This document shows, piece after piece, positions 1 through 64,000 of a stretch of DNA of 64,000 nt. Position numbers and translations under genes: made by a program. Each line of letters begins with the position of its first letter. The stretch's first letter is position 1. The stretch comes from Solimonas fluminis (GTDB lineage: Bacteria > Pseudomonadota > Gammaproteobacteria > Nevskiales > Nevskiaceae): NCBI RefSeq assembly GCF_002930645.1, contig NZ_PSNW01000002.1, positions 310,001 to 374,000 of the forward strand, in the 5' to 3' direction. The notes below the pieces were generated by a model. It was not told the DNA's origin. It saw only the letters and a program-made list of their open reading frames with translations, and searched no databases.

Positions 1-165
1 ATCCGTGAAAGCTTCCGGATCCGGCGCAATGCCCTTCCGGCCGTGGATATCGTGATCCTGGCCAAGGGGGGCTGCCTGCAGGCGACGCCCGAGCAGCTCA
101 GCGACGTCCTCGACCGGCTCTGGAGCCGCGTGGTGGCCAAATGCGCACCCTCAGCCTCTTCCTGA
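1..165 (+). CDS. rnpA: Ribonuclease P protein component, C-terminal fragment
   Basis: The window opens inside this gene; only the last 54 codons are visible, reading [10 protein letters not shown] and ending in a TGA at 163-165. RnpA is the protein subunit of RNase P and helps the catalytic RNA trim the 5' leader of tRNA precursors. The (T/I)RESFR motif followed by a [10 protein letters not shown] strand matches the C-terminal half of the family. The identity is supported by position: yidD starts inside it (25-base overlap) and yidC and mnmE follow, the usual order beside the replication origin. The start and the RNR motif lie outside the window. Confidence 0.93.
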
Positions 166-398
166 TCCGCTGCTACCAGCTCTTCATCAGCCCGCTGCTG
201 GGGCCGCGCTGCCGTTTTTACCCCAGCTGCTCCCACTACACCGCCGAAGCGATCCGCCGCCATGGCTTTTGGCGCGGCGGCTGGCTAGGCTTACGCCGCC
301 TCGTGCGCTGCCATCCCCTGAATCCCGGCGGCTACGATCCCGTTCCCGAACATCTTGGCGCGCCGCCGCAGGATTCCTGCCGCTGCCCGCACCACTGA
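141..398 (+). CDS. yidD: Membrane protein insertion efficiency factor YidD
   Basis: An 85-residue protein of the YidD family, an inner-membrane-associated factor that assists YidC-dependent insertion of membrane proteins. The sequence carries the family hallmarks: an N-terminal amphipathic segment ([16 protein letters not shown], about residues 6-21), the [10 protein letters not shown] motif (about 24-33) and the [13 protein letters not shown] block (about 57-69). The length is normal. It overlaps the end of rnpA by 25 bases and is followed by yidC after six bases, so the three genes are very likely cotranscribed and translationally coupled. Confidence 0.97.
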
Positions 399-404
399 CC
401 CGAC

Positions 405-2096
405 ATGGAAAACCGCCGTTTCATCCTGATCGCCCTGCTGGGTGTCGTGCTGTTCTTCATCTACCAGGCCTGGCAGAAGGACTACGGCGCCAAGCCGCTG
501 CCGCAGGCCCCGGCCGCGGCGACCGCTGCTGCCGCCATCGACGACGTGCCCACCGCGGCGCCTGCGCCGGCCGCCGCCGCCCCCGGCGCGGCCGTGACCG
601 ATGCGGCTCCGGCCGCGGTCACCGCGGGCCCGGCCCGCCGCATCCGCGTGGAGACCGACCTCTACATTGCGGAGATCTCCACCGAGGGCGCCGAGCTGCG
701 CCGCGTGGAGCTGAAGGGCTACCCGGTCTCCAAGACCCGGCAGAACGAGCACTTCGCCCTGCTCGACGACCGCAACGGGCGCTACTACGTGCTGCAGAGC
801 GGCCTGGCCGGCAGCCAGGCGGCGCTGGTCACGCACAAGACGATGTACAGCGCGCCGCAGGCCGACTACCGCCTGGTGGAAGGCAGCGACCATCTCGACG
901 TGGTGCTGACGACGCAGCAGGCCGGCCTGACCGCCACCAAGACCTACCGCTTCAAGCGCGGCAGCTACCAGATCGAGCTGCAGCAGGGCCTGAGCAACAC
1001 CGGCGCCGCGGCGCTGGACGCCAGCCCCTACGTGCGCATCGCGCGCACCGAGTACAAGAGCGGCGACGAGCCGCCGTTTGCCTCCACCTTCACCGGCGTG
1101 GGCCTCTACGAGCAGAAGGAAGCGGGCGGCGACAGCTACCGCTTTGCCAAGACCAAGCTGGAAAAGCTGGCCAAGGAGCCGGTGGAGAAGCAGCAGAACG
1201 GCGGCTGGATCGCCATGCTGCAGCACTACTTCGTCACCGCCATCCTGCCGCCGCCGGGCGAAGCCCTGACGCTCAGCGCCAAGCCTTCGCCGCAGCACGG
1301 CTTCGTGGCGCAATACGTCGGCGCCACGCAGAAGATCGAGCCGGGCCAGCAGGCCACGTTCAACACCGGCCTGTACATCGGCCCCAAGCTGCAGGACAGC
1401 ATCGGCAGCCACGCCAAGGGGCTGGAGCTGACGGTGGACTACGGCATCCTGACGCCGATCTCCGAGCCGCTGTTCTGGCTGCTGGAGAAGCTGCACAAGT
1501 TCACCGGCAACTGGGGCTGGGCCATCATCCTGCTGACGATCATCGTCAAGGGCCTGATGTACAAGCTGTCGGAAGCGCAGTACCGCTCGATGGCGAAGAT
1601 GAAGAAGTTCGCGCCCAAGCTGCAGGACATCAAGGAGCGCTACGGCGACGACCGCGAGCGCCAGCAGAAGGCGATGATGGACCTCTACAAGAAGGAGGGC
1701 TTCAACCCGCTGGCCGGCTGCTGGCCGCTGCTGGTGCAGTTCCCGGTGTTCATCGCGCTGTACTGGGTGCTGCTGGAGTCGGTGGAGCTGCGCCAGGCCG
1801 ACTGGGTGCTGTGGTTCAACGACCTGACCGCGCCGGATCCCTTCTACGTGCTGCCGGTGCTGTTCGGCATCACCATGTTCGTGCAGCAGAAGCTCTCGGG
1901 CAACACGGCGATGGACCCGATGCAGCAGCGCATCATGAACGTCATGCCGATCGGCATGACCGCGTTCTTCGCCTTCTTCCAGTCGGGCCTGGTGCTCTAC
2001 TGGGTGACCTCGAACCTGATCGGCATCGCGCAGCAGTGGTTCATCACGCGCAAGCTGGAGCGCGAGGAAGCGCTCAAGGCCGAGGCGAAGCGCTAA
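405..2096 (+). CDS. yidC: Membrane protein insertase YidC
   Basis: A 563-residue insertase of the YidC/Oxa1/Alb3 family in the inner membrane, which inserts and folds membrane proteins alone or with SecYEG. Residues about 5-22 form the N-terminal membrane anchor, then an Ala/Pro-rich linker and the large periplasmic beta domain run to about 345. The C-terminal five-helix core (about 350-555) includes the family signatures QYRSMAKMKKFAPK and FNPLAGCWPLLVQFPVFIALYW. The hydrophilic-groove position that is Arg366 in E. coli is Lys here (IVKGLMYKLS), a substitution also known in pseudomonads that keeps the charge. The tail is basic (KAEAKR), as expected for ribosome contact. Confidence 0.98.
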   Translation: MENRRFILIALLGVVLFFIYQAWQKDYGAKPLPQAPAAATAAAAIDDVPTAAPAPAAAAPGAAVTDAAPAAVTAGPARRIRVETDLYIAEISTEGAELRRVELKGYPVSKTRQNEHFALLDDRNGRYYVLQSGLAGSQAALVTHKTMYSAPQADYRLVEGSDHLDVVLTTQQAGLTATKTYRFKRGSYQIELQQGLSNTGAAALDASPYVRIARTEYKSGDEPPFASTFTGVGLYEQKEAGGDSYRFAKTKLEKLAKEPVEKQQNGGWIAMLQHYFVTAILPPPGEALTLSAKPSPQHGFVAQYVGATQKIEPGQQATFNTGLYIGPKLQDSIGSHAKGLELTVDYGILTPISEPLFWLLEKLHKFTGNWGWAIILLTIIVKGLMYKLSEAQYRSMAKMKKFAPKLQDIKERYGDDRERQQKAMMDLYKKEGFNPLAGCWPLLVQFPVFIALYWVLLESVELRQADWVLWFNDLTAPDPFYVLPVLFGITMFVQQKLSGNTAMDPMQQRIMNVMPIGMTAFFAFFQSGLVLYWVTSNLIGIAQQWFITRKLEREEALKAEAKR

Positions 2097-2109
2097 GCCG
2101 TATTCTCCA

Positions 2110-2171
2110 GTGGGAGCGACGCGAGTCGCGATCTTTCAACCGGAAAAGATCGCGACTCGCGTCGCTCCCAC
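2110..2171. repeat. REP-like palindrome between yidC and mnmE
   Basis: Two perfect 27-base arms (2110-2136 and 2145-2171) flank an 8-base loop. The outer end reads GTGGGAGCGACGCGAGTCGC, a version of the GTGGGAGCGGC...GCCGCGA palindromes seen at four other places here. The right arm is followed by CTTTTCGTTT, so the hairpin could also act as a terminator after yidC. It lies 31 bases before the mnmE start. Confidence 0.85.
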
Positions 2172-2202
2172 TTTTCGTTTGGGGGCCGCTAAGCTTGCCC
2201 GC

Positions 2203-3552
2203 ATGAGCCCCGCCACCGACACCATCGCCGCCATCGCCACCGCTCCCGGACGCGGCGGCGTCGGCATCCTGCGGATCTCCGGCCCTGCGGCGCAGGCCAT
2301 CGCCTCCGCGATCGCGGGACCCTTGCCGCCGCCGCGCCAGGCCGGCCTGCGTCCCTTCCGCGCCGCGGACGCGAGCACGCTGGACGAGGGCATCGTGCTG
2401 CGCTTTCCCGCACCGCAGTCCTACACCGGCGAAGACGTGGTGGAGCTGCAGGGCCACGGCGGCCCGGTGGTGCTGGACCTGCTGCTGCGCCGCGCCTGCC
2501 AGCTCGGCGCGCGCGTGGCGCGCCCCGGCGAGTTCTCCGAGCGCGCCTTCCTCAACGGCCGCATGGACCTGGCGCAGGCCGAGGCCGTGGCCGACCTGAT
2601 CGACGCCGGCACCGCGCAGGCCGCGCGCGCCGCGCAGCGCTCGCTGGAAGGCGCGCTGTCGAAGCAGGTCCACGCGCTGGCCGAAGAGCTGGTGGCGCTG
2701 CGTGTGTTCGTGGAAGGCGCGCTGGATTTCTCCGACGAGGACGTGGACTGGCTGGGCGATGCGCAGCTGCGCGCGCGCCTGGAAAAGCTGATTGCGGATC
2801 TCGACGCCCTGCTGGCCGGCGCGGCCCAGGGCCGGCGCCTGCGCGAAGGCCTGGTGGTGGCGCTCACCGGCCAGCCCAACGTCGGCAAGTCCACCCTGCT
2901 CAACCGCCTCGCAGGCGCCGAGGTGGCCATCGTCACGCCGGTGGCCGGCACCACGCGCGACGTGCTGCGCGAGAACCTGGACCTCGACGGCCTGCCGGTG
3001 ACGGTGGTGGATACCGCCGGCCTGCGCGACAGCGACGACCTGGTGGAACGCGAGGGCATCCGCCGCGCGCGCGCGGCGCTGGCCAGCGCGGAACTCGGCC
3101 TTTATCTGGTCGACGACCGCAGCGGCGCCGACGACACCGACCAGCAATTGCTGGCGAGCCTGCCCCAGGGCCTGCCGGTGTGGGTACTGCACAACAAGTG
3201 CGACCTCAGCGGCCGCGAGCCGGAAGTCTTCGAGCATGACGGCCGCCGGCACCTGCGCTTCAGCGCCGGCAGCGGCGCGGGCCTGGAACTGCTGCTCGCC
3301 GAGATCCGCCGCTTCGCCGGAGTGAACGCGAGCGAGAGCGCCTTCTCCGCGCGCAGCCGCCACGTGGATGCCCTGCGCCGTGCCCGCGCACTGGCCGGCG
3401 ACGCGCAGGCACGCCTGCGCGAATCCGCGATGCCGGAACTCGCCGCCGAGGAACTGCGCCTGGCGCACGAGGCGCTGGGCGAGATCACCGGGCGCTTCAC
3501 CACCGAGGACCTGCTGGGGCGGATCTTCTCGAGCTTCTGCATCGGCAAGTAA
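2203..3552 (+). CDS. mnmE: tRNA uridine-5-carboxymethylaminomethyl(34) synthesis GTPase MnmE
   Basis: A 449-residue GTPase that, with MnmG, modifies the wobble uridine of tRNAs reading NNA/NNG codons. The N-terminal formyl-tetrahydrofolate-binding domain begins DTIAAIATAPGRGGVGILRISG. The inserted G domain shows G1 GQPNVGKST (about residue 224), the TTRD switch, G3 DTAG and G4 NKCD. The protein ends in the conserved CIGK, whose cysteine belongs to the modification site. The frame stays open further upstream, but those codons run through the palindrome; ATG 2203 gives the normal family length and N-terminus. It lies on the same strand as yidC but is separated from it by the palindrome. Confidence 0.98.
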   Translation: MSPATDTIAAIATAPGRGGVGILRISGPAAQAIASAIAGPLPPPRQAGLRPFRAADASTLDEGIVLRFPAPQSYTGEDVVELQGHGGPVVLDLLLRRACQLGARVARPGEFSERAFLNGRMDLAQAEAVADLIDAGTAQAARAAQRSLEGALSKQVHALAEELVALRVFVEGALDFSDEDVDWLGDAQLRARLEKLIADLDALLAGAAQGRRLREGLVVALTGQPNVGKSTLLNRLAGAEVAIVTPVAGTTRDVLRENLDLDGLPVTVVDTAGLRDSDDLVEREGIRRARAALASAELGLYLVDDRSGADDTDQQLLASLPQGLPVWVLHNKCDLSGREPEVFEHDGRRHLRFSAGSGAGLELLLAEIRRFAGVNASESAFSARSRHVDALRRARALAGDAQARLRESAMPELAAEELRLAHEALGEITGRFTTEDLLGRIFSSFCIGK

Positions 3553-3558
3553 GGCGCC

Positions 3559-4389
3559 TCAAGCGGCGACGAAGCCCTCCAGCAGCCGGGCGAAGATCGC
3601 CGGCTGGTCCTCATGCACGTAGGTCATGGACTGCGGCACCACTTCCAGGCGCGCGTTGGGAAACACGGCGGCCAGGCGCTGACCCAGCGACAGCGGGAAC
3701 AGCAGCCGGTCATCCACTCCCCAGATCAGCAGTACCGGCCGTTCGAAGCGCGCCAGCGACTCGGCGGCCTGCAGCGTATGCGCGGCCGACCAGCCGCGTA
3801 CCACGCGGCGGAAATTGCGGCGCACCGCGGCGCTGGCCACGAAGTGGCGCGCGTAGCGCCGGTGGATGTCCTCGCCGGACAGGCGATGCGACAGCAGGCC
3901 CAGCGCCATCGACGAGCGCAGGAAGGCGCGCGAGCGGAACAGCAACGCCATCACCGACAGGTAGCCGGGGATGTTGACGCGGGCCTGCAGCGCCGCGAAG
4001 TGCTTCGGCGGAAACACTTCCAGGGCATCGCAGTTGCTCAGCACCAACCGCGACACGCGCGCGGGATATCGCGCTGCATAGACCTGGGCATAGGCACCGC
4101 CGGTGTCGTTGCCGACCAGCGTGAACGACTCCAGCCCCAGTTCCACGGCGAACTGTTCGATCAGCGCGGCGATCCCCGGCGCCGACAGGTCGGCGCCATC
4201 GGGGAACGCGACGGCCTGGGCTCCGAGCGGCAGGTCCGGCGCGATGCAGCGGTAGCGCGGCGACAGATGGCTGATCACGTCGCGCCAGGTGTCGCCGTTG
4301 ATCAGCGTGCCGTGCAGCATCAGCAGCACCGGGCCGCGGCCCTCGTCGCGGTAGGCCAGCTGCCCGGATGGGAGGTCGACCGTCTTCAT
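3559..4389 (-). CDS. Alpha/beta hydrolase with Asp nucleophile (epoxide hydrolase/dehalogenase-like)
   Basis: A 276-residue cytoplasmic alpha/beta-hydrolase. The oxyanion-side motif is MLHGTLINGDTW (about residues 24-35) and the nucleophile elbow is VGNDTGG with Asp95, the arrangement used by haloalkane dehalogenases and epoxide hydrolases rather than the Ser of esterases. An acid (WGVDD, about 224-228) and the last-strand His (YVHEDQ) complete a triad. Its ATG overlaps the stop of the upstream SnoaL-like gene by four bases (ATGA), so the two form a coupled minus-strand operon facing a TetR gene. The substrate is unknown; an epoxide or halogenated compound would suit the Asp nucleophile. It converges on mnmE. 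Confidence 0.88.
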   Translation of the reverse strand: MKTVDLPSGQLAYRDEGRGPVLLMLHGTLINGDTWRDVISHLSPRYRCIAPDLPLGAQAVAFPDGADLSAPGIAALIEQFAVELGLESFTLVGNDTGGAYAQVYAARYPARVSRLVLSNCDALEVFPPKHFAALQARVNIPGYLSVMALLFRSRAFLRSSMALGLLSHRLSGEDIHRRYARHFVASAAVRRNFRRVVRGWSAAHTLQAAESLARFERPVLLIWGVDDRLLFPLSLGQRLAAVFPNARLEVVPQSMTYVHEDQPAIFARLLEGFVAA

Positions 4390-5345
4390 GCGGCGGCGGC
4401 AGCCGCGGTCTGGGCCGACAGCATCTCGAGCACCGGCAGGACCTGCTGCAGGGGCAGGCCGGTCTGGCCGCAGAGCATGGCGAGGTCGATGAAGAAGCGC
4501 TCGCGCAGCAGCAGCCCGCCCTTGAACTCGAAGGCGGAGAAGAACGGCAGGTTCGCGGTCTTGCCGCTGGCGGGAATGCCGAGGAAGTCGCCGCCGTGCG
4601 TCATGCGCACCGTGCCCCAGCAGGCGGCGCCGCTGGTATCGGCCACCAGGCCGTCTAGGGTCGGGCGGAAGTCGGGGAAGGCATGGAAGAACAGGCCGAG
4701 CTGCTGCGCGGTCTCGTTGCGGTTGCGCGAGGCCATGCGGAAGGGCACGGCGTCGATGCCGAAGTCCGGGTGGCAGATCGACAGTGCGGCGGCGATGTCG
4801 CCGTTGCCCTTGGCCATGCCGTAGCAGCGCACGAAGATTCCGCGCACCGCCGTCTCGATGTCCTTGAGGTCGCGCGCGCAGCTCGGCGCGCGGTAGGGCG
4901 AGCCGGCGGGGTGCAGCGCGGCGTCATGCTGCTGCAGGTAGGCGGTGGCGCGCTCGCCGTGGCCGGGCGCCAGCGTTTCGTGGAACTCGACGATCTTGCC
5001 GCCGCGGTGCACGGTCAGGTGCTCGCCGTCGACCACGAAGTCCGGCAGTCCGGCGCGGCGCAGGCGCAGGCGGAAGCGCATCCAGATGCCCTCGCCGCGC
5101 ACTTCCGGGCCTTCGATGATCTCGGGAATGCGGGCGTCGAAGCGGCGGTCGATGCCAAGCACCACGCGGCGCAGGCCGGCGACCACCGCCGCGGCGCCGC
5201 GATCCGCCCCGGCGAAGGGGCCGCCGTCATGCACCACGTGGAGGGCGTCGTCGGCGAACAGGGGCTCCAGCAGCGACCACTGGTCGCTGGCGGCGGCCTG
5301 CTCGAAGACCAGCGCGTACTGGATGAATTCACTGCATGCACTCAT
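4386..5345 (-). CDS. Protein with two tandem NTF2/SnoaL-like domains
   Basis: A 319-residue protein that appears to be a fusion of two NTF2-like cone domains. The first (about residues 3-130) begins CSEFIQYALVFEQA; the second (about 160-300) contains the SnoaL/ester-cyclase pattern HPDFG...FHAFPDFRPTLDGLVADTSGAACWGTVRMTHGGDFLGIPASGK. Single SnoaL domains cyclise polyketides or act as small isomerases and hydrolases; a double one may work as an internal dimer. I prefer ATG 5345 to the upstream TTG at 5357 because GGAG lies at good spacing. The tail is a run of alanines. It is the first gene of a coupled pair with the Asp-type hydrolase and is divergent from a TetR regulator that probably controls it. 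Confidence 0.8.
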   Translation of the reverse strand: MSACSEFIQYALVFEQAAASDQWSLLEPLFADDALHVVHDGGPFAGADRGAAAVVAGLRRVVLGIDRRFDARIPEIIEGPEVRGEGIWMRFRLRLRRAGLPDFVVDGEHLTVHRGGKIVEFHETLAPGHGERATAYLQQHDAALHPAGSPYRAPSCARDLKDIETAVRGIFVRCYGMAKGNGDIAAALSICHPDFGIDAVPFRMASRNRNETAQQLGLFFHAFPDFRPTLDGLVADTSGAACWGTVRMTHGGDFLGIPASGKTANLPFFSAFEFKGGLLLRERFFIDLAMLCGQTGLPLQQVLPVLEMLSAQTAAAAAA

Positions 5346-5452
5346 GGGTCGCTCCAAGGCTCAAGGATGATTTTTTGAAATGATTACAAAATCTATTCAA
5401 GCATTCCGCAAGGCTTTTTGCAAACATTACAAAAAATGCATATCGTGACGGC
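5346..5452. promoter_or_regulatory. AT-rich divergent promoter region between SnoaL-like gene and tetR
   Basis: This 107-base gap is strikingly AT-rich beside its neighbours and must hold both divergent promoters. The nonamer ATTACAAAA occurs twice in the same direction (5383-5391 and 5426-5434). No long palindrome is evident, so the exact TetR operator is not assigned; the repeated nonamer is the best candidate for a protein-binding element. Confidence 0.5.
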
Positions 5453-6088
5453 ATGAGCACAGCCAAGCGCCAGCCCGACCCCCGCCGCGCACAAACCCGC
5501 GAGGCCCTGCTGCAAGCCGCCGAAGCGGCCCTGCGCGAGACGCCCATCGACGAACTGTCGGTCGCCGAGATCGCGCGCCAGGCCGGCGTGGCGGTGACCT
5601 CGATCTACAACCACTTCGGCTCCAAGGCGGGGCTGCAGGCGGCCCTGGCCGAGCGCGCCATGGACGTGGACCGGCAGTACATGGACCGCGCCTACGTCGA
5701 CCGGCGCTCACCGGTCGAGCAACTGCAGTCGGCCGCGGCCGAGTACCTGCAGTTCTACCTCGACTACCCCGACTACTTCCGCCTGCTGGCCTTTCCGCCC
5801 GAGCCGGGGCGCAATCCGGCCGGACAGGAACTCAACGAGCAGATCGCGCGGCGCGTGGACGAGCAGAACGCGCGCATGGTGAAGGCGCTGCAGCAGGCCA
5901 TCGACGCCGGCCTGGTGCGCAAGGCCAACGCACGGGAGCTGGCAACGATCCTGTGGTCGGCCTGGAACGGCATGATCAGCCTGGGCTGGCGCGCCGACGG
6001 GCTGCGCAAGAACGAGAAGCAGCTGCGCAAGATGGTGACGCTGGCCACCGACATCATCACCGCCGGGCTGCTCAAGCCGCCCGGCTGA
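5453..6088 (+). CDS. TetR/AcrR family transcriptional regulator
   Basis: A 211-residue TetR-type repressor. The N-terminal helix-turn-helix is clear: REALLQAAEAALRE, then VAEIARQAGVAVTSIYNHFGSK (about residues 38-59). The C-terminal ligand domain is helical and contains the YLQFYLDYPDYFRLLAFPPEPG stretch frequent in this subgroup. It is transcribed away from the SnoaL-like/hydrolase operon across an AT-rich gap, and by the usual logic of the family it represses that operon and itself until a small hydrophobic ligand binds. The ligand cannot be read from the sequence. Confidence 0.93.
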   Translation: MSTAKRQPDPRRAQTREALLQAAEAALRETPIDELSVAEIARQAGVAVTSIYNHFGSKAGLQAALAERAMDVDRQYMDRAYVDRRSPVEQLQSAAAEYLQFYLDYPDYFRLLAFPPEPGRNPAGQELNEQIARRVDEQNARMVKALQQAIDAGLVRKANARELATILWSAWNGMISLGWRADGLRKNEKQLRKMVTLATDIITAGLLKPPG

Positions 6089-6094
6089 CGGCCT

Positions 6095-6928
6095 TCAGGC
6101 CCGGGCGCCGACCTCCCAGCAGGCGGCGTCGAAGCACACCGTGTCGCCCCGCACGTAGGGCTCGAAGGCGACACGCACCACCTCGACGATGCGTCTGCGC
6201 ATCGTCTCCTCCAGATCCTGCAGCACGCGCCCCACCGGGCCCAGGCGGGTCAGGTACAGCATCAGGTCGCGTTCGGGAAAACGGCAGCGGAGGTCGAGCG
6301 GGCGGATGTCGATCTCGCGCCAGCCGCTATCCTGCAGGATACGCCGCACGCGCTCGCGGTCGGCGAAGGCGAACTGCCCCGGTGCACCGGGCCTGCGCGG
6401 CGGGAGCTGCGGCAGCAAGGGAGCCGCCGCGCGCTCGGCGGTGGTCATGAAGGGATTCTCCGCGGCGCTGCGCCAGGCGACCAGGCAGAGCCCGGCGCCG
6501 GGCCGCGCGGCGCGGTGCAGGTTGGAGAAGGCCTGTACGGGATCGCCGAAGAACATCACGCCGAAGCGCGAGACGATCCTGTCGAAAACACCGGGCTCGA
6601 AGGGATGGGTCTGCGCGTCGGCGCAGGTGAACTCCACCGGCAGCATTTCGCGGTCCGCGCGTTTCCGCGCCAGGGCGATCATCGGCTCCGAGAGGTCCAC
6701 GCCCAGGCAGGGGTGGCCGCTGCGGCGCGCGAGGGCCAATGTGGTGGCGCCGGTGCCGCAGCCGACATCGAGCACCGGGCCCGGCGAAGCCGCGACGCGT
6801 TCGGCGAGATGCTGCTCGAAGGGTCGGAACATGTAGTCGAGCACGGCCTGGGCATCGACCCAGGCTTGCCCGGCCGCGCCGTTCCATAGCGCGGCCTGGT
6901 CTTCCTCGGGCGGGATGAGGTCGTTCAT
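6095..6928 (-). CDS. Class I SAM-dependent methyltransferase
   Basis: A 277-residue cytoplasmic methyltransferase of the Rossmann type. Motif I is VLDVGCGTGATTLALA (about residues 50-65), the acidic end of strand 2 is GVDLSEPMIALARKRA, and motif IV/post-motif residues are FDRIVSRFGVMFFGDPVQAFSNLHRAARPG. The C-terminal half (VRRILQDSGWREIDIRPLDL) resembles small-molecule methyltransferases acting on quinone, sterol or arsenic-type substrates; the substrate is not assigned. I chose ATG 6928, which has an AGGAGATTGCC ribosome site, over upstream in-frame codons that run through the regulatory region. It is transcribed from a MerR-type promoter facing the merR-like gene. Confidence 0.9.
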   Translation of the reverse strand: MNDLIPPEEDQAALWNGAAGQAWVDAQAVLDYMFRPFEQHLAERVAASPGPVLDVGCGTGATTLALARRSGHPCLGVDLSEPMIALARKRADREMLPVEFTCADAQTHPFEPGVFDRIVSRFGVMFFGDPVQAFSNLHRAARPGAGLCLVAWRSAAENPFMTTAERAAAPLLPQLPPRRPGAPGQFAFADRERVRRILQDSGWREIDIRPLDLRCRFPERDLMLYLTRLGPVGRVLQDLEETMRRRIVEVVRVAFEPYVRGDTVCFDAACWEVGARA

Positions 6929-6969
6929 CGGCAATCTCCTGGGGCTTGCCCGAAGGGGCGTTGGGCGGC

Positions 6970-7000
6970 AATCTGCCACTTCAAGCCGACTTGAGGTCAA
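6970..7000 (-). promoter_or_regulatory. MerR-type promoter/operator with 19-bp spacer for the methyltransferase gene
   Basis: On the minus strand a -35 TTGACC (6995-7000) and a -10 CAGATT (6970-6975) are 19 bases apart, the over-long spacing that MerR activators correct by twisting DNA. Inside the spacer is a dyad, ACCTCAAG-TCGG-CTTGAAGT (6978-6997), with one mismatch between arms. The half-sites equal those of the SoxR-type box (CCTCAAG...CTTGAGG). The predicted transcript would begin about 35 bases before the methyltransferase ATG. The regulator gene begins only four bases beyond the -35. Confidence 0.75.
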
Positions 7001-7003
7001 GCG

Positions 7004-7450
7004 ATGCGTGAACTGGATATCGCCGAGGTGGCGCAGCGTTCCGGCCTGGCGGCTTCGACGCTGCGCTACTACGAAGAGAAAGGCCTGATCGCGTCGATCG
7101 GCCGGCACGGGCTGCGCCGCGTATTCGGTGCCGAAGTGCTGGACCGGCTGGCGCTGGTGGCGCTGGGACGCGCCGCCGGGTTCTCGCTGGAGGAGATGGC
7201 GCGGATGTTCGCGCCGGACGGACGCCCACGCATCGACCGCGGCGCGCTGGCGGGCAAGGCCGACGAGCTGGACCGGACGATCCGCCGCCTGGGCGCCGTG
7301 AGCCGCGGCCTGCGCCATGCGGCGGCCTGCAAGGCGCCCAGCCACATGGAATGCCCGACGTTCCGGCGCATCCTCAAGGCAGCGGCCGCCGGTGCGCTGG
7401 AAGAGACCCGGCAGGCGAAGACGCCCAGGCCGCGCCGGGTGCCGGCATGA
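7004..7450 (+). CDS. MerR family transcriptional regulator
   Basis: A 148-residue MerR-type activator. The winged helix reads ELDIAEVAQRSGLAASTLRYYEEKGLI (about residues 3-29), followed by the GLRRVF wing and a dimerisation coiled coil (about 75-105). The effector end carries two cysteines, AACKAPSHMEC (CX7C, about 107-117). The four-cysteine iron-sulphur motif of SoxR is absent although the adjoining operator has SoxR-like half-sites. It is divergent from the methyltransferase and overlaps the next gene by ATGA, so it heads a run of at least four coupled genes. The inducer is unknown; a thiol-reactive or metal signal is possible. Confidence 0.9.
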   Translation: MRELDIAEVAQRSGLAASTLRYYEEKGLIASIGRHGLRRVFGAEVLDRLALVALGRAAGFSLEEMARMFAPDGRPRIDRGALAGKADELDRTIRRLGAVSRGLRHAAACKAPSHMECPTFRRILKAAAAGALEETRQAKTPRPRRVPA

Positions 7451-7815
7451 TCTACGCCCTGCTCGCCGACGCCGTCGTCGCCTTCCACTTCGGTTTCATC
7501 CTGTTCGCGGTGCTCGGCGCGCTGGCGGTGGCCTGGCGCTGGAGGCTGCGCTGGCTGCACCTGCCGGTGCTGGCCTGGGCCGCCGGCATCATGGCCCTGC
7601 ACGGCATCTGCCCGTTGACGCCGCTGGAGAACCAGCTGCGCGAGCGGGCAGGCCTGCAGGGCTACGACGGCGGGTTCATCGACCATTACCTGCTGCCGCT
7701 GATCTACCCGGGGGGACTGACGCCCGGCCTGCAGCTGGCAGGTGCGGCCGTGCTGCTGGCCTTCAACGGGGCGTTGTACCTCTGGGCCTGGCGGCGGCAT
7801 CATCCGCGGCCATGA
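7447..7815 (+). CDS. DUF2784 family inner-membrane protein
   Basis: A 122-residue hydrophobic protein with three to four membrane segments (about 6-28, 33-52, 88-112). The internal block ALHGICPLTPLENQLRERAGLQGYDGGFIDHYLLPLIYP is the recognisable signature of the DUF2784 family, whose function is unknown. It starts on an ATGA overlap with the merR-like gene and ends on an ATGA overlap with the thioesterase-like gene, so it is translated as part of the same message. Confidence 0.88.
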   Translation: MIYALLADAVVAFHFGFILFAVLGALAVAWRWRLRWLHLPVLAWAAGIMALHGICPLTPLENQLRERAGLQGYDGGFIDHYLLPLIYPGGLTPGLQLAGAAVLLAFNGALYLWAWRRHHPRP

Positions 7816-8261
7816 ACAACGAAGAGACCACGGCCTATCTCCACCGCAGCATCCCGCTGACGGCGGCGATGGACGTGCGCGTGCTGGTGCAGGAACCGGG
7901 CCGCGTGGAGATCCTGGCGCCGCTGGCGGCCAATGCCAACCACCACGGCAGCGCCTTCGGCGGCGCACTGTCGACGCTGGCGATCCTCAGCGGCTGGGTG
8001 CTGGTGCAGCAGGCGCTGGATGCGGCGGGCGTCGGTGCCAAGCTGATGGTCCAGCGCAGCGAATGCGACTACCTGGAGCCGGCGCTGGCCGACTTCCATG
8101 CCGAGAGCCGCCTGCCCGAGGCCGAGTGGCCGCGTTTCCTGCAGATGCTGCAGAAGCGCGGGCGTGCGAGGATCGGGATCAGCACCATCATCCGTATCGG
8201 CGAGCGCGAAGTGGCGCGAGCCAGCGGCACCTACGCCGCGATCAAGCAAGGAACGACATGA
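7812..8261 (+). CDS. YiiD C-terminal-type hotdog thioesterase-like protein
   Basis: A 149-residue single-domain protein resembling the thioesterase-like domain found at the C-terminus of YiiD. The pattern IPLTAAMDVRV...PLAANANHHGSAFGGALSTLAILSGW (about residues 14-60) is typical: the long hotdog helix follows the GSAFGGALS turn. Members are presumed to hydrolyse or bind acyl thioesters. It is coupled by ATGA overlaps to DUF2784 upstream and the Nudix gene downstream. The substrate is not inferable. Confidence 0.82.
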   Translation: MNNEETTAYLHRSIPLTAAMDVRVLVQEPGRVEILAPLAANANHHGSAFGGALSTLAILSGWVLVQQALDAAGVGAKLMVQRSECDYLEPALADFHAESRLPEAEWPRFLQMLQKRGRARIGISTIIRIGEREVARASGTYAAIKQGTT

Positions 8262-8782
8262 GCCGAGGATTCCGATTCTGCCCGCAGTGCAGCGCGCCGC
8301 TGGCCTCGCAGGACCATGACGGCGTGCCGCGCCTGGCCTGCGGCGCCGGCTGCGGCTTCGTGCACTGGAACAACCCGACGCCCGTGGTCGCGGCCGTGGT
8401 GCAGCATGGCGACGATCTGATCCTGGCGCGCAACGTTGCCTGGCCAGGCAAGTTCTTCGCGCTGATCACGGGCTTCCTGGAAGCCAGCGATCCCTCGCCG
8501 GAAGAGGCGGTGGTGCGCGAGGTGGAGGAGGAGCTGGGCCTGCAGGGCCGTGCGCCGAGCTTCATCGGCCACTACCGCTTCGAGCGCATGAACCAGATCA
8601 TCATCGCCTACCACGTGGTGGCCGACGGCGAGATCAGGCTCGGTGCCGAGCTGGCGGAGTACATCCGCGTGCCGCCGGCGCAGGCCACCTACTGGCCGGC
8701 CGCGACCGGCCTGGCGCTGCGCGACTGGCTACGCACCCAGGGACATGATCCGCAGGAAATCCCCCTGCCGGGTCGCCGGTAG
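8258..8782 (+). CDS. NUDIX hydrolase with N-terminal zinc ribbon
   Basis: A 174-residue Nudix protein. It begins with a probable zinc ribbon (FCPQC at 7-11 and CGAGC at about 27-31) as in NudC-like NAD pyrophosphatases, followed by a Nudix fold. The Nudix box is GFLEASDPSPEEAVV then REVEEELGL; relative to the consensus GX5EX7REUXEEXGU it is one residue longer and has Asp where the first Glu is expected, while the metal-binding REVEEE core is intact. A nucleoside diphosphate-linked substrate is likely. The start overlaps the previous stop (ATGA). Confidence 0.9.
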   Translation: MSRGFRFCPQCSAPLASQDHDGVPRLACGAGCGFVHWNNPTPVVAAVVQHGDDLILARNVAWPGKFFALITGFLEASDPSPEEAVVREVEEELGLQGRAPSFIGHYRFERMNQIIIAYHVVADGEIRLGAELAEYIRVPPAQATYWPAATGLALRDWLRTQGHDPQEIPLPGRR

Positions 8783-8788
8783 CCGGCC

Positions 8789-9643
8789 ATGATCGCGGCG
8801 CGGCGCTGGCTGCTGACGCTCGCGCTGCTGCTGCCCTCCCTGGGTTCGGCGGCTCCGGTCGAGGAAACCCTGTCGCTGGACCTGGCCTCCGGGCGCGCGC
8901 TGGACGTGCGCCTGCTGCGCCCGGCGCAGGCGGGAGCAAAACTGCCCGCCGTGATCCTGCTGGGCGGCTACCGCCGCGGCGCCGGAGCGCTGGACCTGGT
9001 GAGCGCCGGCCGGCCTGTGCTGCTGGCCGGCTTCGACTACCCCGTGGAACTGCCGCGCAAGCTGCGGGTGTCGGAGGTCCCGCGCCTGGTGCCGCAGACG
9101 CGCCGCGGCATCGCCGAAACACGCGAGGGCCTGGCGGCGCTGCACCGGCAACTGCGCCAGCGGCCGGACGTGGATCCGCAGCGCATCACCCTGGTCGGCG
9201 TGAGCGCCGGCGCTCCCTTTGCGACGTTGGCCGCGGCAGACGCCGGCTTTCCCGCGGTGATCCTGGTGCATGGCTTTGCCGACCTGCCAGGCGTGATCCA
9301 GCACCAGTTCGCGCGGCGCTGGGAACCCAAGGCTGGCTGGCTCGGCCGCGCGGGCGCCTGGATGAGCTCGCGGCTGCTGCATGCCCTGCTAGGCCTGCCC
9401 AGCATCGAGCAGGCGGCCGCCACGCTGAAGCCGGGCCAGCGCGTGCTGCTGATCCGCGCCGAGCGCGACGACTTCATTCCCGCCGCCAGCAGCCTGGCGC
9501 TGGAGACCGCGCTGCGCCGCTCGGGCGCGCGGGTGGACCTGGTGGTACAGCCCGGCGGGCATGTGCGCGGTGCGGCGCAGGAAGAGTTGAAGCCGGTGCT
9601 GGAGGCTTCGCTGGAGTGGATGCGGGGCGAAAAGCTGATCTAG
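8789..9643 (+). CDS. Secreted alpha/beta hydrolase (dienelactone hydrolase/peptidase-like)
   Basis: A 284-residue alpha/beta-hydrolase with a cleavable signal peptide (RRWLLTLALLLPSLGSAAP, cut near residue 22), so it probably acts in the periplasm. The nucleophile elbow is LVGVSAG (Ser about 136), the acid lies in RAERDDFIP and the His in PGGHVRG. The order and spacing fit the fold. It follows the Nudix gene after six bases and is the last gene of the run that begins with the merR-like gene; the REP-like palindromes follow. The substrate is unknown. Confidence 0.85.
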   Translation: MIAARRWLLTLALLLPSLGSAAPVEETLSLDLASGRALDVRLLRPAQAGAKLPAVILLGGYRRGAGALDLVSAGRPVLLAGFDYPVELPRKLRVSEVPRLVPQTRRGIAETREGLAALHRQLRQRPDVDPQRITLVGVSAGAPFATLAAADAGFPAVILVHGFADLPGVIQHQFARRWEPKAGWLGRAGAWMSSRLLHALLGLPSIEQAAATLKPGQRVLLIRAERDDFIPAASSLALETALRRSGARVDLVVQPGGHVRGAAQEELKPVLEASLEWMRGEKLI

Positions 9644-9652
9644 CCAACGCAT

Positions 9653-9748
9653 GCAGGAGCGGCTGTTGGCCGCGACGGCCCATCGCGGCCAACAGCCGCT
9701 CCTGCAATCCGTTAGCTGCCGCGAAAAGTGGGAGCGCCATCCATGGCG
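9653..9748. repeat. REP-like palindrome plus a half element
   Basis: Perfect 23-base arms (9653-9675 and 9683-9705), outer end GCAGGAGCGGCTGTTGGCCG, surround a 7-base loop. A second, shorter unit follows at 9728-9748 (GTGGGAGCGCCAT-CC-ATGGCG). The first unit is almost identical to the one embedded in aceF at 14201-14268. The pair lies between the hydrolase gene and the convergent lysR gene, where it may also end transcription. Confidence 0.85.
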
Positions 9749-9799
9749 GGACTTCAGCTACTTGAACGACCCCCGGCCCGGCCATCCCTGGCCGGACGT

Positions 9800-10723
9800 T
9801 CAGCGGGAAGAATGCCCACTGGGCATTCCTCTCTTCCGCTTCACCCGCTCGCGCGCCAGCGCCACCATGTTCGCCACCGTCGGCGAATCCTCGCCCTCGC
9901 GGTAGACCAGGCTCATGCGCGCGCTCGGCGCGTCGCCGGCGATGGCGCGGTAGGTGACGCCCTCGGAGTTGATCTGCTGCATCGACGCCGGCACCAGGGA
10001 GACGCCCAGGCCGGCCGCGACGAGATTGACGATGGAGGTGACCTGCGAGGCTTCCTGCGTCACGCGCGGGCTGAAGCCGCTGCGCCGGCAGGCGGCGATG
10101 ATGTCGTCGTAGAGGCCGGAGCCGACCAAGCGCGGGAACAGCACGAAGTTCTCCGAGGCCAGCGCCCACAGCGACAGCGTGCGGAAGCGCGCCAGCGGAT
10201 GGCCCTGCGGCAGCGCGACCAGCACCTCCTCGTCGAACAGGGGCTCGGTGACCAGGCCGGCGCTGTCGCCCAGCAGGGGGCGCACGAAAGCGATGTCGGC
10301 GGTGTTGTTCAGCACCGCGGCGGCCAGGGTCGGCGTGCTGTTCTCGTCGATCGCCAGGGCCACGTCGGGATAGCGCTGGCCGAACTCGCGGATCACGCGG
10401 GGGACAAAGGGATGGAAGGGCGCGGAGTTGATCATGCCGACGCGCAGCCGGCCCTGCTCGCCGCGTGCCACGCGCCGGGCCTGGGCGCTGGCGCGCTCGA
10501 CCCCGGCCAGGATCGCGCGGGCGTCGTCGAAGAAGCTCTGCCCCGCCTCGGTCAGGGCGACGCCGCGCGGCAGGCGCCGGAACAGCGGCAGGCCCAGCTC
10601 CTGCTCCAGCTGCTGGATCTGCTGGCTCAGCGGCGGCTGGCCGATGCCGAGCCGCGAGGCCGCACGGGTGAAGTGCAGCTCCTCGGCCACGGCCACGAAG
10701 TAGCGCAGGTGACGCAGTTCCAC
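9800..10723 (-). CDS. LysR family transcriptional regulator
   Basis: A 307-residue LysR-type regulator starting at GTG 10723 with ELRHLRYFVAVAEELHFTRAA, the usual LysR N-terminus. The winged HTH covers residues 1-60 (SRLGIGQPPLSQQIQQLEQELG), then a linker helix and a two-lobed effector domain (about 90-295). It resembles the CatR/BenM-like branch regulating aromatic or organic acid metabolism. The same frame stays open far upstream, but that is antisense to aceE-aceF and not a gene. It is divergent from aceE across 120 bases, so control of pyruvate dehydrogenase or self-regulation is plausible but unproved. Confidence 0.93.
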   Translation of the reverse strand: MELRHLRYFVAVAEELHFTRAASRLGIGQPPLSQQIQQLEQELGLPLFRRLPRGVALTEAGQSFFDDARAILAGVERASAQARRVARGEQGRLRVGMINSAPFHPFVPRVIREFGQRYPDVALAIDENSTPTLAAAVLNNTADIAFVRPLLGDSAGLVTEPLFDEEVLVALPQGHPLARFRTLSLWALASENFVLFPRLVGSGLYDDIIAACRRSGFSPRVTQEASQVTSIVNLVAAGLGVSLVPASMQQINSEGVTYRAIAGDAPSARMSLVYREGEDSPTVANMVALARERVKRKRGMPSGHSSR

Positions 10724-10843
10724 GAGATATATGCAGGAAGTATGGCAAGTGCCTGATTCATATATTGGACATATGCATGGGGCACTGTCTACAGTCCCCT
10801 CGATTCGGTAAAACAGACATTCCACGCAGGCGAGGAGCAGGCC
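10724..10843. promoter_or_regulatory. Divergent promoter region lysR / aceE
   Basis: This 120-base gap contains an AT-rich core (about 10725-10785) with repeated ATAT-centred elements: GATATATGCAG, CATATATTGG and CATATGCATG. Such elements are compatible with a LysR-type binding region, though no single perfect T-N11-A dyad stands out. GAGGAG about ten bases before the GTG of aceE is a good ribosome site. Confidence 0.5.
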
Positions 10844-13501
<2,658 letters not shown>

Positions 13502-13513
13502 AGGAGCCCATCG

Positions 13514-15187
13514 ATGAGCAATCTCGTTGACGTGAAGGTTCCCGACATCGGCGACAGCCATGACGTGCCGGTGATCGAGCTGCTGGTGAAGGACGGCGAC
13601 ACAGTCGAGAAGGACCAGCCGCTGCTGGTGCTGGAGTCCGACAAGGCGACGATGGAAGTGCCGGCGCCCGCCGCCGGCACCGTGCGCGCGTTGAAGGTGA
13701 AGGTGGGCGACAAGCTCAACACCGGTTCGGCGATCTGCCAGCTGGAGGGCGTGGGTGCAGCGGCTCCGGCATCGAAGGCTGAAGCAAGGCCTGCGCCGGC
13801 ACCGGAGAAAAGGATCGCGGCTGAAGCCGCTCCCGCGAACAAGGCGGACGCGCCGGCTCCTGCCGCGCCCGCTGCGAGTGGCGGCAGCCTGGACGTGCGC
13901 ATCCCCGATCTCGGCGACAGCAAGGATGTGCCGGTGATCGAGCTGCTGATCCAGGACGGCGACAAGGTCGAGAAGGACCAGCCGCTGCTGGTGCTGGAGT
14001 CCGACAAGGCGACGATGGAAGTGCCGGCACCCGCCGCCGGCACCGTGCGGGCGCTCAAGGTGAAGCTCGGCGACAAGCTGTCGAAGGGTGACCTGGTCTG
14101 TACGCTGGAAGGCGCGGCAGGCGTCGCGCCCGAGCAGAAGGCCGAGGCGGCGCCTGCGCCCAAGCGCACCGAGCCTGAAGTGATCGCCGAACCGGAAGCA
14201 GCAGGGGCGGCCGTTGGCCGCGACCCGGCTCCGGCGGCTGAACCGTCGCGGCCAACGGCTGCTCCTGCAAGCGCGTCGGGCGACGTGCCATACGCCGGCC
14301 CGGCCACGCGCCAGTTCGCGCGCAAGCTCGGCGTGGACCTGGCGCAGGTGAAGGGCTCCGGCCCGCGCGGCCGCATCGTCATCGAGGACGTGCAGGCCTT
14401 CGTCAAGGCCAGGCTCGGCGCGGCTCTGGCGTCCGTCGCCGCTGCCGCCGCGGGCGGCGTGGGGATCCCGCCGATCCCGGCGCAGGACTTCTCGCTGTTC
14501 GGCGAGATCGAGAACAAGCCGCTGGCACGCATCCGCAGGATCTCCGCTGCGCATTTGCACCGCAGCTGGCTCAACGTGCCTCATGTCACGCAGAACGACG
14601 AGGCCGACATCACCGAGCTGGAGGCTTTCCGCAAGGCGCAGGGCGAGGAGCTGAACCTCAAGCTGACGCTGCTGCCCTTCATCATGAAGGCGGTGGGCGC
14701 GGTGCTGAAGCAGTACCCGGAGTTCAACAGCTCGCTGTCGCCCGACGGCGAAAGCCTGATCCTGAAGAAGTACTGCCACATCGGCTTCGCCGCCGACACG
14801 CCCAACGGGCTGGTGGTGCCGGTGGTGCGCGACGTCTGGTCCAAGGGCATCGTGCAGCTGTCCAACGAATGCGGCGAGCTGGCGAAGAAGGCGCGCGACG
14901 GCAAGCTCAAGCCCGACGAGATGAAGGGTGGATGCTTCTCCATCTCCTCCCTGGGCGGCATTGGCGGCAGCCACTTCACCCCGATCGTGAACGCACCCGA
15001 GGTGGCGATCCTCGGCGTGTCGCGCTCGCAGATGAAGCCGGTCTGGAACGGCAAGGAATTCCAGCCGCGCCTGATGTGCCCGCTGTCGCTGTCCTACGAC
15101 CACCGCGTGATCGACGGTGCCGCCGCGGCGCGCTTCGTGGTGTCGCTGGGCAAGCTGATGGCGGACATGCGCCGGCTGGCACTTTGA
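13514..15187 (+). CDS. aceF: Dihydrolipoyllysine-residue acetyltransferase (PDH E2)
   Basis: A 557-residue E2 core subunit. Two lipoyl domains (about residues 4-78 and 120-195) each carry the lipoylation site LESDKATMEV. An Ala/Pro linker leads to the peripheral-subunit-binding domain (GPATRQFARKLGVDL...GPRGRI, about 260-297), a second linker, then the catalytic domain with SYDHRVIDGAAAARF near the end (His active site). The two lipoyl modules are nearly identical in DNA. The linker between lipoyl domain 2 and the binding domain contains a full REP-like palindrome that is translated in frame. It follows aceE after 12 bases; a hairpin pair follows. Confidence 0.98.
   Translation: MSNLVDVKVPDIGDSHDVPVIELLVKDGDTVEKDQPLLVLESDKATMEVPAPAAGTVRALKVKVGDKLNTGSAICQLEGVGAAAPASKAEARPAPAPEKRIAAEAAPANKADAPAPAAPAASGGSLDVRIPDLGDSKDVPVIELLIQDGDKVEKDQPLLVLESDKATMEVPAPAAGTVRALKVKLGDKLSKGDLVCTLEGAAGVAPEQKAEAAPAPKRTEPEVIAEPEAAGAAVGRDPAPAAEPSRPTAAPASASGDVPYAGPATRQFARKLGVDLAQVKGSGPRGRIVIEDVQAFVKARLGAALASVAAAAAGGVGIPPIPAQDFSLFGEIENKPLARIRRISAAHLHRSWLNVPHVTQNDEADITELEAFRKAQGEELNLKLTLLPFIMKAVGAVLKQYPEFNSSLSPDGESLILKKYCHIGFAADTPNGLVVPVVRDVWSKGIVQLSNECGELAKKARDGKLKPDEMKGGCFSISSLGGIGGSHFTPIVNAPEVAILGVSRSQMKPVWNGKEFQPRLMCPLSLSYDHRVIDGAAAARFVVSLGKLMADMRRLAL
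14201..14268. repeat. REP-like palindrome inside the aceF linker
   Basis: Arms 14201-14223 and 14246-14268 (23 bases, two mismatches) surround a 22-base loop. The left arm begins GCAGGGGCGGCCGTTGGCCG and the arms match those of the intergenic element at 9653-9705. It lies wholly within aceF and is read as AAGAAVGRDPAPAAEPSRPT, without breaking the frame. This is the only coding copy I see in the window. Confidence 0.85.
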
Positions 15188-15189
15188 GG

Positions 15190-15273
15190 GCCAGGGCCTG
15201 TCGAAGGCCCTGGCAGCGGCTAGCTGAACGAACGCTGAAGCGGCGCGAAATAAAACCGTTTGTTTCGCGCCGC
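15190..15273 (+). terminator. Two hairpins after aceF
   Basis: The first hairpin pairs 15190-15198 with 15206-15214 (nine bases) around TGTCGAA. The second pairs 15240-15250 with 15263-15273 (eleven bases, GCGGCGCGAAA) around a 12-base loop. Neither has a strong T-run. The second lies just upstream of the SH3 gene, so it could be a terminator, an attenuator or an operator. Confidence 0.5.
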
Positions 15274-15296
15274 TGCGTTGCTAGACTCGGCAGGCC

Positions 15297-15896
15297 ATGA
15301 CAAGGACGTTACTACTCATCGCCGCGCTGCTGGCGCCGGCACTGGCATCCGCCCAATCGGCGGGACGCCCGCAATACATCTCCGACGACATCACCGTGAC
15401 GCTGCGCCAGCAGCCGCGCAACGACGCGCCCCCCGTGGGCGTGCTCAAGAGCGGCGCCAAGGTCAGCGTGCTGGAGTCGCTGGGCCCCGAGAGCTTTGCC
15501 CGCATCCGCACCGCCGACGGCCGCGAAGGCTGGGTCACGGCACGCTTCGTTTCTTCGCAGCCCGCCGCGAAGGAGCGCTACCTGCAGGCGCAGCAGCAGC
15601 TCGACGAAGCGCAGAAGCGCGCGCAGAACCTGGAGCGCGAGCTGACCGCGGCGCAGCAGCAGCTGGGACAGGCCAAGCCGGCCTTCGAGCTGGCGCGCGA
15701 GAACGAGTCGCTGAAGGCGACCATCGGCGAGCTGCAGCGCTCCGCCGAGACCCTGCAGCAGCGCTACGACGTGGAGCGCGCCAAGCGCAGGACGCTGATC
15801 ACCGGCGCCAGCCTGGTCGGTGCCGGCGTGCTGCTGGGCCTGGTGCTGCCCTGGCTGGGCAGTGGCCGCAAGAAGCGGCGCTACGGCGACTTCTAG
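15297..15896 (+). CDS. TIGR04211/YgiM-like SH3 domain protein
   Basis: A 199-residue envelope protein: signal peptide (LLLIAALLAPALASAQS, cleaved near 20), a bacterial SH3 domain (YISDDITVTLRQQPRNDAPPVGVLKSG...GREGWVTARFV, about 26-85), a long coiled coil (about 92-160) and a C-terminal membrane helix (ITGASLVGAGVLLGLVLPWLG, about 168-188) with a basic cytoplasmic tail. This architecture is that of the TIGR04211 (YgiM) family. Its role is unknown; the SH3 domain may contact peptidoglycan. It stands alone between the hairpin at 15240-15273 and the MBL gene. Confidence 0.9.
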   Translation: MTRTLLLIAALLAPALASAQSAGRPQYISDDITVTLRQQPRNDAPPVGVLKSGAKVSVLESLGPESFARIRTADGREGWVTARFVSSQPAAKERYLQAQQQLDEAQKRAQNLERELTAAQQQLGQAKPAFELARENESLKATIGELQRSAETLQQRYDVERAKRRTLITGASLVGAGVLLGLVLPWLGSGRKKRRYGDF

Positions 15897-15981
15897 CCGG
15901 CGGCAGGTGACACTCCGGTGAACCGGTTGCCGCCCGCGGGCGGCAATGGAATGCTGTTGCCCTCGTGACGAGGGGAACGAC

Positions 15982-16995
15982 ATGAAGTTGCTGCGCGGGC
16001 TGCTGATCGCCGTGGTGGTCTTGCTGGGCCTGCTGGCCCTGGCACTGTCCTGGCTGCGTACTCAGGCGCCGGGCCTGGAGGCGTACCAGGCGCACCGCTA
16101 TGAAGCCGCCCCGCGGCCGGGCGCGCTGACCGCGACCTGGTACGGTGTCAGCGCGCTGCTGCTGTGCGACGGCGAACATGCGATCCTGATCGACCCCTTC
16201 TTCACCCGTCCCGAGGGCCTGCTGCCGCTGGTGCTGAACCGTGCCATCGAGCCGGACGAGCCGCGCATCGCCGCGGCCCTGCTGGCGGCGCGCATCGACA
16301 AGCTCGACGCGGTGCTGGTCTCGCATTCGCACTACGACCACGCGATGGATGCCGGCGTGGTGGCGAAGCTCACCGGCGCGATGCTGCTGGGCTCCGCCAG
16401 CACCGCCAACATCGGCCGCGGCGCCGGCCTGCCCGACGGGCGCATCCGCCGCGTCGAGCCGGGCGAGCCGATCACGGTCGGCCGCTTCCGCATCCGCTTC
16501 ATCGCCAGCCGCCATGCCGGGGCCAGCGGCGGGCGCCCTACCGGCGACATCACCGCGCCGCTGCGCACGCCGGCGCACTACCTGGACTACAAGCTGGGCG
16601 GCACCTACTCGATCCTGGTGGAACACCCGCAAGGCTCGGTGCTGCACCATGGCAGCGCCGGCTGGGAGCCGGGGGCGCTGGCCGGCCTGCATGCCGACCT
16701 GGTGTTCCTCGGCGTGGCCCTGGTGGACGACCTGCCGGCCTACCTGCGCGAGACGGTGGACCTGGTCGGCGCCCGCCGCATCGTTCCGGTGCACTGGGAC
16801 GACTTCACCCTGCCGCTGGACCAGCCGCTGCGGCCCTTTCCGCTGGTGGTGCGCCTGGACCGCTTCTTCTCCGGCATGGCGCAGCGGCCGGAAATCCAGG
16901 TCCAGACCCTGGAGCTGGGACGGGAGGCGACGCTGTTCCCGGCGTCAGTGCCGTCCGGCGCCCCCGCCAGTGCCGGCGGCGCGGAAATGCGCTAA
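15982..16995 (+). CDS. Membrane-anchored MBL-fold metallo-hydrolase (UlaG/RomA-like)
   Basis: A 337-residue metallo-beta-lactamase-fold protein with an N-terminal membrane helix (LLRGLLIAVVVLLGLLALALSWL, about 3-25). The metal motif is SHSHYDHAMD (about 113-122), a variant of HXHXDH, followed by the RHAG and GSAGWEPG loops typical of the UlaG/RomA-like and NAPE-PLD-like groups. It probably hydrolyses a phosphoester or lactone at the periplasmic face. I use ATG 15982 after GAGGGGAAC; an upstream in-frame start gives an implausible Cys-rich leader. It is followed by the three-gene cassette at 17030-18325 after 34 bases. Confidence 0.85.
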   Translation: MKLLRGLLIAVVVLLGLLALALSWLRTQAPGLEAYQAHRYEAAPRPGALTATWYGVSALLLCDGEHAILIDPFFTRPEGLLPLVLNRAIEPDEPRIAAALLAARIDKLDAVLVSHSHYDHAMDAGVVAKLTGAMLLGSASTANIGRGAGLPDGRIRRVEPGEPITVGRFRIRFIASRHAGASGGRPTGDITAPLRTPAHYLDYKLGGTYSILVEHPQGSVLHHGSAGWEPGALAGLHADLVFLGVALVDDLPAYLRETVDLVGARRIVPVHWDDFTLPLDQPLRPFPLVVRLDRFFSGMAQRPEIQVQTLELGREATLFPASVPSGAPASAGGAEMR

Positions 16996-17029
16996 AACTG
17001 GCGTCCATCACCTATCCGGGGGAACACCC

Positions 17030-17332
17030 ATGCGTCGGATCGTCCTGCTGTCCGGCCTGCTGCTGGGGGCCTGCGTCCAGCTTTCCGCCTGCGCCCAAAC
17101 GATGAACCCCTCCGAAGCCGCCGTTCCCGTCCCCGGCAAGGTCAGCGACCTCGATGCCTTCGGGCGCTTCATCGCCAGCCGTCCGACGCCGGAGCAGTTC
17201 CGCGCGCGCTACCCGGACGTGAAGCTGGTGCTGCCCGGCGATATCGCCACCAAGGAGTTCCGGCACGACAACAGCCGGTACTTCGCCGACACCGACTCCG
17301 AGGGCCGCATCACCGGCGGCCGGTTCATGTAA
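17030..17332 (+). CDS. Small lipoprotein with a 60-residue YPDV-LVLPG domain
   Basis: A 100-residue protein with a lipoprotein signal; two possible lipobox cysteines are present (LGAC at 15 and LSAC at 21). Residues 41-100 are a compact domain with the core RYPDVKLVLPGDIATKEFR and the end GRITGGRF. The same domain forms the C-terminus of the third gene of the cassette: I align the two over 60 residues without gaps with 31 identities. I do not recognise the family. The stop and the next start overlap (TAATG), so expression is coupled. Confidence 0.75.
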   Translation: MRRIVLLSGLLLGACVQLSACAQTMNPSEAAVPVPGKVSDLDAFGRFIASRPTPEQFRARYPDVKLVLPGDIATKEFRHDNSRYFADTDSEGRITGGRFM

Positions 17333-17703
17333 TGAGCACCTTCGTCACGATCCTGCTGCTGTTCAATGTCCTGCTGTCGGCCGCGCTCGGCCTGCTGTTC
17401 CTGCGCCTGTGGCGCGTGCAGCACCGGCTGCACGGCCGGCTGCAGCAGCTGGCGCCGAACCTGGCCGGCGACCCGGCGCGCAACTTCGAGCTGGTCAGCG
17501 CCTCGCGCCCCAGCCTGATCTCCATCGAGATCCTCAATCCCATGGAGCTGGCGGCCAAGGAATCCTGGGTGGCCGGCGCGCTGGGCAGCGTGACGCCGAC
17601 GCTGGTGCGCCGCCTGGTCTACCAGCGCGCCGCGCAGATGGTGCGCGAGGAACTCAAGGGCCACGGCGTCACCGCCGAAGTGCGCCAGCACCATGCCCCT
17701 TGA
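17332..17703 (+). CDS. Small membrane-anchored protein of unknown function
   Basis: A 123-residue protein with one N-terminal membrane helix (FVTILLLFNVLLSAALGLLFLRLW, about 4-27) and a soluble tail, apparently cytoplasmic, containing ISIEILNPMELAAKESWVAGALGSVTPTLVRRLVYQRAAQMVREELKGHGVTAEV. I do not recognise a named family, though the NPMELAAKES motif looks conserved in style. It is coupled to the lipoprotein gene by TAATG and overlaps the next gene by 11 bases, so the three act as one unit. Confidence 0.75.
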   Translation: MSTFVTILLLFNVLLSAALGLLFLRLWRVQHRLHGRLQQLAPNLAGDPARNFELVSASRPSLISIEILNPMELAAKESWVAGALGSVTPTLVRRLVYQRAAQMVREELKGHGVTAEVRQHHAP

Positions 17704-18325
17704 ACTCGTCCTGGCGCTGATCGGCACCGCGGCCCTCTGGGGCACGCTGGTGGCGGGACTGCGCCTGCACGACGAGACCATGGAGCTGCGGCACGAGCTG
17801 CGCCGAGTCGAGGCCTGGCACAGCGACTATGGCTACACCAGCCGCGCCATCGGCACGCTGGCGCAGGTGCAGAAGCTGGCGGAGAGCGGCGTGGGCATCG
17901 GCACCGACACGGTGCGCGGCATCCACCACGGCATCGCCAGCATTCCCTTCGGCATCCTGGAAGCGATTCCCGCGACGCGCGACACCACGCGCGTGGTGCG
18001 CGCGATCCACGACCAGACCGCGGACACGGTCTACGGCGCCATCAACCTGGTGAACCGCGTGCTGGGCAAGGGCCTGCGCCGCGGCATGGGCGTGGACGAG
18101 AAGAAGGAAGAACCGTATCGCGGGCAGGTCAGCGATGCGGAGATGGTGGACTTCCGCCACTTCATCGACACGCGCCCGGACCCGGCGGAATTCCGCCTGC
18201 GCTATCCGGATGTGACGCTGGTGCTGCCGGGCGAGGTCACGACCGCGGACTACCGGGCGGATCGCAGCCGCTTCCACGCGCTGGTCGACGAGGGCGGCCG
18301 CATTTCCGGCGGGGAGTTCAGATAA
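17693..18325 (+). CDS. Membrane-anchored protein ending in the YPDV-LVLPG domain
   Basis: A 210-residue protein. Residues about 3-23 form a membrane helix, 24-130 are helical with a Gly-rich amphipathic centre (GIGTDTVRGIHHGIASIPFGILEAIP), and 151-210 are the domain shared with the small lipoprotein at 17030 (RYPDVTLVLPGEVTTADYR, GRISGGEF). The start lies inside the previous gene. The common domain on an inner-membrane and a lipid-anchored partner suggests the two proteins bind the same ligand or each other across the envelope; this is inference. Confidence 0.75.
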   Translation: MPLELVLALIGTAALWGTLVAGLRLHDETMELRHELRRVEAWHSDYGYTSRAIGTLAQVQKLAESGVGIGTDTVRGIHHGIASIPFGILEAIPATRDTTRVVRAIHDQTADTVYGAINLVNRVLGKGLRRGMGVDEKKEEPYRGQVSDAEMVDFRHFIDTRPDPAEFRLRYPDVTLVLPGEVTTADYRADRSRFHALVDEGGRISGGEFR

Positions 18326-18332
18326 CCATTGC

Positions 18333-18400
18333 GGGAGCGGCTGACAGCCGCGACCGCGGGTTGTCATGATCTCGCTTGTTCGCGGCTGACAGCCGCTCCC
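18333..18400. repeat. REP-like palindrome
   Basis: Perfect 21-base arms (18333-18353 and 18380-18400), outer sequence GGGAGCGGCTGACAGCCGCG, are separated by 26 bases. The element lies between two convergent transcription units and next to the terminator of the yceI operon. It belongs to the same family as those at 2110, 9653, 14201 and 36742. Confidence 0.85.
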
Positions 18401-18410
18401 ACGAAAGACA

Positions 18411-18437
18411 AAAAAAGAGCCGGCTTGCGCCGGCTCT
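18411..18437 (-). terminator. Rho-independent terminator of the cybB-yceI-yceI operon
   Basis: On the minus strand a nine-base stem AGAGCCGGC/GCCGGCTCT (18429-18437 with 18416-18424) with a four-base loop is followed by six T residues. It sits 55 bases beyond the stop of the second yceI gene. Confidence 0.9.
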
Positions 18438-18491
18438 CGGGGGAAACACGACCGCTCGGGATGGCGGCCGCGCTGGGGGACTGAAACGGTT

Positions 18492-19085
18492 TCAGCGCTT
18501 GCTGCCGGCCGCATCCTTCTGCTGGTGGGCTTCCACCTCGATCTTCAGCTCCACCTCCTCGCCGACGTTGGGCGAGTACTTGCTGATGCCCCACTCGGAG
18601 CGCTTGATCTTGGTTTCCAGGTTGGCGCCGCAGGCCCAGACACCGGCCAGCGGGTGCTGCTTGCAGACGAAGTCGTCCACGTCCAGCGTCACCGGCTTGG
18701 TCACGCCGTGCATGGTCAGGTCGCCGGTGACCTCGTCCAGCTTGTCGCCGTCGAACTTGAACTTGGTGGACTTGAAGCTGATGGTCGGGTACTTCTTGGT
18801 GTCGAAGAAGTCCTCGTTCTTCAGATGCTCGTCGAGCTTGGCCACGCCGGTGGAGATGGAGTTGGCGTCGATGGTGACGTCCACGCTGCCGGTCTTCTTG
18901 GCAATGTCGAGCGTGATGCTGCCCTCGGTCTTGTCGAAGCGGCCGCGGAAGGTGGAGAAGCCGAGGTGGCTGATCTCGAAGGTCGGGAAGGTGTGCGTCG
19001 GGTCGATCTTGTAGGTGGACTCGGCGGCCTGCGCCGACAGCGTGGCGGCGGACAGCAGGACGGCGGCGAGCAGGGACTTCTTCAT
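18492..19085 (-). CDS. yceI: YceI family periplasmic lipid-binding protein (classical type)
   Basis: A 197-residue YceI protein: signal peptide MKKSLLAAVLLSAATLSAQAA (cut about 21), then the single lipocalin-like barrel with YKIDPTHTFPTFEISHLGFSTFRGRFDKTEG and the DFFDTKKYPTISFKSTKF signature. Such barrels bind isoprenoid chains; E. coli YceI carries octaprenyl phenol-type lipids. It is the last gene of an operon after a shorter YceI paralogue and cytochrome b561, has a clean AAGGAGTGATCCC ribosome site, and ends before a strong terminator. The tail is charged and short. Confidence 0.95.
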   Translation of the reverse strand: MKKSLLAAVLLSAATLSAQAAESTYKIDPTHTFPTFEISHLGFSTFRGRFDKTEGSITLDIAKKTGSVDVTIDANSISTGVAKLDEHLKNEDFFDTKKYPTISFKSTKFKFDGDKLDEVTGDLTMHGVTKPVTLDVDDFVCKQHPLAGVWACGANLETKIKRSEWGISKYSPNVGEEVELKIEVEAHQQKDAAGSKR

Positions 19086-19119
19086 GGGATCACTCCTTGG
19101 GGGCTGGGGTGGGTGCGGC

Positions 19120-19677
19120 TTATTGCTTTGCCGGTGCGAGCAACAGCTTGAACTTGACGGGCACGTCGTTGGAGACGAGGTCGCCCTCGTTCCATTCGCC
19201 GCCGCCGATGCCGAAGTCGGTGCGGCGGATCGAGAACTGTCCGCTGAGCAGGGTGGTGCCGCCGGCCTGCTCGGCGGCGCTGAACGGCACCGTGATCTCG
19301 CGCGGCTTGCCCTTGATCGTCAGCAGGCCCCTGGCCTCGTACTTGCCGGGGCCGAGCGCGCGCACGCTGCTGCTCTTGAACGTGGCCCTGGGGAAGCCGG
19401 CCTTGTCGAGCCAGGCACGCTCCACCGCGGTGCTGTCGGCTTCCTCGCTGCCGGCATCGACGCTGGCGATGTCCACCGCCAGCGCGGCGCTGGAGGTCTC
19501 GGGCCTGGCGGCGTCGAAGTCCACCTGCGCCTCGAAGCGCCTGAAGCGGCCGTCCACGGCCACTCCCATCTGCTTGACGCTGAAGCTGATCTCGCTGCGC
19601 GCGGCATCCACCGTGCGCGGCGCGGCCTGCACGCCGAGGGTTGCCAGGGACAGCAGGATGGCACTGAAGAGTTTCAT
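19120..19677 (-). CDS. YceI family periplasmic protein (second, divergent paralogue)
   Basis: A 185-residue YceI-family protein with signal peptide MKLFSAILLSLATLGVQA. The barrel is recognisable from ARSEISFSVKQMGVAVDGRFRRFEAQVDFD, the FPRATFKSSSVRALG strand pair and FSIRRTDFGIGGGEWNEGDLVSNDVPVKFKLLL at the end. It is more divergent than the next gene and lacks the DFFDT motif (AWLDKAGFP instead). It overlaps cytochrome b561 by ATGA and precedes the classical yceI by 34 bases. Two YceI barrels with one b561 suggest handling of a quinone-like or isoprenoid lipid at the inner membrane. Confidence 0.92.
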   Translation of the reverse strand: MKLFSAILLSLATLGVQAAPRTVDAARSEISFSVKQMGVAVDGRFRRFEAQVDFDAARPETSSAALAVDIASVDAGSEEADSTAVERAWLDKAGFPRATFKSSSVRALGPGKYEARGLLTIKGKPREITVPFSAAEQAGGTTLLSGQFSIRRTDFGIGGGEWNEGDLVSNDVPVKFKLLLAPAKQ

Positions 19678-20237
19678 CGGGCGGCTCCGTTGTTGCGCCA
19701 GCGCGGCAGCATCCGCGTCAGCACGTCGTCCTTGTCGTGGTAGTGATGCTTGAGCGCGGCGGCGGCGTGCAGCCCCACCACGAACAGCAGGATCGTGGTC
19801 AGCAGTTCGTGCACCTCTTCCAGCAGCTTGCCCAGCTCGCGGTCGCGGCCGATCAGGTCGGGGATCGGGAACTGGCCGAGGTAGACGGTCTGGAAGCCCT
19901 TGGCCGAACTCATCAGCCAGCCCGACAGCGGGATGGCCAGCAGCAGGGCGTACAGGCCCCAGTGACTCAGGTGCGCGCCGATGCGTTCCCAGGCCGGCAT
20001 CGCCGGCGGCAGCGGCGGGGCCTTGGCCCACTGCCGCCACAGGATGCGCAACACGGCGATGCCGAACACCGTCACGCCGATCCACTTGTGGTACGAGAAC
20101 AGCTTGAGCCGGGTGGGCGACATCTTCATGTCGCCCATGATCCACCCCAGGGCGAAGGCGCCCACGATCAGCAGCAGCGTCAGCCAGTGCCCGGCCTGGG
20201 CGATGGCTCCGTAGCGTTGCGGCAGTGGCTGGGACAT
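19674..20237 (-). CDS. cybB: Cytochrome b561
   Basis: A 187-residue four-helix di-haem b cytochrome of the bacterial b561 group. Conserved His residues occur in AQAGHWLT (about 17), SYHKWIGV (about 50), EVHELL (about 142) and GLHAAAALKHHY (about 155 and 162). Helices lie at about 14-34, 50-70, 92-112 and 145-165. It is a membrane electron carrier, in E. coli a superoxide:ubiquinone oxidoreductase. It is the first gene of the operon with two yceI genes, overlapping the first by four bases; CybB-YceI neighbours are common. Confidence 0.93.
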   Translation of the reverse strand: MSQPLPQRYGAIAQAGHWLTLLLIVGAFALGWIMGDMKMSPTRLKLFSYHKWIGVTVFGIAVLRILWRQWAKAPPLPPAMPAWERIGAHLSHWGLYALLLAIPLSGWLMSSAKGFQTVYLGQFPIPDLIGRDRELGKLLEEVHELLTTILLFVVGLHAAAALKHHYHDKDDVLTRMLPRWRNNGAAR

Positions 20238-20302
20238 GAGGACTCCTGGAAACTGCCGGCATGCTAGACCCCCGCCGACGCTTCAAAAAAGCAAAATGTT
20301 CT

Positions 20303-20329
20303 GAACGAAACGTTCGACTGATTCGAACG
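20303..20329. promoter_or_regulatory. Candidate operator upstream of cytochrome b561
   Basis: Two overlapping dyads share a centre half-site: GAACG-AAA-CGTTC (20303-20315) and CGTTCG-ACTGATT-CGAACG (20311-20329), both with perfect arms. They lie 66 to 92 bases before the cybB start in an otherwise AT-rich stretch. A repressor such as a LysR, TetR or MarR protein is possible; no regulator gene is adjacent. Confidence 0.5.
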
Positions 20330-20466
20330 GTGGCCGCTTTCCTTGCACAATGACCGCCCGTCAGGGCTGTCGGTTCAGGCCCCGACAGGCTTCGCTGCCG
20401 CGTCCTACAAGGCGCATCGCCGCCGCCCGGCTGTGGCGGGGGCCCCATGCCCGGGACAATGCCCCC

Positions 20467-20805
20467 ATGCTGCATCTGCCCGCCATGGCCTCCCACGCCG
20501 AACTCAGCACCTGGATCGAAACCCGGGAAGAACTGCTGAGCAGCGCCCTGCTGGGTGGCGAGGGCGGCATGTGCGCGGTCTTCCTGAGCCGCGACCCCCG
20601 GGGCGACTACCTGCTGCGCCTCTGCGAAGGTGCCGATGACCGCTGGATGACCTGGCGCGAGCAGCGCCGCCTGCGCTCCTCCTTCGGGCGCAGCTATGCC
20701 GAAGCCCTCGCCAACGCCGCACTGACGCGGCTGGAGCGTGGCGGCTGGCAGCTGGAATGGCTGGCGCGAGCCGGCCCCGAGGCCCTGCCCGCGCTGGCGG
20801 CCTGA
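20467..20805 (+). CDS. Hypothetical protein, 112 residues
   Basis: I do not recognise this protein. It has no signal or membrane segment; the sequence is charged and rich in Trp and Arg (RWMTWREQRRLRSSFGRSYAEALANAALTRLERGGWQLEWLARAG). The frame is open further upstream, but composition there looks non-coding, so ATG 20467 or ATG 20485 is the likely start. It lies alone between the divergent cybB promoter and the lipoprotein triplet. Codon use resembles its neighbours. It is plausible but unproved. Confidence 0.5.
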   Translation: MLHLPAMASHAELSTWIETREELLSSALLGGEGGMCAVFLSRDPRGDYLLRLCEGADDRWMTWREQRRLRSSFGRSYAEALANAALTRLERGGWQLEWLARAGPEALPALAA

Positions 20806-20941
20806 AGCGGACGCCCGGAAACGGGCAGGCAAAACCCGGCATGTCTTTTGCCAGTTTTTCGGCAGGGCCGCTCCCGCCGTGCAACGCCTTGCATGGGCGG
20901 CCGGTCCAAAGCCCACCGGTTCCATCACTCAAGGAAGATTC

Positions 20942-21973
20942 ATGACCAGAATCCTGCATGCGGGCGCCGTCGGCGGCTCCCTGTTCCTGCTGGCCGCCTG
21001 CGGAGGCGGCAGCAGCGGTGGCGAGCGCTACTCGCTGGACTCGCCGCAGGACGCGCTGCGCGAGTTGTCGCTGGCCGGGCTGGTGCTCAACGGCGTGCCG
21101 GACGGGCAGCCCGAAGGCGGCACGGCCGCCGCGGCGAAACGCCTGGGCGGCGCCAGCGGCTGGGGCGCGGCGGCGCTGCCGGCGCGCCTGGGCAACATTG
21201 CCAAGGCCGAGACGGCCTGCCCGCAGGGCGGCGACCGCGATGTGACCTCCGGTACCAAGGAGCGCGACTTCCTGTCCTTCGACGTGGAGGACCTGGACGT
21301 GTCCTTCGACCGGGAAATCGACGACCAGTGCCTCTACCCGGTCCAGGCCCCGGCGCCGCGGACCGCGACCAAGCTCTACAACGGCCAGTTCGAGCAAGGA
21401 GATTCCGGCACGCTCGAAGACGGGTCGCGGTATGCCTATGTCGTCGACGGCGGCAGCAACCAGGCCTACGTCACGACCTATCGCGAGTTCGACAGCAACA
21501 ACAACCTGGTCTACAGCGAGATCCAGGGGAGCCTGGGCACGGTGGAGTCCCTGCAGACGGAGGACGGAGCGCTCGACGTGCGCGCGGACTACGACTACAG
21601 CTTGGACAGCAGCGAATGGGTCGGCAACCGCCGCGAGGACTACTTCGCCATCGTGAAGCTCGGCCGGAACCTGCTCGCACCGTATCGCGCCTTCCGCGAC
21701 GGCGAGGAGCTGACGTTCTCCGGCGTCTACTCCTACCGGACCAGCGATTGCCCGGGCAGCGACGTCACGGTCACCACCGAGGAGGTCATCGAGCTGCAGC
21801 GGGTCGGCGATGCCGACTACCCCGTGGGCGGCCGCCTGCGTCTTGCCGCCGACGGCAAGACCGCGGTGTTTGCCTTCAACGCCGGCGGCGGCGCCACGCT
21901 GACGATCAACGGCCGCACGGAAACCCTTACGCAGAGCCAGGTGCGCGCCGCGATCAACGACGAGCCCTGCTGA
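20942..21973 (+). CDS. Tandem lipoprotein paralogue 1
   Basis: A 343-residue lipoprotein: signal GGSLFLLAACGGGSSGG with the lipobox cysteine at about 20. The mature protein begins with a DALRELSLAGL helix and ends in a beta-rich domain with GVYSYRTSDCPGSD, PVGGRLRLAADGKTAVFAFNAGGGATLTINGRTETLTQSQVRAAIND. Two adjacent genes (22142, 23353) share these blocks, so this is copy one of a tandem triplication. The paired cysteines (in TSDCPG and at the C-terminus, EPC) may form a disulphide. The family is unknown to me. It is probably outer-membrane-attached. A terminator follows. Confidence 0.85.
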   Translation: MTRILHAGAVGGSLFLLAACGGGSSGGERYSLDSPQDALRELSLAGLVLNGVPDGQPEGGTAAAAKRLGGASGWGAAALPARLGNIAKAETACPQGGDRDVTSGTKERDFLSFDVEDLDVSFDREIDDQCLYPVQAPAPRTATKLYNGQFEQGDSGTLEDGSRYAYVVDGGSNQAYVTTYREFDSNNNLVYSEIQGSLGTVESLQTEDGALDVRADYDYSLDSSEWVGNRREDYFAIVKLGRNLLAPYRAFRDGEELTFSGVYSYRTSDCPGSDVTVTTEEVIELQRVGDADYPVGGRLRLAADGKTAVFAFNAGGGATLTINGRTETLTQSQVRAAINDEPC

Positions 21974-21993
21974 ACCCAGCGTTGCCGGCAAAA

Positions 21994-22019
21994 AGCCCCG
22001 GAGCGATCCGGGGCTTTTT
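21994..22019 (+). terminator. Terminator of lipoprotein 1
   Basis: A nine-base stem AGCCCCGGA/TCCGGGGCT (21994-22002 with 22007-22015) with loop GCGA is followed by five T residues. The same hairpin, loop included, recurs after copy 3 at 24415-24440. Confidence 0.92.
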
Positions 22020-22141
22020 GCCGCCGGGTTGTAAGCAACCGTATCAATCTGTAAACCCTGTGGCCGCCGGATTGACGGCCCGCAGGCGAAGTGCTGATCT
22101 ACGCGCCGCCGAACCCCTATCGATCGAGGCCGCCGTACATC

Positions 22142-23101
22142 ATGAAGAAGCCGTTCCGATTCGTCGCCGCTGGTGGACTCCTGTTCCTGCTTGCAGCCTG
22201 CGGGGGAGGCATCGGCGGCGACGATGAGGAGCCGGGTGGCGGAACTCCGGTGCCGCTGGCGACCAAGGCGGATGCCCTGCGCGAGCTGTCGGTGGTGGCC
22301 GAACTGGGCGGCGTGCTGGAGGGCTTCAGCCCCGGCGGACTCGGCGGCGGCGGCACGGCGCCCAAGGCGGCCCAGCCCTGCCAGGTCGCCGGCGAGGAAG
22401 ACTACGGTACCGGTACCGGCAACTACCGTTTCAACTACTTCCCGGAAGAGACGCAGCTCCGCCCGGTGGACTACTCCCGCACCGTGCAGCGCAGCTGCAG
22501 CTACAACGGCGCCAACGCAGGGGTGCTCTACACGGTGGACGGCTTCAAGGAGAGCGGCGCCGCGAGCGACGGCAGCGCGCTGCGCTATGTCCTGACCGGC
22601 AGCGGCAGCAGTCCGCGCAAGACCATCGAGGAGCGGCGCAGCAACGGCAGCGTCACCTACCGCGTCGAAGAACTGCAGCTCGGCAGGCTGCAGCAGAAGA
22701 CGGCGGCCGACGGCAACCGCGAGCGCCGCCTGGTCTACCGCTACGAGCTGAAGGACAGCGACCAGAACCGCATCCTGGCGGCGCTGGGCGAAGACGGCAG
22801 CCCCTTCGTCATCAGGGACCTGGACGACGTGGAGTCCTTCTACAGCGGCAGCTATGCCTACGAGACCTCCGAGTCCGGCTGCAGCGGCGTGGCCGGCGTC
22901 ACCACCCTGGCCGCGATCACCCGCAACGACGGCCGCGTGACCGGCGGCCGCCTGCAGTTCGATGCCGGGGACAAGCGTGCCGTGATCGTCTTCAATGCCG
23001 ACGGTACGGGCTCGGTGCAGCTCAACGGTGCCGCTCCGGTGGCGCTGACGGCGCAGGACATCAGCAAGGCCCTGGCCGGCAGCGACTGCATCCCGGACTA
23101 G
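22142..23101 (+). CDS. Tandem lipoprotein paralogue 2
   Basis: A 319-residue lipoprotein with signal RFVAAGGLLFLLAACGGG and a Gly/Asp/Glu-rich linker. The mature part starts PVPLATKADALRELSVVAELG, almost the same as copy 3 (PVPLATKSDGLRELGL). It ends with YSGSYAYETSESGCSG, VTGGRLQFDAGDKRAVIVFNADGTGSVQLNGAAPVALTAQDISKALAGSDC, matching the C-terminal domain of copy 1. The middle differs strongly between copies, as in exposed proteins under diversifying change. It has its own promoter gap and terminator, so the copies are separate units. Confidence 0.85.
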   Translation: MKKPFRFVAAGGLLFLLAACGGGIGGDDEEPGGGTPVPLATKADALRELSVVAELGGVLEGFSPGGLGGGGTAPKAAQPCQVAGEEDYGTGTGNYRFNYFPEETQLRPVDYSRTVQRSCSYNGANAGVLYTVDGFKESGAASDGSALRYVLTGSGSSPRKTIEERRSNGSVTYRVEELQLGRLQQKTAADGNRERRLVYRYELKDSDQNRILAALGEDGSPFVIRDLDDVESFYSGSYAYETSESGCSGVAGVTTLAAITRNDGRVTGGRLQFDAGDKRAVIVFNADGTGSVQLNGAAPVALTAQDISKALAGSDCIPD

Positions 23102-23121
23102 CGTCGCCGAGCTGAGAAACA

Positions 23122-23147
23122 AGCCCCGGGTCGCTCCGGGGCTTTTT
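23122..23147 (+). terminator. Terminator of lipoprotein 2
   Basis: An eight-base stem AGCCCCGG/CCGGGGCT (23122-23129 with 23136-23143) is followed by TTTTT. It is a variant of the hairpins after copies 1 and 3. Confidence 0.9.
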
Positions 23148-23352
23148 CTTTGAGGCGGGGTCTCGCCAGCGGGATTTCCCCACGCTGATCCCGGATATCC
23201 GGCAAATCCCTGCGATCTGCACTCCGCCCCCCTCCTCCAAACGTCCAATGTACGGGCGCCGCGCCAGATGCGAGCGTGGAGTCTCTACCGCGCCCCTGCA
23301 GGGAGCGACGTGGAAAGGACATCGACCACAGACAAGGATGGGGGAATCACGG

Positions 23353-24396
23353 ATGAAGAACGGTGCAATCGGGTTGGCCCTTCTGGCCGGTAGCACGGTC
23401 CTGCTCGCGGCCTGCGACGGTGGCGGCGGGGGTGATGGCGAGCCGGTCCCGCTGGCAACCAAGAGCGACGGCCTGCGCGAGCTGGGCCTGTCCATCGGCC
23501 GCTACGGCGCCCTGTCGCAGTACATCGACTTCCCCTCGGGCTCTTCGGCCCGCGCGAGCAGCAAGCAGCGGCCGGGCCAGCGACTGTTGGCCAAGGCCGC
23601 GCAGCTTGCGGACTGCGGCACGATCAAGGGGGGCGCCTCCGACGAAGAGGGCTCCAAGGATCGCGACTTCAAGCTGCTGAGCCCGCCCGTCTCCGGCGTC
23701 CGCGTCCAGTTCCAGCGGCAGGACACGGACGGCTACCAGCAGCAGGACTGCTACGGCGAAGGCAACGAAATCGTCGAACTCTTCCAGTCCGATGGTGCGA
23801 TGGAGTACGGCGACTCCGACGAACTGGAGGCGGGCCGGTACTCCTATTTCACGGCCGGCAGCGGCGACGAGGCGGCCTTCACGCTCAACGAGACCTATGA
23901 CGAGGGCCGGCTGGGGCTTCGCCAGCGGCTCGAATATCTCGGCACGGCGGAGTCGCTGGAGACTGGAGACGGTACGGTCTACGCCCTGCGTCTGCGCCTG
24001 AGGATCGAGCGCTTCCAGGAGGGCGGCGTCGACTACAAGGCCTCCGTCGGATTGGGAGACAGCGACGCTCCACTGCGCGCGACGGTCACCGGCGACTCCT
24101 TCGAGCTGGACGGCCACTACAGCTACCGCACCAACAATGCCGGCTGCGAGGGCGGCAAGGTCCGGGTATCGACGCCGTCTCCGGGCGGCATCACGGTCAG
24201 CGGAACCACGCCGGTCGGCGGCGAGCTCCGCCTGCAATCCGGCGATTCCGCGGCCCGCTTCACCTTCAACAACGACGGCAGCGCGACCCTGGCGATCAAC
24301 GGCGGTACCGGCATCTCCGTGACGGCGGAGGAGGTGGAGGATGCAATGGCAGGCGAGGCGTCCCCCTGCGCCGAGGAAGGCGGCGGCGGCTTCTGA
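23353..24396 (+). CDS. Tandem lipoprotein paralogue 3
   Basis: A 347-residue lipoprotein with signal LALLAGSTVLLAACDGGG. An Asp at +2 (CD) is seen directly; in enterobacteria this would keep the protein at the inner membrane, whereas copies 1 and 2 have CG, so location might differ between copies. It shares PVPLATKSDGLREL with copy 2, and GTAESLETGDG, GHYSYRTNNAGCEG and VGGELRLQSGDSAARFTFNNDGSATLAINGG with copy 1. The tail is Glu/Gly-rich. It is convergent with the M13 peptidase gene, with which it shares a terminator hairpin. Confidence 0.85.
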   Translation: MKNGAIGLALLAGSTVLLAACDGGGGGDGEPVPLATKSDGLRELGLSIGRYGALSQYIDFPSGSSARASSKQRPGQRLLAKAAQLADCGTIKGGASDEEGSKDRDFKLLSPPVSGVRVQFQRQDTDGYQQQDCYGEGNEIVELFQSDGAMEYGDSDELEAGRYSYFTAGSGDEAAFTLNETYDEGRLGLRQRLEYLGTAESLETGDGTVYALRLRLRIERFQEGGVDYKASVGLGDSDAPLRATVTGDSFELDGHYSYRTNNAGCEGGKVRVSTPSPGGITVSGTTPVGGELRLQSGDSAARFTFNNDGSATLAINGGTGISVTAEEVEDAMAGEASPCAEEGGGGF

Positions 24397-24414
24397 GCGG
24401 CCCTTTGAAACAAC

Positions 24415-24440
24415 AAAGCCCCGGAGCGATCCGGGGCTTT
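24415..24440. terminator. Bidirectional terminator between lipoprotein 3 and M13 peptidase
   Basis: An 11-base stem AAAGCCCCGGA/TCCGGGGCTTT (24415-24425 with 24430-24440) with loop GCGA lies between convergent genes. The A and T flanks at each end let it work in both directions. Confidence 0.88.
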
Positions 24441-24460
24441 GCGGTTTGCGGCCGGCCTCG

Positions 24461-26515
24461 CTACCAGATGCTGACGCGCTGCTCCGGCGGCAGCCAGAGC
24501 TTGTCGCCCGGCTTGACGCCGAAGGCCTCGTAGAAGGCGGGCACGTTCACCACCACGCCGTTGCAGCGGTACTCGTCCGGCGCATGCGGGTCGGTCTTGA
24601 GGCGCTGCACCAGGTCGGCCTCGCGGAACTTGCGCCGCCAGGACTGCGCCCAGCCCATGAAGAAGCGTTGCTCGCCGCTGAGCCCGTCGATCACCGGGGA
24701 CGGCTGGCCGGCCAGCGTCGCCTGCCAGGCCTTGTAGGCGATGGCCAGGCCGCCAAGGTCGCCGATGTTCTCGCCGATGGTCAGCTCGCCGTTGACCTTG
24801 TGGCCCGGCACCGGCTCGAAGGCGCCGTACTGGCTGATCAGCTTCTTCGTGCGCTCCTCGAAGCGCGCGCGGTCGGCCTTGGTCCACCAGGACTTGAGGT
24901 TGCCGTCGCCGTCGAACTTGGAGCCCTGGTCGTCGAAGCCATGGCCGATCTCGTGGCCGATCACGGCGCCGATGCTGCCGTAGTTCATGGCATCGTCGGC
25001 CTGCATGTCGAAGAACGGCGGCTGCAGGATCGCGGCGGGAAAGACGATCTCGTTCATCGCCGGGTTGTAGTAGGCATTGACCGTCTGCGGCGTCATGAAC
25101 CACTCGCCGCGATCGATCGGCTTGCCCAGCTTGGCCGCCTCGCGCTGGTGTTCCACGCGGCTGGAACGCATGACGTTGCCGACCAGGTCGTCGGGCTTCA
25201 CTTCCAGCGCGGAATAGTCCTTCCACTTGTCCGGATAGCCGATCTTGGTGGTGAACTTGGACAGCTTGAGCAGCGCCTTCTCCTTGGTCTCGGCGCTCAT
25301 CCAGTCGAGCTTGCGGATGCTGTCGCCATAGGCGGCGAGCAGGTTGTCCACCAGCTTCTCCATGCGTGCCTTGGCTTCGGGCGGGAAGTGCCGCGCCACG
25401 TAGATGCGGCCGGTGACCTCGCCCAGCGCGCCCTCGGTGGCATCCACGCCGCGCTTCCAGCGCGGCTTGAGTTCCTGGATGCCGCGCAGGGTGGTGCCGT
25501 AGAAGGCGAAGTTCTCGTTGACGAAGTCCTTCGACAGGTAGGGCGCGAAGTCGCTCAGCAGCTGCCACTTGAGGTAGTCGCGCAGCAGCGGCAGCGGCGC
25601 GTCGGCGATGGCTTTGTCCCAGGCCTTGAAGAAGCTCGGCTGGCGCACGATCACGCCCGGCGAGGCCGCCAGGCCCTGCTCGTCGAGGTAGCGGCGCAGG
25701 TCGAAGCGCTTCGTCAGCGTGGAGAGCTTCGCCTGCGCATACTTGTTGTAGGTCTTGTCGTCGTCGCGCGAGGCCACCTTGGTCCACTGCGCCTTCGCCA
25801 GCTGCGTTTCCAGCGCCATGATCTTCCGCGCCGTGGCTTCCGCGTCGGCGACGCCGCCCAGCTTGAGCATGCGGCCGATGTGGGCCACGTACTTTTCGCG
25901 GATATCGACGAACTTGGCGTCGGGCGACAGGTAGTAGTCGCGGTCGGGCAGGCCGGTGCCACCCTGTTCGAGGTAGACCACGTACTGCGTGGAATTCTTG
26001 GCGTCCTGGTCGATCCAGGCCGGGAAGTGGCTGGAGCCGAGCTTCGACAGCTCCGCCAGCAGCCTGGGCAGGTCCCTGCGGTCCTGCAGCGCGTCGATCC
26101 GCGCCAGCGTGTCCTTCAGCGGCGCCAGGCCCAGCTGCTCGGCGCGGGCCTCGTCCATGAAGGCCCGGTAGTAGTCGCCGACCTTCTGGGCATCGCTGCC
26201 CGGCGCAGCGTTCCTGTCGGCGGCGGATTCCTCGATGATCTGGCGCAGCAGCACCTCGGCGCGGTCGTCGATCTCGGTGAAGGCGCCGTAGCTGGCCTTG
26301 TCCGCCGGGATCTCGGTGCGGGCCATCCAGCCGCCGTTCACGGCGCGGTAGAGGTCGTCCTGGGGCCGGACCTTGGAGTCGAAGTTGGCGGCGTCGATGC
26401 CGGATTGCGGGGCCTTGGCGGCGGTCCCGGCCGGGGTCGCGGTTGGGGCCAGGGGCTGGCTGCCGCAGCCGGCCAGCGCCAGGGCGACGCAGCCCGCCAG
26501 CAGGAGTCGCTTCAT
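24461..26515 (-). CDS. pepO: M13 family zinc metallopeptidase (neprilysin-like), lipoprotein
   Basis: A 684-residue M13 peptidase. The lipoprotein signal is MKRLLLAGCVALALAGCGS (Cys18), so the enzyme is envelope-anchored. Zinc ligands sit in VIGHEIGHGFDDQG (HEXXH) and ENIGDLGG (Glu ligand); NAYYNPAMNEIVFPAAILQPPFF is the substrate-binding NAYY motif; the C-terminal VSIW ends in the family Trp. The N-terminal domain (DLYRAVNGGWMARTEIPADK) is typical. It should cleave short peptides outside the cytoplasm. ATG 26515 is chosen over an upstream in-frame start because it gives the signal. It is divergent from msrB. Confidence 0.95.
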   Translation of the reverse strand: MKRLLLAGCVALALAGCGSQPLAPTATPAGTAAKAPQSGIDAANFDSKVRPQDDLYRAVNGGWMARTEIPADKASYGAFTEIDDRAEVLLRQIIEESAADRNAAPGSDAQKVGDYYRAFMDEARAEQLGLAPLKDTLARIDALQDRRDLPRLLAELSKLGSSHFPAWIDQDAKNSTQYVVYLEQGGTGLPDRDYYLSPDAKFVDIREKYVAHIGRMLKLGGVADAEATARKIMALETQLAKAQWTKVASRDDDKTYNKYAQAKLSTLTKRFDLRRYLDEQGLAASPGVIVRQPSFFKAWDKAIADAPLPLLRDYLKWQLLSDFAPYLSKDFVNENFAFYGTTLRGIQELKPRWKRGVDATEGALGEVTGRIYVARHFPPEAKARMEKLVDNLLAAYGDSIRKLDWMSAETKEKALLKLSKFTTKIGYPDKWKDYSALEVKPDDLVGNVMRSSRVEHQREAAKLGKPIDRGEWFMTPQTVNAYYNPAMNEIVFPAAILQPPFFDMQADDAMNYGSIGAVIGHEIGHGFDDQGSKFDGDGNLKSWWTKADRARFEERTKKLISQYGAFEPVPGHKVNGELTIGENIGDLGGLAIAYKAWQATLAGQPSPVIDGLSGEQRFFMGWAQSWRRKFREADLVQRLKTDPHAPDEYRCNGVVVNVPAFYEAFGVKPGDKLWLPPEQRVSIW

Positions 26516-26728
26516 CGGAATCTCCATCGGATGCCTTCGTGAGTCGGGGGTATTCAGGGCGTTCAGACCGGCGCGGGGGCATTTGGTGCCCGGCCGGCCG
26601 GCGCTGGCGTAGTATGGCGCGGCGGTGGCGGTGCCCGCCAAGGGCTACCGCCGGCGCCGCAGCGTCCCCATATTGGGTCCGGACCGGCCGCAGCCCCTGC
26701 GCCCGGGAGACGGACGACCGAGACTGCC

Positions 26729-27127
26729 ATGGAAAAGATCATCAAGACCGACGCCGAGTGGCGTGCCCAGCTGAGCCCCGAGCAGTACCGCGTCACGCGC
26801 CAGGCCGGCACCGAGTGTGCCTTCACCGGCGCGCTCTGGGACGATCACCGCGACGGTGTCTTCCACTGCGTCTGCTGCGGCCTGCCGCTGTTCGACTCGC
26901 AGACCAAGTTCGAGTCCGGCACCGGCTGGCCCAGCTTCTTCAATCCCGCCGTCAACGGCAATGTCGCCAGCCGCGAGGACAACAGCCACTTCATGCGCCG
27001 CGTGGAAGTGCTCTGCGCCCGCTGCGACGCGCACCTGGGCCATGTCTTCCCGGACGGGCCCAAGCCTACCGGCCTGCGCTACTGCATCAATTCGGCGGCG
27101 CTGGACTTCAAGGGGCGGGACACATGA
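26729..27127 (+). CDS. msrB: Peptide-methionine (R)-S-oxide reductase MsrB
   Basis: A 132-residue enzyme that reduces the R-epimer of methionine sulfoxide in proteins, using thioredoxin. The zinc site is formed by HCVCCG and CARC pairs; [11 protein letters not shown] and the catalytic RYCINSAAL (Cys near residue 119) are intact. There is no signal peptide, so it is cytoplasmic. Its stop overlaps the start of the glutamine amidotransferase-like gene (ATGA). It is divergent from the M13 peptidase. Confidence 0.97.
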
Positions 27128-27807
27128 GGGTCCACTGGCTGCAGCATGCCGACTTCGAGGACCTGGGCTGCATCGCGCCCTGGCTGGCACAGCGCGGCGA
27201 CCAGGTCAGCTGCACGCGCCTGCAGCAGGGCGAGACGCCACCCTCCGCCGACAGCTTCGACTGGCTGATCGTGATGGGCGGGCCGATGAACATCTACGAG
27301 TACGAGGCCCATCCCTGGCTGCGTACCGAGAAGGCGCTGATCCGCTCGGCCATCGACTCGGGCAAGAAGCTGCTGGGCATCTGCCTGGGCTCGCAGCTGA
27401 TCGCCGACGTGCTGGGCGGGCCGGTCACGCGCAATGCCCACAGCGAGGTCGGCTGGTTCGACCTGGAACTGAGCGAGGCCGGGCGCCGCTCGAAGTTCTT
27501 CGGCGGCTTCCCGCCGCGCTTCACCGCCTTCCACTGGCACGGCGATACCTTCGCGCTGCCGCCAGGCACGCAGACGCTGATGTCCTCGGAGGCTTGCGCC
27601 CACCAGGCCTACGAGCTGGAGGGCCGCATCGCGGCGATCCAGTTCCACCTGGAGGTCACCGCCGCCAACGCGCGCGAGTGGTTCGAGCACGAGCGCCCCG
27701 CCCCGGCGCGCTACGTGCAGACGCCGGACCACATCCTCGGGCAGCTCGACCACTTCGCCGGCAACAACCGCCTGATGCTGCAGCTGCTGCAGGGTTTCGC
27801 GCAGTAG
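27124..27807 (+). CDS. Class I glutamine amidotransferase-like protein
   Basis: A 227-residue stand-alone GATase1 domain of the GuaA-like type. The nucleophile is in [17 protein letters not shown] (Cys about 84), and the His/Glu pair in IQFHLEV (about 173-175). [17 protein letters not shown] is typical of single-domain GMP synthase-like proteins annotated as type 1 glutamine amidotransferase. No synthase partner is adjacent, so the amide acceptor is unknown; some relatives are gamma-glutamyl hydrolases. Translation is coupled to msrB through ATGA. Confidence 0.92.
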
Positions 27808-27840
27808 CGCGCTTTCGGCCTGAGCGAAGACACGAGGTCC

Positions 27841-27864
27841 TCATGCCGGCTTCCACCGGCATGA
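27841..27864. repeat. Short palindrome after the amidotransferase gene
   Basis: A nine-base stem TCATGCCGG/CCGGCATGA (27841-27849 with 27856-27864) is preceded by CGAGGTCC. It may close transcription of the msrB unit, although no T-run follows. The sequence resembles the short GCCGG...CCGGC palindromes common in such genomes. Confidence 0.5.
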
Positions 27865-27924
27865 CGGGAGCTTGAAGTGAGCCCTGCGGGAGGAGCCGCT
27901 TCAGGCTCCGGAGCCGCAAGCGCC

Positions 27925-28107
27925 CTAGCCGAAGTTTTCCCGTCCGGCGAAGCCCAGCACCAGCAGCGAGCCGGCGCCGAAGAAGAAGCCGCCCACCAGC
28001 AGCACGATGCCGGCGGGGCTGTCGAGATTGAACAGGCCGGTCAGCATGCAGCCGATGCCGAGCAGCAACAGGGCAGCGACGATCAGGGGTAGTGCAAGTT
28101 TGTCCAT
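27925..28107 (-). CDS. Small two-helix membrane protein
   Basis: A 60-residue protein with two membrane helices (about 6-26 and 31-52), including GCMLTGLFNLDSPAGIVLLVGGFFFGAGSLLVLGF. I do not recognise a named family, though many proteobacteria have similar two-helix proteins. It lies in the gap between convergent msrB and patatin units. The ribosome site is AAGGATGG before ATG 28107. Its composition and hydrophobic pattern favour a real gene. Confidence 0.6.
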   Translation of the reverse strand: MDKLALPLIVAALLLLGIGCMLTGLFNLDSPAGIVLLVGGFFFGAGSLLVLGFAGRENFG

Positions 28108-28235
28108 TGTTGGGCCATCCTTTTGAAAGGCGAAACAACCCAGGACGGATGGAGCAGGAATCGGGCCAAGCCGGGTCCGCCCTTCCGCCCGGACAGTCTG
28201 CCGGCCGGCTTTTGCAGGACGATGGCCGCCCGGTC

Positions 28236-29483
28236 TCAGTCCTCGAGCAGGAAAGCCTCGATCTCGTCGATGCGCTGCGCCGCGTCGCGGTAGCCCAGCG
28301 CGATCAGTTCGCGGGTGAAGGCGTTGTCGAACAGCAGGAAGCTGGTCAGGTCCGCGCTCTGCGCGTCGGGCGTGCCCAGGCCGTCGAGCACGTAGCGCAG
28401 GCTGCGCGGCATGCGGTGCGCCAGCGTCTTGGCGATGATGGCGATATCCGCCGAGGGCGACACGGTCAGCGACTTCACGACGCGCATCGGCTCGGAGACC
28501 CCGGGCTGGACCCTGCCCTGGGCCACTTGCTGGTAGGCCGCCACCAGCTCATTCATGCGCTTGAGATGATCCAGGTCGGCATCGAGGTGGTCCAGGAAGA
28601 TCGCGTTCATGAACACGCCGCAGATCTGCGCCAGCGGCGGCCGATGCAGCTCCGGCACCACGTCGCCGGCGGTGGACAGTTCCGAGCGCAGCAGGCTGTC
28701 GGCCGACTCCTGGCAGCGCACGCCGATGGCGAACAGGCGCTCCGCACCCAGCCGGATCGCGGGACTCAGGGGCGTGGTCAGGCGCAGCGCGCCATCGCCG
28801 AACCAGGCGGTGGAGCCGCCCGCCGCCAGGGGAACCGGCGGAAACACGATGGGAATCGCGGCCGACGCGCGGATGTGGTCCCGCGTCAGCGTGGTGGCCA
28901 GCGCGACGCGGCGGCTCTTGTTCCACAGCGGGCGTCCGGGCCGGCCCTGCACGAAGGTGAAGGCCTTGCCGGAGTGGTAGCCGGTGGCGGTCACGGCGAT
29001 GGCCTCCAGCGTGCCCGCGGAAATCGCCCCGGCGATGCGGTCCAGCGGCAGGTGCTGGGTCAGGAAGCCTTCCAGCGGCGAGGCGTCCAGCAGGGCCTGC
29101 GTGCGGCCCGCGCCGGTCAGGCCGCCCAGTGCCATGTCCAATGCCAGGTCCTTGGCCCCGCGGGCCAGCGCGGCCGGATCGGTGCGCACCACGTCGGTCA
29201 TCTTCAGCGCGGCCCACAGCCTGGCCAACTGCTCGGAGCCCTCGCTGAAGTCGCCGTGCCAGGCCGCCAGCGCGGCGCCGTTGATGGCGCCGGCCGAGGC
29301 GCCGGTGATGATCGGGAAGGGCGCGGCGCGGCCGCGCAGGCGGGGAATCTCGCTGACACGCTTCAGCACGCCGGCCTGGTAGGCCCCGCGTGCACCGCCG
29401 GCGGTCAGCACCAGGCCGGTGCGCGGCCCCGCGACGGCAGCGGGCGGCCGGGCCGGCGGCTTCTTTCGGGTGCGCGTGCTCAT
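28236..29483 (-). CDS. Patatin-like phospholipase
   Basis: A 415-residue patatin-domain lipase. The oxyanion motif is LVLTAGGARGAYQAGVL (about 24-40), the nucleophile is GASAG (Ser63) and the catalytic Asp is in WFGDGALR (DGA). The fold continues to about 330; the C-terminus (RYVLDGLGTPDAQSADLTSFLLFDNAFTRELIALGY) is typical of the bacterial DUF3336-less patatins. There is no signal, so it acts in the cytoplasm or at the membrane, and resembles RssA-type or secreted patatin relatives. The basic, Pro-rich N-terminus may be flexible. Confidence 0.92.
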   Translation of the reverse strand: MSTRTRKKPPARPPAAVAGPRTGLVLTAGGARGAYQAGVLKRVSEIPRLRGRAAPFPIITGASAGAINGAALAAWHGDFSEGSEQLARLWAALKMTDVVRTDPAALARGAKDLALDMALGGLTGAGRTQALLDASPLEGFLTQHLPLDRIAGAISAGTLEAIAVTATGYHSGKAFTFVQGRPGRPLWNKSRRVALATTLTRDHIRASAAIPIVFPPVPLAAGGSTAWFGDGALRLTTPLSPAIRLGAERLFAIGVRCQESADSLLRSELSTAGDVVPELHRPPLAQICGVFMNAIFLDHLDADLDHLKRMNELVAAYQQVAQGRVQPGVSEPMRVVKSLTVSPSADIAIIAKTLAHRMPRSLRYVLDGLGTPDAQSADLTSFLLFDNAFTRELIALGYRDAAQRIDEIEAFLLED

Positions 29484-29577
29484 CGCAGGCCGCGGATCGG
29501 CTGGCGCATCGGTCCTCTCCCCTTCATCCGGGCACTGTCCCGGTGCGGGAGACTCGCAAATCCGGTGCCAGCCGCGG

Positions 29578-30717
29578 TCAGGCCGGCTGCTGCAGCGCCT
29601 TCACGGCGCGGGGGCGGAGTCCCGCGGCGCGCTTCCTCGCGCGGCCTTTCGAGGCGGAGCCACCCAGCTCCTCGATGTACTGGTGCAGGGTGGCGATGGC
29701 CTCGGCCTTGCCGTCGCGGGCGTGCTCGCCCATGTTGGAGCGGTAGTACTCGTCGTTGCCCATGAAGCGGTCCACGTCGCTGGGCGTCAGGCGCTTCATC
29801 TCGGCGCGCATGCCCACGCCCATGCGCTCGATCATGTAGGCATTGAGGCGCTGCTCGAAGGCGTCCTCCGGCAGGGCCAGGATCGGCTTGCCGAAGTGGA
29901 TGGCCTCGCCGATCAGCACGTTGCCGGCGGTGGACAGCACGGCGCGGCAATGGGCGAGGTCGTGGAGGAACCACTCGTTGCTGGGCGCGCGGAAGTCCAG
30001 GTTCTCCACCTTGCCGCGGTAAGGCGTGCCGTAGACCACCACCGGATGATCCAGCAGGCGCAGCGCGCGGTCCACCTGCGGCAGGTACTGGTGCTCGCCC
30101 TTGTTGAAGTAGCACAGCAGGTAGTCGCCGCGCGTCGGCCGGGTGCGCAGCGCCTCGTCGCGCAGCATCGGGCCGATCACCTTCACGCCCGGGTACTGGC
30201 CTTCGGCGGGGTAGAAGCTGGAGATCAGGATGCGTTCGGGGATGCCCATCAGCGAGCGATAGCCCACCGCGTCGCGCATGCCGGTGAGCCACAGGTCCGG
30301 CGGGAAATGCGGCTTGCAGTAGGCGATGATGCCGACGTGGTCGAAGCTGATGCGCGGAATCTTCAGCCGCTGCGCCGTGCGGTGCGTCCAGGCCTCGGAG
30401 TCCGAGATCACCAGCTGGATGCCGCGCTCGCGGAACTCCCGCTCCACCTGCTCCATGCCGATGCCGCCGACCAGCAGATCGGTCATCGGCGCGAAGTTCT
30501 CGCGCAGCGTGCGCGACAGCGAATGGCCGCCGTGCAGGTTGTAGCGGTAGCCGATCGTGGGGATGCGCACCGTGGGGAACAGCGGCGCGAGTACGTCATA
30601 GGCATCGCCGCCGGCGAAGACGGTGACCTCGTGCTCCTGCATCAGCGCGGGCAGCACGGACAGGGTCCGCATCGCGTGCCCGCGTCCGTAGCCCATCACT
30701 CCATAGGCGATACGCAT
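29578..30717 (-). CDS. MJ1255/VC2487-type glycosyltransferase
   Basis: A 379-residue GT-B fold protein of the UDP-GlcNAc 2-epimerase/MurG-like superfamily. It begins RIAYGVMGYGRGHAMRTLSVLPALMQEHEVTVFAGGDAYDVL, a pattern of the MJ1255/VC2487 family. The nucleotide site lies near STAGNVLIGEAIHFGKPILALPEDAFEQRLNAYMIE (about 285-320). It likely adds a sugar to a lipid or polysaccharide; the target is unknown. I use ATG 30717, preceded by AGAGCC. The C-terminal tail is basic and may be disordered. Confidence 0.85.
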   Translation of the reverse strand: MRIAYGVMGYGRGHAMRTLSVLPALMQEHEVTVFAGGDAYDVLAPLFPTVRIPTIGYRYNLHGGHSLSRTLRENFAPMTDLLVGGIGMEQVEREFRERGIQLVISDSEAWTHRTAQRLKIPRISFDHVGIIAYCKPHFPPDLWLTGMRDAVGYRSLMGIPERILISSFYPAEGQYPGVKVIGPMLRDEALRTRPTRGDYLLCYFNKGEHQYLPQVDRALRLLDHPVVVYGTPYRGKVENLDFRAPSNEWFLHDLAHCRAVLSTAGNVLIGEAIHFGKPILALPEDAFEQRLNAYMIERMGVGMRAEMKRLTPSDVDRFMGNDEYYRSNMGEHARDGKAEAIATLHQYIEELGGSASKGRARKRAAGLRPRAVKALQQPA

Positions 30718-30824
30718 GGCTCTGCTCCGTTCATACGGAGACCAGCCTAGGGGATGCCCGTAACCCGTCCGTGACGCTTCCGTGAAGATTTCGTGACGGC
30801 CGGATGCACGGGAGAGGGCGGCCC

Positions 30825-32933
30825 CTACTCGTGGCGCATCAGCGTCTGCCGCAGGAAGGTATAGGCCAGCGCCTGCATGGTCGCCAGCTGGCCGTTGTCC
30901 GCCGCGCCGCCGTGGCCGCCCTCGATGTTCTCGTAGTACAGCGCCGCATGACCCTGTTCCAGCATGCGCGCCATCATCTTGCGGGCGTGGCCGGGGTGCA
31001 CGCGGTCGTCGCGCGTGGAGGTCATGAACAGCACCGGCGGGTAGTCCGCATCCTTGTCCAGGTTCTGGTAGGGCGAGAAGGTCTTGATGTACTCCCATTG
31101 CGCGGGGTCGTCGGGGTCGCCGTATTCGGCCATCCACGACGCGCCGGCCAGCAGCTTGTGATAGCGCTGCATGTCCAGCAGCGGCACCTGGCAGACCACC
31201 GCGCCCAGCAGCTGCGGGTATTGCGTCAGCATGTTGCCCACCAGCAGGCCGCCGTTGCTGCCACCCTGGATGCCCAGGTGCTTCGGCGAGGTGATCTTCC
31301 GGTCGACCAGGTCCTGCGCCACCGCGGCGAAATCCTCGTAGGCGCGCAGGCGGTTCTGCTTCAGCGCCGCCTGATGCCAGCCCGGCCCATACTCGCCGCC
31401 GCCGCGGATGTTGGCCACCGCGTAGACGCCGCCCTGGGTCAGCCAGCCGCGGCCCACGCCCGGGCTGTAGCCCGGCGTCAGCGAAACCTCGAAGCCGCCG
31501 TAGCCGTAGAGCAGCGTGGCGTTGCCGCCGTCCAGCGCCAGCTTCTGCCTCGACACCAGGAAGTAGGGCACCCGGGTGCCGTCGCGGCTGGTGGCGAAGT
31601 ACTGCCGTACCTGCAGGCCCTTGGCATCGAAGAAGGCCGGAGCCGACTTCAGCGCCTCCGGCTTCTTCCCGACCTTTCCGTGGTACAGCGTGCTCGGCGT
31701 GAGGTAGCCGGTGGCCAGCATGAAATAGTCGTCGGACTCGTCCGGGTCCACGCCGCCCACGGTGACGGTGCCGATGGTGGGCGCGCCCGGCAGCGGCGCG
31801 CGCTTCCAGCCCCTGGCCTGCGGCGTCAGCATGAACAGCCGGCTCTTCACGTCCTGCAGCACGTTGAGCAGCAGGTGCTGGCGCGTCCAGCTGATGCCCT
31901 GCAGGGAGCTGCGCGCGTCGGGGCGGAACAGCAGCTGGAAGTCGCGCCGGCCGGCCATGAAGCCGTCGAAGCGGATCGCCAGCAGCGAGCCGGCGGCGTA
32001 GTCCTTGCCACCCGTGTTCCAGGGCTCGCGCAACTGCACCAGCAGCCATTCGCGCTCCACGCTCTTGTCGGCGGAGTTGGGCAGGTCCAGCCGGGTCAGC
32101 GCCCCGTCGGCGCCGCGCAGGTACAGCTCCTCGTTGTAGAAGGCCAGCGAGCGGATCACGAAGTCGCGCTCGTAGCCCGGGGCATCGTCGTGCCGCGCGG
32201 CGATGTAGAGGTCGTCCTCCTGTCCTTCGTAGACCGTGCGCGCCTCCGCCAGCGGCGTGCCGCGGCGCCATTCCTTCACCATGCGCGGGTAGCCGGACTC
32301 GGTCAGCGAGCCGGGGCCGAAATCGCTGTAGACGTAGACGCGGTCCTGGTCGATCCAGCTCAGCGCGCCCTTGGCCTCGGGGCGGAAGAAGCCGTCCTTC
32401 ACGAAGCTCTTCGTGCCCAGGTCGAACTCGCGGGTCACGTCGGCGTCGCTGCCGCCGCGCGACAGCGCCACCAGGCAGCGCTCCCAGGGCTGGCCGGGCC
32501 TGGGCCGCAGGCATTCGGCGCCGTGCCAGACCCAGTTCTCGTTCTCCGCCTGGTTGAGGGCATCCAGGTCCAGCAGCACTTCCCAGGCGGGCTGGGCCTT
32601 GCGGTACTCAGCCGGCGTGGTGCGGCGCCAGAGGCCGCGCGGATGGGCCGCATCCTTCCAGAAGTTGTACCAGTGGCCGCCGATCTGCTGGACGTCGGGA
32701 ATCTTGTCCTCGGAATCCAGGATCGCCTTGAGGTCGCGGCGCAGCGGCTCGTAGCCGGGGTCGGCCTGCAGCTTCTCCAGCGTGACCGCATTGCGTGCCT
32801 TGACCCATTCCAGCGCCCGGTCGCCGCCGACGTCCTCCAGCCAGAGATAGGGGTCGGTGCTCACGGCCGGCTCTCCGGCGAAGGCCTGCGTGGAGAGCCC
32901 GGCGAGCAGGCCGGCGGCGAGGATTCGGAGCAT
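30825..32933 (-). CDS. S9 family prolyl oligopeptidase, exported
   Basis: A 702-residue serine peptidase of the S9A family. A signal peptide (LRILAAGLLAGLSTQAFAG) directs it to the periplasm. A beta-propeller domain fills about 70-410; the catalytic alpha/beta domain has IQGGSNGGLLVGN (Ser nucleophile), MTSTRDDRVHPGHARKM (Asp) and NIEGGHGGAADN (His). It should cleave short proline-containing peptides. It stands between the glycosyltransferase and TetR genes, all on the minus strand, with about 100 bases on one side and 58 on the other. Confidence 0.95.
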   Translation of the reverse strand: MLRILAAGLLAGLSTQAFAGEPAVSTDPYLWLEDVGGDRALEWVKARNAVTLEKLQADPGYEPLRRDLKAILDSEDKIPDVQQIGGHWYNFWKDAAHPRGLWRRTTPAEYRKAQPAWEVLLDLDALNQAENENWVWHGAECLRPRPGQPWERCLVALSRGGSDADVTREFDLGTKSFVKDGFFRPEAKGALSWIDQDRVYVYSDFGPGSLTESGYPRMVKEWRRGTPLAEARTVYEGQEDDLYIAARHDDAPGYERDFVIRSLAFYNEELYLRGADGALTRLDLPNSADKSVEREWLLVQLREPWNTGGKDYAAGSLLAIRFDGFMAGRRDFQLLFRPDARSSLQGISWTRQHLLLNVLQDVKSRLFMLTPQARGWKRAPLPGAPTIGTVTVGGVDPDESDDYFMLATGYLTPSTLYHGKVGKKPEALKSAPAFFDAKGLQVRQYFATSRDGTRVPYFLVSRQKLALDGGNATLLYGYGGFEVSLTPGYSPGVGRGWLTQGGVYAVANIRGGGEYGPGWHQAALKQNRLRAYEDFAAVAQDLVDRKITSPKHLGIQGGSNGGLLVGNMLTQYPQLLGAVVCQVPLLDMQRYHKLLAGASWMAEYGDPDDPAQWEYIKTFSPYQNLDKDADYPPVLFMTSTRDDRVHPGHARKMMARMLEQGHAALYYENIEGGHGGAADNGQLATMQALAYTFLRQTLMRHE

Positions 32934-32991
32934 GGGCGTACCGGTGGCAGGATCATCCGCGGATCATCCCATGGATCGCACGGGAGCCGCT

Positions 32992-33624
32992 TCAGTTCCG
33001 GCGCGCGGCCCTGGCCGGCTTGGGCATGCGTTGCTCGCCCACCAGCTGCGCCGCCATCGCCGCGAAGGTCTCGATCACCTGCTCGCGCGAGACATGCGGG
33101 GCCGGGTCGCTGATGTAGCGCACGGTGGTGAACAGCACGCTGTTGATCAGCACGTAGATCTTGGCCTGCAGCTCCTGCACCGGCTGCGTCGGCGGGTTCT
33201 GCATCAGGTACACCGCCAGGGCGGTGTGCATCTGCGCCTCCAGCTCGTTCATCACGGCGGCGCTGTCGAGCTGCGCCCAGTAGCGCGAGACGTGCATGTA
33301 GCGCCCCCCGTTGGCTTCCAGCAATGTCCAGACGTCGTGCAGCAGGTCGCGCACGAAGTCGCGGATGCCCTTGGGAGCGAGGCTGCCGAGCTGCCGGCCC
33401 ACCACCGCCTTCAGTTCGCCGGCGATCTGCGCCAGCACGCCGGCGTAGAGGTCTTCCTTGCTGTCGAAATACTGGTAGAGCGAGCCCACGCTGACGCCGG
33501 CGCGCGCCGCGATGCGCGCCGCGGTGGCGGCCTCCAGGCCTTCCTCGGCGATGGTGATGGCCGCGGCCTCCACCAGGTCCTGGACCATGGCGCGGGAACG
33601 ATGCTGGCGGGGCTTCTTGCGCAT
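32992..33624 (-). CDS. TetR/AcrR family regulator of the oxygenase/Ldi-like locus
   Basis: A 210-residue TetR repressor; the HTH is AITIAEEGLEAATAARIAARAGVSVGSLYQYFDSKEDLYAGVL (about 22-64). The C-terminal domain is of the TetR_C_40 style (KIYVLINSVLFTTVRYI). ATG 33624 is chosen because further upstream codons cross the operator. It is divergent from the MpaB-family/Ldi-like pair, and a 22-bp palindrome lies between the two starts. It is likely derepressed by the pathway substrate, perhaps a hydrophobic alcohol or terpenoid; that is inference. Confidence 0.94.
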   Translation of the reverse strand: MRKKPRQHRSRAMVQDLVEAAAITIAEEGLEAATAARIAARAGVSVGSLYQYFDSKEDLYAGVLAQIAGELKAVVGRQLGSLAPKGIRDFVRDLLHDVWTLLEANGGRYMHVSRYWAQLDSAAVMNELEAQMHTALAVYLMQNPPTQPVQELQAKIYVLINSVLFTTVRYISDPAPHVSREQVIETFAAMAAQLVGEQRMPKPARAARRN

Positions 33625-33641
33625 GCCTGTAATGCGAATTG

Positions 33642-33663
33642 AATGCGACTGAATAGTCGCATT
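33642..33663. promoter_or_regulatory. TetR operator palindrome
   Basis: A perfect 22-bp palindrome AATGCGACT-GAAT-AGTCGCATT (33642-33663), nine-base arms, lies midway between divergent starts. A further half-site AATGCGAAT is at 33631-33639. Position and symmetry fit the operator for the adjacent TetR protein, which would then shut both promoters. Confidence 0.82.
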
Positions 33664-33697
33664 ATGGTGGCGGCCGGTGCAAGAGGAGAAGAACGCC

Positions 33698-34567
33698 ATG
33701 GCCGGAAGCTGGACCTGGGCGCGTGACGAGATCGCCAGGCTGGACGTGGAGCGGGACTATCACCGCATCGCCCACCTGTCCTTCGTGGTGCGCTACGGCG
33801 CGCCGATGTTCCTGCACGGCCTGTTCTCGGTGGCCTTCGTCTACAACGTCGGCATGCCGGCGATGGCGCGCATCCTCCACCGCGGCGGCCGCGGTCCCAT
33901 CCTGCGCGACACGCGCAAGCGCAACTTCGACTCGCTGACCTTCTTCGGCGAGCTCTACCGTCATGGCGAAGGCGAGCCGACGCGCCGCATCGTGGACCGC
34001 CTGCTGCGCATCCACGGCAACTTTCCCATCGAGAACGAAATGTCGCTGTACACCCTGGCGACGCTGTCCTGCCTGCCGGAGCGCATCTCGCGGCGCTACA
34101 TGGGCGGCGGCGGCCTGGGCGAGAAGGAGTGCGAGGCGCAGTACCGCTTCTGGCGGGCCATCGGTGAGCTCATGCAGATCCGCGACATTCCCCCGACGCG
34201 CGCCGAGTTCCTGGCCTGGATGCGGCACTTCGAGCAGCGGCGCTTCGAGCCCACGGCGGAGTGCAGCGACATCACGGCAGCCCTGGCGCGGGAGTGGGCG
34301 GACTACTGGTTCCCCGCCCCGCTGCGCGGGTTCGGCATCGGCGTGTTCCACGCCATGATCGATCCGGGCCTGCGCCGGGCGCTGCGGCTGCCGGAGCCCA
34401 CGGCCTTCCAGGACGCCCTGGCAACCCTGGGCGTGCGCGCCCTGTTCCTCGGCAAGAAACTGCTGCCGGATCCCGGCGAGCGCCATATCACCGACTTCTT
34501 CGGGCGCGAATACGGCCGCGGGGCTCCGCAGATCGAGAAGGTCGGCTACCAGGGAGACGGCCAATGA
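33698..34567 (+). CDS. MpaB/Lcp-family (DUF2236) oxygenase domain protein
   Basis: A 289-residue protein of the DUF2236 family, which includes the fungal ER-bound oxygenase MpaB' and the latex-clearing protein Lcp (b-type haem cleavage of polyisoprene). The family pattern is seen in FVVRYGAPMFLHGLF, GRGPILRDTRKRNFDSLTFFGELYRHGEG, RRIVDRLLRIHGNFPIENEMSLYTLATL and the C-terminal FHAMIDPGLRRALRLPEP. I cannot assign haem ligands with certainty; His in RIHGNFPI is the usual candidate. ATG 33698 has an AGAGGAGAAG site. It overlaps the Ldi-like gene (ATGA) and is under the 22-bp operator. Confidence 0.85.
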   Translation: MAGSWTWARDEIARLDVERDYHRIAHLSFVVRYGAPMFLHGLFSVAFVYNVGMPAMARILHRGGRGPILRDTRKRNFDSLTFFGELYRHGEGEPTRRIVDRLLRIHGNFPIENEMSLYTLATLSCLPERISRRYMGGGGLGEKECEAQYRFWRAIGELMQIRDIPPTRAEFLAWMRHFEQRRFEPTAECSDITAALAREWADYWFPAPLRGFGIGVFHAMIDPGLRRALRLPEPTAFQDALATLGVRALFLGKKLLPDPGERHITDFFGREYGRGAPQIEKVGYQGDGQ

Positions 34568-36591
34568 ATACCTCCACCGCGACCAATGCCTACGGCTACC
34601 GCCTGCAGGGCGATCCGGTTCCGCTGATCCCGGAGGGCAAGGGCCTGGCCGGGCCGGTGACCGCCTCGCGCTGGCGCCGTACCGCGCTCGTCTACCTGGC
34701 GCTGGTGGCGCTCGGCACGCTGCTCGCCTGGGGGCCTGATCCGCAGTGGGCCTCCCTCGGCCTCGGACTGGTCGTCCCCGGCGGCGGCTTCCTGTTCCAT
34801 GCCGGCGGCGCCGGCGCGGCGCTGCTGCACCTCGGCCTGTTCGCCGGCACCTTGCTGCTGTTCCTGCTGGCGCTGTTCCTGTGGGTGGCCACCGGCAACA
34901 TCCTGGCGCCGGTGCTGGTCTGGCTGGGCAGCGCCGCGGCGGCCGCGGCCATGGACCACGGGTCCGGCGCCGCCGGCATCGTGTCGATGGCGGCCATGTG
35001 CCGCAGCGGAGCCCTGGCCACCGCCGCGTTCTGGACCGACGCCCGCGCCTGGCTGCCGGCCGGCGCGCTGGCGTCGCTGGGGCTGGTGGTGATGGCCATG
35101 CGCCGTCGCCTGCCCTGGCTGCGCGCCGAGCGCGAGCGCATCAACCACTATCTCGCCGGCAAGCGCACCACCATCACCACCGTGCTCGACCATGCCACCG
35201 GCCTGCCGAAGGTGGAGCCGCTGAAGGAGCAGGACCTGCCGCTGTGGCGTTTCCTGCTGGACCGTTCGCTGCAGCCGGTGCCCGACTTCGGCGGCTTCGA
35301 CATCATCGACGAGTTCCGCGAGGCGGCCAAGCGCTACCAGGTCTGCAACCTGTCCTACATGCTCGGCATGCACAGCTACACGCGCACGCCGGCCTTCCGC
35401 GGCTACATGGACCAGGGACAGCAGAACCTCGCACGCAAGATGATGGACCACCGCGCCTGGAGCTACTGGCGCCTGGAGAACCTGTGGGGGAACCTGCGCA
35501 GCGATCCCGATCCCTTCGCCCGCGACAACATCATGTACTACGGCTGGTACGGCGGCATGCTGGGTATCGATCTCTGCAACACCGGCAATGAGCGCTTCAG
35601 CCGTCCCGGCTCCATCCGCCTGGAGCACCCCAACGGCGAGGTCTACGAGTCCAGCTTCACCGACATCTGCCAGATCATCCGCCGCAACATGGCGGCCTCC
35701 GATTTCTGCCTGTTCCCCTGCGAGCCGCGCTGGATCTATCCCATCTGCAACAACTTCGGCGCGCTGTCGCTGAAATGCCACGACCGCCACTTCGGCACGA
35801 ACTGGTGGGAGGAGGTGCGCGAGCGCTACCAGGCCAGCCTGGAGAACGAGTTCGTCACGCAGAACGGCCGCATCACCGCCATCCGCGACTACTACACCGG
35901 CATGACCGTGCCGGCGCTGACCGCGACCATGGCCGATGCCGTCACCGCGCTGTTCATCCACCCGGTGCTGCCGGAGCTGGCGCGGCGCAGCTGGGAGATC
36001 GTGCGCCATGACCTGATCCGCGTCGGGCGCGGCGGCGTGGAACTCAAGGTCAACGGCTGGGACAAGATCGACTTCGGCAACTACCGCCGCAGCCTGCTCA
36101 CCACCTATGCCCTGGTGGCCGCCTCCGCCCGCGAGATGGGCGACGACGAGGTGGCCGACGGCCTGCTCGCGCGAATCGACTCCGAATTCGACAGCGAGGT
36201 GACCGGTGGCGTGCGCCACTACAAGGGCGGGTCGGTGAGCGCCCATGCCGTGATCCACGCCGCGCGCGTGCTGCGCGGCAACGGCTTCCACGACCTGGTC
36301 TCGGTGGGCATGCCGGAGCCCTGGCGCCGCGGACCGCTGCTGCAGGAAGCGCCGTACCCGCAGGTGCTGGTGGCCGGCGCGGTATCCGACGGCCAGGCCC
36401 TGTTCCTGCGCCTGGCGCCGGGTGCCGGCGGCGGGCGCTTCCCCCTGGGCCTGTCGCAGCTGCGGCCGGACGCGGAGTACTGCGTGATCGGCGGCACCGG
36501 AACCCGCCTGCGCGCCGACGGGCAGGGCCGCGCCAGCCTGCACGTGGACCTCGACCGCCTGCAGGACCTGCGCGTCGTGCCGGTCCAGTGA
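34564..36591 (+). CDS. Membrane-anchored linalool dehydratase/isomerase-like protein
   Basis: A 675-residue protein. Residues 1-185 hold four or five membrane helices (for example 40-58, 80-125, 160-180); the rest is a helical barrel domain that I align by eye with Castellaniella linalool dehydratase/isomerase (Ldi). Shared landmarks are NLW-NLRSDPDPFARDNIMYYG, the pair CEPRWIYPIC (Cys386 and Cys395, same spacing as Ldi Cys171/Cys180 in CEPDNYFVQC), CNNFGALSLKCHDRHFGTNW and the later ALTATMADAVTALFIHP. The residue matching Ldi His129 is Trp328 (MYYGW versus MYKGH). Thus two thiols remain but the base/acid differs. It overlaps the oxygenase gene by four bases. The substrate is unknown. Confidence 0.8.
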   Translation: MNTSTATNAYGYRLQGDPVPLIPEGKGLAGPVTASRWRRTALVYLALVALGTLLAWGPDPQWASLGLGLVVPGGGFLFHAGGAGAALLHLGLFAGTLLLFLLALFLWVATGNILAPVLVWLGSAAAAAAMDHGSGAAGIVSMAAMCRSGALATAAFWTDARAWLPAGALASLGLVVMAMRRRLPWLRAERERINHYLAGKRTTITTVLDHATGLPKVEPLKEQDLPLWRFLLDRSLQPVPDFGGFDIIDEFREAAKRYQVCNLSYMLGMHSYTRTPAFRGYMDQGQQNLARKMMDHRAWSYWRLENLWGNLRSDPDPFARDNIMYYGWYGGMLGIDLCNTGNERFSRPGSIRLEHPNGEVYESSFTDICQIIRRNMAASDFCLFPCEPRWIYPICNNFGALSLKCHDRHFGTNWWEEVRERYQASLENEFVTQNGRITAIRDYYTGMTVPALTATMADAVTALFIHPVLPELARRSWEIVRHDLIRVGRGGVELKVNGWDKIDFGNYRRSLLTTYALVAASAREMGDDEVADGLLARIDSEFDSEVTGGVRHYKGGSVSAHAVIHAARVLRGNGFHDLVSVGMPEPWRRGPLLQEAPYPQVLVAGAVSDGQALFLRLAPGAGGGRFPLGLSQLRPDAEYCVIGGTGTRLRADGQGRASLHVDLDRLQDLRVVPVQ

Positions 36592-36602
36592 GTCCCTGAG
36601 CC

Positions 36603-36728
36603 ATGGCCTGCTGCATCGTCGGATCGCTGCTGATGCTCGGCGTCGCCGGCGGGGCGCGCTGGCTGCGCCGCCACCTGCTGCGCCGGCCGGAGCAGGCACC
36701 GGAGGCCTGGCGGCTCCACGACGCCTGA
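36603..36728 (+). CDS. Short membrane protein of 41 residues
   Basis: ATG 36603 opens a 41-codon reading frame: MACCIVGSLLMLGVAGGARW, then LRRHLLRRPEQAPEAWRLHDA. One membrane helix (about 4-18) with a CC pair and a basic end. It begins 11 bases after the Ldi-like stop, so it could be a third gene of the unit. The ribosome site is weak (GTCCCTGAGCC). I do not recognise it. Confidence 0.5.
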   Translation: MACCIVGSLLMLGVAGGARWLRRHLLRRPEQAPEAWRLHDA

Positions 36729-36741
36729 AGGGCGTCCCTTC

Positions 36742-36807
36742 GTGGGAGCGGCTTCAGCCGCGATCTCTTGCCTCCCGTCCGGCTCTCGTGGCTGAAGCCG
36801 CTCCCAC
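36742..36807. repeat. REP-like palindrome
   Basis: Arms 36742-36763 and 36786-36807 (22 bases, one mismatch), outer sequence GTGGGAGCGGCTTCAGCCGC, are separated by 22 bases. It follows the Ldi-like unit and may stabilise or end its transcript. Confidence 0.85.
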
Positions 36808-36884
36808 AAGGGTGAGCCGCCCGCCCCGCCGCCTGCGGCCGCATCCGCTAAGCTTTGGCCCTTCCCGACAACCGCCGCCACGCC

Positions 36885-37589
36885 ATGAACGTCCTGATCG
36901 TCCACGCCCATCCCGAGCCCCAGTCCTTCTGCGCCTCCATGTGCAGCGTTGCCACGGAAGTGCTGCAGGCCCAGGGGCACACGGTGGTCGTGTCGGATCT
37001 CTACCGGCAAGGCTTCAACCCGGTGGCCAGCGCCGACGACTTCGGCACGCGCAAGAACCCGGACTACCTCACCTACGCGCTGGAGCAGCGCAGCGCCTAC
37101 GAGGCCGGCAGCATCGACCCGCAGATCCGCGACGAGATCGAGAAGGTCAAGGCCTGCGACCTGCTGATCCTCAGCTTCCCGCTGTTCTGGTTCTCCGTGC
37201 CGGCGATGATGAAGGGCTGGATCGACCGGGTCTTCATCTCCGGCATCTTCTACGGCGGCAAGCGCATCTACGCCCAGGGCGGCATGCGGGGCAAGAAGGC
37301 CATGCTGGCGCTGACGCTGGGCGGCCGCGAGGACATGCTCAGCGCCGGCGGCGTGCACGGCGAGCTTGCCGCCATGCTCAAGCCGCTCACCCAGGGCACG
37401 CTCGGCTATGTCGGCATGGACGTGCTGCCCACCTTCGCGGCCTGGCACGTGCCCTACCTCAAGCCCGAGGCGCGCGCCGCGCTGATGGAGCAGTGGCGCG
37501 CGCACCTGGCGCCCGGCTTCGAAGGCGCCGAGCCCCTGAAGCTGCCCGATCTCACGCTCTACGACGACGCCTTCCGCCGCAAGGGCTGA
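36885..37589 (+). CDS. NAD(P)H dehydrogenase (quinone), flavodoxin-like fold
   Basis: A 234-residue flavoprotein of the NQO1/KefF family. It starts MNVLIVHAHPEPQSFCASMC (FMN/FAD phosphate loop) and has LLILSFPLFWFSVPAMMKGWIDRVF (about 94-118) and TLGGREDM. Such enzymes reduce quinones by two electrons. No membrane segment is seen. ATG 36885 is used; an upstream in-frame start lacks support. It lies after the REP element and before the TlpA gene, not tightly coupled to either. Confidence 0.93.
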   Translation: MNVLIVHAHPEPQSFCASMCSVATEVLQAQGHTVVVSDLYRQGFNPVASADDFGTRKNPDYLTYALEQRSAYEAGSIDPQIRDEIEKVKACDLLILSFPLFWFSVPAMMKGWIDRVFISGIFYGGKRIYAQGGMRGKKAMLALTLGGREDMLSAGGVHGELAAMLKPLTQGTLGYVGMDVLPTFAAWHVPYLKPEARAALMEQWRAHLAPGFEGAEPLKLPDLTLYDDAFRRKG

Positions 37590-37771
37590 TGGCCCGGCGT
37601 GGATTGGCCCCTTCGGAGATATTCGCCGAGGGGACGGTCCTCGTTGTCCTGAATTATCAATCGCCTGACCGCTGGGAATATCGCCCCGTCGCCCCGGCGC
37701 GGAGAGGATGCGATGATGCCGTGGACCATCCCCGCAGAGGGACGGCGGCCGTGCCATTGGAGGAAGAGAGG

Positions 37772-38266
37772 ATGCGAACCGCCCTGGGCCTCGCCCTGGC
37801 CCTGATGCTGGTGTCACCCGCCGGCCACGCCGTGAAGGCCGGCGAGGCCGCGCCGCCGCTGTCCGCGCCCAATGCCGCGCAGCAGCCGGTGGGCCTCAAG
37901 GACTATCGCGGCAAGGTGGTCTACGTGGACTTCTGGGCCTCCTGGTGCGCGCCCTGCCGCCAAGCCATGCCGCAGTACGACCGCCTCTACCAGAAGTGGG
38001 CCTCCCGCGGCCTGGTGGTGCTGGGCGTCAACCTGGATACCGACCGTGCCGAGGCCGACCGCGCGCTCAAGCGCCGACCGGTGAGCTTTCCGGTGGTCTA
38101 CGACCCGGCCGGCAGCTGGCCCGAGCGCTTCGACCTGCCGACCATGCCCACTGGCTACCTGATCGGGCGTGACGGTATCGTGCGTTACGTGCACGAAGGA
38201 TTCAGGACTTCGGATGTGCCGGCGCTGGAAGCGCTGATCGATAAAACCCTGGGGGAGAAACCATGA
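37772..38266 (+). CDS. TlpA-like periplasmic thioredoxin
   Basis: A 164-residue thioredoxin-fold protein with a signal peptide (RTALGLALALMLVSPAGHA). The active site is WASWCAPCRQ (Cys59 and Cys62), and the cis-Pro is in LPTMPTGYLI. It resembles TlpA/ResA reductases of the periplasm. A GGAGGAAGAGAGG site precedes ATG 37772. It overlaps the DUF4266 lipoprotein by four bases and with it and the DUF3570 gene makes a known conserved trio, often with ApbE; the trio probably serves extracytoplasmic flavin or metal-redox chemistry. Confidence 0.92.
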   Translation: MRTALGLALALMLVSPAGHAVKAGEAAPPLSAPNAAQQPVGLKDYRGKVVYVDFWASWCAPCRQAMPQYDRLYQKWASRGLVVLGVNLDTDRAEADRALKRRPVSFPVVYDPAGSWPERFDLPTMPTGYLIGRDGIVRYVHEGFRTSDVPALEALIDKTLGEKP

Positions 38267-38493
38267 GGCTGAACCTGTTCTGCGGCGCCCTGCTCGCCGT
38301 CTCGCTGCTGTCCGGCTGCGCCACCACCGCCAGGCAGGACGTGCAGCCCTGGCAGCGCGGCACGCTCGCCAAGTCCGAGATGGCCTGGGAGCCGGATCCG
38401 CTGATGGCGGAGTACCGCCGCCAGGTGCAATACAGCAAGGAAGCCGCCAGCGGCGGCGCCACCATCGGCGGCGGTGGGTGTGGGTGTAACTAA
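38263..38493 (+). CDS. DUF4266 lipoprotein
   Basis: A 76-residue lipoprotein: signal FCGALLAVSLLSGC with lipid site Cys19. The DUF4266 features are VQPWQRGTLAKSEMAWEPDPLMAEYRRQVQYSKEAASGGAT and the Gly/Cys end GGGGCGCN, which could bind metal or cofactor. The tail holds SGGAT, close to but not equal to the (D/N)xx(S/T)GAT site flavinylated by ApbE. It is coupled to the TlpA gene by ATGA and precedes the DUF3570 gene by 131 bases. Confidence 0.9.
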   Translation: MRLNLFCGALLAVSLLSGCATTARQDVQPWQRGTLAKSEMAWEPDPLMAEYRRQVQYSKEAASGGATIGGGGCGCN

Positions 38494-38624
38494 AGCTCAT
38501 CGCCGCGTAGAGGGCCCCCGGTGCAAGGCGCCCGGGATCCCAGCGCAGTGATGAGCGCGAAGGTGTTGACCACACCCGCCAGACCCACACCGCCAGCAGA
38601 CAGAAAGAAATAAAGGGGAGATTC

Positions 38625-39800
38625 ATGACCACCAAGACCAAGACCTCCAAGGCCCTCGCCGCGCTCACGCAGGCCGCCCTGGCCCTGCCCGGTGCCGCGA
38701 TGGCCGCCGAGATCCAGTCCGACTATCTCTTCAGCTATTACAAGGAAGGCGACATCTCCGGCGGCAACAAGGGCAGCGGCTCTTCCGACCGCTTCGAGAT
38801 CTACTCGCACATGTTCCGCGTGGTGGCGCCGCAGGACGGTGACCGCGCCATCGGCCTCAACCTCACCTACGAGACCATGAGCGGCGCCTCGCCCTGGTAC
38901 ATCGCGCCAGACGCCAACGGCAAGCCCCAGGTGGCGATGAGCGGCGCCAGCATCCGCGAGGAGCGCGTCGACGTGCAGGGCACCTACTCCCTGCCCATCG
39001 CGCCGTTCCAGACCGCCTTCAGCCTGGGCTACTCCACCGAGGACGATTACGAGGCGATCAACGCCGGCGTCGAACTGGAGCTGGAGGACGACAACACGGG
39101 CATCACCTGGACCGGCGGCCTCGGCTACTCCGACGACAGCCTGAAGCCGACCCAGGGCGCCAAGCCCACCAGCATCACCAAGGACGACAAGCGCAGCATC
39201 ACCGTCTACGGCGGTGCCGCTTTCGTGCTCAATGCCAATACCGTCGTGCAGGGCAGCCTCAGCTACCAGAACCACGACGGCTTCCTCAGCGATCCCTACA
39301 AGCTGGCCTATATCGAGGGCCAGTCCCCGGTGGCGGACAGCCGGCCGGACAAGCGACAGTCCTGGGCGGCCACCGGCAAGCTGCGCCACTTCCTGCCGCA
39401 GTACAACGGCGCGCTGCACCTGGACTACCGCTACTTCCATGACGACTGGGAGATCGACGCCCACACCGTGGAGATCGCCTTCGCCAAGGCGCTGCCGGAA
39501 AACCTGCGCCTCACGCCCTCGCTGCGCTGGTATTCCCAGAGCCAGGCCGACTTCTACGCGCCGTACTACAACGCCCCGCGCAGCGACGGCTACGCCTCCA
39601 GCGACTACCGCCTCTCGCCCTATGGCGCGCTGTCCGCCCGCGTGGACCTGACCAAGGCCGTGGGCCCCTGGGCCATCGGCGGCGGCGCGGAGTACTACAA
39701 GGCCAGCAAGGACTTCGCGCTCAAGAGCGTGGACGTGGAGAACCCGGCGCTGATCGACTACTGGAGCGTCCAGTTCCGGGCGACGTATCGCTTCGAGTAG
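38625..39800 (+). CDS. DUF3570 outer-membrane beta-barrel protein
   Basis: A 391-residue protein with signal peptide (about 1-28, ALPGAAMAA) and a run of amphipathic beta strands ending in SVQFRATYRFE, the terminal aromatic typical of outer-membrane barrels. DUF3570 members carry IQSDYLFSYYKEGDISGG... at the N-terminus and RWYSQSQADFYAPYY (about 304-318). Function is unknown, possibly a porin or receptor for the TlpA/DUF4266 system. A good ribosome site (AAAGGGGAG) precedes ATG 38625. A hairpin follows at 39818. Confidence 0.92.
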   Translation: MTTKTKTSKALAALTQAALALPGAAMAAEIQSDYLFSYYKEGDISGGNKGSGSSDRFEIYSHMFRVVAPQDGDRAIGLNLTYETMSGASPWYIAPDANGKPQVAMSGASIREERVDVQGTYSLPIAPFQTAFSLGYSTEDDYEAINAGVELELEDDNTGITWTGGLGYSDDSLKPTQGAKPTSITKDDKRSITVYGGAAFVLNANTVVQGSLSYQNHDGFLSDPYKLAYIEGQSPVADSRPDKRQSWAATGKLRHFLPQYNGALHLDYRYFHDDWEIDAHTVEIAFAKALPENLRLTPSLRWYSQSQADFYAPYYNAPRSDGYASSDYRLSPYGALSARVDLTKAVGPWAIGGGAEYYKASKDFALKSVDVENPALIDYWSVQFRATYRFE

Positions 39801-39817
39801 CGCCGGCGGGGATCACC

Positions 39818-39852
39818 AAGGCCCTCATCCTTAGCGGATGGGGGCTTTTCCT
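39818..39852 (+). terminator. Terminator after the DUF3570 gene
   Basis: AAGGCCCTCATCC pairs with GGATGGGGGCTT (39818-39830 and 39836-39847, one bulge) and is followed by TTCCTTTTG. This is an imperfect but typical intrinsic terminator. Confidence 0.65.
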
Positions 39853-39972
39853 TTTGCCTTTCTGCCCGCAACAGGAAGGGGCTCGCTGCCGTCCGGTCGA
39901 GACACCCTGTCCCTTGTCGTTCCCTGCGGCCGGCGCGATAGTAGTCCGCGTCACCGATCCCGCGTCCCGGAA

Positions 39973-40260
39973 ATGCCATTGAACAAGACCGTCATCGCCA
40001 TGCTCTTCGCGGCACTCGCGGGCGCCGCCGCCTGCTCGCACGATCCGCCGCGCAATCCGGAGATGGACCGCTGGTTCGGTCGTCCGGCGTCGGAGCTGGT
40101 GAAGGTCTGGGGTCCGCCGAGGAGCATCGTCAAGCTCGAGGAGCGGCGGCTGGAGTACAAGTACCCGCGTCCGGACATGGGCGAATCCTGCGTCCATTTC
40201 TGGCTGATGAACCGCCAGGGCTACGTCATCGGCCACCGCCAGGACGGCCGCTGCGGCTAG
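39973..40260 (+). CDS. Small lipoprotein, function unknown
   Basis: A 95-residue protein with a lipoprotein signal (TVIAMLFAALAGAAACS, Cys about 21). The mature part has WFGRPASELVKVWGPPRSIVKLEERRLEYKYPRP and CVHFWLMNRQGYVIGHRQDGRC, with two cysteines that could bridge. The WFGRP...VWGPP pattern recalls the SmpA/OmlA-like fold of small envelope lipoproteins (BamE-like): a GxP-V-WG-P followed by beta strands. The family assignment is tentative. It stands alone, with its own start after a short gap. Confidence 0.7.
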   Translation: MPLNKTVIAMLFAALAGAAACSHDPPRNPEMDRWFGRPASELVKVWGPPRSIVKLEERRLEYKYPRPDMGESCVHFWLMNRQGYVIGHRQDGRCG

Positions 40261-40338
40261 CGGGCCTCTGCGCGGAGGGCCCCTTCCGGCGGCGGAGGAA
40301 TGCCGCCATAGTCCGGCCATCCACGGACGGAGGTGCCC

Positions 40339-40980
<642 letters not shown>

Positions 40981-40990
40981 GGCGCATGGC

Positions 40991-41341
40991 ATGACCGGAC
41001 ACCGCATATTCAGGACCGCCTTCGCCAGCGTGTATCCGCTGTATGTCCAGAAGGCGGAACGCAAGGGTCGCAGCAAGGACGAGGTGGACCGCATCATCTG
41101 CTGGCTGACCGGTTATGACGCGGCAGGGCTGCGGCAGCAGATCGAGCGGGGCAGCGACTTCGAGACCTTCTTCGCCCAGGCGCCCGCCATGAATGCCAAG
41201 GCGGCGCTCATCAAGGGCGTGGTCTGCGGCGTGCGTGTGGAAGAGGTGGAAGACCCGCTGATGCGGAACATCCGCTATCTGGACAAGCTGGTCGACGAAC
41301 TTGCCAAGGGCAAGGCGATGGACAAGATACTCCGCCAGTAG
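40991..41341 (+). CDS. DUF2200 family protein
   Basis: A 116-residue cytoplasmic protein of the DUF2200 family, recognised from [40 protein letters not shown] and the C-terminal [28 protein letters not shown]. The family folds as a small helical domain and has no known function. It begins ten bases after the GST stop, so they are probably one operon. It converges on the AraC gene. Confidence 0.93.
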
Positions 41342-41397
41342 GCCGATGCTGCAGGGCGGACCACGCCTGCCCGCCACCCGATGGACCGACGATCCGC

Positions 41398-42291
41398 TCA
41401 GGCAACGGTTCGCAACCGGTTATTCGCTTCCCTGATATCGCGGGCAGGAGGCATGCCGAACATGCGGCCGTACTCGCGGGTGAACTGGGGGATGCTTTCG
41501 TATCCGACCGCATGGGCGGCATGGGCGATCGGCGTGCCCTCGGCCAGCATCGACCTTCTCGCCTCGATCAGCCGCAGCTGCTTCTGGTACTGGAGCGGCG
41601 TCAGCGAGGTCACGGAGCGGAAGTGCGCGTGGAAGCTCGACAGGCTCATGCTGGCGGCGCTGGCCAGCCGCTCCATGGCCAGCGGCTTCGCATAGCCGGA
41701 GCGGATCAGCGCCACGGCACGCGCCACGCGCTGTGCGTGGCTGTCCGTGATGCCCAGCGCGCGGATCGCGCCACCGTGCCGGCCCGAGAGCAGCCAGTAG
41801 TGCAGTTCGCGCAGCATCTGGTCGCGCAGGATCGGCAGCGAAGCGGGGCGGTCCAGCAGCCGCAGCAAGCGCAGGGCCGCATCCGCGACCTCGTCTTCGG
41901 TGGGGTCAACCCGCACGGGCGAGCCGGCGGCGAAAGGCTGCCCACCCATCTCCAGCACCAGCCCCTCGATCACCGCGGGATTCAACTCCATCACCAGGGA
42001 GTAATACGGCTTGCCGAGCGTGGCGGCGGTGATCTGGCTGACGGTGGGCACCTCGGCGGTGATCAGCAGCGACTCTCCTGCTCCGAAATCGAAGGTGTGG
42101 CCTCCCATGGTGACGCGCTTCTGGCCCTGGAGGACCAGGGCCACCAGCGGCTTGCTGATCGCGTACTGCAAGGGCGTCGGGCCGATCTCCCGCAGGATGG
42201 ACAGGCCGGGAAAGGGAGTGGCCGCCACGCCGTTGGCATCGGCATGGGCGTCCGCATAGCGGCGGGCGGTATCGAGCAGGCGACTGATCAT
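41398..42291 (-). CDS. AraC family transcriptional regulator (AraC_N type)
   Basis: A 297-residue activator. The N-terminal ligand domain matches the AraC_N group (PLQYAISKPLVALVLQGQKRVTMGGHTFDFGAGESLLITAEVPTVSQI), as in YqhC. The C-terminal pair of HTH motifs is AMERLASAASMSLSSFHAHFRSVTSLTPLQYQKQLRLIEARRSML and the second, IAHAAHAVGYESIPQFTREYGRMFG. The start is ATG 42291. It is divergent from an SDR gene that it probably activates, with paired direct repeats in between. YqhC relatives respond to aldehydes. Confidence 0.93.
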   Translation of the reverse strand: MISRLLDTARRYADAHADANGVAATPFPGLSILREIGPTPLQYAISKPLVALVLQGQKRVTMGGHTFDFGAGESLLITAEVPTVSQITAATLGKPYYSLVMELNPAVIEGLVLEMGGQPFAAGSPVRVDPTEDEVADAALRLLRLLDRPASLPILRDQMLRELHYWLLSGRHGGAIRALGITDSHAQRVARAVALIRSGYAKPLAMERLASAASMSLSSFHAHFRSVTSLTPLQYQKQLRLIEARRSMLAEGTPIAHAAHAVGYESIPQFTREYGRMFGMPPARDIREANNRLRTVA

Positions 42292-42356
42292 GGCGACTCC
42301 ACTCAGAAGGCACACGCCCAGCCTAGCCGCGTCCCGGAGATCGCTCAAATGAAATT

Positions 42357-42465
42357 GCAGGAATGCGCAAGAAATTCCAGAGAATCAGGCAAAAGCGACG
42401 GGCCGCGCCCGGGCGCTCGGCGGGCTCGAACGGATCAGGAGCCCGGATTCGCAGGAATAGGCAAG
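42357..42465. promoter_or_regulatory. Direct repeats in the araC/SDR intergenic region
   Basis: GCAGGAATGCGCAAG (42357-42371) and GCAGGAATAGGCAAG (42451-42465) match at 13 of 15 positions and point the same way, 94 bases apart. Both lie between the AraC start and the SDR start (42555). Directly repeated sites are usual for AraC-family activators. Confidence 0.6.
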
Positions 42466-42554
42466 AGGGGAAGGTGGATCGCGCAACTTCGGCGGGGGGT
42501 GGGCGGGGATAGTGATCCCACCGCAGCACATCAACCCCAGCAAGGAGACTTTCA

Positions 42555-43310
42555 ATGACCACGATCTCGCTCATCACCGGCGGCAGCCGCGGCCTGGGCC
42601 GCAACACCGCCATCAGCATCGCCCGCCGCGGCGGCGACGTCATCCTGACCTACCGGCACGGAGCCGAGAAGGCCAGGGCCGTCGTAGCCGAAATCGAGGC
42701 GCTGGGCCGCAAGGCCATCGCGCTGCAGCTCGATGTGACCGACGTCGCCAGCTTTGCCGCCTTTGCCGCCGCGATGCGCACGGCGCTGGCCCAGCATTGG
42801 GGGCGCCAGAACTTCGACCACCTCGTCAACAACGCGGGCCAGGGCGAAATGGCGAGCCTGGCGGACACCACCGAGGCGCAGTTCGATTCGTTGTTCGATA
42901 CCCACGTCAAGGGAGTCTTCTTCCTGACGCAGGCCTTGCTGCCGCTGCTGGCGAATGGCGGCCGCATCGTCAACTTCTCCTCGGGCCTCACGCGAGTGTC
43001 GGTCGCGGGGTTCTCCGCCTATTCCGCCGCCAAGGGCGCGGTCGAGATCCTGACGCTCTACATGGCCAAGGAGCTGGGCAGCCGTGGGATTACGGCCAAT
43101 ACGGTTGCGCCGGGCGCCATCGAGACCGACTTCCTCGGCGGCGCCGTGCGCGACATGCCCGATCTCAACCGGCAGTTCGCGGGGATGACGGCGCTGGGCC
43201 GGGTGGGTGTTCCGGACGATGTCGGCCCCATGGTCGCCAGCCTGCTCGGCCCCGACAACCGCTGGGTCACGGCGCAGCGCATCGAGGTTTCCGGCGGCCA
43301 GGCGATCTGA
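42555..43310 (+). CDS. Short-chain dehydrogenase/reductase
   Basis: A 251-residue classical SDR: LITGGSRGLGRN (NAD(P)-binding glycine motif, 6-17), LDVTD, VNNAGQG, and the catalytic SSGLTRV with YSAAKGAVE (Tyr-X3-Lys about 157-161). RHGAEKA after strand 2 suggests NADP(H) preference. The end RWVTAQRIEVSGGQAI is typical. It lies divergent to the AraC regulator, so it is probably its target, perhaps an aldehyde or quinone reductase. Confidence 0.95.
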   Translation: MTTISLITGGSRGLGRNTAISIARRGGDVILTYRHGAEKARAVVAEIEALGRKAIALQLDVTDVASFAAFAAAMRTALAQHWGRQNFDHLVNNAGQGEMASLADTTEAQFDSLFDTHVKGVFFLTQALLPLLANGGRIVNFSSGLTRVSVAGFSAYSAAKGAVEILTLYMAKELGSRGITANTVAPGAIETDFLGGAVRDMPDLNRQFAGMTALGRVGVPDDVGPMVASLLGPDNRWVTAQRIEVSGGQAI

Positions 43311-43387
43311 GGCATCGGGGGTGCCACCGCGGGCCGGGTGGCGCCCCGCTTGCCCCGGGCGGCAACAGGAAGAGTAAGCTCGCCGCC

Positions 43388-44302
43388 ATGCGCTTCCAGC
43401 ATTTCAGCTTCCACGCCATGGGCGGGCCCTGCTCGCTGCAGCTGTTCGCGCCGGACGACGCGCAGCTGCGGCGCGCCGCGGCCGCCGCGCAGGCGGAGGT
43501 GCTGCGTATCGAGGCCAAGTACTCGCGCTACCGCGAGGACAGCGTGGTCTCGCGCATCAACGCCAGCGCCGGCAACGCGCAGGGCACGGAGGTGGATCCC
43601 GAGACCGCCGCGCTGCTGGACTACGCCGCCGCCGCCCACGAGCAGAGCGACGGCCTGTTCGATGCCACCTCGGGCGTGCTGCGCCGCGCCTGGGATTTCA
43701 AGGCGCGCAGGCTGCCGCAGCAGTCGCAGCTCGACGCGCTGCTGCCGCTGGTGGGCTGGGACAAGCTGCGCTGGGAGCGGCCGCGGCTGGTGCTGCCGCT
43801 GCCCGGCATGGAGCTGGACTTCGGCGGCTTCGGCAAGGAATACGCGGCCGACCGTGCCGCCGCCGCGCTGGCCGCCAGCGGCGTGCATCACGCGCTGGTG
43901 GAGCTGGGCGGCGACATCCGCGTGCTCGGCCCGCAGCCGGACGGCGCGCCCTGGCGCGTCGGCATCCGCCATCCGCGCGCGCCGGACCTGCCGGTGGCGG
44001 GCGTGGAGCTGCGCGGCGGCGCCATCGCCAGCAGCGGCGACTACGAACGCTACTTCGAGCTGGCCGGCCGCCGCTACAGCCACATCCTCGATCCGCGCAG
44101 CGGCTGGCCCATCCAGGGCCTGGCCAGCGTCAGCGTGCTGGCCGAGCAATGCCTGGTTGCCGGCACCGCCACCACCATCGCCATGCTCAAGGGCGAACAG
44201 GGCCGCGCCTGGCTGGAGGAGCTGGGCCTGCCCTGGATGACGGTGGACGCGGGCGGCATGGTGGAGGGCAGCATCGCCATCGCCGCGGCGGATCCGGCCT
44301 AG
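43388..44302 (+). CDS. apbE: FAD:protein FMN transferase (ApbE)
   Basis: A 304-residue flavin transferase that links FMN to Thr/Ser of extracytoplasmic redox proteins. Recognised from FHAMGGPCSLQLFA, IEAKYSRYREDSVVSRIN, DATSGVLRRAWDF, DFGGFGKEYAADRAA (flavin site), LVELGGDIRVLG and RRYSHILDPRSGWPI. No signal peptide is evident, which is unusual for ApbE proteins that act outside the cytoplasm. It follows the SDR by 77 bases. Its nearest likely partner is the TlpA-DUF4266-DUF3570 set 3.6 kb upstream. Its stop lies in an inverted repeat. Confidence 0.95.
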   Translation: MRFQHFSFHAMGGPCSLQLFAPDDAQLRRAAAAAQAEVLRIEAKYSRYREDSVVSRINASAGNAQGTEVDPETAALLDYAAAAHEQSDGLFDATSGVLRRAWDFKARRLPQQSQLDALLPLVGWDKLRWERPRLVLPLPGMELDFGGFGKEYAADRAAAALAASGVHHALVELGGDIRVLGPQPDGAPWRVGIRHPRAPDLPVAGVELRGGAIASSGDYERYFELAGRRYSHILDPRSGWPIQGLASVSVLAEQCLVAGTATTIAMLKGEQGRAWLEELGLPWMTVDAGGMVEGSIAIAAADPA

Positions 44303-44357
44303 GGCCTGTTAACACTACAGCCGTCGCACCGGCGGCCGTAGTGCTAACAGGCCCTAG
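44299..44357. repeat. Inverted repeat overlapping the apbE stop
   Basis: CTAGGGCCTGTTAACACTAC (44299-44318) and GTAGTGCTAACAGGCCCTAG (44338-44357) pair over 20 bases with one mismatch, enclosing a GC-rich 19-base loop. The stop codon TAG of apbE lies in the left arm. It may serve as a terminator; no T-run follows. It is not of the GTGGGAGC family. Confidence 0.8.
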
Positions 44358-44376
44358 GGAAGGAATCCTGAAAAGG

Positions 44377-44410
44377 CCGTTCGTGCGGCGTCCGTCGAAG
44401 CACGGGCGGA
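44377..44410. repeat. GTCGAAG-type palindrome (degenerate)
   Basis: CCGTTCGTGC and GCACGGGCGG flank GGCGTCCGTCGAA. This is a degenerate member of the GTTCG...GTCGAAG...CGAAC family of intergenic palindromes that also occurs at 49760, 53333, 53873, 59571 and 61225. Confidence 0.5.
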
Positions 44411-44450
44411 CGGCGGACGAGCGCGCTTGCCCTGTCCGCAGTCCGCGCCT

Positions 44451-44474
44451 ATAGTTAGCCAATACGGAAACTAT
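44451..44474. promoter_or_regulatory. Candidate ArsR operator of the GST-arsR-AHSA1 operon
   Basis: ATAGTT and AACTAT (44451-44456, 44469-44474) form a perfect six-base dyad spaced by 12 bases, directly before the operon. ArsR proteins bind ATA-N-TAT-like dyads; the third gene pair of this operon includes an ArsR regulator, which probably binds here. Confidence 0.55.
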
Positions 44475-44486
44475 TAGGAAGCGCCC

Positions 44487-45170
44487 ATGACGGCCCTGAC
44501 GCTGCACCTGCACCCGCTGTCCTCCTATTGCCACAAGGTGCTGATCGGACTCTACGAGAAGGGCATTCCCTTCGAGCCGCGCACGGTGAACCTGGGCGAC
44601 CCGGCGGAGCGGAAGGCCCATGCCGCCCTGTGGCCCACGGCCAAGATCCCGCTGCTGGAGGATCGCGCGGCGGGCCGCGTGGTGCCGGAGACCAGCATCA
44701 TGCTGGAGTACCTGGACCAGCGGCATTCCGGCGGCCCCGCACTCTTCCCGGCCGATCCGGAGCGGCGGATGCAGGCCCGCCTCTGGGACCGCCTCTTCGA
44801 CCAGTACGTGATGACGCCGATGCAGCGCATCGTCGCCGACCGCCTGCGGCCGGAAGACCGGCGCGACGAGCTCAACGTGACGGAGGCGCGGCAGCTGCTG
44901 GACATGGCCTACGCCATGGCGGAGAAGCAGCTCGCGGTGCAAGCCTGGGCCGCGGGCCCGGACTTCACGGTGGCGGACTGCGCCGCGGCGCCGGCCCTGT
45001 TCTACGCGCATATCGTCCATCCCTTCGCGCCCGAGCTGAAGGCGCTTCCGGCCTACTTCGAGCGCCTGCTGCAGCGGGCCTCGGTGCAGCGCGTGCTGCA
45101 GGAGGCCCGGCCCTGGTTCCGCTACTTCCCCTATGCGGACCGTATGCCCGCACGCTTCCTGGAAGGCTGA
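44487..45170 (+). CDS. Glutathione S-transferase family protein
   Basis: A 227-residue GST with LTLHLHPLSSYCHKVLIGLYEKGIPFEPRTVNL (SSYCHK near the active site), AKIPLLEDRAAGRVVPETSIMLEYLD (glutathione-binding ETS) and the helical domain WAAGPDFTVADCAAAPALFYAH. It heads a three-gene operon with an ArsR regulator and an AHSA1-like protein after two bases. A conjugation or dehalogenation role with inducible control is likely. Confidence 0.94.
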   Translation: MTALTLHLHPLSSYCHKVLIGLYEKGIPFEPRTVNLGDPAERKAHAALWPTAKIPLLEDRAAGRVVPETSIMLEYLDQRHSGGPALFPADPERRMQARLWDRLFDQYVMTPMQRIVADRLRPEDRRDELNVTEARQLLDMAYAMAEKQLAVQAWAAGPDFTVADCAAAPALFYAHIVHPFAPELKALPAYFERLLQRASVQRVLQEARPWFRYFPYADRMPARFLEG

Positions 45171-45172
45171 GG

Positions 45173-45529
45173 ATGAACGCGCGCGAAGCCGCCCGCGAGG
45201 ACTCGCTGGACCGCCTGTTCTCCGCCCTGTCGGACCGCAACCGCCGCGCGATCCTGGCGCAGCTCATGCAGGGCCCCGCCACCGTCAGCGAGGTGGCGGA
45301 GCCGCTGCAGATCGCGCTGCCCTCGGCGCTCAAGCACCTCGCCGTGCTGGAGACCGGCGGCTTCATCCGTTCCAGCAAGGAAGGCCGCGTGCGCACGCTG
45401 GAACTGCGCGAGGATGCTTTCCGCGCACTGGAACACTGGGTGGCCGAGCGCCAGCGCTACTGGCATTCCGGCTTCGACCGGCTGGAAGCACAGTTCCTCT
45501 CCGCGAAGAAACCGAAGAACTCCCCATGA
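45173..45529 (+). CDS. ArsR family transcriptional regulator
   Basis: A 118-residue winged-helix repressor: RLFSALSDRNRRAILAQLMQGPATVSEVAEPLQIALPSALKHLAVLETGGFIRSSKEGRVRTLEL. There are no cysteines for metal sensing, as in the ArsR group paired with AHSA1/SRPBCC proteins, which sense other signals. It follows GST by two bases and overlaps the AHSA1 gene by ATGA. It should regulate the operon through the dyad at 44451-44474. Confidence 0.94.
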   Translation: MNAREAAREDSLDRLFSALSDRNRRAILAQLMQGPATVSEVAEPLQIALPSALKHLAVLETGGFIRSSKEGRVRTLELREDAFRALEHWVAERQRYWHSGFDRLEAQFLSAKKPKNSP

Positions 45530-45990
45530 ATCCCGCCCAGCACACCAGCTTCGTCATCGAGCGCCACTTCTCCGCCGCGCCGGCCGAGGTCTTCCGCGCC
45601 TGGAGCGACCCGGAGCGCAAGAACTCCTGGGCGCGCTGCCACGAGGACGGCGACGGCGGCAGCCGCATGGATTTCCGCGTCGGCGGGCATGACCGCCAGC
45701 ATTCGCGCCGCGAGGACGGCGGCGACCAGTGGGTGGAGACGGTGTACCTCGACATCGTGCCCGACCGGCGCCTGGCCTTCGCCTACACCATCGTGCTCGA
45801 CGGCCGCTGCATCTCCGCCTCGCTGGTCACCATCGAGCTGTCGCCGGAGGGCGACAGGACCCTCCTGCGCCTGACCGAACAACTCGCCTATCTCGACGGC
45901 CCCAATGATCGTGAGATGCGCCTGCACGGCACCCGTGAAGGCCTGGACCGGCTCGCCCTGCTGCTGGAGCAAGGCGGGCGCGCCCACTAG
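45526..45990 (+). CDS. SRPBCC/AHSA1 (START-like) domain protein
   Basis: A 154-residue ligand-binding fold protein of the activator-of-Hsp90-homologue group: FVIERHFSAAPAEVFRAWSDPERKNSW, MDFRVGG, and the C-terminal helix with MRLHGTREGLDRLALLLEQ. Pairs of ArsR and AHSA1 genes are widespread, with the SRPBCC protein thought to bind or handle the small molecule. It is the third gene of the GST operon (ATGA overlap). Confidence 0.92.
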   Translation: MNPAQHTSFVIERHFSAAPAEVFRAWSDPERKNSWARCHEDGDGGSRMDFRVGGHDRQHSRREDGGDQWVETVYLDIVPDRRLAFAYTIVLDGRCISASLVTIELSPEGDRTLLRLTEQLAYLDGPNDREMRLHGTREGLDRLALLLEQGGRAH

Positions 45991-46070
45991 GGCCCGCCCG
46001 CGCCTGCCGGCGCTGGCCAAGCCCGCGGCTTCTGGTGCAGGCTTCGTCCCCAAAGCACAAGGACGCTGCC

Positions 46071-47471
46071 ATGGCCGAGAAAGAAGCCACCCGCGAAAAG
46101 AAGATCGAAACCGCCCGCCGCCGCCTGCTCGGCCTGCGGCCCGTGTCCGTCGTGTCCTGGCGCGACGCGGTGGCCACCATCGGCCCCATCGTGCTGCTCA
46201 CCGCGCTGGCCGTCTGGGCCGCGCTGTACCTGGTGCGGCCCGCGCCGCCCAGCAGCATCACCATTGCCGGCGGGCCGGAGAACAGCAACTTCCGCAACAT
46301 CGCGGCGCAGTACGAGAAGATTTTGGCGCGCAACGGCGTGGAGCTGAAGATCGTGCCCTCGCTGGGTTCGCTGGACAGCCTCAAGAAGCTGGCGGGCGGC
46401 GAGGTGGACCTGGCCTTCGTGCAGTCCGGCGTCACCCTGGAGAGCGGTACCGACGAGCTGGTTTCGCTGGGCACCATGTTCCGCCAGCCGGTCTCCATCT
46501 TCTACCGCTCCGAGAAGCCCTTCGAGCGCCTGTCGCAGATGGACGGCATGCGCATCGCCGTGGGCCGCGAGGGCAGCGGCACGCGCTTCATCGCGCTGGC
46601 CCTGCTCAAGGGCAACGGCCTGGAGCCCGGTACCGGCAAGACGCAGTTCCTGGACCTGGAGGGCGAGGCCGCCCGCGAGGCGCTGCGCGCCGGCCAGGTG
46701 GACGCCATCTTCCTGTCCGGCGACTCCGCGGCGGTCAAGACCGTGCGCAGCCTGCTGCGCGAGCCGGGCGTCCGGCTGTTCGACTTCACCGCCCAGGGCG
46801 AGGCCTACGAGCGCCGCTTCCGCTATCTCAACCGCCTGGAGCTGCCGCCCGGCGCCTTCGACCTGGGCAACAACCTGCCGGACCGCCGCATCACCATGAT
46901 GGCGCCCACCGTGGAACTGCTGTCGCACCGCGACCTGCACCCCGCGCTCACCGACCTGCTGGTGGAGGCGGCGCAGGAAATCCACAGCCGATCCTCGCTG
47001 ATGCAGAACCCGCGCGAGTTCCCTCACCCCATCGAGCACGACTACCCGATGAGCGAGGATGCGGCGCGCTACTACAAGTCCGGCAAGAGCTTCGCCTACC
47101 GCTTCCTGCCGTTCTGGCTGGCCAGCCTGGTCAGCCGCGCGCTGGTGGTGCTGCTGCCGCTGCTGGTGATCCTGATTCCCGGCATGCGCTTCGCGCCCGC
47201 GCTCTACGCCTGGCGCGTCAACCGCCGCCTGTACAAGCGCTACGGCGAGATGATGGCGCTGGAGCGTGCCGCGCAGGAGCCGATGACGCCCGAGCAGCGC
47301 GCCGCCCTGGTGCAGCGCCTGGATGAGATCGAGAAGTCGGTGATCAACGTGAAGATGCCGGGCGCCTTCGCCGACCAGAGCTACATCATGCGCCGCCACA
47401 TCAAGTTCGTGCGCGACAGCCTGTCCGGCAACGCTACGCGCAAGGACGATGACGTGGAGCTGGTGCGGTAG
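46071..47471 (+). CDS. TAXI-family solute-binding-like protein, membrane-anchored
   Basis: A 466-residue protein with an N-terminal membrane helix (about 38-57), a periplasmic TAXI-type binding domain (SSITIAGGPENSNFRNIAAQYEKIL... DLAFVQSGVT ... MRIAVGREGSGTRFIALALL ... QVDAIFLSGD; about 65-320), a second helix (about 347-368, LVSRALVVLLPLLVILIPGM) and a long cytoplasmic coiled tail. TAXI proteins usually feed TRAP transporters, but no TRAP permease is next to it; similar two-helix TAXI proteins exist as orphans. It probably senses or delivers an organic acid. The start is ATG 46071. Confidence 0.88.
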   Translation: MAEKEATREKKIETARRRLLGLRPVSVVSWRDAVATIGPIVLLTALAVWAALYLVRPAPPSSITIAGGPENSNFRNIAAQYEKILARNGVELKIVPSLGSLDSLKKLAGGEVDLAFVQSGVTLESGTDELVSLGTMFRQPVSIFYRSEKPFERLSQMDGMRIAVGREGSGTRFIALALLKGNGLEPGTGKTQFLDLEGEAAREALRAGQVDAIFLSGDSAAVKTVRSLLREPGVRLFDFTAQGEAYERRFRYLNRLELPPGAFDLGNNLPDRRITMMAPTVELLSHRDLHPALTDLLVEAAQEIHSRSSLMQNPREFPHPIEHDYPMSEDAARYYKSGKSFAYRFLPFWLASLVSRALVVLLPLLVILIPGMRFAPALYAWRVNRRLYKRYGEMMALERAAQEPMTPEQRAALVQRLDEIEKSVINVKMPGAFADQSYIMRRHIKFVRDSLSGNATRKDDDVELVR

Positions 47472-47475
47472 CGTC

Positions 47476-47982
47476 ATGAACCGTGCCTGGAGCAAGGTGA
47501 AGAAGGCCTTCGAGGCCGGCCTGGCTCCGGAACTGCAGGCGCGCCTGCAGGTGCATGTCGCCGGCTACCGTTCCGGCGGGCGCGGCTGGATCGTGTTCGA
47601 TGGCGTGGAGGTCGCCAGCGTCCAGGCGCCGGGCTTCACGCGGCAACTGCTGGGCCATTCCGCCTGCATGGAGCTGGTGGACGGCCAGACCGTAGAGCTG
47701 GGGCGCGCCTGCGGCGAGCTGCCACAAATGCCGGTCGAAGCCGCGCTGGCCTCCGCCAATCCGCTGTTGCGCGGCCTGGACCAGCTCGACGCCCGCTGCG
47801 GCAAGCGCCGGCTGGAGAAGCTGCAGGGGAATCCCGATCCGGACAGCTTCGTCACGCTGATGCTCGCGCTGCGCCGCGTCTCGCTGGGCCTGTCCCCGCC
47901 ACCGTTGGTCTGCAGCCGCTGCGGCCGGTCGCTGGCATTGCGGGGGGGTTCTACTGAAGCCGGCGCACAAGTTCCGGCATGA
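47476..47982 (+). CDS. SF0329-like hypothetical protein
   Basis: A 168-residue protein with NRAWSKVKKAFEAGLAPELQARLQVHVAGYRSGGRGWIVFDGVEVASV, a pattern of the small SF0329-type family of unknown function; the match is by memory and tentative. A C-terminal CSRC pair (about 150-153) may bind zinc. No signal or membrane helix is present. It starts four bases after the TAXI stop, so it is probably cotranscribed. It is convergent with the MerR-like gene downstream. Confidence 0.7.
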   Translation: MNRAWSKVKKAFEAGLAPELQARLQVHVAGYRSGGRGWIVFDGVEVASVQAPGFTRQLLGHSACMELVDGQTVELGRACGELPQMPVEAALASANPLLRGLDQLDARCGKRRLEKLQGNPDPDSFVTLMLALRRVSLGLSPPPLVCSRCGRSLALRGGSTEAGAQVPA

Positions 47983-48021
47983 CGGCTTTCGCCCTCGTGA
48001 CACCCGGCCGGGACGAGCGCT

Positions 48022-48423
48022 TCAGCGCATCTTTGCCAGCACCCGCTGCACGTTGTCCGTGCAAGGGATGTCCGGCGGCTTGTTCTCGATGCTGGCGATC
48101 ACGCCCAGCAGCCGGCGCCGGTTGCGGGCCAGGCGCTTCTGCATCAGCGTGATCTCCTCCAGCTTGCGGCGCAGGCCGGCCAGCAGCTCCTGCCGCTGCC
48201 AGGGCTCGCTGTGCCGCATGGGCAGCAGCGGGCGGATCTCCTCCAGCGTGAAGCCGCAGGTCTGCGCGCTGGTGATGATCTCCAGGGTGCTCAGTGCTTC
48301 CGGCCCGTAGCGGCGGTAGCCGTTGGCGCCGCGCTCCACCGCACTGAGCAGCCCGGAGGCCTCGTAGAAGCGGATGCGCGAGGGCGCCAGGCCGCTGCGC
48401 TCCGCCAGTTCCCCGATCCTCAT
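48022..48423 (-). CDS. MerR family regulator (OYE-linked)
   Basis: A 133-residue MerR protein: RIGELAERSGLAPSRIRFYEASGLL (HTH), ANGYRRYGPEAL (wing), and a coiled coil (about 80-112). The C-terminus PPDIPCTDNVQRVLAKMR has one Cys (about 121). It is divergent from an Old Yellow Enzyme-like gene, across a promoter with the over-long MerR spacing. Inducers in this arrangement are often electrophiles or aldehydes. Confidence 0.93.
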   Translation of the reverse strand: MRIGELAERSGLAPSRIRFYEASGLLSAVERGANGYRRYGPEALSTLEIITSAQTCGFTLEEIRPLLPMRHSEPWQRQELLAGLRRKLEEITLMQKRLARNRRRLLGVIASIENKPPDIPCTDNVQRVLAKMR

Positions 48424-48439
48424 GCCGCCGCCCTCGCCA

Positions 48440-48470
48440 TTGACATTAAACCTGACTTTAACCTTAGGCT
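48440..48470 (+). promoter_or_regulatory. MerR-type promoter for the OYE-like gene
   Basis: TTGACA (48440-48445) and TAGGCT (48465-48470) are 19 bases apart, and the spacer holds TTAAA-CCTGAC-TTTAA (48446-48461), an inverted repeat. This is the expected form of a MerR-activated promoter directed to the gene at 48513, beside the divergent regulator. Confidence 0.75.
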
Positions 48471-48512
48471 TTGCCGCATGCTACCCCCAAGCGTCTCCCG
48501 GACCCGCCTGCC

Positions 48513-49745
48513 ATGACCGCCTTCACCCCGCTGGCCCTGCCCAACGGCGCCGCGCTGCCCAACCGCATCGCCAAGGCGGCGATGGAAGAAAACATGGCGG
48601 ACGCCGACCACGCGCCCTCCGCCCAGCACCTGCAGCTCTACCGCGCCTGGGCGGACGGCGGTGCCGGCCTGCTGATCAGCGGCAACGTCATGGTGGACCG
48701 CCGCGCCCTCACCGGCCCCGGCGGCGTCGTGCTGGAAAGCCCGCAGCACCTGGATCGCTTCCGCGCCTGGGCGCAGGCCGGCCGCAGCGGCGGCGCGCAG
48801 TTCTGGCTGCAACTCAACCATCCCGGCCGACAGACGCTGGCCAGCATGGGGCAGGAGACATTGGCGCCCTCCGCCGTGGCGCTGGACCTGGGGGCGCTGT
48901 CGCGCATGTTCCCGCTGCCGCGCGCGATGACCGAGGCCGAGATCGCCGACGTCATCGCCCGCTTCGCCAACGCCGCGCGCCTGGCCGAGCAGGCCGGCTT
49001 CAGCGGCGTGCAGGTGCATGCGGCGCACGGCTACCTGCTGAGCCAGTTCCTCTCGCCGCTCACCAACCGCCGCGAAGACCGCTGGGGCGGCAGCCTGGAG
49101 AACCGCGCACGCCTGCTGCTGGAAACGGTGAAGGCCGTGCGCGGCACCGTCAGCCCCGGCTTCTGCGTGGCGGTGAAGCTCAACTCCGCCGACTTCCAGC
49201 GCGGCGGCTTCGACACCGAGGACGCGCGCCGCGTGCTGCAGATGCTCAACGAGCTGCCGGTGGACCTGGTGGAACTCTCCGGCGGCAGCTACGAGGCTCC
49301 GGCCATGCAGGGCGACGCGCGCGACGGCCGCACGCTGGCGCGCGAGGCCTACTTCCTGGAGTTTGCCGAGCAGATGCTGGGCACCGCGCGCATGCCGCTG
49401 ATGGTCACCGGCGGCGTGCGCCGCCGCGCCGTGGTGGAGCAGGTATTGCAGGCCGGCCTCGGCGCCGTGGGCATCGGCACGGCGCTGGCGCTGGACCCCG
49501 CGCTGCCGCGCCGCTGGCAGGCCGGCGAGCAGGACGCCAGCGCCGCCGTGCCGCCGATCCGCTGGAAGCACAAGCTGCTGGCCGCGCGGGCCTACATGGC
49601 CAGCGTGAAGTACCAGATGCGCGAGCTGAGCCTGGGCCGCCGGCCGCGCCCCGCGGTCTCGCCGCTCAAGGCCCTGCTGATCGAGCGCATCGACGTGGCG
49701 CGCCGCACGCGCCAGTATCGGCGCTGGATGGCGGGCGGGTCGTAG
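48513..49745 (+). CDS. Old Yellow Enzyme-family NADH:flavin oxidoreductase
   Basis: A 410-residue FMN-dependent ene-reductase-type protein. Motifs: LPNRIAKAAMEENMA (N-terminal strand; A-A-M-E-E in place of the more common A-P-M), GGAQFWLQLNHPGRQ, GVQVHAAHGYLLSQFLSPLTNRREDRWGG (His pair and Tyr) and LMVTGGVRRR near the phosphate site. The C-terminal about 50 residues (KYQMRELSLGRRPRP...) extend past the barrel. It probably reduces alkenes or 2-enoyl substrates. The start is ATG 48513, just downstream of a MerR-type promoter. Confidence 0.93.
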   Translation: MTAFTPLALPNGAALPNRIAKAAMEENMADADHAPSAQHLQLYRAWADGGAGLLISGNVMVDRRALTGPGGVVLESPQHLDRFRAWAQAGRSGGAQFWLQLNHPGRQTLASMGQETLAPSAVALDLGALSRMFPLPRAMTEAEIADVIARFANAARLAEQAGFSGVQVHAAHGYLLSQFLSPLTNRREDRWGGSLENRARLLLETVKAVRGTVSPGFCVAVKLNSADFQRGGFDTEDARRVLQMLNELPVDLVELSGGSYEAPAMQGDARDGRTLAREAYFLEFAEQMLGTARMPLMVTGGVRRRAVVEQVLQAGLGAVGIGTALALDPALPRRWQAGEQDASAAVPPIRWKHKLLAARAYMASVKYQMRELSLGRRPRPAVSPLKALLIERIDVARRTRQYRRWMAGGS

Positions 49746-49759
49746 AACTTGAAGGATGC

Positions 49760-49807
49760 CGTTCGTACTGAAGTCCTGAGCTTGTCGAAGGATCGAAGTA
49801 CGGACGG
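49760..49807. repeat. GTCGAAG-type palindrome
   Basis: CGTTCGTACT (49760-49769) and AGTACGGACG (49798-49807) form a ten-base stem with one mismatch around CCTGAGCTTGTCGAAGG. It is a member of the GTTCG...CTGAGC...GTCGAAG family. It lies between the OYE and MBL genes. Confidence 0.65.
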
Positions 49808-49882
49808 GATTCGCTGACCGCAAGCGGCGACGTCCACCCGGCCTTGCCGGACAAATCACACGAGAACAAAAGAAGAGAACCC

Positions 49883-50818
49883 ATGCCCCGCAAACTCGCC
49901 GCCGTCTCGCTGGCCGCCCTGCTCGCCGCCGCCGGTGCCTTCGCCTGGACCTTCACCGCCGCGCCGCTGCCGGTGCCGCAGCAAGCCGGCCCCGCCCTGC
50001 CGCCGGCCCCGGCGCAGCGCGTGCAGGTCGCCGTGGCGGAAACCGGGTCCATGGAGTCCAACGCGCTGTTCGCCTACCGCGGCGGCAGCCTGGAGAAGCG
50101 CCTCTTCGGCATGGATGTGTTCGTCATCCGCCATCCGCAGGGCAGCGTCCTGTTCGAGGCCGGCTTCGGCAGCCACCTGAGCGAGCACTTCAAGACCGTG
50201 CCGCTGCTGATGCGCAGCGTCTCCAAGGTCCACCCGGCGGAGCTGCTGACGGAACAGCTCGCCGCCGCCCGCATCGCGCCCGCCGATCTCAAGGGCATCT
50301 TCCTCACGCACAGCCACTGGGACCATGTGGGTGCCTTGCCCGATCTGCCGGGCGTGCCGGTCTACGTGAACCGGGCCGAGCGCGACTTCATCGAGCACGG
50401 CGGCGAGGCCACCACGCTGGCGCGCAGCTTCGGCGTGGATCGCTTCCAGCTCTACGAATTCGAAGGCCCGGCCTATGCCGGCTTCCCGGCCAGCCATGAC
50501 GTCTTCGGCGACGGCAGCCTCGTGCTGGTGCCGGCCGGCGGCCACACGCCGGGCGCCGTGATCGCCTTCCTGCGCACGGCGGACCGCGACTACGCCCTGA
50601 TCGGCGACCTCGCCTGGCAGAAGGAGGGCGTGGAGATTCCCGCCGAGAAGCCCTGGATGTCGCGCAACATGGTGGACGCTGATCCGGAAACCCTGCGTGG
50701 CGTGCTGGTGCAGCTCCACCAACTGCAGGCCGCCAACCCCAACCTGGTCATCGTGCCCTCCCACGACCGCCGCGTGACCTCGCAGATGCCGCGGCTGGCG
50801 GCGCAGGCCGCCCCCTAG
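49883..50818 (+). CDS. MBL-fold metallo-hydrolase, N-acyl homoserine lactonase-like
   Basis: A 311-residue metallo-beta-lactamase-fold enzyme with an N-terminal signal/anchor (LAAVSLAALLAAAGAFAWTF). The metal motif is FLTHSHWDHVGAL (HXHXDH) followed by PAGGHTPG and PSHDRR. The overall pattern resembles AiiA/AttM-type lactonases and glyoxalase II relatives. Exported location would suit hydrolysis of external signal lactones, but the substrate is unproved. ATG 49883 has an AAGAGA site. Confidence 0.88.
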   Translation: MPRKLAAVSLAALLAAAGAFAWTFTAAPLPVPQQAGPALPPAPAQRVQVAVAETGSMESNALFAYRGGSLEKRLFGMDVFVIRHPQGSVLFEAGFGSHLSEHFKTVPLLMRSVSKVHPAELLTEQLAAARIAPADLKGIFLTHSHWDHVGALPDLPGVPVYVNRAERDFIEHGGEATTLARSFGVDRFQLYEFEGPAYAGFPASHDVFGDGSLVLVPAGGHTPGAVIAFLRTADRDYALIGDLAWQKEGVEIPAEKPWMSRNMVDADPETLRGVLVQLHQLQAANPNLVIVPSHDRRVTSQMPRLAAQAAP

Positions 50819-51030
50819 GGACGCCGGACCCTGCGGCGCGGCTGGGGAGAAGCCAACAAAACCGGAAGGGTCCAGCCAGCGACGAACCCCCGCAGAAGGG
50901 GCTCAGGACCACCGGACGCGGCGAGTCTTCATTCAGCTTCTCCGCCCATTCGCCATCTACTCTCCCCGGATGAGTCCACCGACCCCGGACGGGCGTAGGG
51001 TGCTCCCAGGAGAATGGGGAGGTTGCGGGC

Positions 51031-53265
51031 ATGAGCGAGACGAAACATACGTTTTGCCGGATCTGCGAGGCATCCTGCGGCTTGGTGGCCGAGGTGGATC
51101 GCGGCCGGATCGTGGACCTGCGTCCCAACAAGGACCACATCGGCACCGACGGTTTTGCCTGCATGAAGGGGCTGAACCAGCACAGGATGTACGACTCCCC
51201 GGACCGCCTGCAGCATCCGCTCAAGCGCGTCGGCGACCGCTTCGAGCGCATCAGCTGGGAGCAGGCCCTCGCCGAGATTGGTGCCAAGGTGAAGGGCCTG
51301 CGCGCCGTCAGCCCGCATGCCATTTCGATGTACGTCGGCACCGCCGCCGGCTTCAGCCTGCTGCATCCGGTGTTCGCGGAAGCGTTCATGAAGGGCGTGG
51401 GCTCGCGCAGCATGTTCTCGTCGTCCACGCAGGACTGCGCCAACCGCTTCGCCTCCGCCACCGAGATGTACGGCTTCCCCTTCACGCAGCCGGTGGTGGA
51501 CCTGGACCACGTGAAGTACATGCTGATCGTGGGCACCAACCCCATCGTCTCCAAGTGGACCTTCCTGCAGGTGGCCCATCCCGGCAAGCGCCTCAAGGAA
51601 GTGCGCAAGCGCGGCGGCCGCATCGTGGTGGTGGACCCGCGCGAGACGGAAACCGCCAAGGTGGCGGATGCGCACCACTTCATCCGCCCGAACACCGACG
51701 TCTTCTTCTTCCTCTCCTTCCTGCACGAGCTGTTCGCCCAGGGCGGCGTGGACCGCGAGCGCGCCCGGCGCTACATGACGGGCCTTGAAGACGTGGAGCG
51801 CCTGGCCCTGGCCTGGCCGGCGGACAGGACCGCGAGCCTCACCGGCATCGAGCCCGCCGCGCTGAAGGGCATGGTGGCGGACTACATCGCCGCCGGCGCC
51901 TCCGCCATCGTCACCGGCACGGGCCTCGGCATGGGCCGCCACGGCACGCTCGCGCAGTGGATCGCGGATGTCATCAACGCCGTCAGCGGCAACCTGGACC
52001 GCCGCGGCGGCGTGCTGCTGGGCGAGGGCATGTTCGACTTTGCCGCGTATGCCAAGAAGGAAAAGCTGTTCCAGCGCGTGCAGCGCTCGCGCGTCGGCCA
52101 GTTCCGCGAACTCAACGGCGGCTTCCCCGGCGGCATCCTGGCGGACGAAATCCTCAAGCCCGGCCCGGAGCAGATCAAGGCGCTGTTCGTCACCGGCGGC
52201 AACCCGCTGATGACCATGCCCAATGCCGCGCGCCTGCGCCAGGCGCTGGGCCAGCTGGAAATGCTGGTGGTGACCGACATCTACCTCAACGAGACCGCCA
52301 GCCTCGCGCACTACGTGCTGCCCGCCACCTCGCCGCTGGAGCGCGCGGACCTGCCCTTCGTGTTCCCGCTGTTCCTGGGCATGCAGTCGCGCCCATACAT
52401 CGCCGCGACCGACGCGGTGGTGGAGCCTGCCGGCGAGCAGCGCGACGAGGCCACGATCTATACCCAGCTGGCCCGCGCCAGCGGCGTCAGCCTGTTCGGC
52501 GCCAAGCCGCTGCAGTGGATCATGCAGCTCCTGCTCTGGGGCAATGCGCCCTTCCGGCGCGGCAAGCAGCCCTCGTTGCCCATCCGCCTGATCCTGGACC
52601 TGATCCTGCGCTCCGCCAAGCTCGGCAAGTTCAAGGACATCGCCCGCCAACCGCAGGGCCTGCCCTGGCGCGGCGGCCCCAAGCCCGAGAGCTACCTCGG
52701 CAAGCGCGTGGTGACGGACGATGGCAAGGTGCACCTGGCCCCCGAGATGCTGATGCAGCAGACCGCGCGGCTGGAGGGCATCTTCGCCGACGAGAGCGCC
52801 AGCTACGCCCGCGGCGAACTGCGCCTGATCTCCAAGCGCATGCACAGCACGCACAACTCCTGGACGCAGAACATCGCCGAACTCACCAACGGCGAGATGG
52901 GCCAGACCAATTACCTCTACATGCACCCCGAAGACGCGCGCGCCAAGGGCCTGGAGGACAAGTCGGTGGCCGATATCCACTCCCGCACCAACACCATCCG
53001 CCTGCCGGTGAAGCTGCTGGAAACCCTGATGCCCGGCACCGTCGCCATCCCCCACGGCTGGGGCCACCAGCACGCCAAGGGCATGCGTATCGCAAGCAAG
53101 CTCGGCGGCGCCAACGTGAACCTGCTGGCCGCCGATGGGCCGGACGCGGTGGAGTCCGTCTCCGGCATGGCGCACCTCACCGGCATCCCGGTGCGCGTCG
53201 AGCCGGCCAGCGGACCGATCGACCTGGGAAGCTGGACGGGGATTGCGGAAGAGCGGGCGGCGTAG
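51031..53265 (+). CDS. Molybdopterin-dependent oxidoreductase with N-terminal [4Fe-4S] site
   Basis: A 744-residue member of the DMSO-reductase superfamily. The iron-sulphur ligands are C9-X2-C12-X3-C16-X27-C44. Cofactor regions include WEQALAEIGAKVKGL, LIVGTNPIVSKW, VVVDPRETETAKVADAH and the C-terminal GQTNYLYMHPEDARAKGLEDKSVADIHSRTN. The Mo-proximal segment reads SSSTQDCANRFA with Cys136 as a possible ligand; this is uncertain. No Tat signal is present, so it is cytoplasmic, and no electron-transfer subunit is adjacent. Such soluble, single-subunit enzymes are common in proteobacteria with unknown substrates. Confidence 0.93.
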   Translation: MSETKHTFCRICEASCGLVAEVDRGRIVDLRPNKDHIGTDGFACMKGLNQHRMYDSPDRLQHPLKRVGDRFERISWEQALAEIGAKVKGLRAVSPHAISMYVGTAAGFSLLHPVFAEAFMKGVGSRSMFSSSTQDCANRFASATEMYGFPFTQPVVDLDHVKYMLIVGTNPIVSKWTFLQVAHPGKRLKEVRKRGGRIVVVDPRETETAKVADAHHFIRPNTDVFFFLSFLHELFAQGGVDRERARRYMTGLEDVERLALAWPADRTASLTGIEPAALKGMVADYIAAGASAIVTGTGLGMGRHGTLAQWIADVINAVSGNLDRRGGVLLGEGMFDFAAYAKKEKLFQRVQRSRVGQFRELNGGFPGGILADEILKPGPEQIKALFVTGGNPLMTMPNAARLRQALGQLEMLVVTDIYLNETASLAHYVLPATSPLERADLPFVFPLFLGMQSRPYIAATDAVVEPAGEQRDEATIYTQLARASGVSLFGAKPLQWIMQLLLWGNAPFRRGKQPSLPIRLILDLILRSAKLGKFKDIARQPQGLPWRGGPKPESYLGKRVVTDDGKVHLAPEMLMQQTARLEGIFADESASYARGELRLISKRMHSTHNSWTQNIAELTNGEMGQTNYLYMHPEDARAKGLEDKSVADIHSRTNTIRLPVKLLETLMPGTVAIPHGWGHQHAKGMRIASKLGGANVNLLAADGPDAVESVSGMAHLTGIPVRVEPASGPIDLGSWTGIAEERAA

Positions 53266-53332
53266 GCGACGCATACCGCTCTTCCCTGTCGGGAGACAGG
53301 CAAACCGGGCTAAGACTCAGGCACCGTTCCGC

Positions 53333-53369
53333 GGCCGTTCGCCCTGAGCTTGCCGAAGGGTAAATGGCC
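53333..53369. repeat. GTCGAAG-type palindrome
   Basis: GGCCGTTCGCCCT and AGGGTAAATGGCC (53333-53345, 53357-53369) pair with three mismatches around GAGCTTGCCGA. It belongs to the dispersed CTGAGCTTGTCGAAGG family; the core here reads CTTGCCGAAGG. Confidence 0.6.
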
Positions 53370-53462
53370 GCTGACCACAGCTGTGCGATCGCCCTGCTGC
53401 CCTCGCGTCCCATGCGAGAATCCGCCGCCATCCCAACAACGACATCCACGGAAGGAAGATAC

Positions 53463-53864
53463 ATGGCACTCACCGGCGGCTGCTTTTGCGGCCAGATCCG
53501 CTACCAGATCGACCAGCCCCTAGCCCCCGGCCGCAGTTGCCACTGCTCGCGTTGCCGCAAGGTCTTCAGCGGCACCGGCTCTGCCTATGCGGAGGTCGTG
53601 CCCGGCTCCTTCGCCTGGATCGCAGGCGAAGACCAGCTCACGCGATACGAGACCACGCCCGGCTGGGGCATGGGCTTCTGCAAGCGCTGCGGCTCCACGC
53701 TCTGCGGCCTGCACGAAGGCAAGGTCCACGGCGTCACCCTGGGCAGCGTGGACGGCGACCCCGGCGTGCAGATCGAGATGCACCTCTTCGTCGGCTCCAA
53801 GGCGCCTTGGGACCACATCGGCGGCAGCGCACCGCAGTACGCGGAGTTTCCTCCGCAGGGTTGA
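53463..53864 (+). CDS. GFA family glutathione-dependent formaldehyde-activating-like protein
   Basis: A 133-residue zinc-binding Mss4-like fold protein. Cysteine sets are GGCFCGQIRY (residues 7 and 9), CHCSRCRKVF, and GFCKRCGSTL, the pattern of the GFA family. The founding member adds glutathione to formaldehyde, but many GFA proteins have no proven function. ATG 53463 is preceded by AAGGAAG, so an upstream in-frame start is not needed. Confidence 0.93.
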   Translation: MALTGGCFCGQIRYQIDQPLAPGRSCHCSRCRKVFSGTGSAYAEVVPGSFAWIAGEDQLTRYETTPGWGMGFCKRCGSTLCGLHEGKVHGVTLGSVDGDPGVQIEMHLFVGSKAPWDHIGGSAPQYAEFPPQG

Positions 53865-53872
53865 AGAACCCC

Positions 53873-53915
53873 AAAGGCCGTTCGTGCTGAGCTTGTCGAA
53901 GCATGAACGGCCTTT
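53873..53915. repeat. Palindrome after the GFA gene (GTCGAAG type)
   Basis: AAAGGCCGTTCGTGC (53873-53887) and GCATGAACGGCCTTT (53901-53915) pair over 15 bases with one mismatch. The loop contains TGAGCTTGTCGAA. Ends in CCTTTCC, so it may also act as a terminator between convergent genes. Confidence 0.8.
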
Positions 53916-53922
53916 CCAAGCC

Positions 53923-54216
53923 CTAAAGCTCGCCGCACAGCCCCCGCAACAGCACATCACCGGCATCGGAATCCGAAACCAGCACCAGCGCGCGCCCTTG
54001 CCGCACGCGCAGGCGGATTTCGCCCCAGACCAGCAGGCGGCCTTCATCGCCCCTCGCCGCCTGGAACCCGTAGCGCAGCCGCAGCAGCACCCAGGCCTTG
54101 AGCTTGCGCCGGCGTGAGGGGCCGCAATGCAGGACGAGATGGCCATCCGGCATATGGCCCAGATGCGGCGCCGGCCGTTGCGGGATCAGGGGTTGGGAGA
54201 GCGGGAGCGTGAGCAT
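53923..54216 (-). CDS. Hypothetical protein, 97 residues
   Basis: I do not recognise this protein. It has a clear beta-rich pattern with KAWVLLRLRYGFQAARGDEGRLLVWGEIRLRVRQGRALVLVSDSDAGDVLLRGL and a basic turn SRRRKLKAW. No signal or membrane helix. Composition and lack of any better frame in the region favour a real gene. It is convergent with the GFA gene. Confidence 0.5.
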   Translation of the reverse strand: MLTLPLSQPLIPQRPAPHLGHMPDGHLVLHCGPSRRRKLKAWVLLRLRYGFQAARGDEGRLLVWGEIRLRVRQGRALVLVSDSDAGDVLLRGLCGEL

Positions 54217-54350
54217 GCTCCCAGCATCGCCGCCGCCGGTGCCGGTGCCGCGCAGCCCTCGTGCAAATCCCGTGGAATTTCGTGCAGGAATCGTGGAATC
54301 GCACTCGGGCTACTGGCCGCGAGCCGAACGATGAAAGAGCATGGCCCTTC

Positions 54351-54671
54351 ATGGAACCCACCCACTTTCAGGCCATCAAGGCCGCCATCCTCGGCTTCAC
54401 CGAACTGGGCCGCGACGCGCTGCACGTCTACGCCGGCCTCGCCACGCTGTTCCTCTCCGCCCTGGTCCTGCGCAGGCCCCTCCGCTCAAGGCTGCCCTGG
54501 CTCTTCGTTTTGGGAGTGGCCGTGGCGGCAGAGCTGCTGGACCTGTACGACGACAGCGTCACCACCGGCCAGCCGCGCTGGGGAGCCAGCGCGCACGACA
54601 TCCTGAACACCCTGTTCTGGCCCACGGCGATCCTGCTGCTGGCATGGCGGCGCCTGCTGTTCAGGGAGTGA
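54351..54671 (+). CDS. Small membrane protein of unknown function
   Basis: A 106-residue protein with three probable membrane helices (about 18-40 HVYAGLATLFLSALVL, 48-62 LPWLFVLGVAVAAELLDLY, 80-100 ILNTLFWPTAILLLAWRRL). AAELLDLYDD looks conserved in style. I do not recognise a named family. It lies between two minus-strand hypothetical genes. Confidence 0.6.
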   Translation: MEPTHFQAIKAAILGFTELGRDALHVYAGLATLFLSALVLRRPLRSRLPWLFVLGVAVAAELLDLYDDSVTTGQPRWGASAHDILNTLFWPTAILLLAWRRLLFRE

Positions 54672-54690
54672 AGGGGAGACAGCACGCAGG

Positions 54691-55038
54691 CTATCGCCCG
54701 CGGCGAGCGCCTGCGCGGAACGAGGTCAGGGCGATGCAGGCGGGCTGGCGGCGAATGCGCTGCCAGTATTCCTCGCGGGCATCCTCGTCGATCTCCACCA
54801 GGCCGCCATTGAGCTTGTCGCGGCCGTTGTACTTGGGCTCTGCCACCAGGTAAGGCTCGCCGGAGCCGGCATCGAAGCAGTTGTAGTCGCCTTCCTCCGA
54901 CTTGCGCAGCACCGCACCGCGATAGTGGTAGACGCCACAGCGCGAGATGTATTCCACCCAGCCGATGCGGCCCTGTCCTCCGATCGCCTGGGACCGGGGC
55001 TCCATGAACATCAGCTTCCTGGCCAGGCCGCTGGCCAT
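54691..55038 (-). CDS. Partner of the 13-residue repeat protein, unknown function
   Basis: A 115-residue protein. Its N-terminal half includes SRCGVYHYRGAVLRKSEEGD, in which CGVYHYRGAVL resembles one unit of the repeat protein encoded just upstream (GTDGLYHYAGSFL). Further sequence reads FDAGSGEPYLVAEPKYNGRDKLNGGLVEIDEDAREEYWQRIRRQ, with an EYW-rich helix. No signal is seen. Its ATG shares one base with the upstream stop (TGATG), so the two are translated together. The tail is basic. The family is unknown to me. Confidence 0.65.
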   Translation of the reverse strand: MASGLARKLMFMEPRSQAIGGQGRIGWVEYISRCGVYHYRGAVLRKSEEGDYNCFDAGSGEPYLVAEPKYNGRDKLNGGLVEIDEDAREEYWQRIRRQPACIALTSFRAGARRGR

Positions 55039-55529
55039 CAGCAGTCCACTCCTTCCCGGGTGCGCAGTTCTTCCGGCAGACGGAACCAGGGCACCACGTA
55101 CTCCCCGCTCTCCAGCAGGCAGGCGATTTCCAGGTGATACCTGCCATCGTTGCCGAGAAACGATCCGGCATAGTGGTAGAGACCATCGGTGCCGCGGAAG
55201 CAGCCGCGCGGATGGTACCTCCCATCCTGGCCCAGGAAAGCTCCCGGCGGGTGATAGAGCCCGTCCACGCCAATGAAGGAATTCGCCGGATGGTATTGGC
55301 CATCGGCTCCGCGGAAATGATCGCCGGGACGATACAAGCCGTCCCCGAATCTCTGGTATCCCTTGGGGTAGTAACAGCCATCCTGGCCGAGGAATGATCC
55401 CTCGGGGTGGTACCGTGAGTCCACGCCCTTGAAGTAACCCTTGGGGTAGTACTGCCCGTCGTCCCCGAGAATGGAACCGGGCGGGTAGAGGACGCCGTCT
55501 GTGCCTCGCTTGCCCTGCGTGCCGCGCAT
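55038..55529 (-). CDS. Protein of ten 13-residue G-x-D-G-x-Y-H-P repeats
   Basis: A protein of 163 residues (if started at ATG 55529; ATG 55586 adds 19) made largely of ten perfect-length 13-residue units (residues 9-138). The consensus is GxDGxYHPxGxFx, for example GVDGLYHPPGAFL and GQDGRYHPRGCFR. Unit length never varies, though several positions do (FGDG, GVDS, DHFR). The C-terminus is LESGEYVVPWFRLPEELRTREG. No signal is seen. The Asp-Gly turns and alternate aromatics suggest a beta-hairpin or solenoid stack. I know of no named family with this unit; MORN and WG repeats are longer. It is coupled to 54691-55038. Confidence 0.8.
   Translation of the reverse strand: MRGTQGKRGTDGVLYPPGSILGDDGQYYPKGYFKGVDSRYHPEGSFLGQDGCYYPKGYQRFGDGLYRPGDHFRGADGQYHPANSFIGVDGLYHPPGAFLGQDGRYHPRGCFRGTDGLYHYAGSFLGNDGRYHLEIACLLESGEYVVPWFRLPEELRTREGVDC
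55116..55505 (-). repeat. Ten 39-base coding repeats
   Basis: The DNA for residues 9-138 of the repeat protein, ten units of 39 bases each. The units differ enough in DNA that the array is old rather than a recent slip. The conserved columns are Gly1, Asp3, Gly4, Tyr6, Pro8, Phe12. Confidence 0.85.
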
Positions 55530-55826
55530 GATGGGCTTCACCCTTTTGTGCGGGCCGGGAGGCGCGCGAGACCCACTATCGCACATCCGCTTCTACGCAG
55601 CGCCTTGCGTTGCAGGGGCGCAGAGTGAGCAACACGCGCCCGCGCGTCCGAACGTGGTCGGCCCAACCGGCATACACTGCCACTACCGCGCTCCGGCGGG
55701 CGTTCTTCACCGGATATCCGCATGGCTGATCACGCCGGAAGACGGCCCTGCTTCGGATTTCCCTTCTCCTCGGCGGTACGCGCATCACCGCCATGCGCGC
55801 GGCAGCCGGCTCGATACCGTCGGGCT

Positions 55827-56660
55827 TCAAGGGGCGGCTCCGGCCGGGTGGGGTCTAGGCATTTCTTCCGTCCACGTCCTGAACGACTCGAGCACATGGG
55901 GGCCGTAGCTGGTCGTGATCGCGACATCGGCCGCATCCCGCCCCCGGGCGATGAGGATGCGGCCGATGCGCCGTTGATTGTTTCGCGGATCGAAGCTGTG
56001 CCAGGCACCACCGAGGAAGACCTCGATGGAACCTGCGAAATCCATGGGAGCATCCACGGCAGGCACGCCGATATCGCCCAGGTAGCCCGTGCAGTAGCGG
56101 GCCGGGATGTTGAGGCAGCGGCAGAACGTGATGGCGAGATGGGCGTAGTCGCGGCAGACGCCGGTACCTTCCTTGTACGTTTCCCAGGCAGTCTTCGTCG
56201 GCCGCGCGTACTGATAGCCGAAGCGCACATGCTGATGGACGTAGTCGCACACGGCCTGGACGCGCGGCCAACCCAGTGGCGTGGGTCCGAACAGCTTCCA
56301 GGCGATATCCGTGAACAGGTCCGTCTCGCAGTACCGGCTGCCGAGGAGATAGACCAGGACCTCCTGCGGCAGGGTCTCCACGGTGTGCTGCAGCGCATCG
56401 GCCACCATGGGCTCCGGCAGGCCGCTGTCCCGGATCACGCCGTCGCCCGTCAGCAGCAGGCGCCCCTCGGGCGCGACGATGCGGCTGCACCAGTTGCCGA
56501 AGCCGTCGCGGTACATGTTCACCGGCACGGCGGGTTCCGAGCGCAGATGGTCCGGGCAGACCAAGTCGGACACACGCGTATGGTGGACGTGCACGTTGAG
56601 GATCATCGGCGTCCTCCTCGGGCACCGATAGATGAACTCGTAGCCGAAGTGGATCAGCAT
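55827..56660 (-). CDS. Transglutaminase-like protein with altered triad
   Basis: A 277-residue protein with an N-terminal beta domain (MILNVHVHHTRVSDLV...DGFGNWCSRIVAPEG) and a transglutaminase-like core. The nucleophile motif is GTGVCRDYAHL (Cys169) and the acid motif GGAWHSFDP (Asp224). Where the family usually has His (DFHAW) this reads MDFAGSIEVFLGG (Ala209), so the triad is incomplete unless His221 substitutes. It may be a binding protein or use another base. It follows the amidohydrolase gene by 15 bases in the same unit. Confidence 0.85.
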   Translation of the reverse strand: MLIHFGYEFIYRCPRRTPMILNVHVHHTRVSDLVCPDHLRSEPAVPVNMYRDGFGNWCSRIVAPEGRLLLTGDGVIRDSGLPEPMVADALQHTVETLPQEVLVYLLGSRYCETDLFTDIAWKLFGPTPLGWPRVQAVCDYVHQHVRFGYQYARPTKTAWETYKEGTGVCRDYAHLAITFCRCLNIPARYCTGYLGDIGVPAVDAPMDFAGSIEVFLGGAWHSFDPRNNQRRIGRILIARGRDAADVAITTSYGPHVLESFRTWTEEMPRPHPAGAAP

Positions 56661-56675
56661 GCGGCGTCCGCAGGT

Positions 56676-57530
56676 TCAGGAGCGGGAATGCGCACCGGCG
56701 TTCCCCGCCCCGGTGGGCAGAAGCGGAAAGCGGTCCGCCAGGGGCAGAAGGCCCTGCGCCAGCCTGGCCGCCCATTGCTGCTGTCCGGCCGTGTCGGCGA
56801 TCAGGTCCTGGCGGATTTCGATGAGCACGTGCGGCAGCCCCCGCCGTTCGGCATGCTGCGGAATCGAATAGTCCGTTTCGTCCCCCAGCGCATAGGGTTC
56901 GTTGCAGCCCAGGACAATGCCCTTGTCGCTCTGCAGGGAGGCCGCCAGAGCCTCGGCCGCGCGCGCATCCTGGCGGGAGAGCAGGCCCACGTGCCATGGC
57001 CGCGCCACGCCGTGCAGCATCGGCGTGAAGCTGTGCAGGGACACCAGCAATGTCGGCAGGCCGAGGCGACGGCGCTCGTCGAGCGCGCTGCCGATCCGGT
57101 CATGATAGGGGTGAAAGATTTCCTGCGCCCGCATCGAGGCCTCTTCGCGTCGCATCCGCCAGTTGCCGGGGATGGCGCAGCCGTCGCTCGTCTCCACGAT
57201 CGACTCCGCGCTCCGCAGCGGGCGGTTGCAGTCGATCACCAGGCGCGAATAGGGCTGCAGGATCAAGGGTGCCTGCAGCAGCTCGGCAAGCCGCCTCGCC
57301 ACTTCCGCCGCGCCGATGTCCCAACCGATATGCCGCTCCAGGTCCTTCGCCCGCAAGCCCAGGCCGGCGAGCCTTCGCGGCACGCTGAATCCGGCATGGT
57401 CGCAAAGCAGCAGGAACGATCCCTCGGCCGTGCTGCCGATCACCTGCAAGGGGCGGGGATCGCCCTGCGTCAGCAGGCCGGGGGTCTCGCTGCGCATGTA
57501 CTGGAGCTTCGACTTTCTCGACTGGAGCAT
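56676..57530 (-). CDS. N-formylglutamate amidohydrolase-like protein
   Basis: A 284-residue zinc hydrolase of the FGase family. Motifs include FLLLCDHAGFSVPRRL, HIGWDIGAAEVARRL, SRLVIDCNRPL, LLVSLHSFTPML and the C-terminal CNEPYALGDETDYSIPQHAERRGLPHVLIEIRQDLI. These match the family throughout. ATG 57497 is an alternative start. It lies between a 63-residue gene and the transglutaminase-like gene. As a general role it could remove an acyl or amide group from a modified peptide or amino acid. Confidence 0.88.
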   Translation of the reverse strand: MLQSRKSKLQYMRSETPGLLTQGDPRPLQVIGSTAEGSFLLLCDHAGFSVPRRLAGLGLRAKDLERHIGWDIGAAEVARRLAELLQAPLILQPYSRLVIDCNRPLRSAESIVETSDGCAIPGNWRMRREEASMRAQEIFHPYHDRIGSALDERRRLGLPTLLVSLHSFTPMLHGVARPWHVGLLSRQDARAAEALAASLQSDKGIVLGCNEPYALGDETDYSIPQHAERRGLPHVLIEIRQDLIADTAGQQQWAARLAQGLLPLADRFPLLPTGAGNAGAHSRS

Positions 57531-57541
57531 CAGGGTGGCGA

Positions 57542-57733
57542 TCAGGATGCGGCGTCCGGTGTCTTCGCCGGGGCGGCTGCGGATCGCGGCGCAAAGGCAC
57601 CGCGCATCCAGGCCGCGGTATGGACGCCATCAGTCGCCCTCTTGTCCGTAATGAGGCTGAAGGTCATCGTGTCGTTGGCCGGAACGGCTTGTGCACGGCG
57701 ACTCAGGGTTCCCATGGAGATATTGAACTTCAT
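57542..57733 (-). CDS. 63-residue protein at the head of the amidohydrolase/transglutaminase unit
   Basis: ATG 57733 opens a 63-codon gene (start KFNISMGTLSRRAQAVPAND) with an Ala/Pro-rich C-terminus. It ends 11 bases before the amidohydrolase start. No signal peptide, no cysteines. It might be a small regulator or a substrate peptide for the two enzymes that follow, or only a chance frame. The position on the same message is the main support. Confidence 0.5.
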   Translation of the reverse strand: MKFNISMGTLSRRAQAVPANDTMTFSLITDKRATDGVHTAAWMRGAFAPRSAAAPAKTPDAAS

Positions 57734-57948
57734 CTTGAGGCCGCCTCTTGGAGGATGTCGCGTGGGTGAGGTGCGCAGGCACCGGCAAGCCTCCCACCGT
57801 AAGCTACCCCTGGAGCAGCGTCTGCGCGATAACGAACTTATGGCGGCAGGCTTTTGTCTACGTAGGGAATTCCCAATCCCGGCCCGCCGCCGCGAGGCCA
57901 GTGCAATGGAGCGACATGCGTAGAAGCTGCCCCGGGGTAGGTCACGCC

Positions 57949-58659
57949 ATGGCATCGCATCCGCTGCAGAACCGGCTGCTCCGTGCCTTGCCCCCGCGGG
58001 AACGCGAACGTCTCTTTCCCCAGCTCAGCCTGGTGTCGCTGCTTCCCGGCGCGACGCTGCACGAACAGGCGGAAGTGCTGAGCCACCTCTACTTTCCTAT
58101 CGATTCCATCGTCAGCCTCCTGCGCGTCATGAAGGATGGCGCCACCGCGCAGTTGGCCCTGGCCGGCAATGAGGGCGTGGTGGGCATCGGCCTTTTCCTG
58201 GGGCAGCCGGCCGCCACCAGCCGCGCCGTAGTGCAGAGCGCCGGGCATGCCTATCGCCTGGAGCGTAGCCGGCTGCGCGAAGAGCTGAGCCTGGAAGGTG
58301 GATTGCGGGCATTGCTTCAGGAGTACACGGGACGCCTGCTGGCGCAGATATCCCAAACCGCCGCCTGCACCCGTCACCATTCGGTTCACCAGCAATTCTG
58401 CCGCTGGCTGCTGATGAGCCTGGACCGCCTGCCGGGCAGCGAGCTGGTCATGACCCAGGAACTGCTCGCCACAACGCTCGGCGTGCGACGCGAGCGGCTG
58501 ACCGAGGCCGCCAGCAAGCTGCAGGCCGCCGGCCTGATTCGCTACAGCCGCGGCCGCATCACCGTTCTGGACCGTCCGCGCCTGGAACAGGCTTCCTGCG
58601 AATGCTACGGATCGAACCAGAGCTCATCCGCCCCGCATCTCTGCGCTGCTGCGATCTGA
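57949..58659 (+). CDS. Crp/Fnr family transcriptional regulator
   Basis: A 236-residue regulator: cyclic-nucleotide-binding fold (LVSLLPGATLHEQAEVLSHLYFPIDSIVSLL... GNEGVVGIGLFLGQPAATSRAVVQSAGHAYRL) and a winged helix at the C-terminus (MTQELLATTLGVRRERLTEAASKLQAAGLIRYSRGRITVLDR). It lacks Fnr cysteines. ATG 57949 is chosen at LQNRLLRALPPRERERLF. It is divergent from the 63-residue/amidohydrolase unit over a 215-base gap, so it may control that unit. Confidence 0.92.
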   Translation: MASHPLQNRLLRALPPRERERLFPQLSLVSLLPGATLHEQAEVLSHLYFPIDSIVSLLRVMKDGATAQLALAGNEGVVGIGLFLGQPAATSRAVVQSAGHAYRLERSRLREELSLEGGLRALLQEYTGRLLAQISQTAACTRHHSVHQQFCRWLLMSLDRLPGSELVMTQELLATTLGVRRERLTEAASKLQAAGLIRYSRGRITVLDRPRLEQASCECYGSNQSSSAPHLCAAAI

Positions 58660-58760
58660 TCCGTTCGCAAGAGCAGGCGCATGCTTCACCAGTCGCGCGG
58701 AACTTTCCAACCGGCTCCTGCCCATCTGCTACGCTCCGCCTCGAGCCAACCGGGGGAGAC

Positions 58761-59501
58761 ATGGCACTCAAGATCATCGGCGTCGGCTTCGGCCGCACGG
58801 GGACGGAATCGCTCTACACCGCGCTGAACCAGCTCGGCTTGCCCTGCTACCACATGTTCGAGGTGGTCAAGAACAAGGCCAACAAGACCCACATCGACTT
58901 CTGGCTCAAGGTTGCCCGCTCAGAGCCCGGCACCCAACATGACTGGGAGCAGGTGTTCTCCCGCTACACCGCCGCCGTGGACAACCCCGCCTGTGTCGTC
59001 TGGCGCGAGCTGATGGCCGCGTACCCGGACGCCAAGGTGATCCTCACCCTGCATCCCAAGGGACCGCAGGCCTGGCATGAGAGCACCATGGAGACGATCT
59101 ATTTCACCGAGAACCAGTGGCAGTTCCAGGTGCTGCGGGCCGTTACGCCCTTCGGCAGCAAGTTCGGCGAGATGACGCGCAAGCTCATCTGGCAGCGCGG
59201 CCACCAGAACACGATCACCAACCGCGAGAAGGCTATCGCCTACTACCGGCAGCACATCGAGACCATCAAGGCCGAAGTCCCCGCGGACAAGCTGCTGATC
59301 TTCTCGGCCGACCAGGGCTGGAACCCGCTCTGCGAATTCATCGGCAAGCCGGTGCCCACGACACCATTCCCCAACATCAACAGCCGCGCCCAGTTCCAGA
59401 AGATCAAGGGCGAGATGTCTAAGGGGGCTTACGTCATCATGGCGGCGGTAGCAGTCGCGGCAGGTGCCTTGATTTACGGGCTCTCACAGCTGCTGGGTTA
59501 G
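58761..59501 (+). CDS. Sulfotransferase-like protein (Sulfotransfer_4 type)
   Basis: A 246-residue protein with the PAPS-binding-like loop GVGFGRTGTESLYTALNQLG (about 7-26) and AYPDAKVILTLHPKGPQAWHEST. It lies in the group PF17784 of small sulfotransferases. A hydrophobic C-terminal helix (AYVIMAAVAVAAGALIYGLSQLLG, about 222-245) would anchor it to the membrane. The acceptor is unknown. GGGGGAGAC before ATG 58761 is a good site. Confidence 0.9.
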   Translation: MALKIIGVGFGRTGTESLYTALNQLGLPCYHMFEVVKNKANKTHIDFWLKVARSEPGTQHDWEQVFSRYTAAVDNPACVVWRELMAAYPDAKVILTLHPKGPQAWHESTMETIYFTENQWQFQVLRAVTPFGSKFGEMTRKLIWQRGHQNTITNREKAIAYYRQHIETIKAEVPADKLLIFSADQGWNPLCEFIGKPVPTTPFPNINSRAQFQKIKGEMSKGAYVIMAAVAVAAGALIYGLSQLLG

Positions 59502-59570
59502 TGCCGCTTTCGTGCCCCTCTCTTGCGGAAAAGGGGCAAGGCGAGCAGGGAAGGTTGAATGTGTTAGCTG

Positions 59571-59609
59571 CACCGTTCGCCCAGAACCTGTCGAAGGGTG
59601 AATGCGGTG
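59571..59609. repeat. GTCGAAG-type palindrome
   Basis: CACCGTTCGCCC...GGGTGAATGCGGTG around AGAACCTGTCGAA. It is a degenerate copy of the CTGAGCCTGTCGAAGGG family near the AT-richer gene at 59687. Confidence 0.6.
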
Positions 59610-59686
59610 ACACGCATCGCAGACGACTTAACCTGACAATCAATTCAGGTTGCCTGCCATCGCAAGGCTCCACTATTGTCGCTCTC

Positions 59687-60457
59687 ATGTGGCCATTCAC
59701 CAGCGCTCCGTTCATCCCGGAAGAATATTCAGAGTGGATTCTTCAGGGCTTTTCTTGGTTGATCGAAAACTGTGGTGGATATGAAGAGCTGAAGCGCACG
59801 CCGCTGATTACGCCGACGCCGGAGTATTTTCCAAACACGGACCTCAAGGGTCACGAGTTTGTTGCCTACATGTTCGAACAGGTCCGGAAGCTCGCAGGCC
59901 TGGAAGACTGGCCTTGTGTCCTAGAGCCACATTACGAGGACGAGGAGCCGCCGCAGCCTCATGCGGCACAAGGGCTCACGCAACATGAGTCCATTGCCGG
60001 AACGTTTTCAGAAGATCATGAGAGCGGCACCGCGACAATCACTTACGATCCTGCCCTAGGCCGTCAGCCGATAGCTCTTGTGGCAACCTTCGCCCATGAG
60101 CTTAGCCACTATCTGCTTCATAGAGTGGAGAACCCTCCCCCTGGAGGCTGGGAAATGTCGGAGCTTGCCACTGACCTTGCCGCGGTTTTCATGGGATTTG
60201 GAATATTCCAGGCTAACAGCGCGTTCAGCTTTCACCAGTTCACGGAAGGCACGACGGTGGGTTGGCGAAGTTCGAGCCGTGGCTATCTTTCCGCTCCCTC
60301 GCTTCTCTTCGCCCTGGCTATCTTCGTCGTCCTGACGGACGCTGATCCCAAGGTGGCGGAGCGGCATCTGAATGCCGACCTCGTAGGGCGCTATCGGCGT
60401 GCGTTGAAGCATGCGCACTCTTTCTTCGAGAGAATCCAGGCCATGAAGAGCTTGTGA
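59687..60457 (+). CDS. HExxH protein of unknown family, AT-richer than its neighbours
   Basis: A 256-residue protein without recognised family. HELSHYLLH (about 142-150) with ELATDLAAVFMGFG (about 162-175) gives an HEXXH plus a downstream acidic group, as in zincin-type metallopeptidases. There is no signal; a hydrophobic segment PSLLFALAIFVVLTDAD lies near 205-221. The DNA is visibly less GC-rich (29 of 60 bases G/C in line 59701 and 34 of 60 in line 59761) than the genes on both sides. It is therefore a candidate for recent transfer. ATG 59687 is chosen at WPFTSAPFIPEEY. Confidence 0.8.
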   Translation: MWPFTSAPFIPEEYSEWILQGFSWLIENCGGYEELKRTPLITPTPEYFPNTDLKGHEFVAYMFEQVRKLAGLEDWPCVLEPHYEDEEPPQPHAAQGLTQHESIAGTFSEDHESGTATITYDPALGRQPIALVATFAHELSHYLLHRVENPPPGGWEMSELATDLAAVFMGFGIFQANSAFSFHQFTEGTTVGWRSSSRGYLSAPSLLFALAIFVVLTDADPKVAERHLNADLVGRYRRALKHAHSFFERIQAMKSL

Positions 60458-60471
60458 CTTGGCGAGTGCTG

Positions 60472-61089
60472 CTAAAGCAACTTCAACACCATATCCACCA
60501 ACGTCCGAGTCAACCGTTCCCGCGACAGATGCGCCGGCCGATGCAGCACGGTCTGCAGCACCGCCGCCCAGGTCATGTTCATCAGCAGGTAGGTGCTGGC
60601 CTCGGGGTCTTCGAAGTGGATGACGCGCTGGCTCTTGTACTGGCCTTCCTTCGCGAACTGCTGCAGCGTGCGCGAGAACTCCCGCACCTCGGGGATGTTC
60701 CAGAAGAAGGGCACCTCGCGTAGCGACACCCGCAGCAGGTCCTCACGCTTTTCCAGCGCGGCGATCATGCCGCGCATCCAATGGTCGATGCCGTCGTGCG
60801 GTTGTTTGGGCAGGGCGAGTGCGGCGCGCAGGCTGGTGCCCACTTCATCCATCACCTCGCGCAGGGCGCGGGCCAGCGCGGCCGCGACCAGGGATTGCTT
60901 GTGGGGGAAGTATTCGTAGAGCGAGCCGATGCTGACGCCGGCCACCTCCGCGACGCGGTTGGTGGAAATGGCTTCGTAGCCCTCTTCGACCAAGAGCCGA
61001 GTACAGGCATCCAGCATGGCCTCGACGGAGGCCCTGGCCCGCGCCTGCTGCGGTTTCTTTTTGGGCGTCAGATCAATTGCCTGCGCCAT
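60472..61089 (-). CDS. TetR/AcrR family regulator
   Basis: A 205-residue repressor with HTH ACTRLLVEEGYEAISTNRVAEVAGVSIGSLYEYFPHKQSL (about 27-66) and a C-terminal helical ligand domain. The basic N-terminus KKKPQQARARAS is typical of regulators of lipid-degradation genes. It is divergent from the RoxA-like gene across 244 bases, so it may govern it. It is convergent with the HExxH gene (14-base gap). Confidence 0.93.
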   Translation of the reverse strand: MAQAIDLTPKKKPQQARARASVEAMLDACTRLLVEEGYEAISTNRVAEVAGVSIGSLYEYFPHKQSLVAAALARALREVMDEVGTSLRAALALPKQPHDGIDHWMRGMIAALEKREDLLRVSLREVPFFWNIPEVREFSRTLQQFAKEGQYKSQRVIHFEDPEASTYLLMNMTWAAVLQTVLHRPAHLSRERLTRTLVDMVLKLL

Positions 61090-61154
61090 CGTTTGTCCCC
61101 TCCTGCTCGGTCTCCGCAGGCCCCCGGCCGAAACCGAGTAGTACCTGAGTCCTG

Positions 61155-61178
61155 GCTCGGGTTAGCTTAGGCCCGAGC
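61155..61178. promoter_or_regulatory. Candidate operator upstream of the RoxA-like gene
   Basis: GCTCGGG-TTAGCTTAGG-CCCGAGC (61155-61178), perfect seven-base arms with a ten-base spacer, lies between the divergent TetR and RoxA-like genes. It could be the TetR operator; a simple hairpin is also possible. Confidence 0.45.
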
Positions 61179-61224
61179 GGGAAGTTCCGGAAGTAGCTTT
61201 TGGGGCCGGCTGGCGTCGGAGGGG

Positions 61225-61254
61225 TTCACCCTTCGACAGGCTCAGGGCGAACGG
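61225..61254. repeat. GTCGAAG-type palindromic element
   Basis: TTCACCCTTCGACAGGCTCAGGGCGAACGG, written in two halves as TTCACCCTTCGACAGG and CTCAGGGCGAACGG, is the minus-strand form of the dispersed family. It lies 80 bases before the RoxA-like start. Confidence 0.6.
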
Positions 61255-61333
61255 AAGCGGCTCGAGGACTTCCCCCAATAAATGGCCAAGCGGCAAAGAC
61301 CGCGGCCAACCTGCGTGGGGAGGAGAGCCCTAT

Positions 61334-63775
<2,442 letters not shown>

Positions 63776-63840
63776 CGCTGCTGCCATCGCTTTCGGCAGC
63801 CGGCTTGCACGCGGCAAACCGGATACACTCCAGGCATTCC

Positions 63841-63949
63841 CTCTCCATGCGAGAGGACACGGAGTTGTTAGGGGGAGGCACCATTGCCGCCACGTTCCGC
63901 CAACAGGGGACGGGCGGCGATTTTTTTGGCGGGGCGGGACAGCCTCCCC
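63841..63949 (+). other. Possible structured RNA or terminator region after the RoxA-like gene
   Basis: Several nested complementary segments lie here: CTCTC-CATGC-GAGAG (63841-63855), GGGGAGGC (63872-63879) with GCCTCCCC (63942-63949), and GCCGCC (63886-63891) with GGCGGC (63913-63918), the last followed by seven T (63921-63927). This could be a terminator or small RNA. No known RNA family is recognised. No ribosome site and no convincing protein frame were seen. Confidence 0.4.
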
Positions 63950-63957
63950 GGCCGTCG

Positions 63958-64000
63958 CTACGCCGCCCTTGCCTGCCTCACCACCACCTGCCGCACATAG
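63958..64000 (-). CDS. Possible C-terminal end of a minus-strand gene
   Basis: Reading the minus strand from the window edge gives YVRQVVVRQARAA then TAG (63958-63960). Only 13 codons are visible, so this is no more than a possibility; the tail RQVVVRQARAA has the composition of a protein end. It would be convergent with the RoxA-like gene, with the hairpin region between. Confidence 0.3.
   Translation of the reverse strand, partial: YVRQVVVRQARAA

Follow-up and report, generated by a model that had tools for sequence, protein, structure and literature searches.

Organization of the locus

At this locus the gene for an oxygenase of the MPAB_Lcp_cat (DUF2236) family overlaps the gene for a membrane-bound protein of the linalool dehydratase/isomerase (Ldi) family. 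Analysis of the window, that is the whole stretch of 64,000 nucleotides of Solimonas fluminis DNA, confirmed the TetR / MPAB_Lcp_cat / Ldi gene arrangement reported in a preliminary description. The features are as follows.

32992..33624, minus strand: TetR-family regulator of 210 aa, divergent from the operon (TetR_N, 1.3e-14)
33642..33663, no strand: probable TetR operator, 9-bp arms and 4-nt spacer (inverted repeat, shuffle test, genome pattern search)
33698..34567, plus strand: MPAB_Lcp_cat (DUF2236) protein of 289 aa (PF09995, 2.1e-16; profile match and fold of 8s1j)
34564..36591, plus strand: membrane-anchored Ldi-family protein of 675 aa (PF18566, 1.5e-83; PDB Ldi, 5.3e-12)
34564..35118, plus strand: its N-terminal hydrophobic part, residues 1-185 (hydropathy)
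35332..36234, plus strand: its Ldi domain, residues 257-557 (PF18566, 1.5e-83)
35719..35748, plus strand: its CX8C pair, C386 and C395 (alignment with Ldi)
36603..36728, plus strand: MxCC microprotein of 41 aa with one hydrophobic segment (conservation after Ldi; hydropathy)

The TetR gene and the two genes coupled by ATGA were found as described, the former matching TetR_N with 54.1 bits (Pfam cut-off 24) and the latter overlapping by 4 bases; the coupling of an MPAB-family oxygenase to a membrane-bound Ldi-family protein was borne out. TetR orthologues in divergent orientation were present at five further paired loci. The scripted gene calls were made with a home-made GC-frame caller; in L035 the TetR gene escaped it and was recovered by tblastn. 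In the literature searched, which lacks most subscription journals, no mention of PF18566 and no co-mention of linalool and MpaB was found, while linalool and DUF2236 occurred together in unrelated tables only. As to the earlier claim of an undescribed make-up, the combination was not found in print; the families, and a membrane-anchored Ldi, are already known.

The operator-like site reads AATGCGACT-GAAT-AGTCGCATT with both 9-bp arms perfect, so that what had been taken for a perfect 22-bp palindrome is a 9-4-9 inverted repeat; an extra GCGAATT half-site lies just upstream. The repeat is above chance: when the 73-bp gap was shuffled 10,000 times by dinucleotides, a repeat of this kind (9-bp arms, spacer of at most 12) turned up in 9 of the shuffles. 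Operator-related sequences were seen by eye in five other paired loci, and the script flagged L043 and L044 only. Allowing up to three mismatches, the operator pattern occurred at a single place in the 4.67-Mb genome, which we count in favour of a putative regulation dedicated to the operon.

The oxygenase

Bacterial heme oxygenases that cleave C=C bonds are a recently recognised class, reportedly treated by Purwani et al. 2024; judging from the author list, the trans-anethole oxygenase structure 8s1j presumably stems from the same work. The oxygenase matched PF09995 with 61.1 bits (Pfam cut-off 23), in agreement with its earlier designation as a DUF2236 oxygenase-type protein, and its profile matched 8s1j, from Stenotrophomonas maltophilia, with E 6.7e-18; the NCBIfam search found no family. 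The structure model (pLDDT 73.7) resembled 8s1j in fold and length (TM 0.77; Z 26.8 with an rmsd of 3.3 over 267 residues), whereas identity was 19-23% and the known enzyme is named for an aromatic propene substrate. We know of no Ldi partner for trans-anethole oxygenase. The protein is a probable heme C=C-cleaving enzyme of the trans-anethole-oxygenase type.

The preliminary description had pointed to rubber-cleaving Lcp within the MpaB/Lcp family. The fold is indeed common to Lcp (PDB 5o1l; TM 0.58, Z 15.8), but the profile, TM and Z values place the oxygenase nearer to 8s1j. Moreover, Lcp is a larger, Tat-secreted protein of about 40-46 kDa in the available text of PMC6311187, whereas the oxygenase is shorter and by hydropathy carries no hydrophobic segment at its N-terminus; an identification as Lcp was therefore ruled out. 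The available text on Nro1 of Gordonia J1A describes an MpaB-family protein with b-type heme spectra, proposed C=C cleavage and inferred heme contacts K71 and H104, and, in distinction from the oxygenase, a polymer substrate, a membrane-bound location and no mention of an Ldi partner (PMC12724181); Nro1 is set beside the oxygenase by description. In all seven paired loci H106 of the oxygenase was invariant, lying opposite a trans-anethole oxygenase histidine in the alignment, and K74 was kept in six and replaced by R in one.

The Ldi-like protein

The Ldi of Castellaniella defragrans (LinD; EC 4.2.1.127 and 5.4.4.4; PDB 5hlr, 5g1u) belongs to the same Pfam family and has the same CX8C catalytic cysteines. 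The Ldi-like protein matched PF18566 with 281.4 bits (Pfam cut-off 26.1) as well as 5hlr at 5.3e-12, and C386 and C395 aligned with the CEP...CN cysteines of the Castellaniella enzyme, numbered C171/C180 in PDB mutant titles, so that the earlier alignment by eye, including the CX8C pair, held up. Both cysteines were invariant across 17 aligned Ldi proteins, drawn from the 20 copies in long loci or in the window after omission of the distant L040 and L047 and of L046, whose start is unclear. Exchange of the catalytic cysteines inactivates Ldi, according to the available text of PMC6600392.

M125 of C. defragrans Ldi corresponds to M324, whereas its active-site histidine (H128/H129) is replaced by W328, and the chemistry or substrate of the Ldi-like protein may therefore differ. 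Identity was about 20% over the structural match. C. defragrans Ldi is soluble and periplasmic, whereas the Ldi-like protein has an extra C-terminal part and an extra N-terminal membrane part with several hydrophobic segments within residues 1-185 (hydropathy +0.80 versus -0.34 for the rest), peaking at 40-58, 90-108 and 108-130 with Arg-rich stretches before and after; further N-terminal helices appeared only in a weak model (pLDDT 57.3, pTM 0.46). The best ten rows of a structure search with this weak model were all Ldi entries (Z about 21), a tentative sign of the (alpha,alpha)6 barrel of that family, and the assignment, for which a structural comparison with Ldi had been suggested, holds by sequence and, more weakly, by this model. 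The NCBIfam search returned a non-significant family only (E 0.13).

The membrane helices, which had been presented as an addition that Ldi lacks, are not a novelty. Lis of Thauera linaloolentis 47Lol is described in the available text of PMC4791888 as a membrane-bound protein of 644 aa, with a hydrophobic N-terminus of four predicted helices followed by a catalytic part that resembles Ldi, and with activity in the inner membrane, and membrane anchoring as a new trait of Ldi was ruled out on this ground. In the Lis type the catalytic part is cytosolic. That text names neither an oxygenase nor an MxCC partner, and the comparison with Lis is one of description. The Lis gene lies downstream of atuCFE (PMC4847356, available text), which sets it apart from the operon here.

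The MxCC microprotein

The MxCC open reading frame starts 11 nt past the Ldi stop. A survey of 41 Ldi loci, 39 of which were scored as two had too little downstream DNA (short loci display about 1-1.5 kb per side only), showed the microprotein after Ldi at every one of the seven paired loci, and also at some that lack the pair. A chance reading frame was ruled out by this conservation, and the 41-residue protein, put forward earlier as a possible third member, is a genuine third gene. MxCC may be a missing partner: no activity was obtained when E. coli produced Lis by itself (PMC4791888, available text), and a microprotein encoded next to membrane Ldi genes would be an obvious candidate for co-expression, if lis has one.

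Conservation of the pair

Of 85 genomes searched in the order, 14 carried Ldi; seven of these, representing four genera, had the oxygenase-Ldi pair, and the 4-base overlap was present in every paired locus. The paired Ldis formed one clade with 100/100 support (tree of 42 rows, six filled in less than half of the kept columns). An accident of one genome was ruled out by the seven genomes and the single clade, and the co-occurrence in other genomes, on which the preliminary description had made its reading depend, was found, since the pairing is conserved, within one family of bacteria. The translational overlap and the single clade of paired Ldis favour joint action of both enzymes.

The two enzymes can, on the other hand, work apart, because lone copies of each exist: eight of the order's 15 Ldi copies had no MPAB oxygenase, and MPAB of this subfamily occurred without any Ldi in two of nine genomes (G056, G066). 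By tblastn, no Ldi or MxCC remnant lay beside the lone MPAB gene of G056 (E up to 1), and the sole hit for G066 was to MxCC, weak (E 0.059) and about 2.6 kb from the gene. The unpaired copy G016:C96 starts about 370 bases from the contig end, so that the sequence does not show its upstream neighbour, and the oxygenase profile had no match in that genome. No terpene-catabolic gene set, indeed no gene beyond the operon, was fixed across the seven paired loci. No common theme emerged from the PVdQ-like and TonB-receptor genes that lie close to some of the loci.

Proposed function and alternatives

The operon probably handles terpene-like compounds, and a two-step pathway for a hydrophobic alcohol or an isoprenoid, as proposed earlier, would accommodate both enzymes. 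The explanation we tentatively favour, at somewhat less than an even chance, is a TetR-controlled, self-contained operon of three genes in which an isomerase or dehydratase step by Ldi and then heme-dependent C=C cleavage would convert the same hydrophobic isoprenoid at the inner membrane. Anchored there, the Ldi protein would work as Lis and Ldi do, via C386/C395, and shift, remove or add the hydroxyl group of an isoprenoid alcohol that is allylic or tertiary; the oxygenase, as a heme-b enzyme of the trans-anethole-oxygenase type, would then split a C=C bond in the resulting compound, giving an aldehyde or ketone. The MxCC microprotein would partner the Ldi protein in the membrane. TetR may repress the operon through the single operator until substrate or product binds it. 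The isoprenoid nature of the substrate is indicated indirectly, by prenyl-synthase/DgkA-type neighbours of relatives and by nearby Rox genes. Counted against this explanation are W328, the enzymes found apart, the lack of fixed terpene genes, Rox genes at only two of seven paired loci, the isoprenoid operons on other branches and the poor Ldi model. An operon joining both families would offer a directly testable natural route for isoprenoid breakdown or shortening and enzymes of interest for alkene and aldehyde production; for the linalool-geraniol reaction, the available text of PMC4791888 names no more than two enzymes.

The nearby genes bear on several other explanations. Three alphaproteobacterial loci carried Ldi between a prenyl-diphosphate-synthase-type gene and a DgkA-type gene (domains Pfam-confirmed in two), and MxCC was fused to the DgkA-type kinase in two alphaproteobacterial genomes. 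These neighbours would fit an operon that turns over endogenous polyprenols, or other isoprenoids of the membrane, instead of using an outside substrate; this is nevertheless very unlikely, as no such genes adjoin the seven paired operons and these relatives fall on other branches of the Ldi tree. A somewhat unlikely but wider proposal is that membrane Ldi and MxCC form an undescribed prenyl-alcohol-processing unit plugged into different pathways, in alphaproteobacteria between prenyl-diphosphate synthase and DgkA-type kinase and in Nevskiales with the heme oxygenase, where hydroxyl shift followed by cutting would shorten isoprenoid chains at the inner membrane. Rubber-fragment catabolism, in which extracellular Rox enzymes would cut polyisoprene and the operon process the oligo-isoprenoid aldehydes or ketones in the inner membrane, draws on a RoxC-type gene at 61334-63775 in the window, 25 kb from the operon, on RoxB about 5 kb from the operon in G053, where it and a second Rox gene lie 5-8 kb away, and on a Rox-like gene adjoining the unpaired Ldi of G050. 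We consider it quite unlikely, since no Rox gene was found in the whole operon-bearing contigs of G058 (206 kb) and G059 (35 kb), within about 94 kb around the operon in G007 or in the shorter operon stretches of G051 and G052.

Catabolism or detoxification of monoterpene alcohols, with Ldi as a linalool/geraniol isomerase of the Lis type and the oxygenase merely clearing a terpene side product, agrees with the architecture of Lis (PMC4791888, available text) and with TetR control, which would fit a toxic small inducer; W328 in place of H128/129 and the position of lis downstream of atuCFE (PMC4847356, available text), while nothing outside the operon is fixed in the seven loci here, render it unlikely. 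Improbable to a like degree is another hydrophobic substrate, such as an aromatic propene, the side chain of a steroid or some further lipid, or a pair of different substrates belonging to one regulon: joint action, as favoured by the overlap and the single paired-Ldi clade, speaks against it, while MPAB and Ldi genes each occurring alone, the action of the nearest solved oxygenase on aromatic propenes (P. putida enzyme, available text of PMC3774712) and an Ldi-like hydroxyl shift proposed for 25-hydroxycholestenone (PMC3691188, available text) speak for it.

Gene layout and conservation of the pair

The gene positions of the preliminary description were all confirmed in the genome of Solimonas fluminis (4.67 Mb in 34 contigs), and Pfam matches placed the three larger genes in families:

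32992-33624, minus strand, TetR regulator (TetR_N)
33698-34567, plus strand, oxygenase, here MPAB (MPAB_Lcp_cat, PF09995, E 2.1e-16)
34564-36591, plus strand, linalool dehydratase/isomerase (Ldi)-like protein of 675 residues (PF18566 Ldi, E 1.5e-83, residues 257-557)

In the window the oxygenase and Ldi genes overlap by four bases (ATGA). Among the 85 genomes searched of Nevskiales, the order that, with the family Nevskiaceae, includes Solimonas and Hydrocarboniphaga, 14 carried PF18566. The suggested co-occurrence of the two genes in other genomes was borne out for seven of the 15 Ldi copies, which have a PF09995 gene immediately 5' (G000, G051, G052, G007, G053, G058 and G059); the other eight are unpaired. 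The seven paired genomes represent four genera, one of which supplies three, and all seven loci share the four-base overlap.

A tree of 42 rows placed all seven paired Ldis in a single group (100/100, 100% of bootstrap trees). A profile of the seven oxygenases matched 10 of the 85 genomes, nine of them at >=400 bits, namely the seven paired genomes together with G056 and G066, both devoid of Ldi; the tenth, G082, reached 80 bits. Among 398 phylum genomes the profile gave two weak matches beyond its own. The oxygenase was present in 6 of 41 short loci scanned, all paired loci of the order and none beyond it, and pairing outside the order was seen in none of seven further loci and none of three plasmid loci. 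The pairing counts, the single clade and the genomes with a lone gene indicate that the MPAB-Ldi pair is a lineage-level operon whose parts can also exist separately; it probably goes back to a single assembly event in or near Nevskiaceae.

Under thin sampling, Ldi was found in 3/398 phylum genomes, 6/369 class genomes and 7/385 genomes of another class, and it was unusually common in family f177 (G565; loci L048-L065; 18/36 genomes), the centre or own genome being counted each time. Several f177 genomes carried at least two Ldi copies, on separate tree branches.

MxCC microprotein

The 41-residue protein, previously a possible third member, belongs to a kind encoded after Ldi in all seven paired loci, the window included. 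These small proteins, 2-13 nt past Ldi, have M or V as first residue, followed by ACC, and share the conserved frame xACCxxGSxLM...PExWRL. Between close relatives synonymous changes exceeded non-synonymous ones (12:3, 6:4 and 9:2 codons). Downstream DNA was long enough for this comparison in 39 short loci. Nine of them carried such a protein, namely the six paired loci and three of the four in the sister group (L014, L016 and L019); it was absent from the fourth, L017, and from the remaining 29. The forms behind the three unpaired Ldi copies are longer (97-189 residues), a Novosphingobium plasmid has Ldi followed by a 130-residue form with an MSCC start, and in two alphaproteobacterial genomes an MVCC start precedes a DgkA-type domain (DAGK_prokar confirmed in one). 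The trait is patchy over the Ldi tree, with at least three changes. Within a limited literature search this conserved operon of known enzyme families is apparently undescribed; the short MxCC forms matched no Pfam family.

Ldi-like protein and oxygenase

C386 and C395 make up the CX8C pair. Across 17 aligned Ldi proteins the two catalytic cysteines were invariant, as were M324 and the CEP and CN motifs. Passages of the published work state that Ldi activity requires its two cysteines reduced (PMC6600392) and that its active-site histidine is H128 (PMC12455561). Since W328 replaces this histidine here, the protein cannot be presumed to act on linalool. The structure model was weak (pLDDT 57.3, pTM 0.46); its best matches were Ldi entries (TM by target 0.62-0.64 in the first 27 rows; Z ~21 over ~300 residues), the next family having Z 14.

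The paired clade has about 21 additional alignment columns in the membrane part (about residues 130-152) that unpaired Ldis lack. Membrane anchoring of an Ldi-type enzyme was considered as a new feature and rejected on the precedent of linalool isomerase (Lis) of Thauera linaloolentis; the cited part of PMC4791888 describes Lis as a protein of 644 residues with four helices predicted at its N-terminus and with activity located in the inner membrane; Lis produced alone in E. coli was inactive. In a second branch of Ldis, which lack the membrane part, a SCO1/SenC-type gene comes after the Ldi gene (L030 9070-11694, L029, L039 and L085), Pfam-confirmed in L030 and recognised by eye from similar sequence in the others; this neighbour perhaps serves thiol or copper care of the Ldi cysteine pair.

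The sole clear PDB relative of the oxygenase by sequence was 8s1j, a trans-anethole oxygenase (1.3e-12 by single query, 6.7e-18 by profile). The structure model (pLDDT 73.7, built from five sequences) agreed with 8s1j at TM 0.77 and Z 26.8, as against TM 0.58 and Z 15.8 for latex clearing protein (Lcp) and a lower Z for globin rows (Z 10). H106 was invariant in the seven paired oxygenases and K74 was kept in six; we infer that they correspond to H104 and K71 of the nitrile rubber oxygenase Nro1, which are proposed as heme contacts there (PMC12724181). An older paper calls the P. putida trans-anethole enzyme, in the passage cited, a flavoprotein (PMC3774712), and therefore heme is not to be taken for granted.

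Regulator, putative operator and proposed mechanism

The site at 33642-33663, formerly read as a perfect 22-bp palindrome, instead consists of two perfect 9-bp arms with a 4-nt spacer between them. Dinucleotide shuffling of the TetR-oxygenase gap gave an equally good repeat in 9 of 10,000 cases, and the operator-like pattern occurred at a single place in the genome with up to three mismatches allowed, so that the TetR seems dedicated to the MPAB-Ldi operon. A divergent orthologous TetR lies beside six of the seven paired loci (window counted), with related putative operators in the TetR-side gaps, marked by script in L043 and L044 and recognised by eye in the remaining ones. The seventh locus, L041 of Hydrocarboniphaga, has a different TetR (TetR_N and EthR_C match), and its gap showed no operator of the type shared by the other six. 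The regulator of the lone-MPAB genome G056 begins like that of L041.

The most economical model would be a membrane unit in which Ldi shifts or removes a hydroxyl and MPAB, as a putative heme enzyme, cleaves a double bond in the molecule handled by Ldi; this shared substrate would switch the operon on via TetR, with the MxCC protein as a putative membrane partner of Ldi. The data establish the protein families, the oxygenase fold, the gene overlap, the single clade of paired Ldis and the third gene; the heme, the substrate, the sequence of steps and what MxCC does are inferred.

Neighbouring genes

No gene beyond the operon was found to be fixed in all seven paired loci. A redoxin, DUF4266 and DUF3570 group lies near the operon in the window, L043, L044 and L035 (genome G053), the DUF4266 relative of L035 being seen in a looser comparison and absent from a stricter one. 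In the window (37589-39800 and 43388-44302) the three genes are consecutive and an ApbE gene lies farther along; in L035 their relatives adjoin RoxB. The following genes for relatives of rubber oxygenases (Rox) were found:

window 61334-63775, plus strand, RoxC-type putative rubber dioxygenase with three CXXCH motifs (NF051462, 1365 bits, cut-off 900)
L035 17394-19802, passing the RoxB model (921.9 bits, cut-off 900)

G053 carries RoxB (L035) and a second Rox (L112) about 5-8 kb off the operon, and at the unpaired G050 locus a RoxA-like gene stands beside the Ldi and MxCC genes. No Rox was found in the whole operon contigs of G058 (206 kb) and G059 (35 kb), nor in the fetched surroundings in G007 (~94 kb), G051 (~33 kb) and G052 (20 kb).

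Alphaproteobacterial operons have the order PF01255 (undecaprenyl-diphosphate-synthase-type), Ldi relative, PF01219 (DgkA-type), Pfam-confirmed in the Aureimonas plasmid and G991 and assigned by similar gene starts in G1215. They comprise a prenyl-diphosphate-synthase-type gene, a membrane Ldi and a DgkA-type kinase:

L084 3964-8152 (Aureimonas AU20 plasmid), also with an unassigned ~205-aa protein and a winged-helix regulator
L092 6281-10626, with both of these and an MVCC start on the kinase
L093, with an MVCC start on the kinase

Genes adjoining further unpaired Ldis are of the P450, FMO, Rieske, FAD monooxygenase or AMP-binding-enzyme kind. Together the neighbourhoods point to isoprenoid or terpenoid compounds, naming none. 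In L038 a single ORF (4872-6641) has partial matches to both P450 and DUF3237; a TonB-receptor gene stands between it and an unpaired Ldi, which is two genes away.
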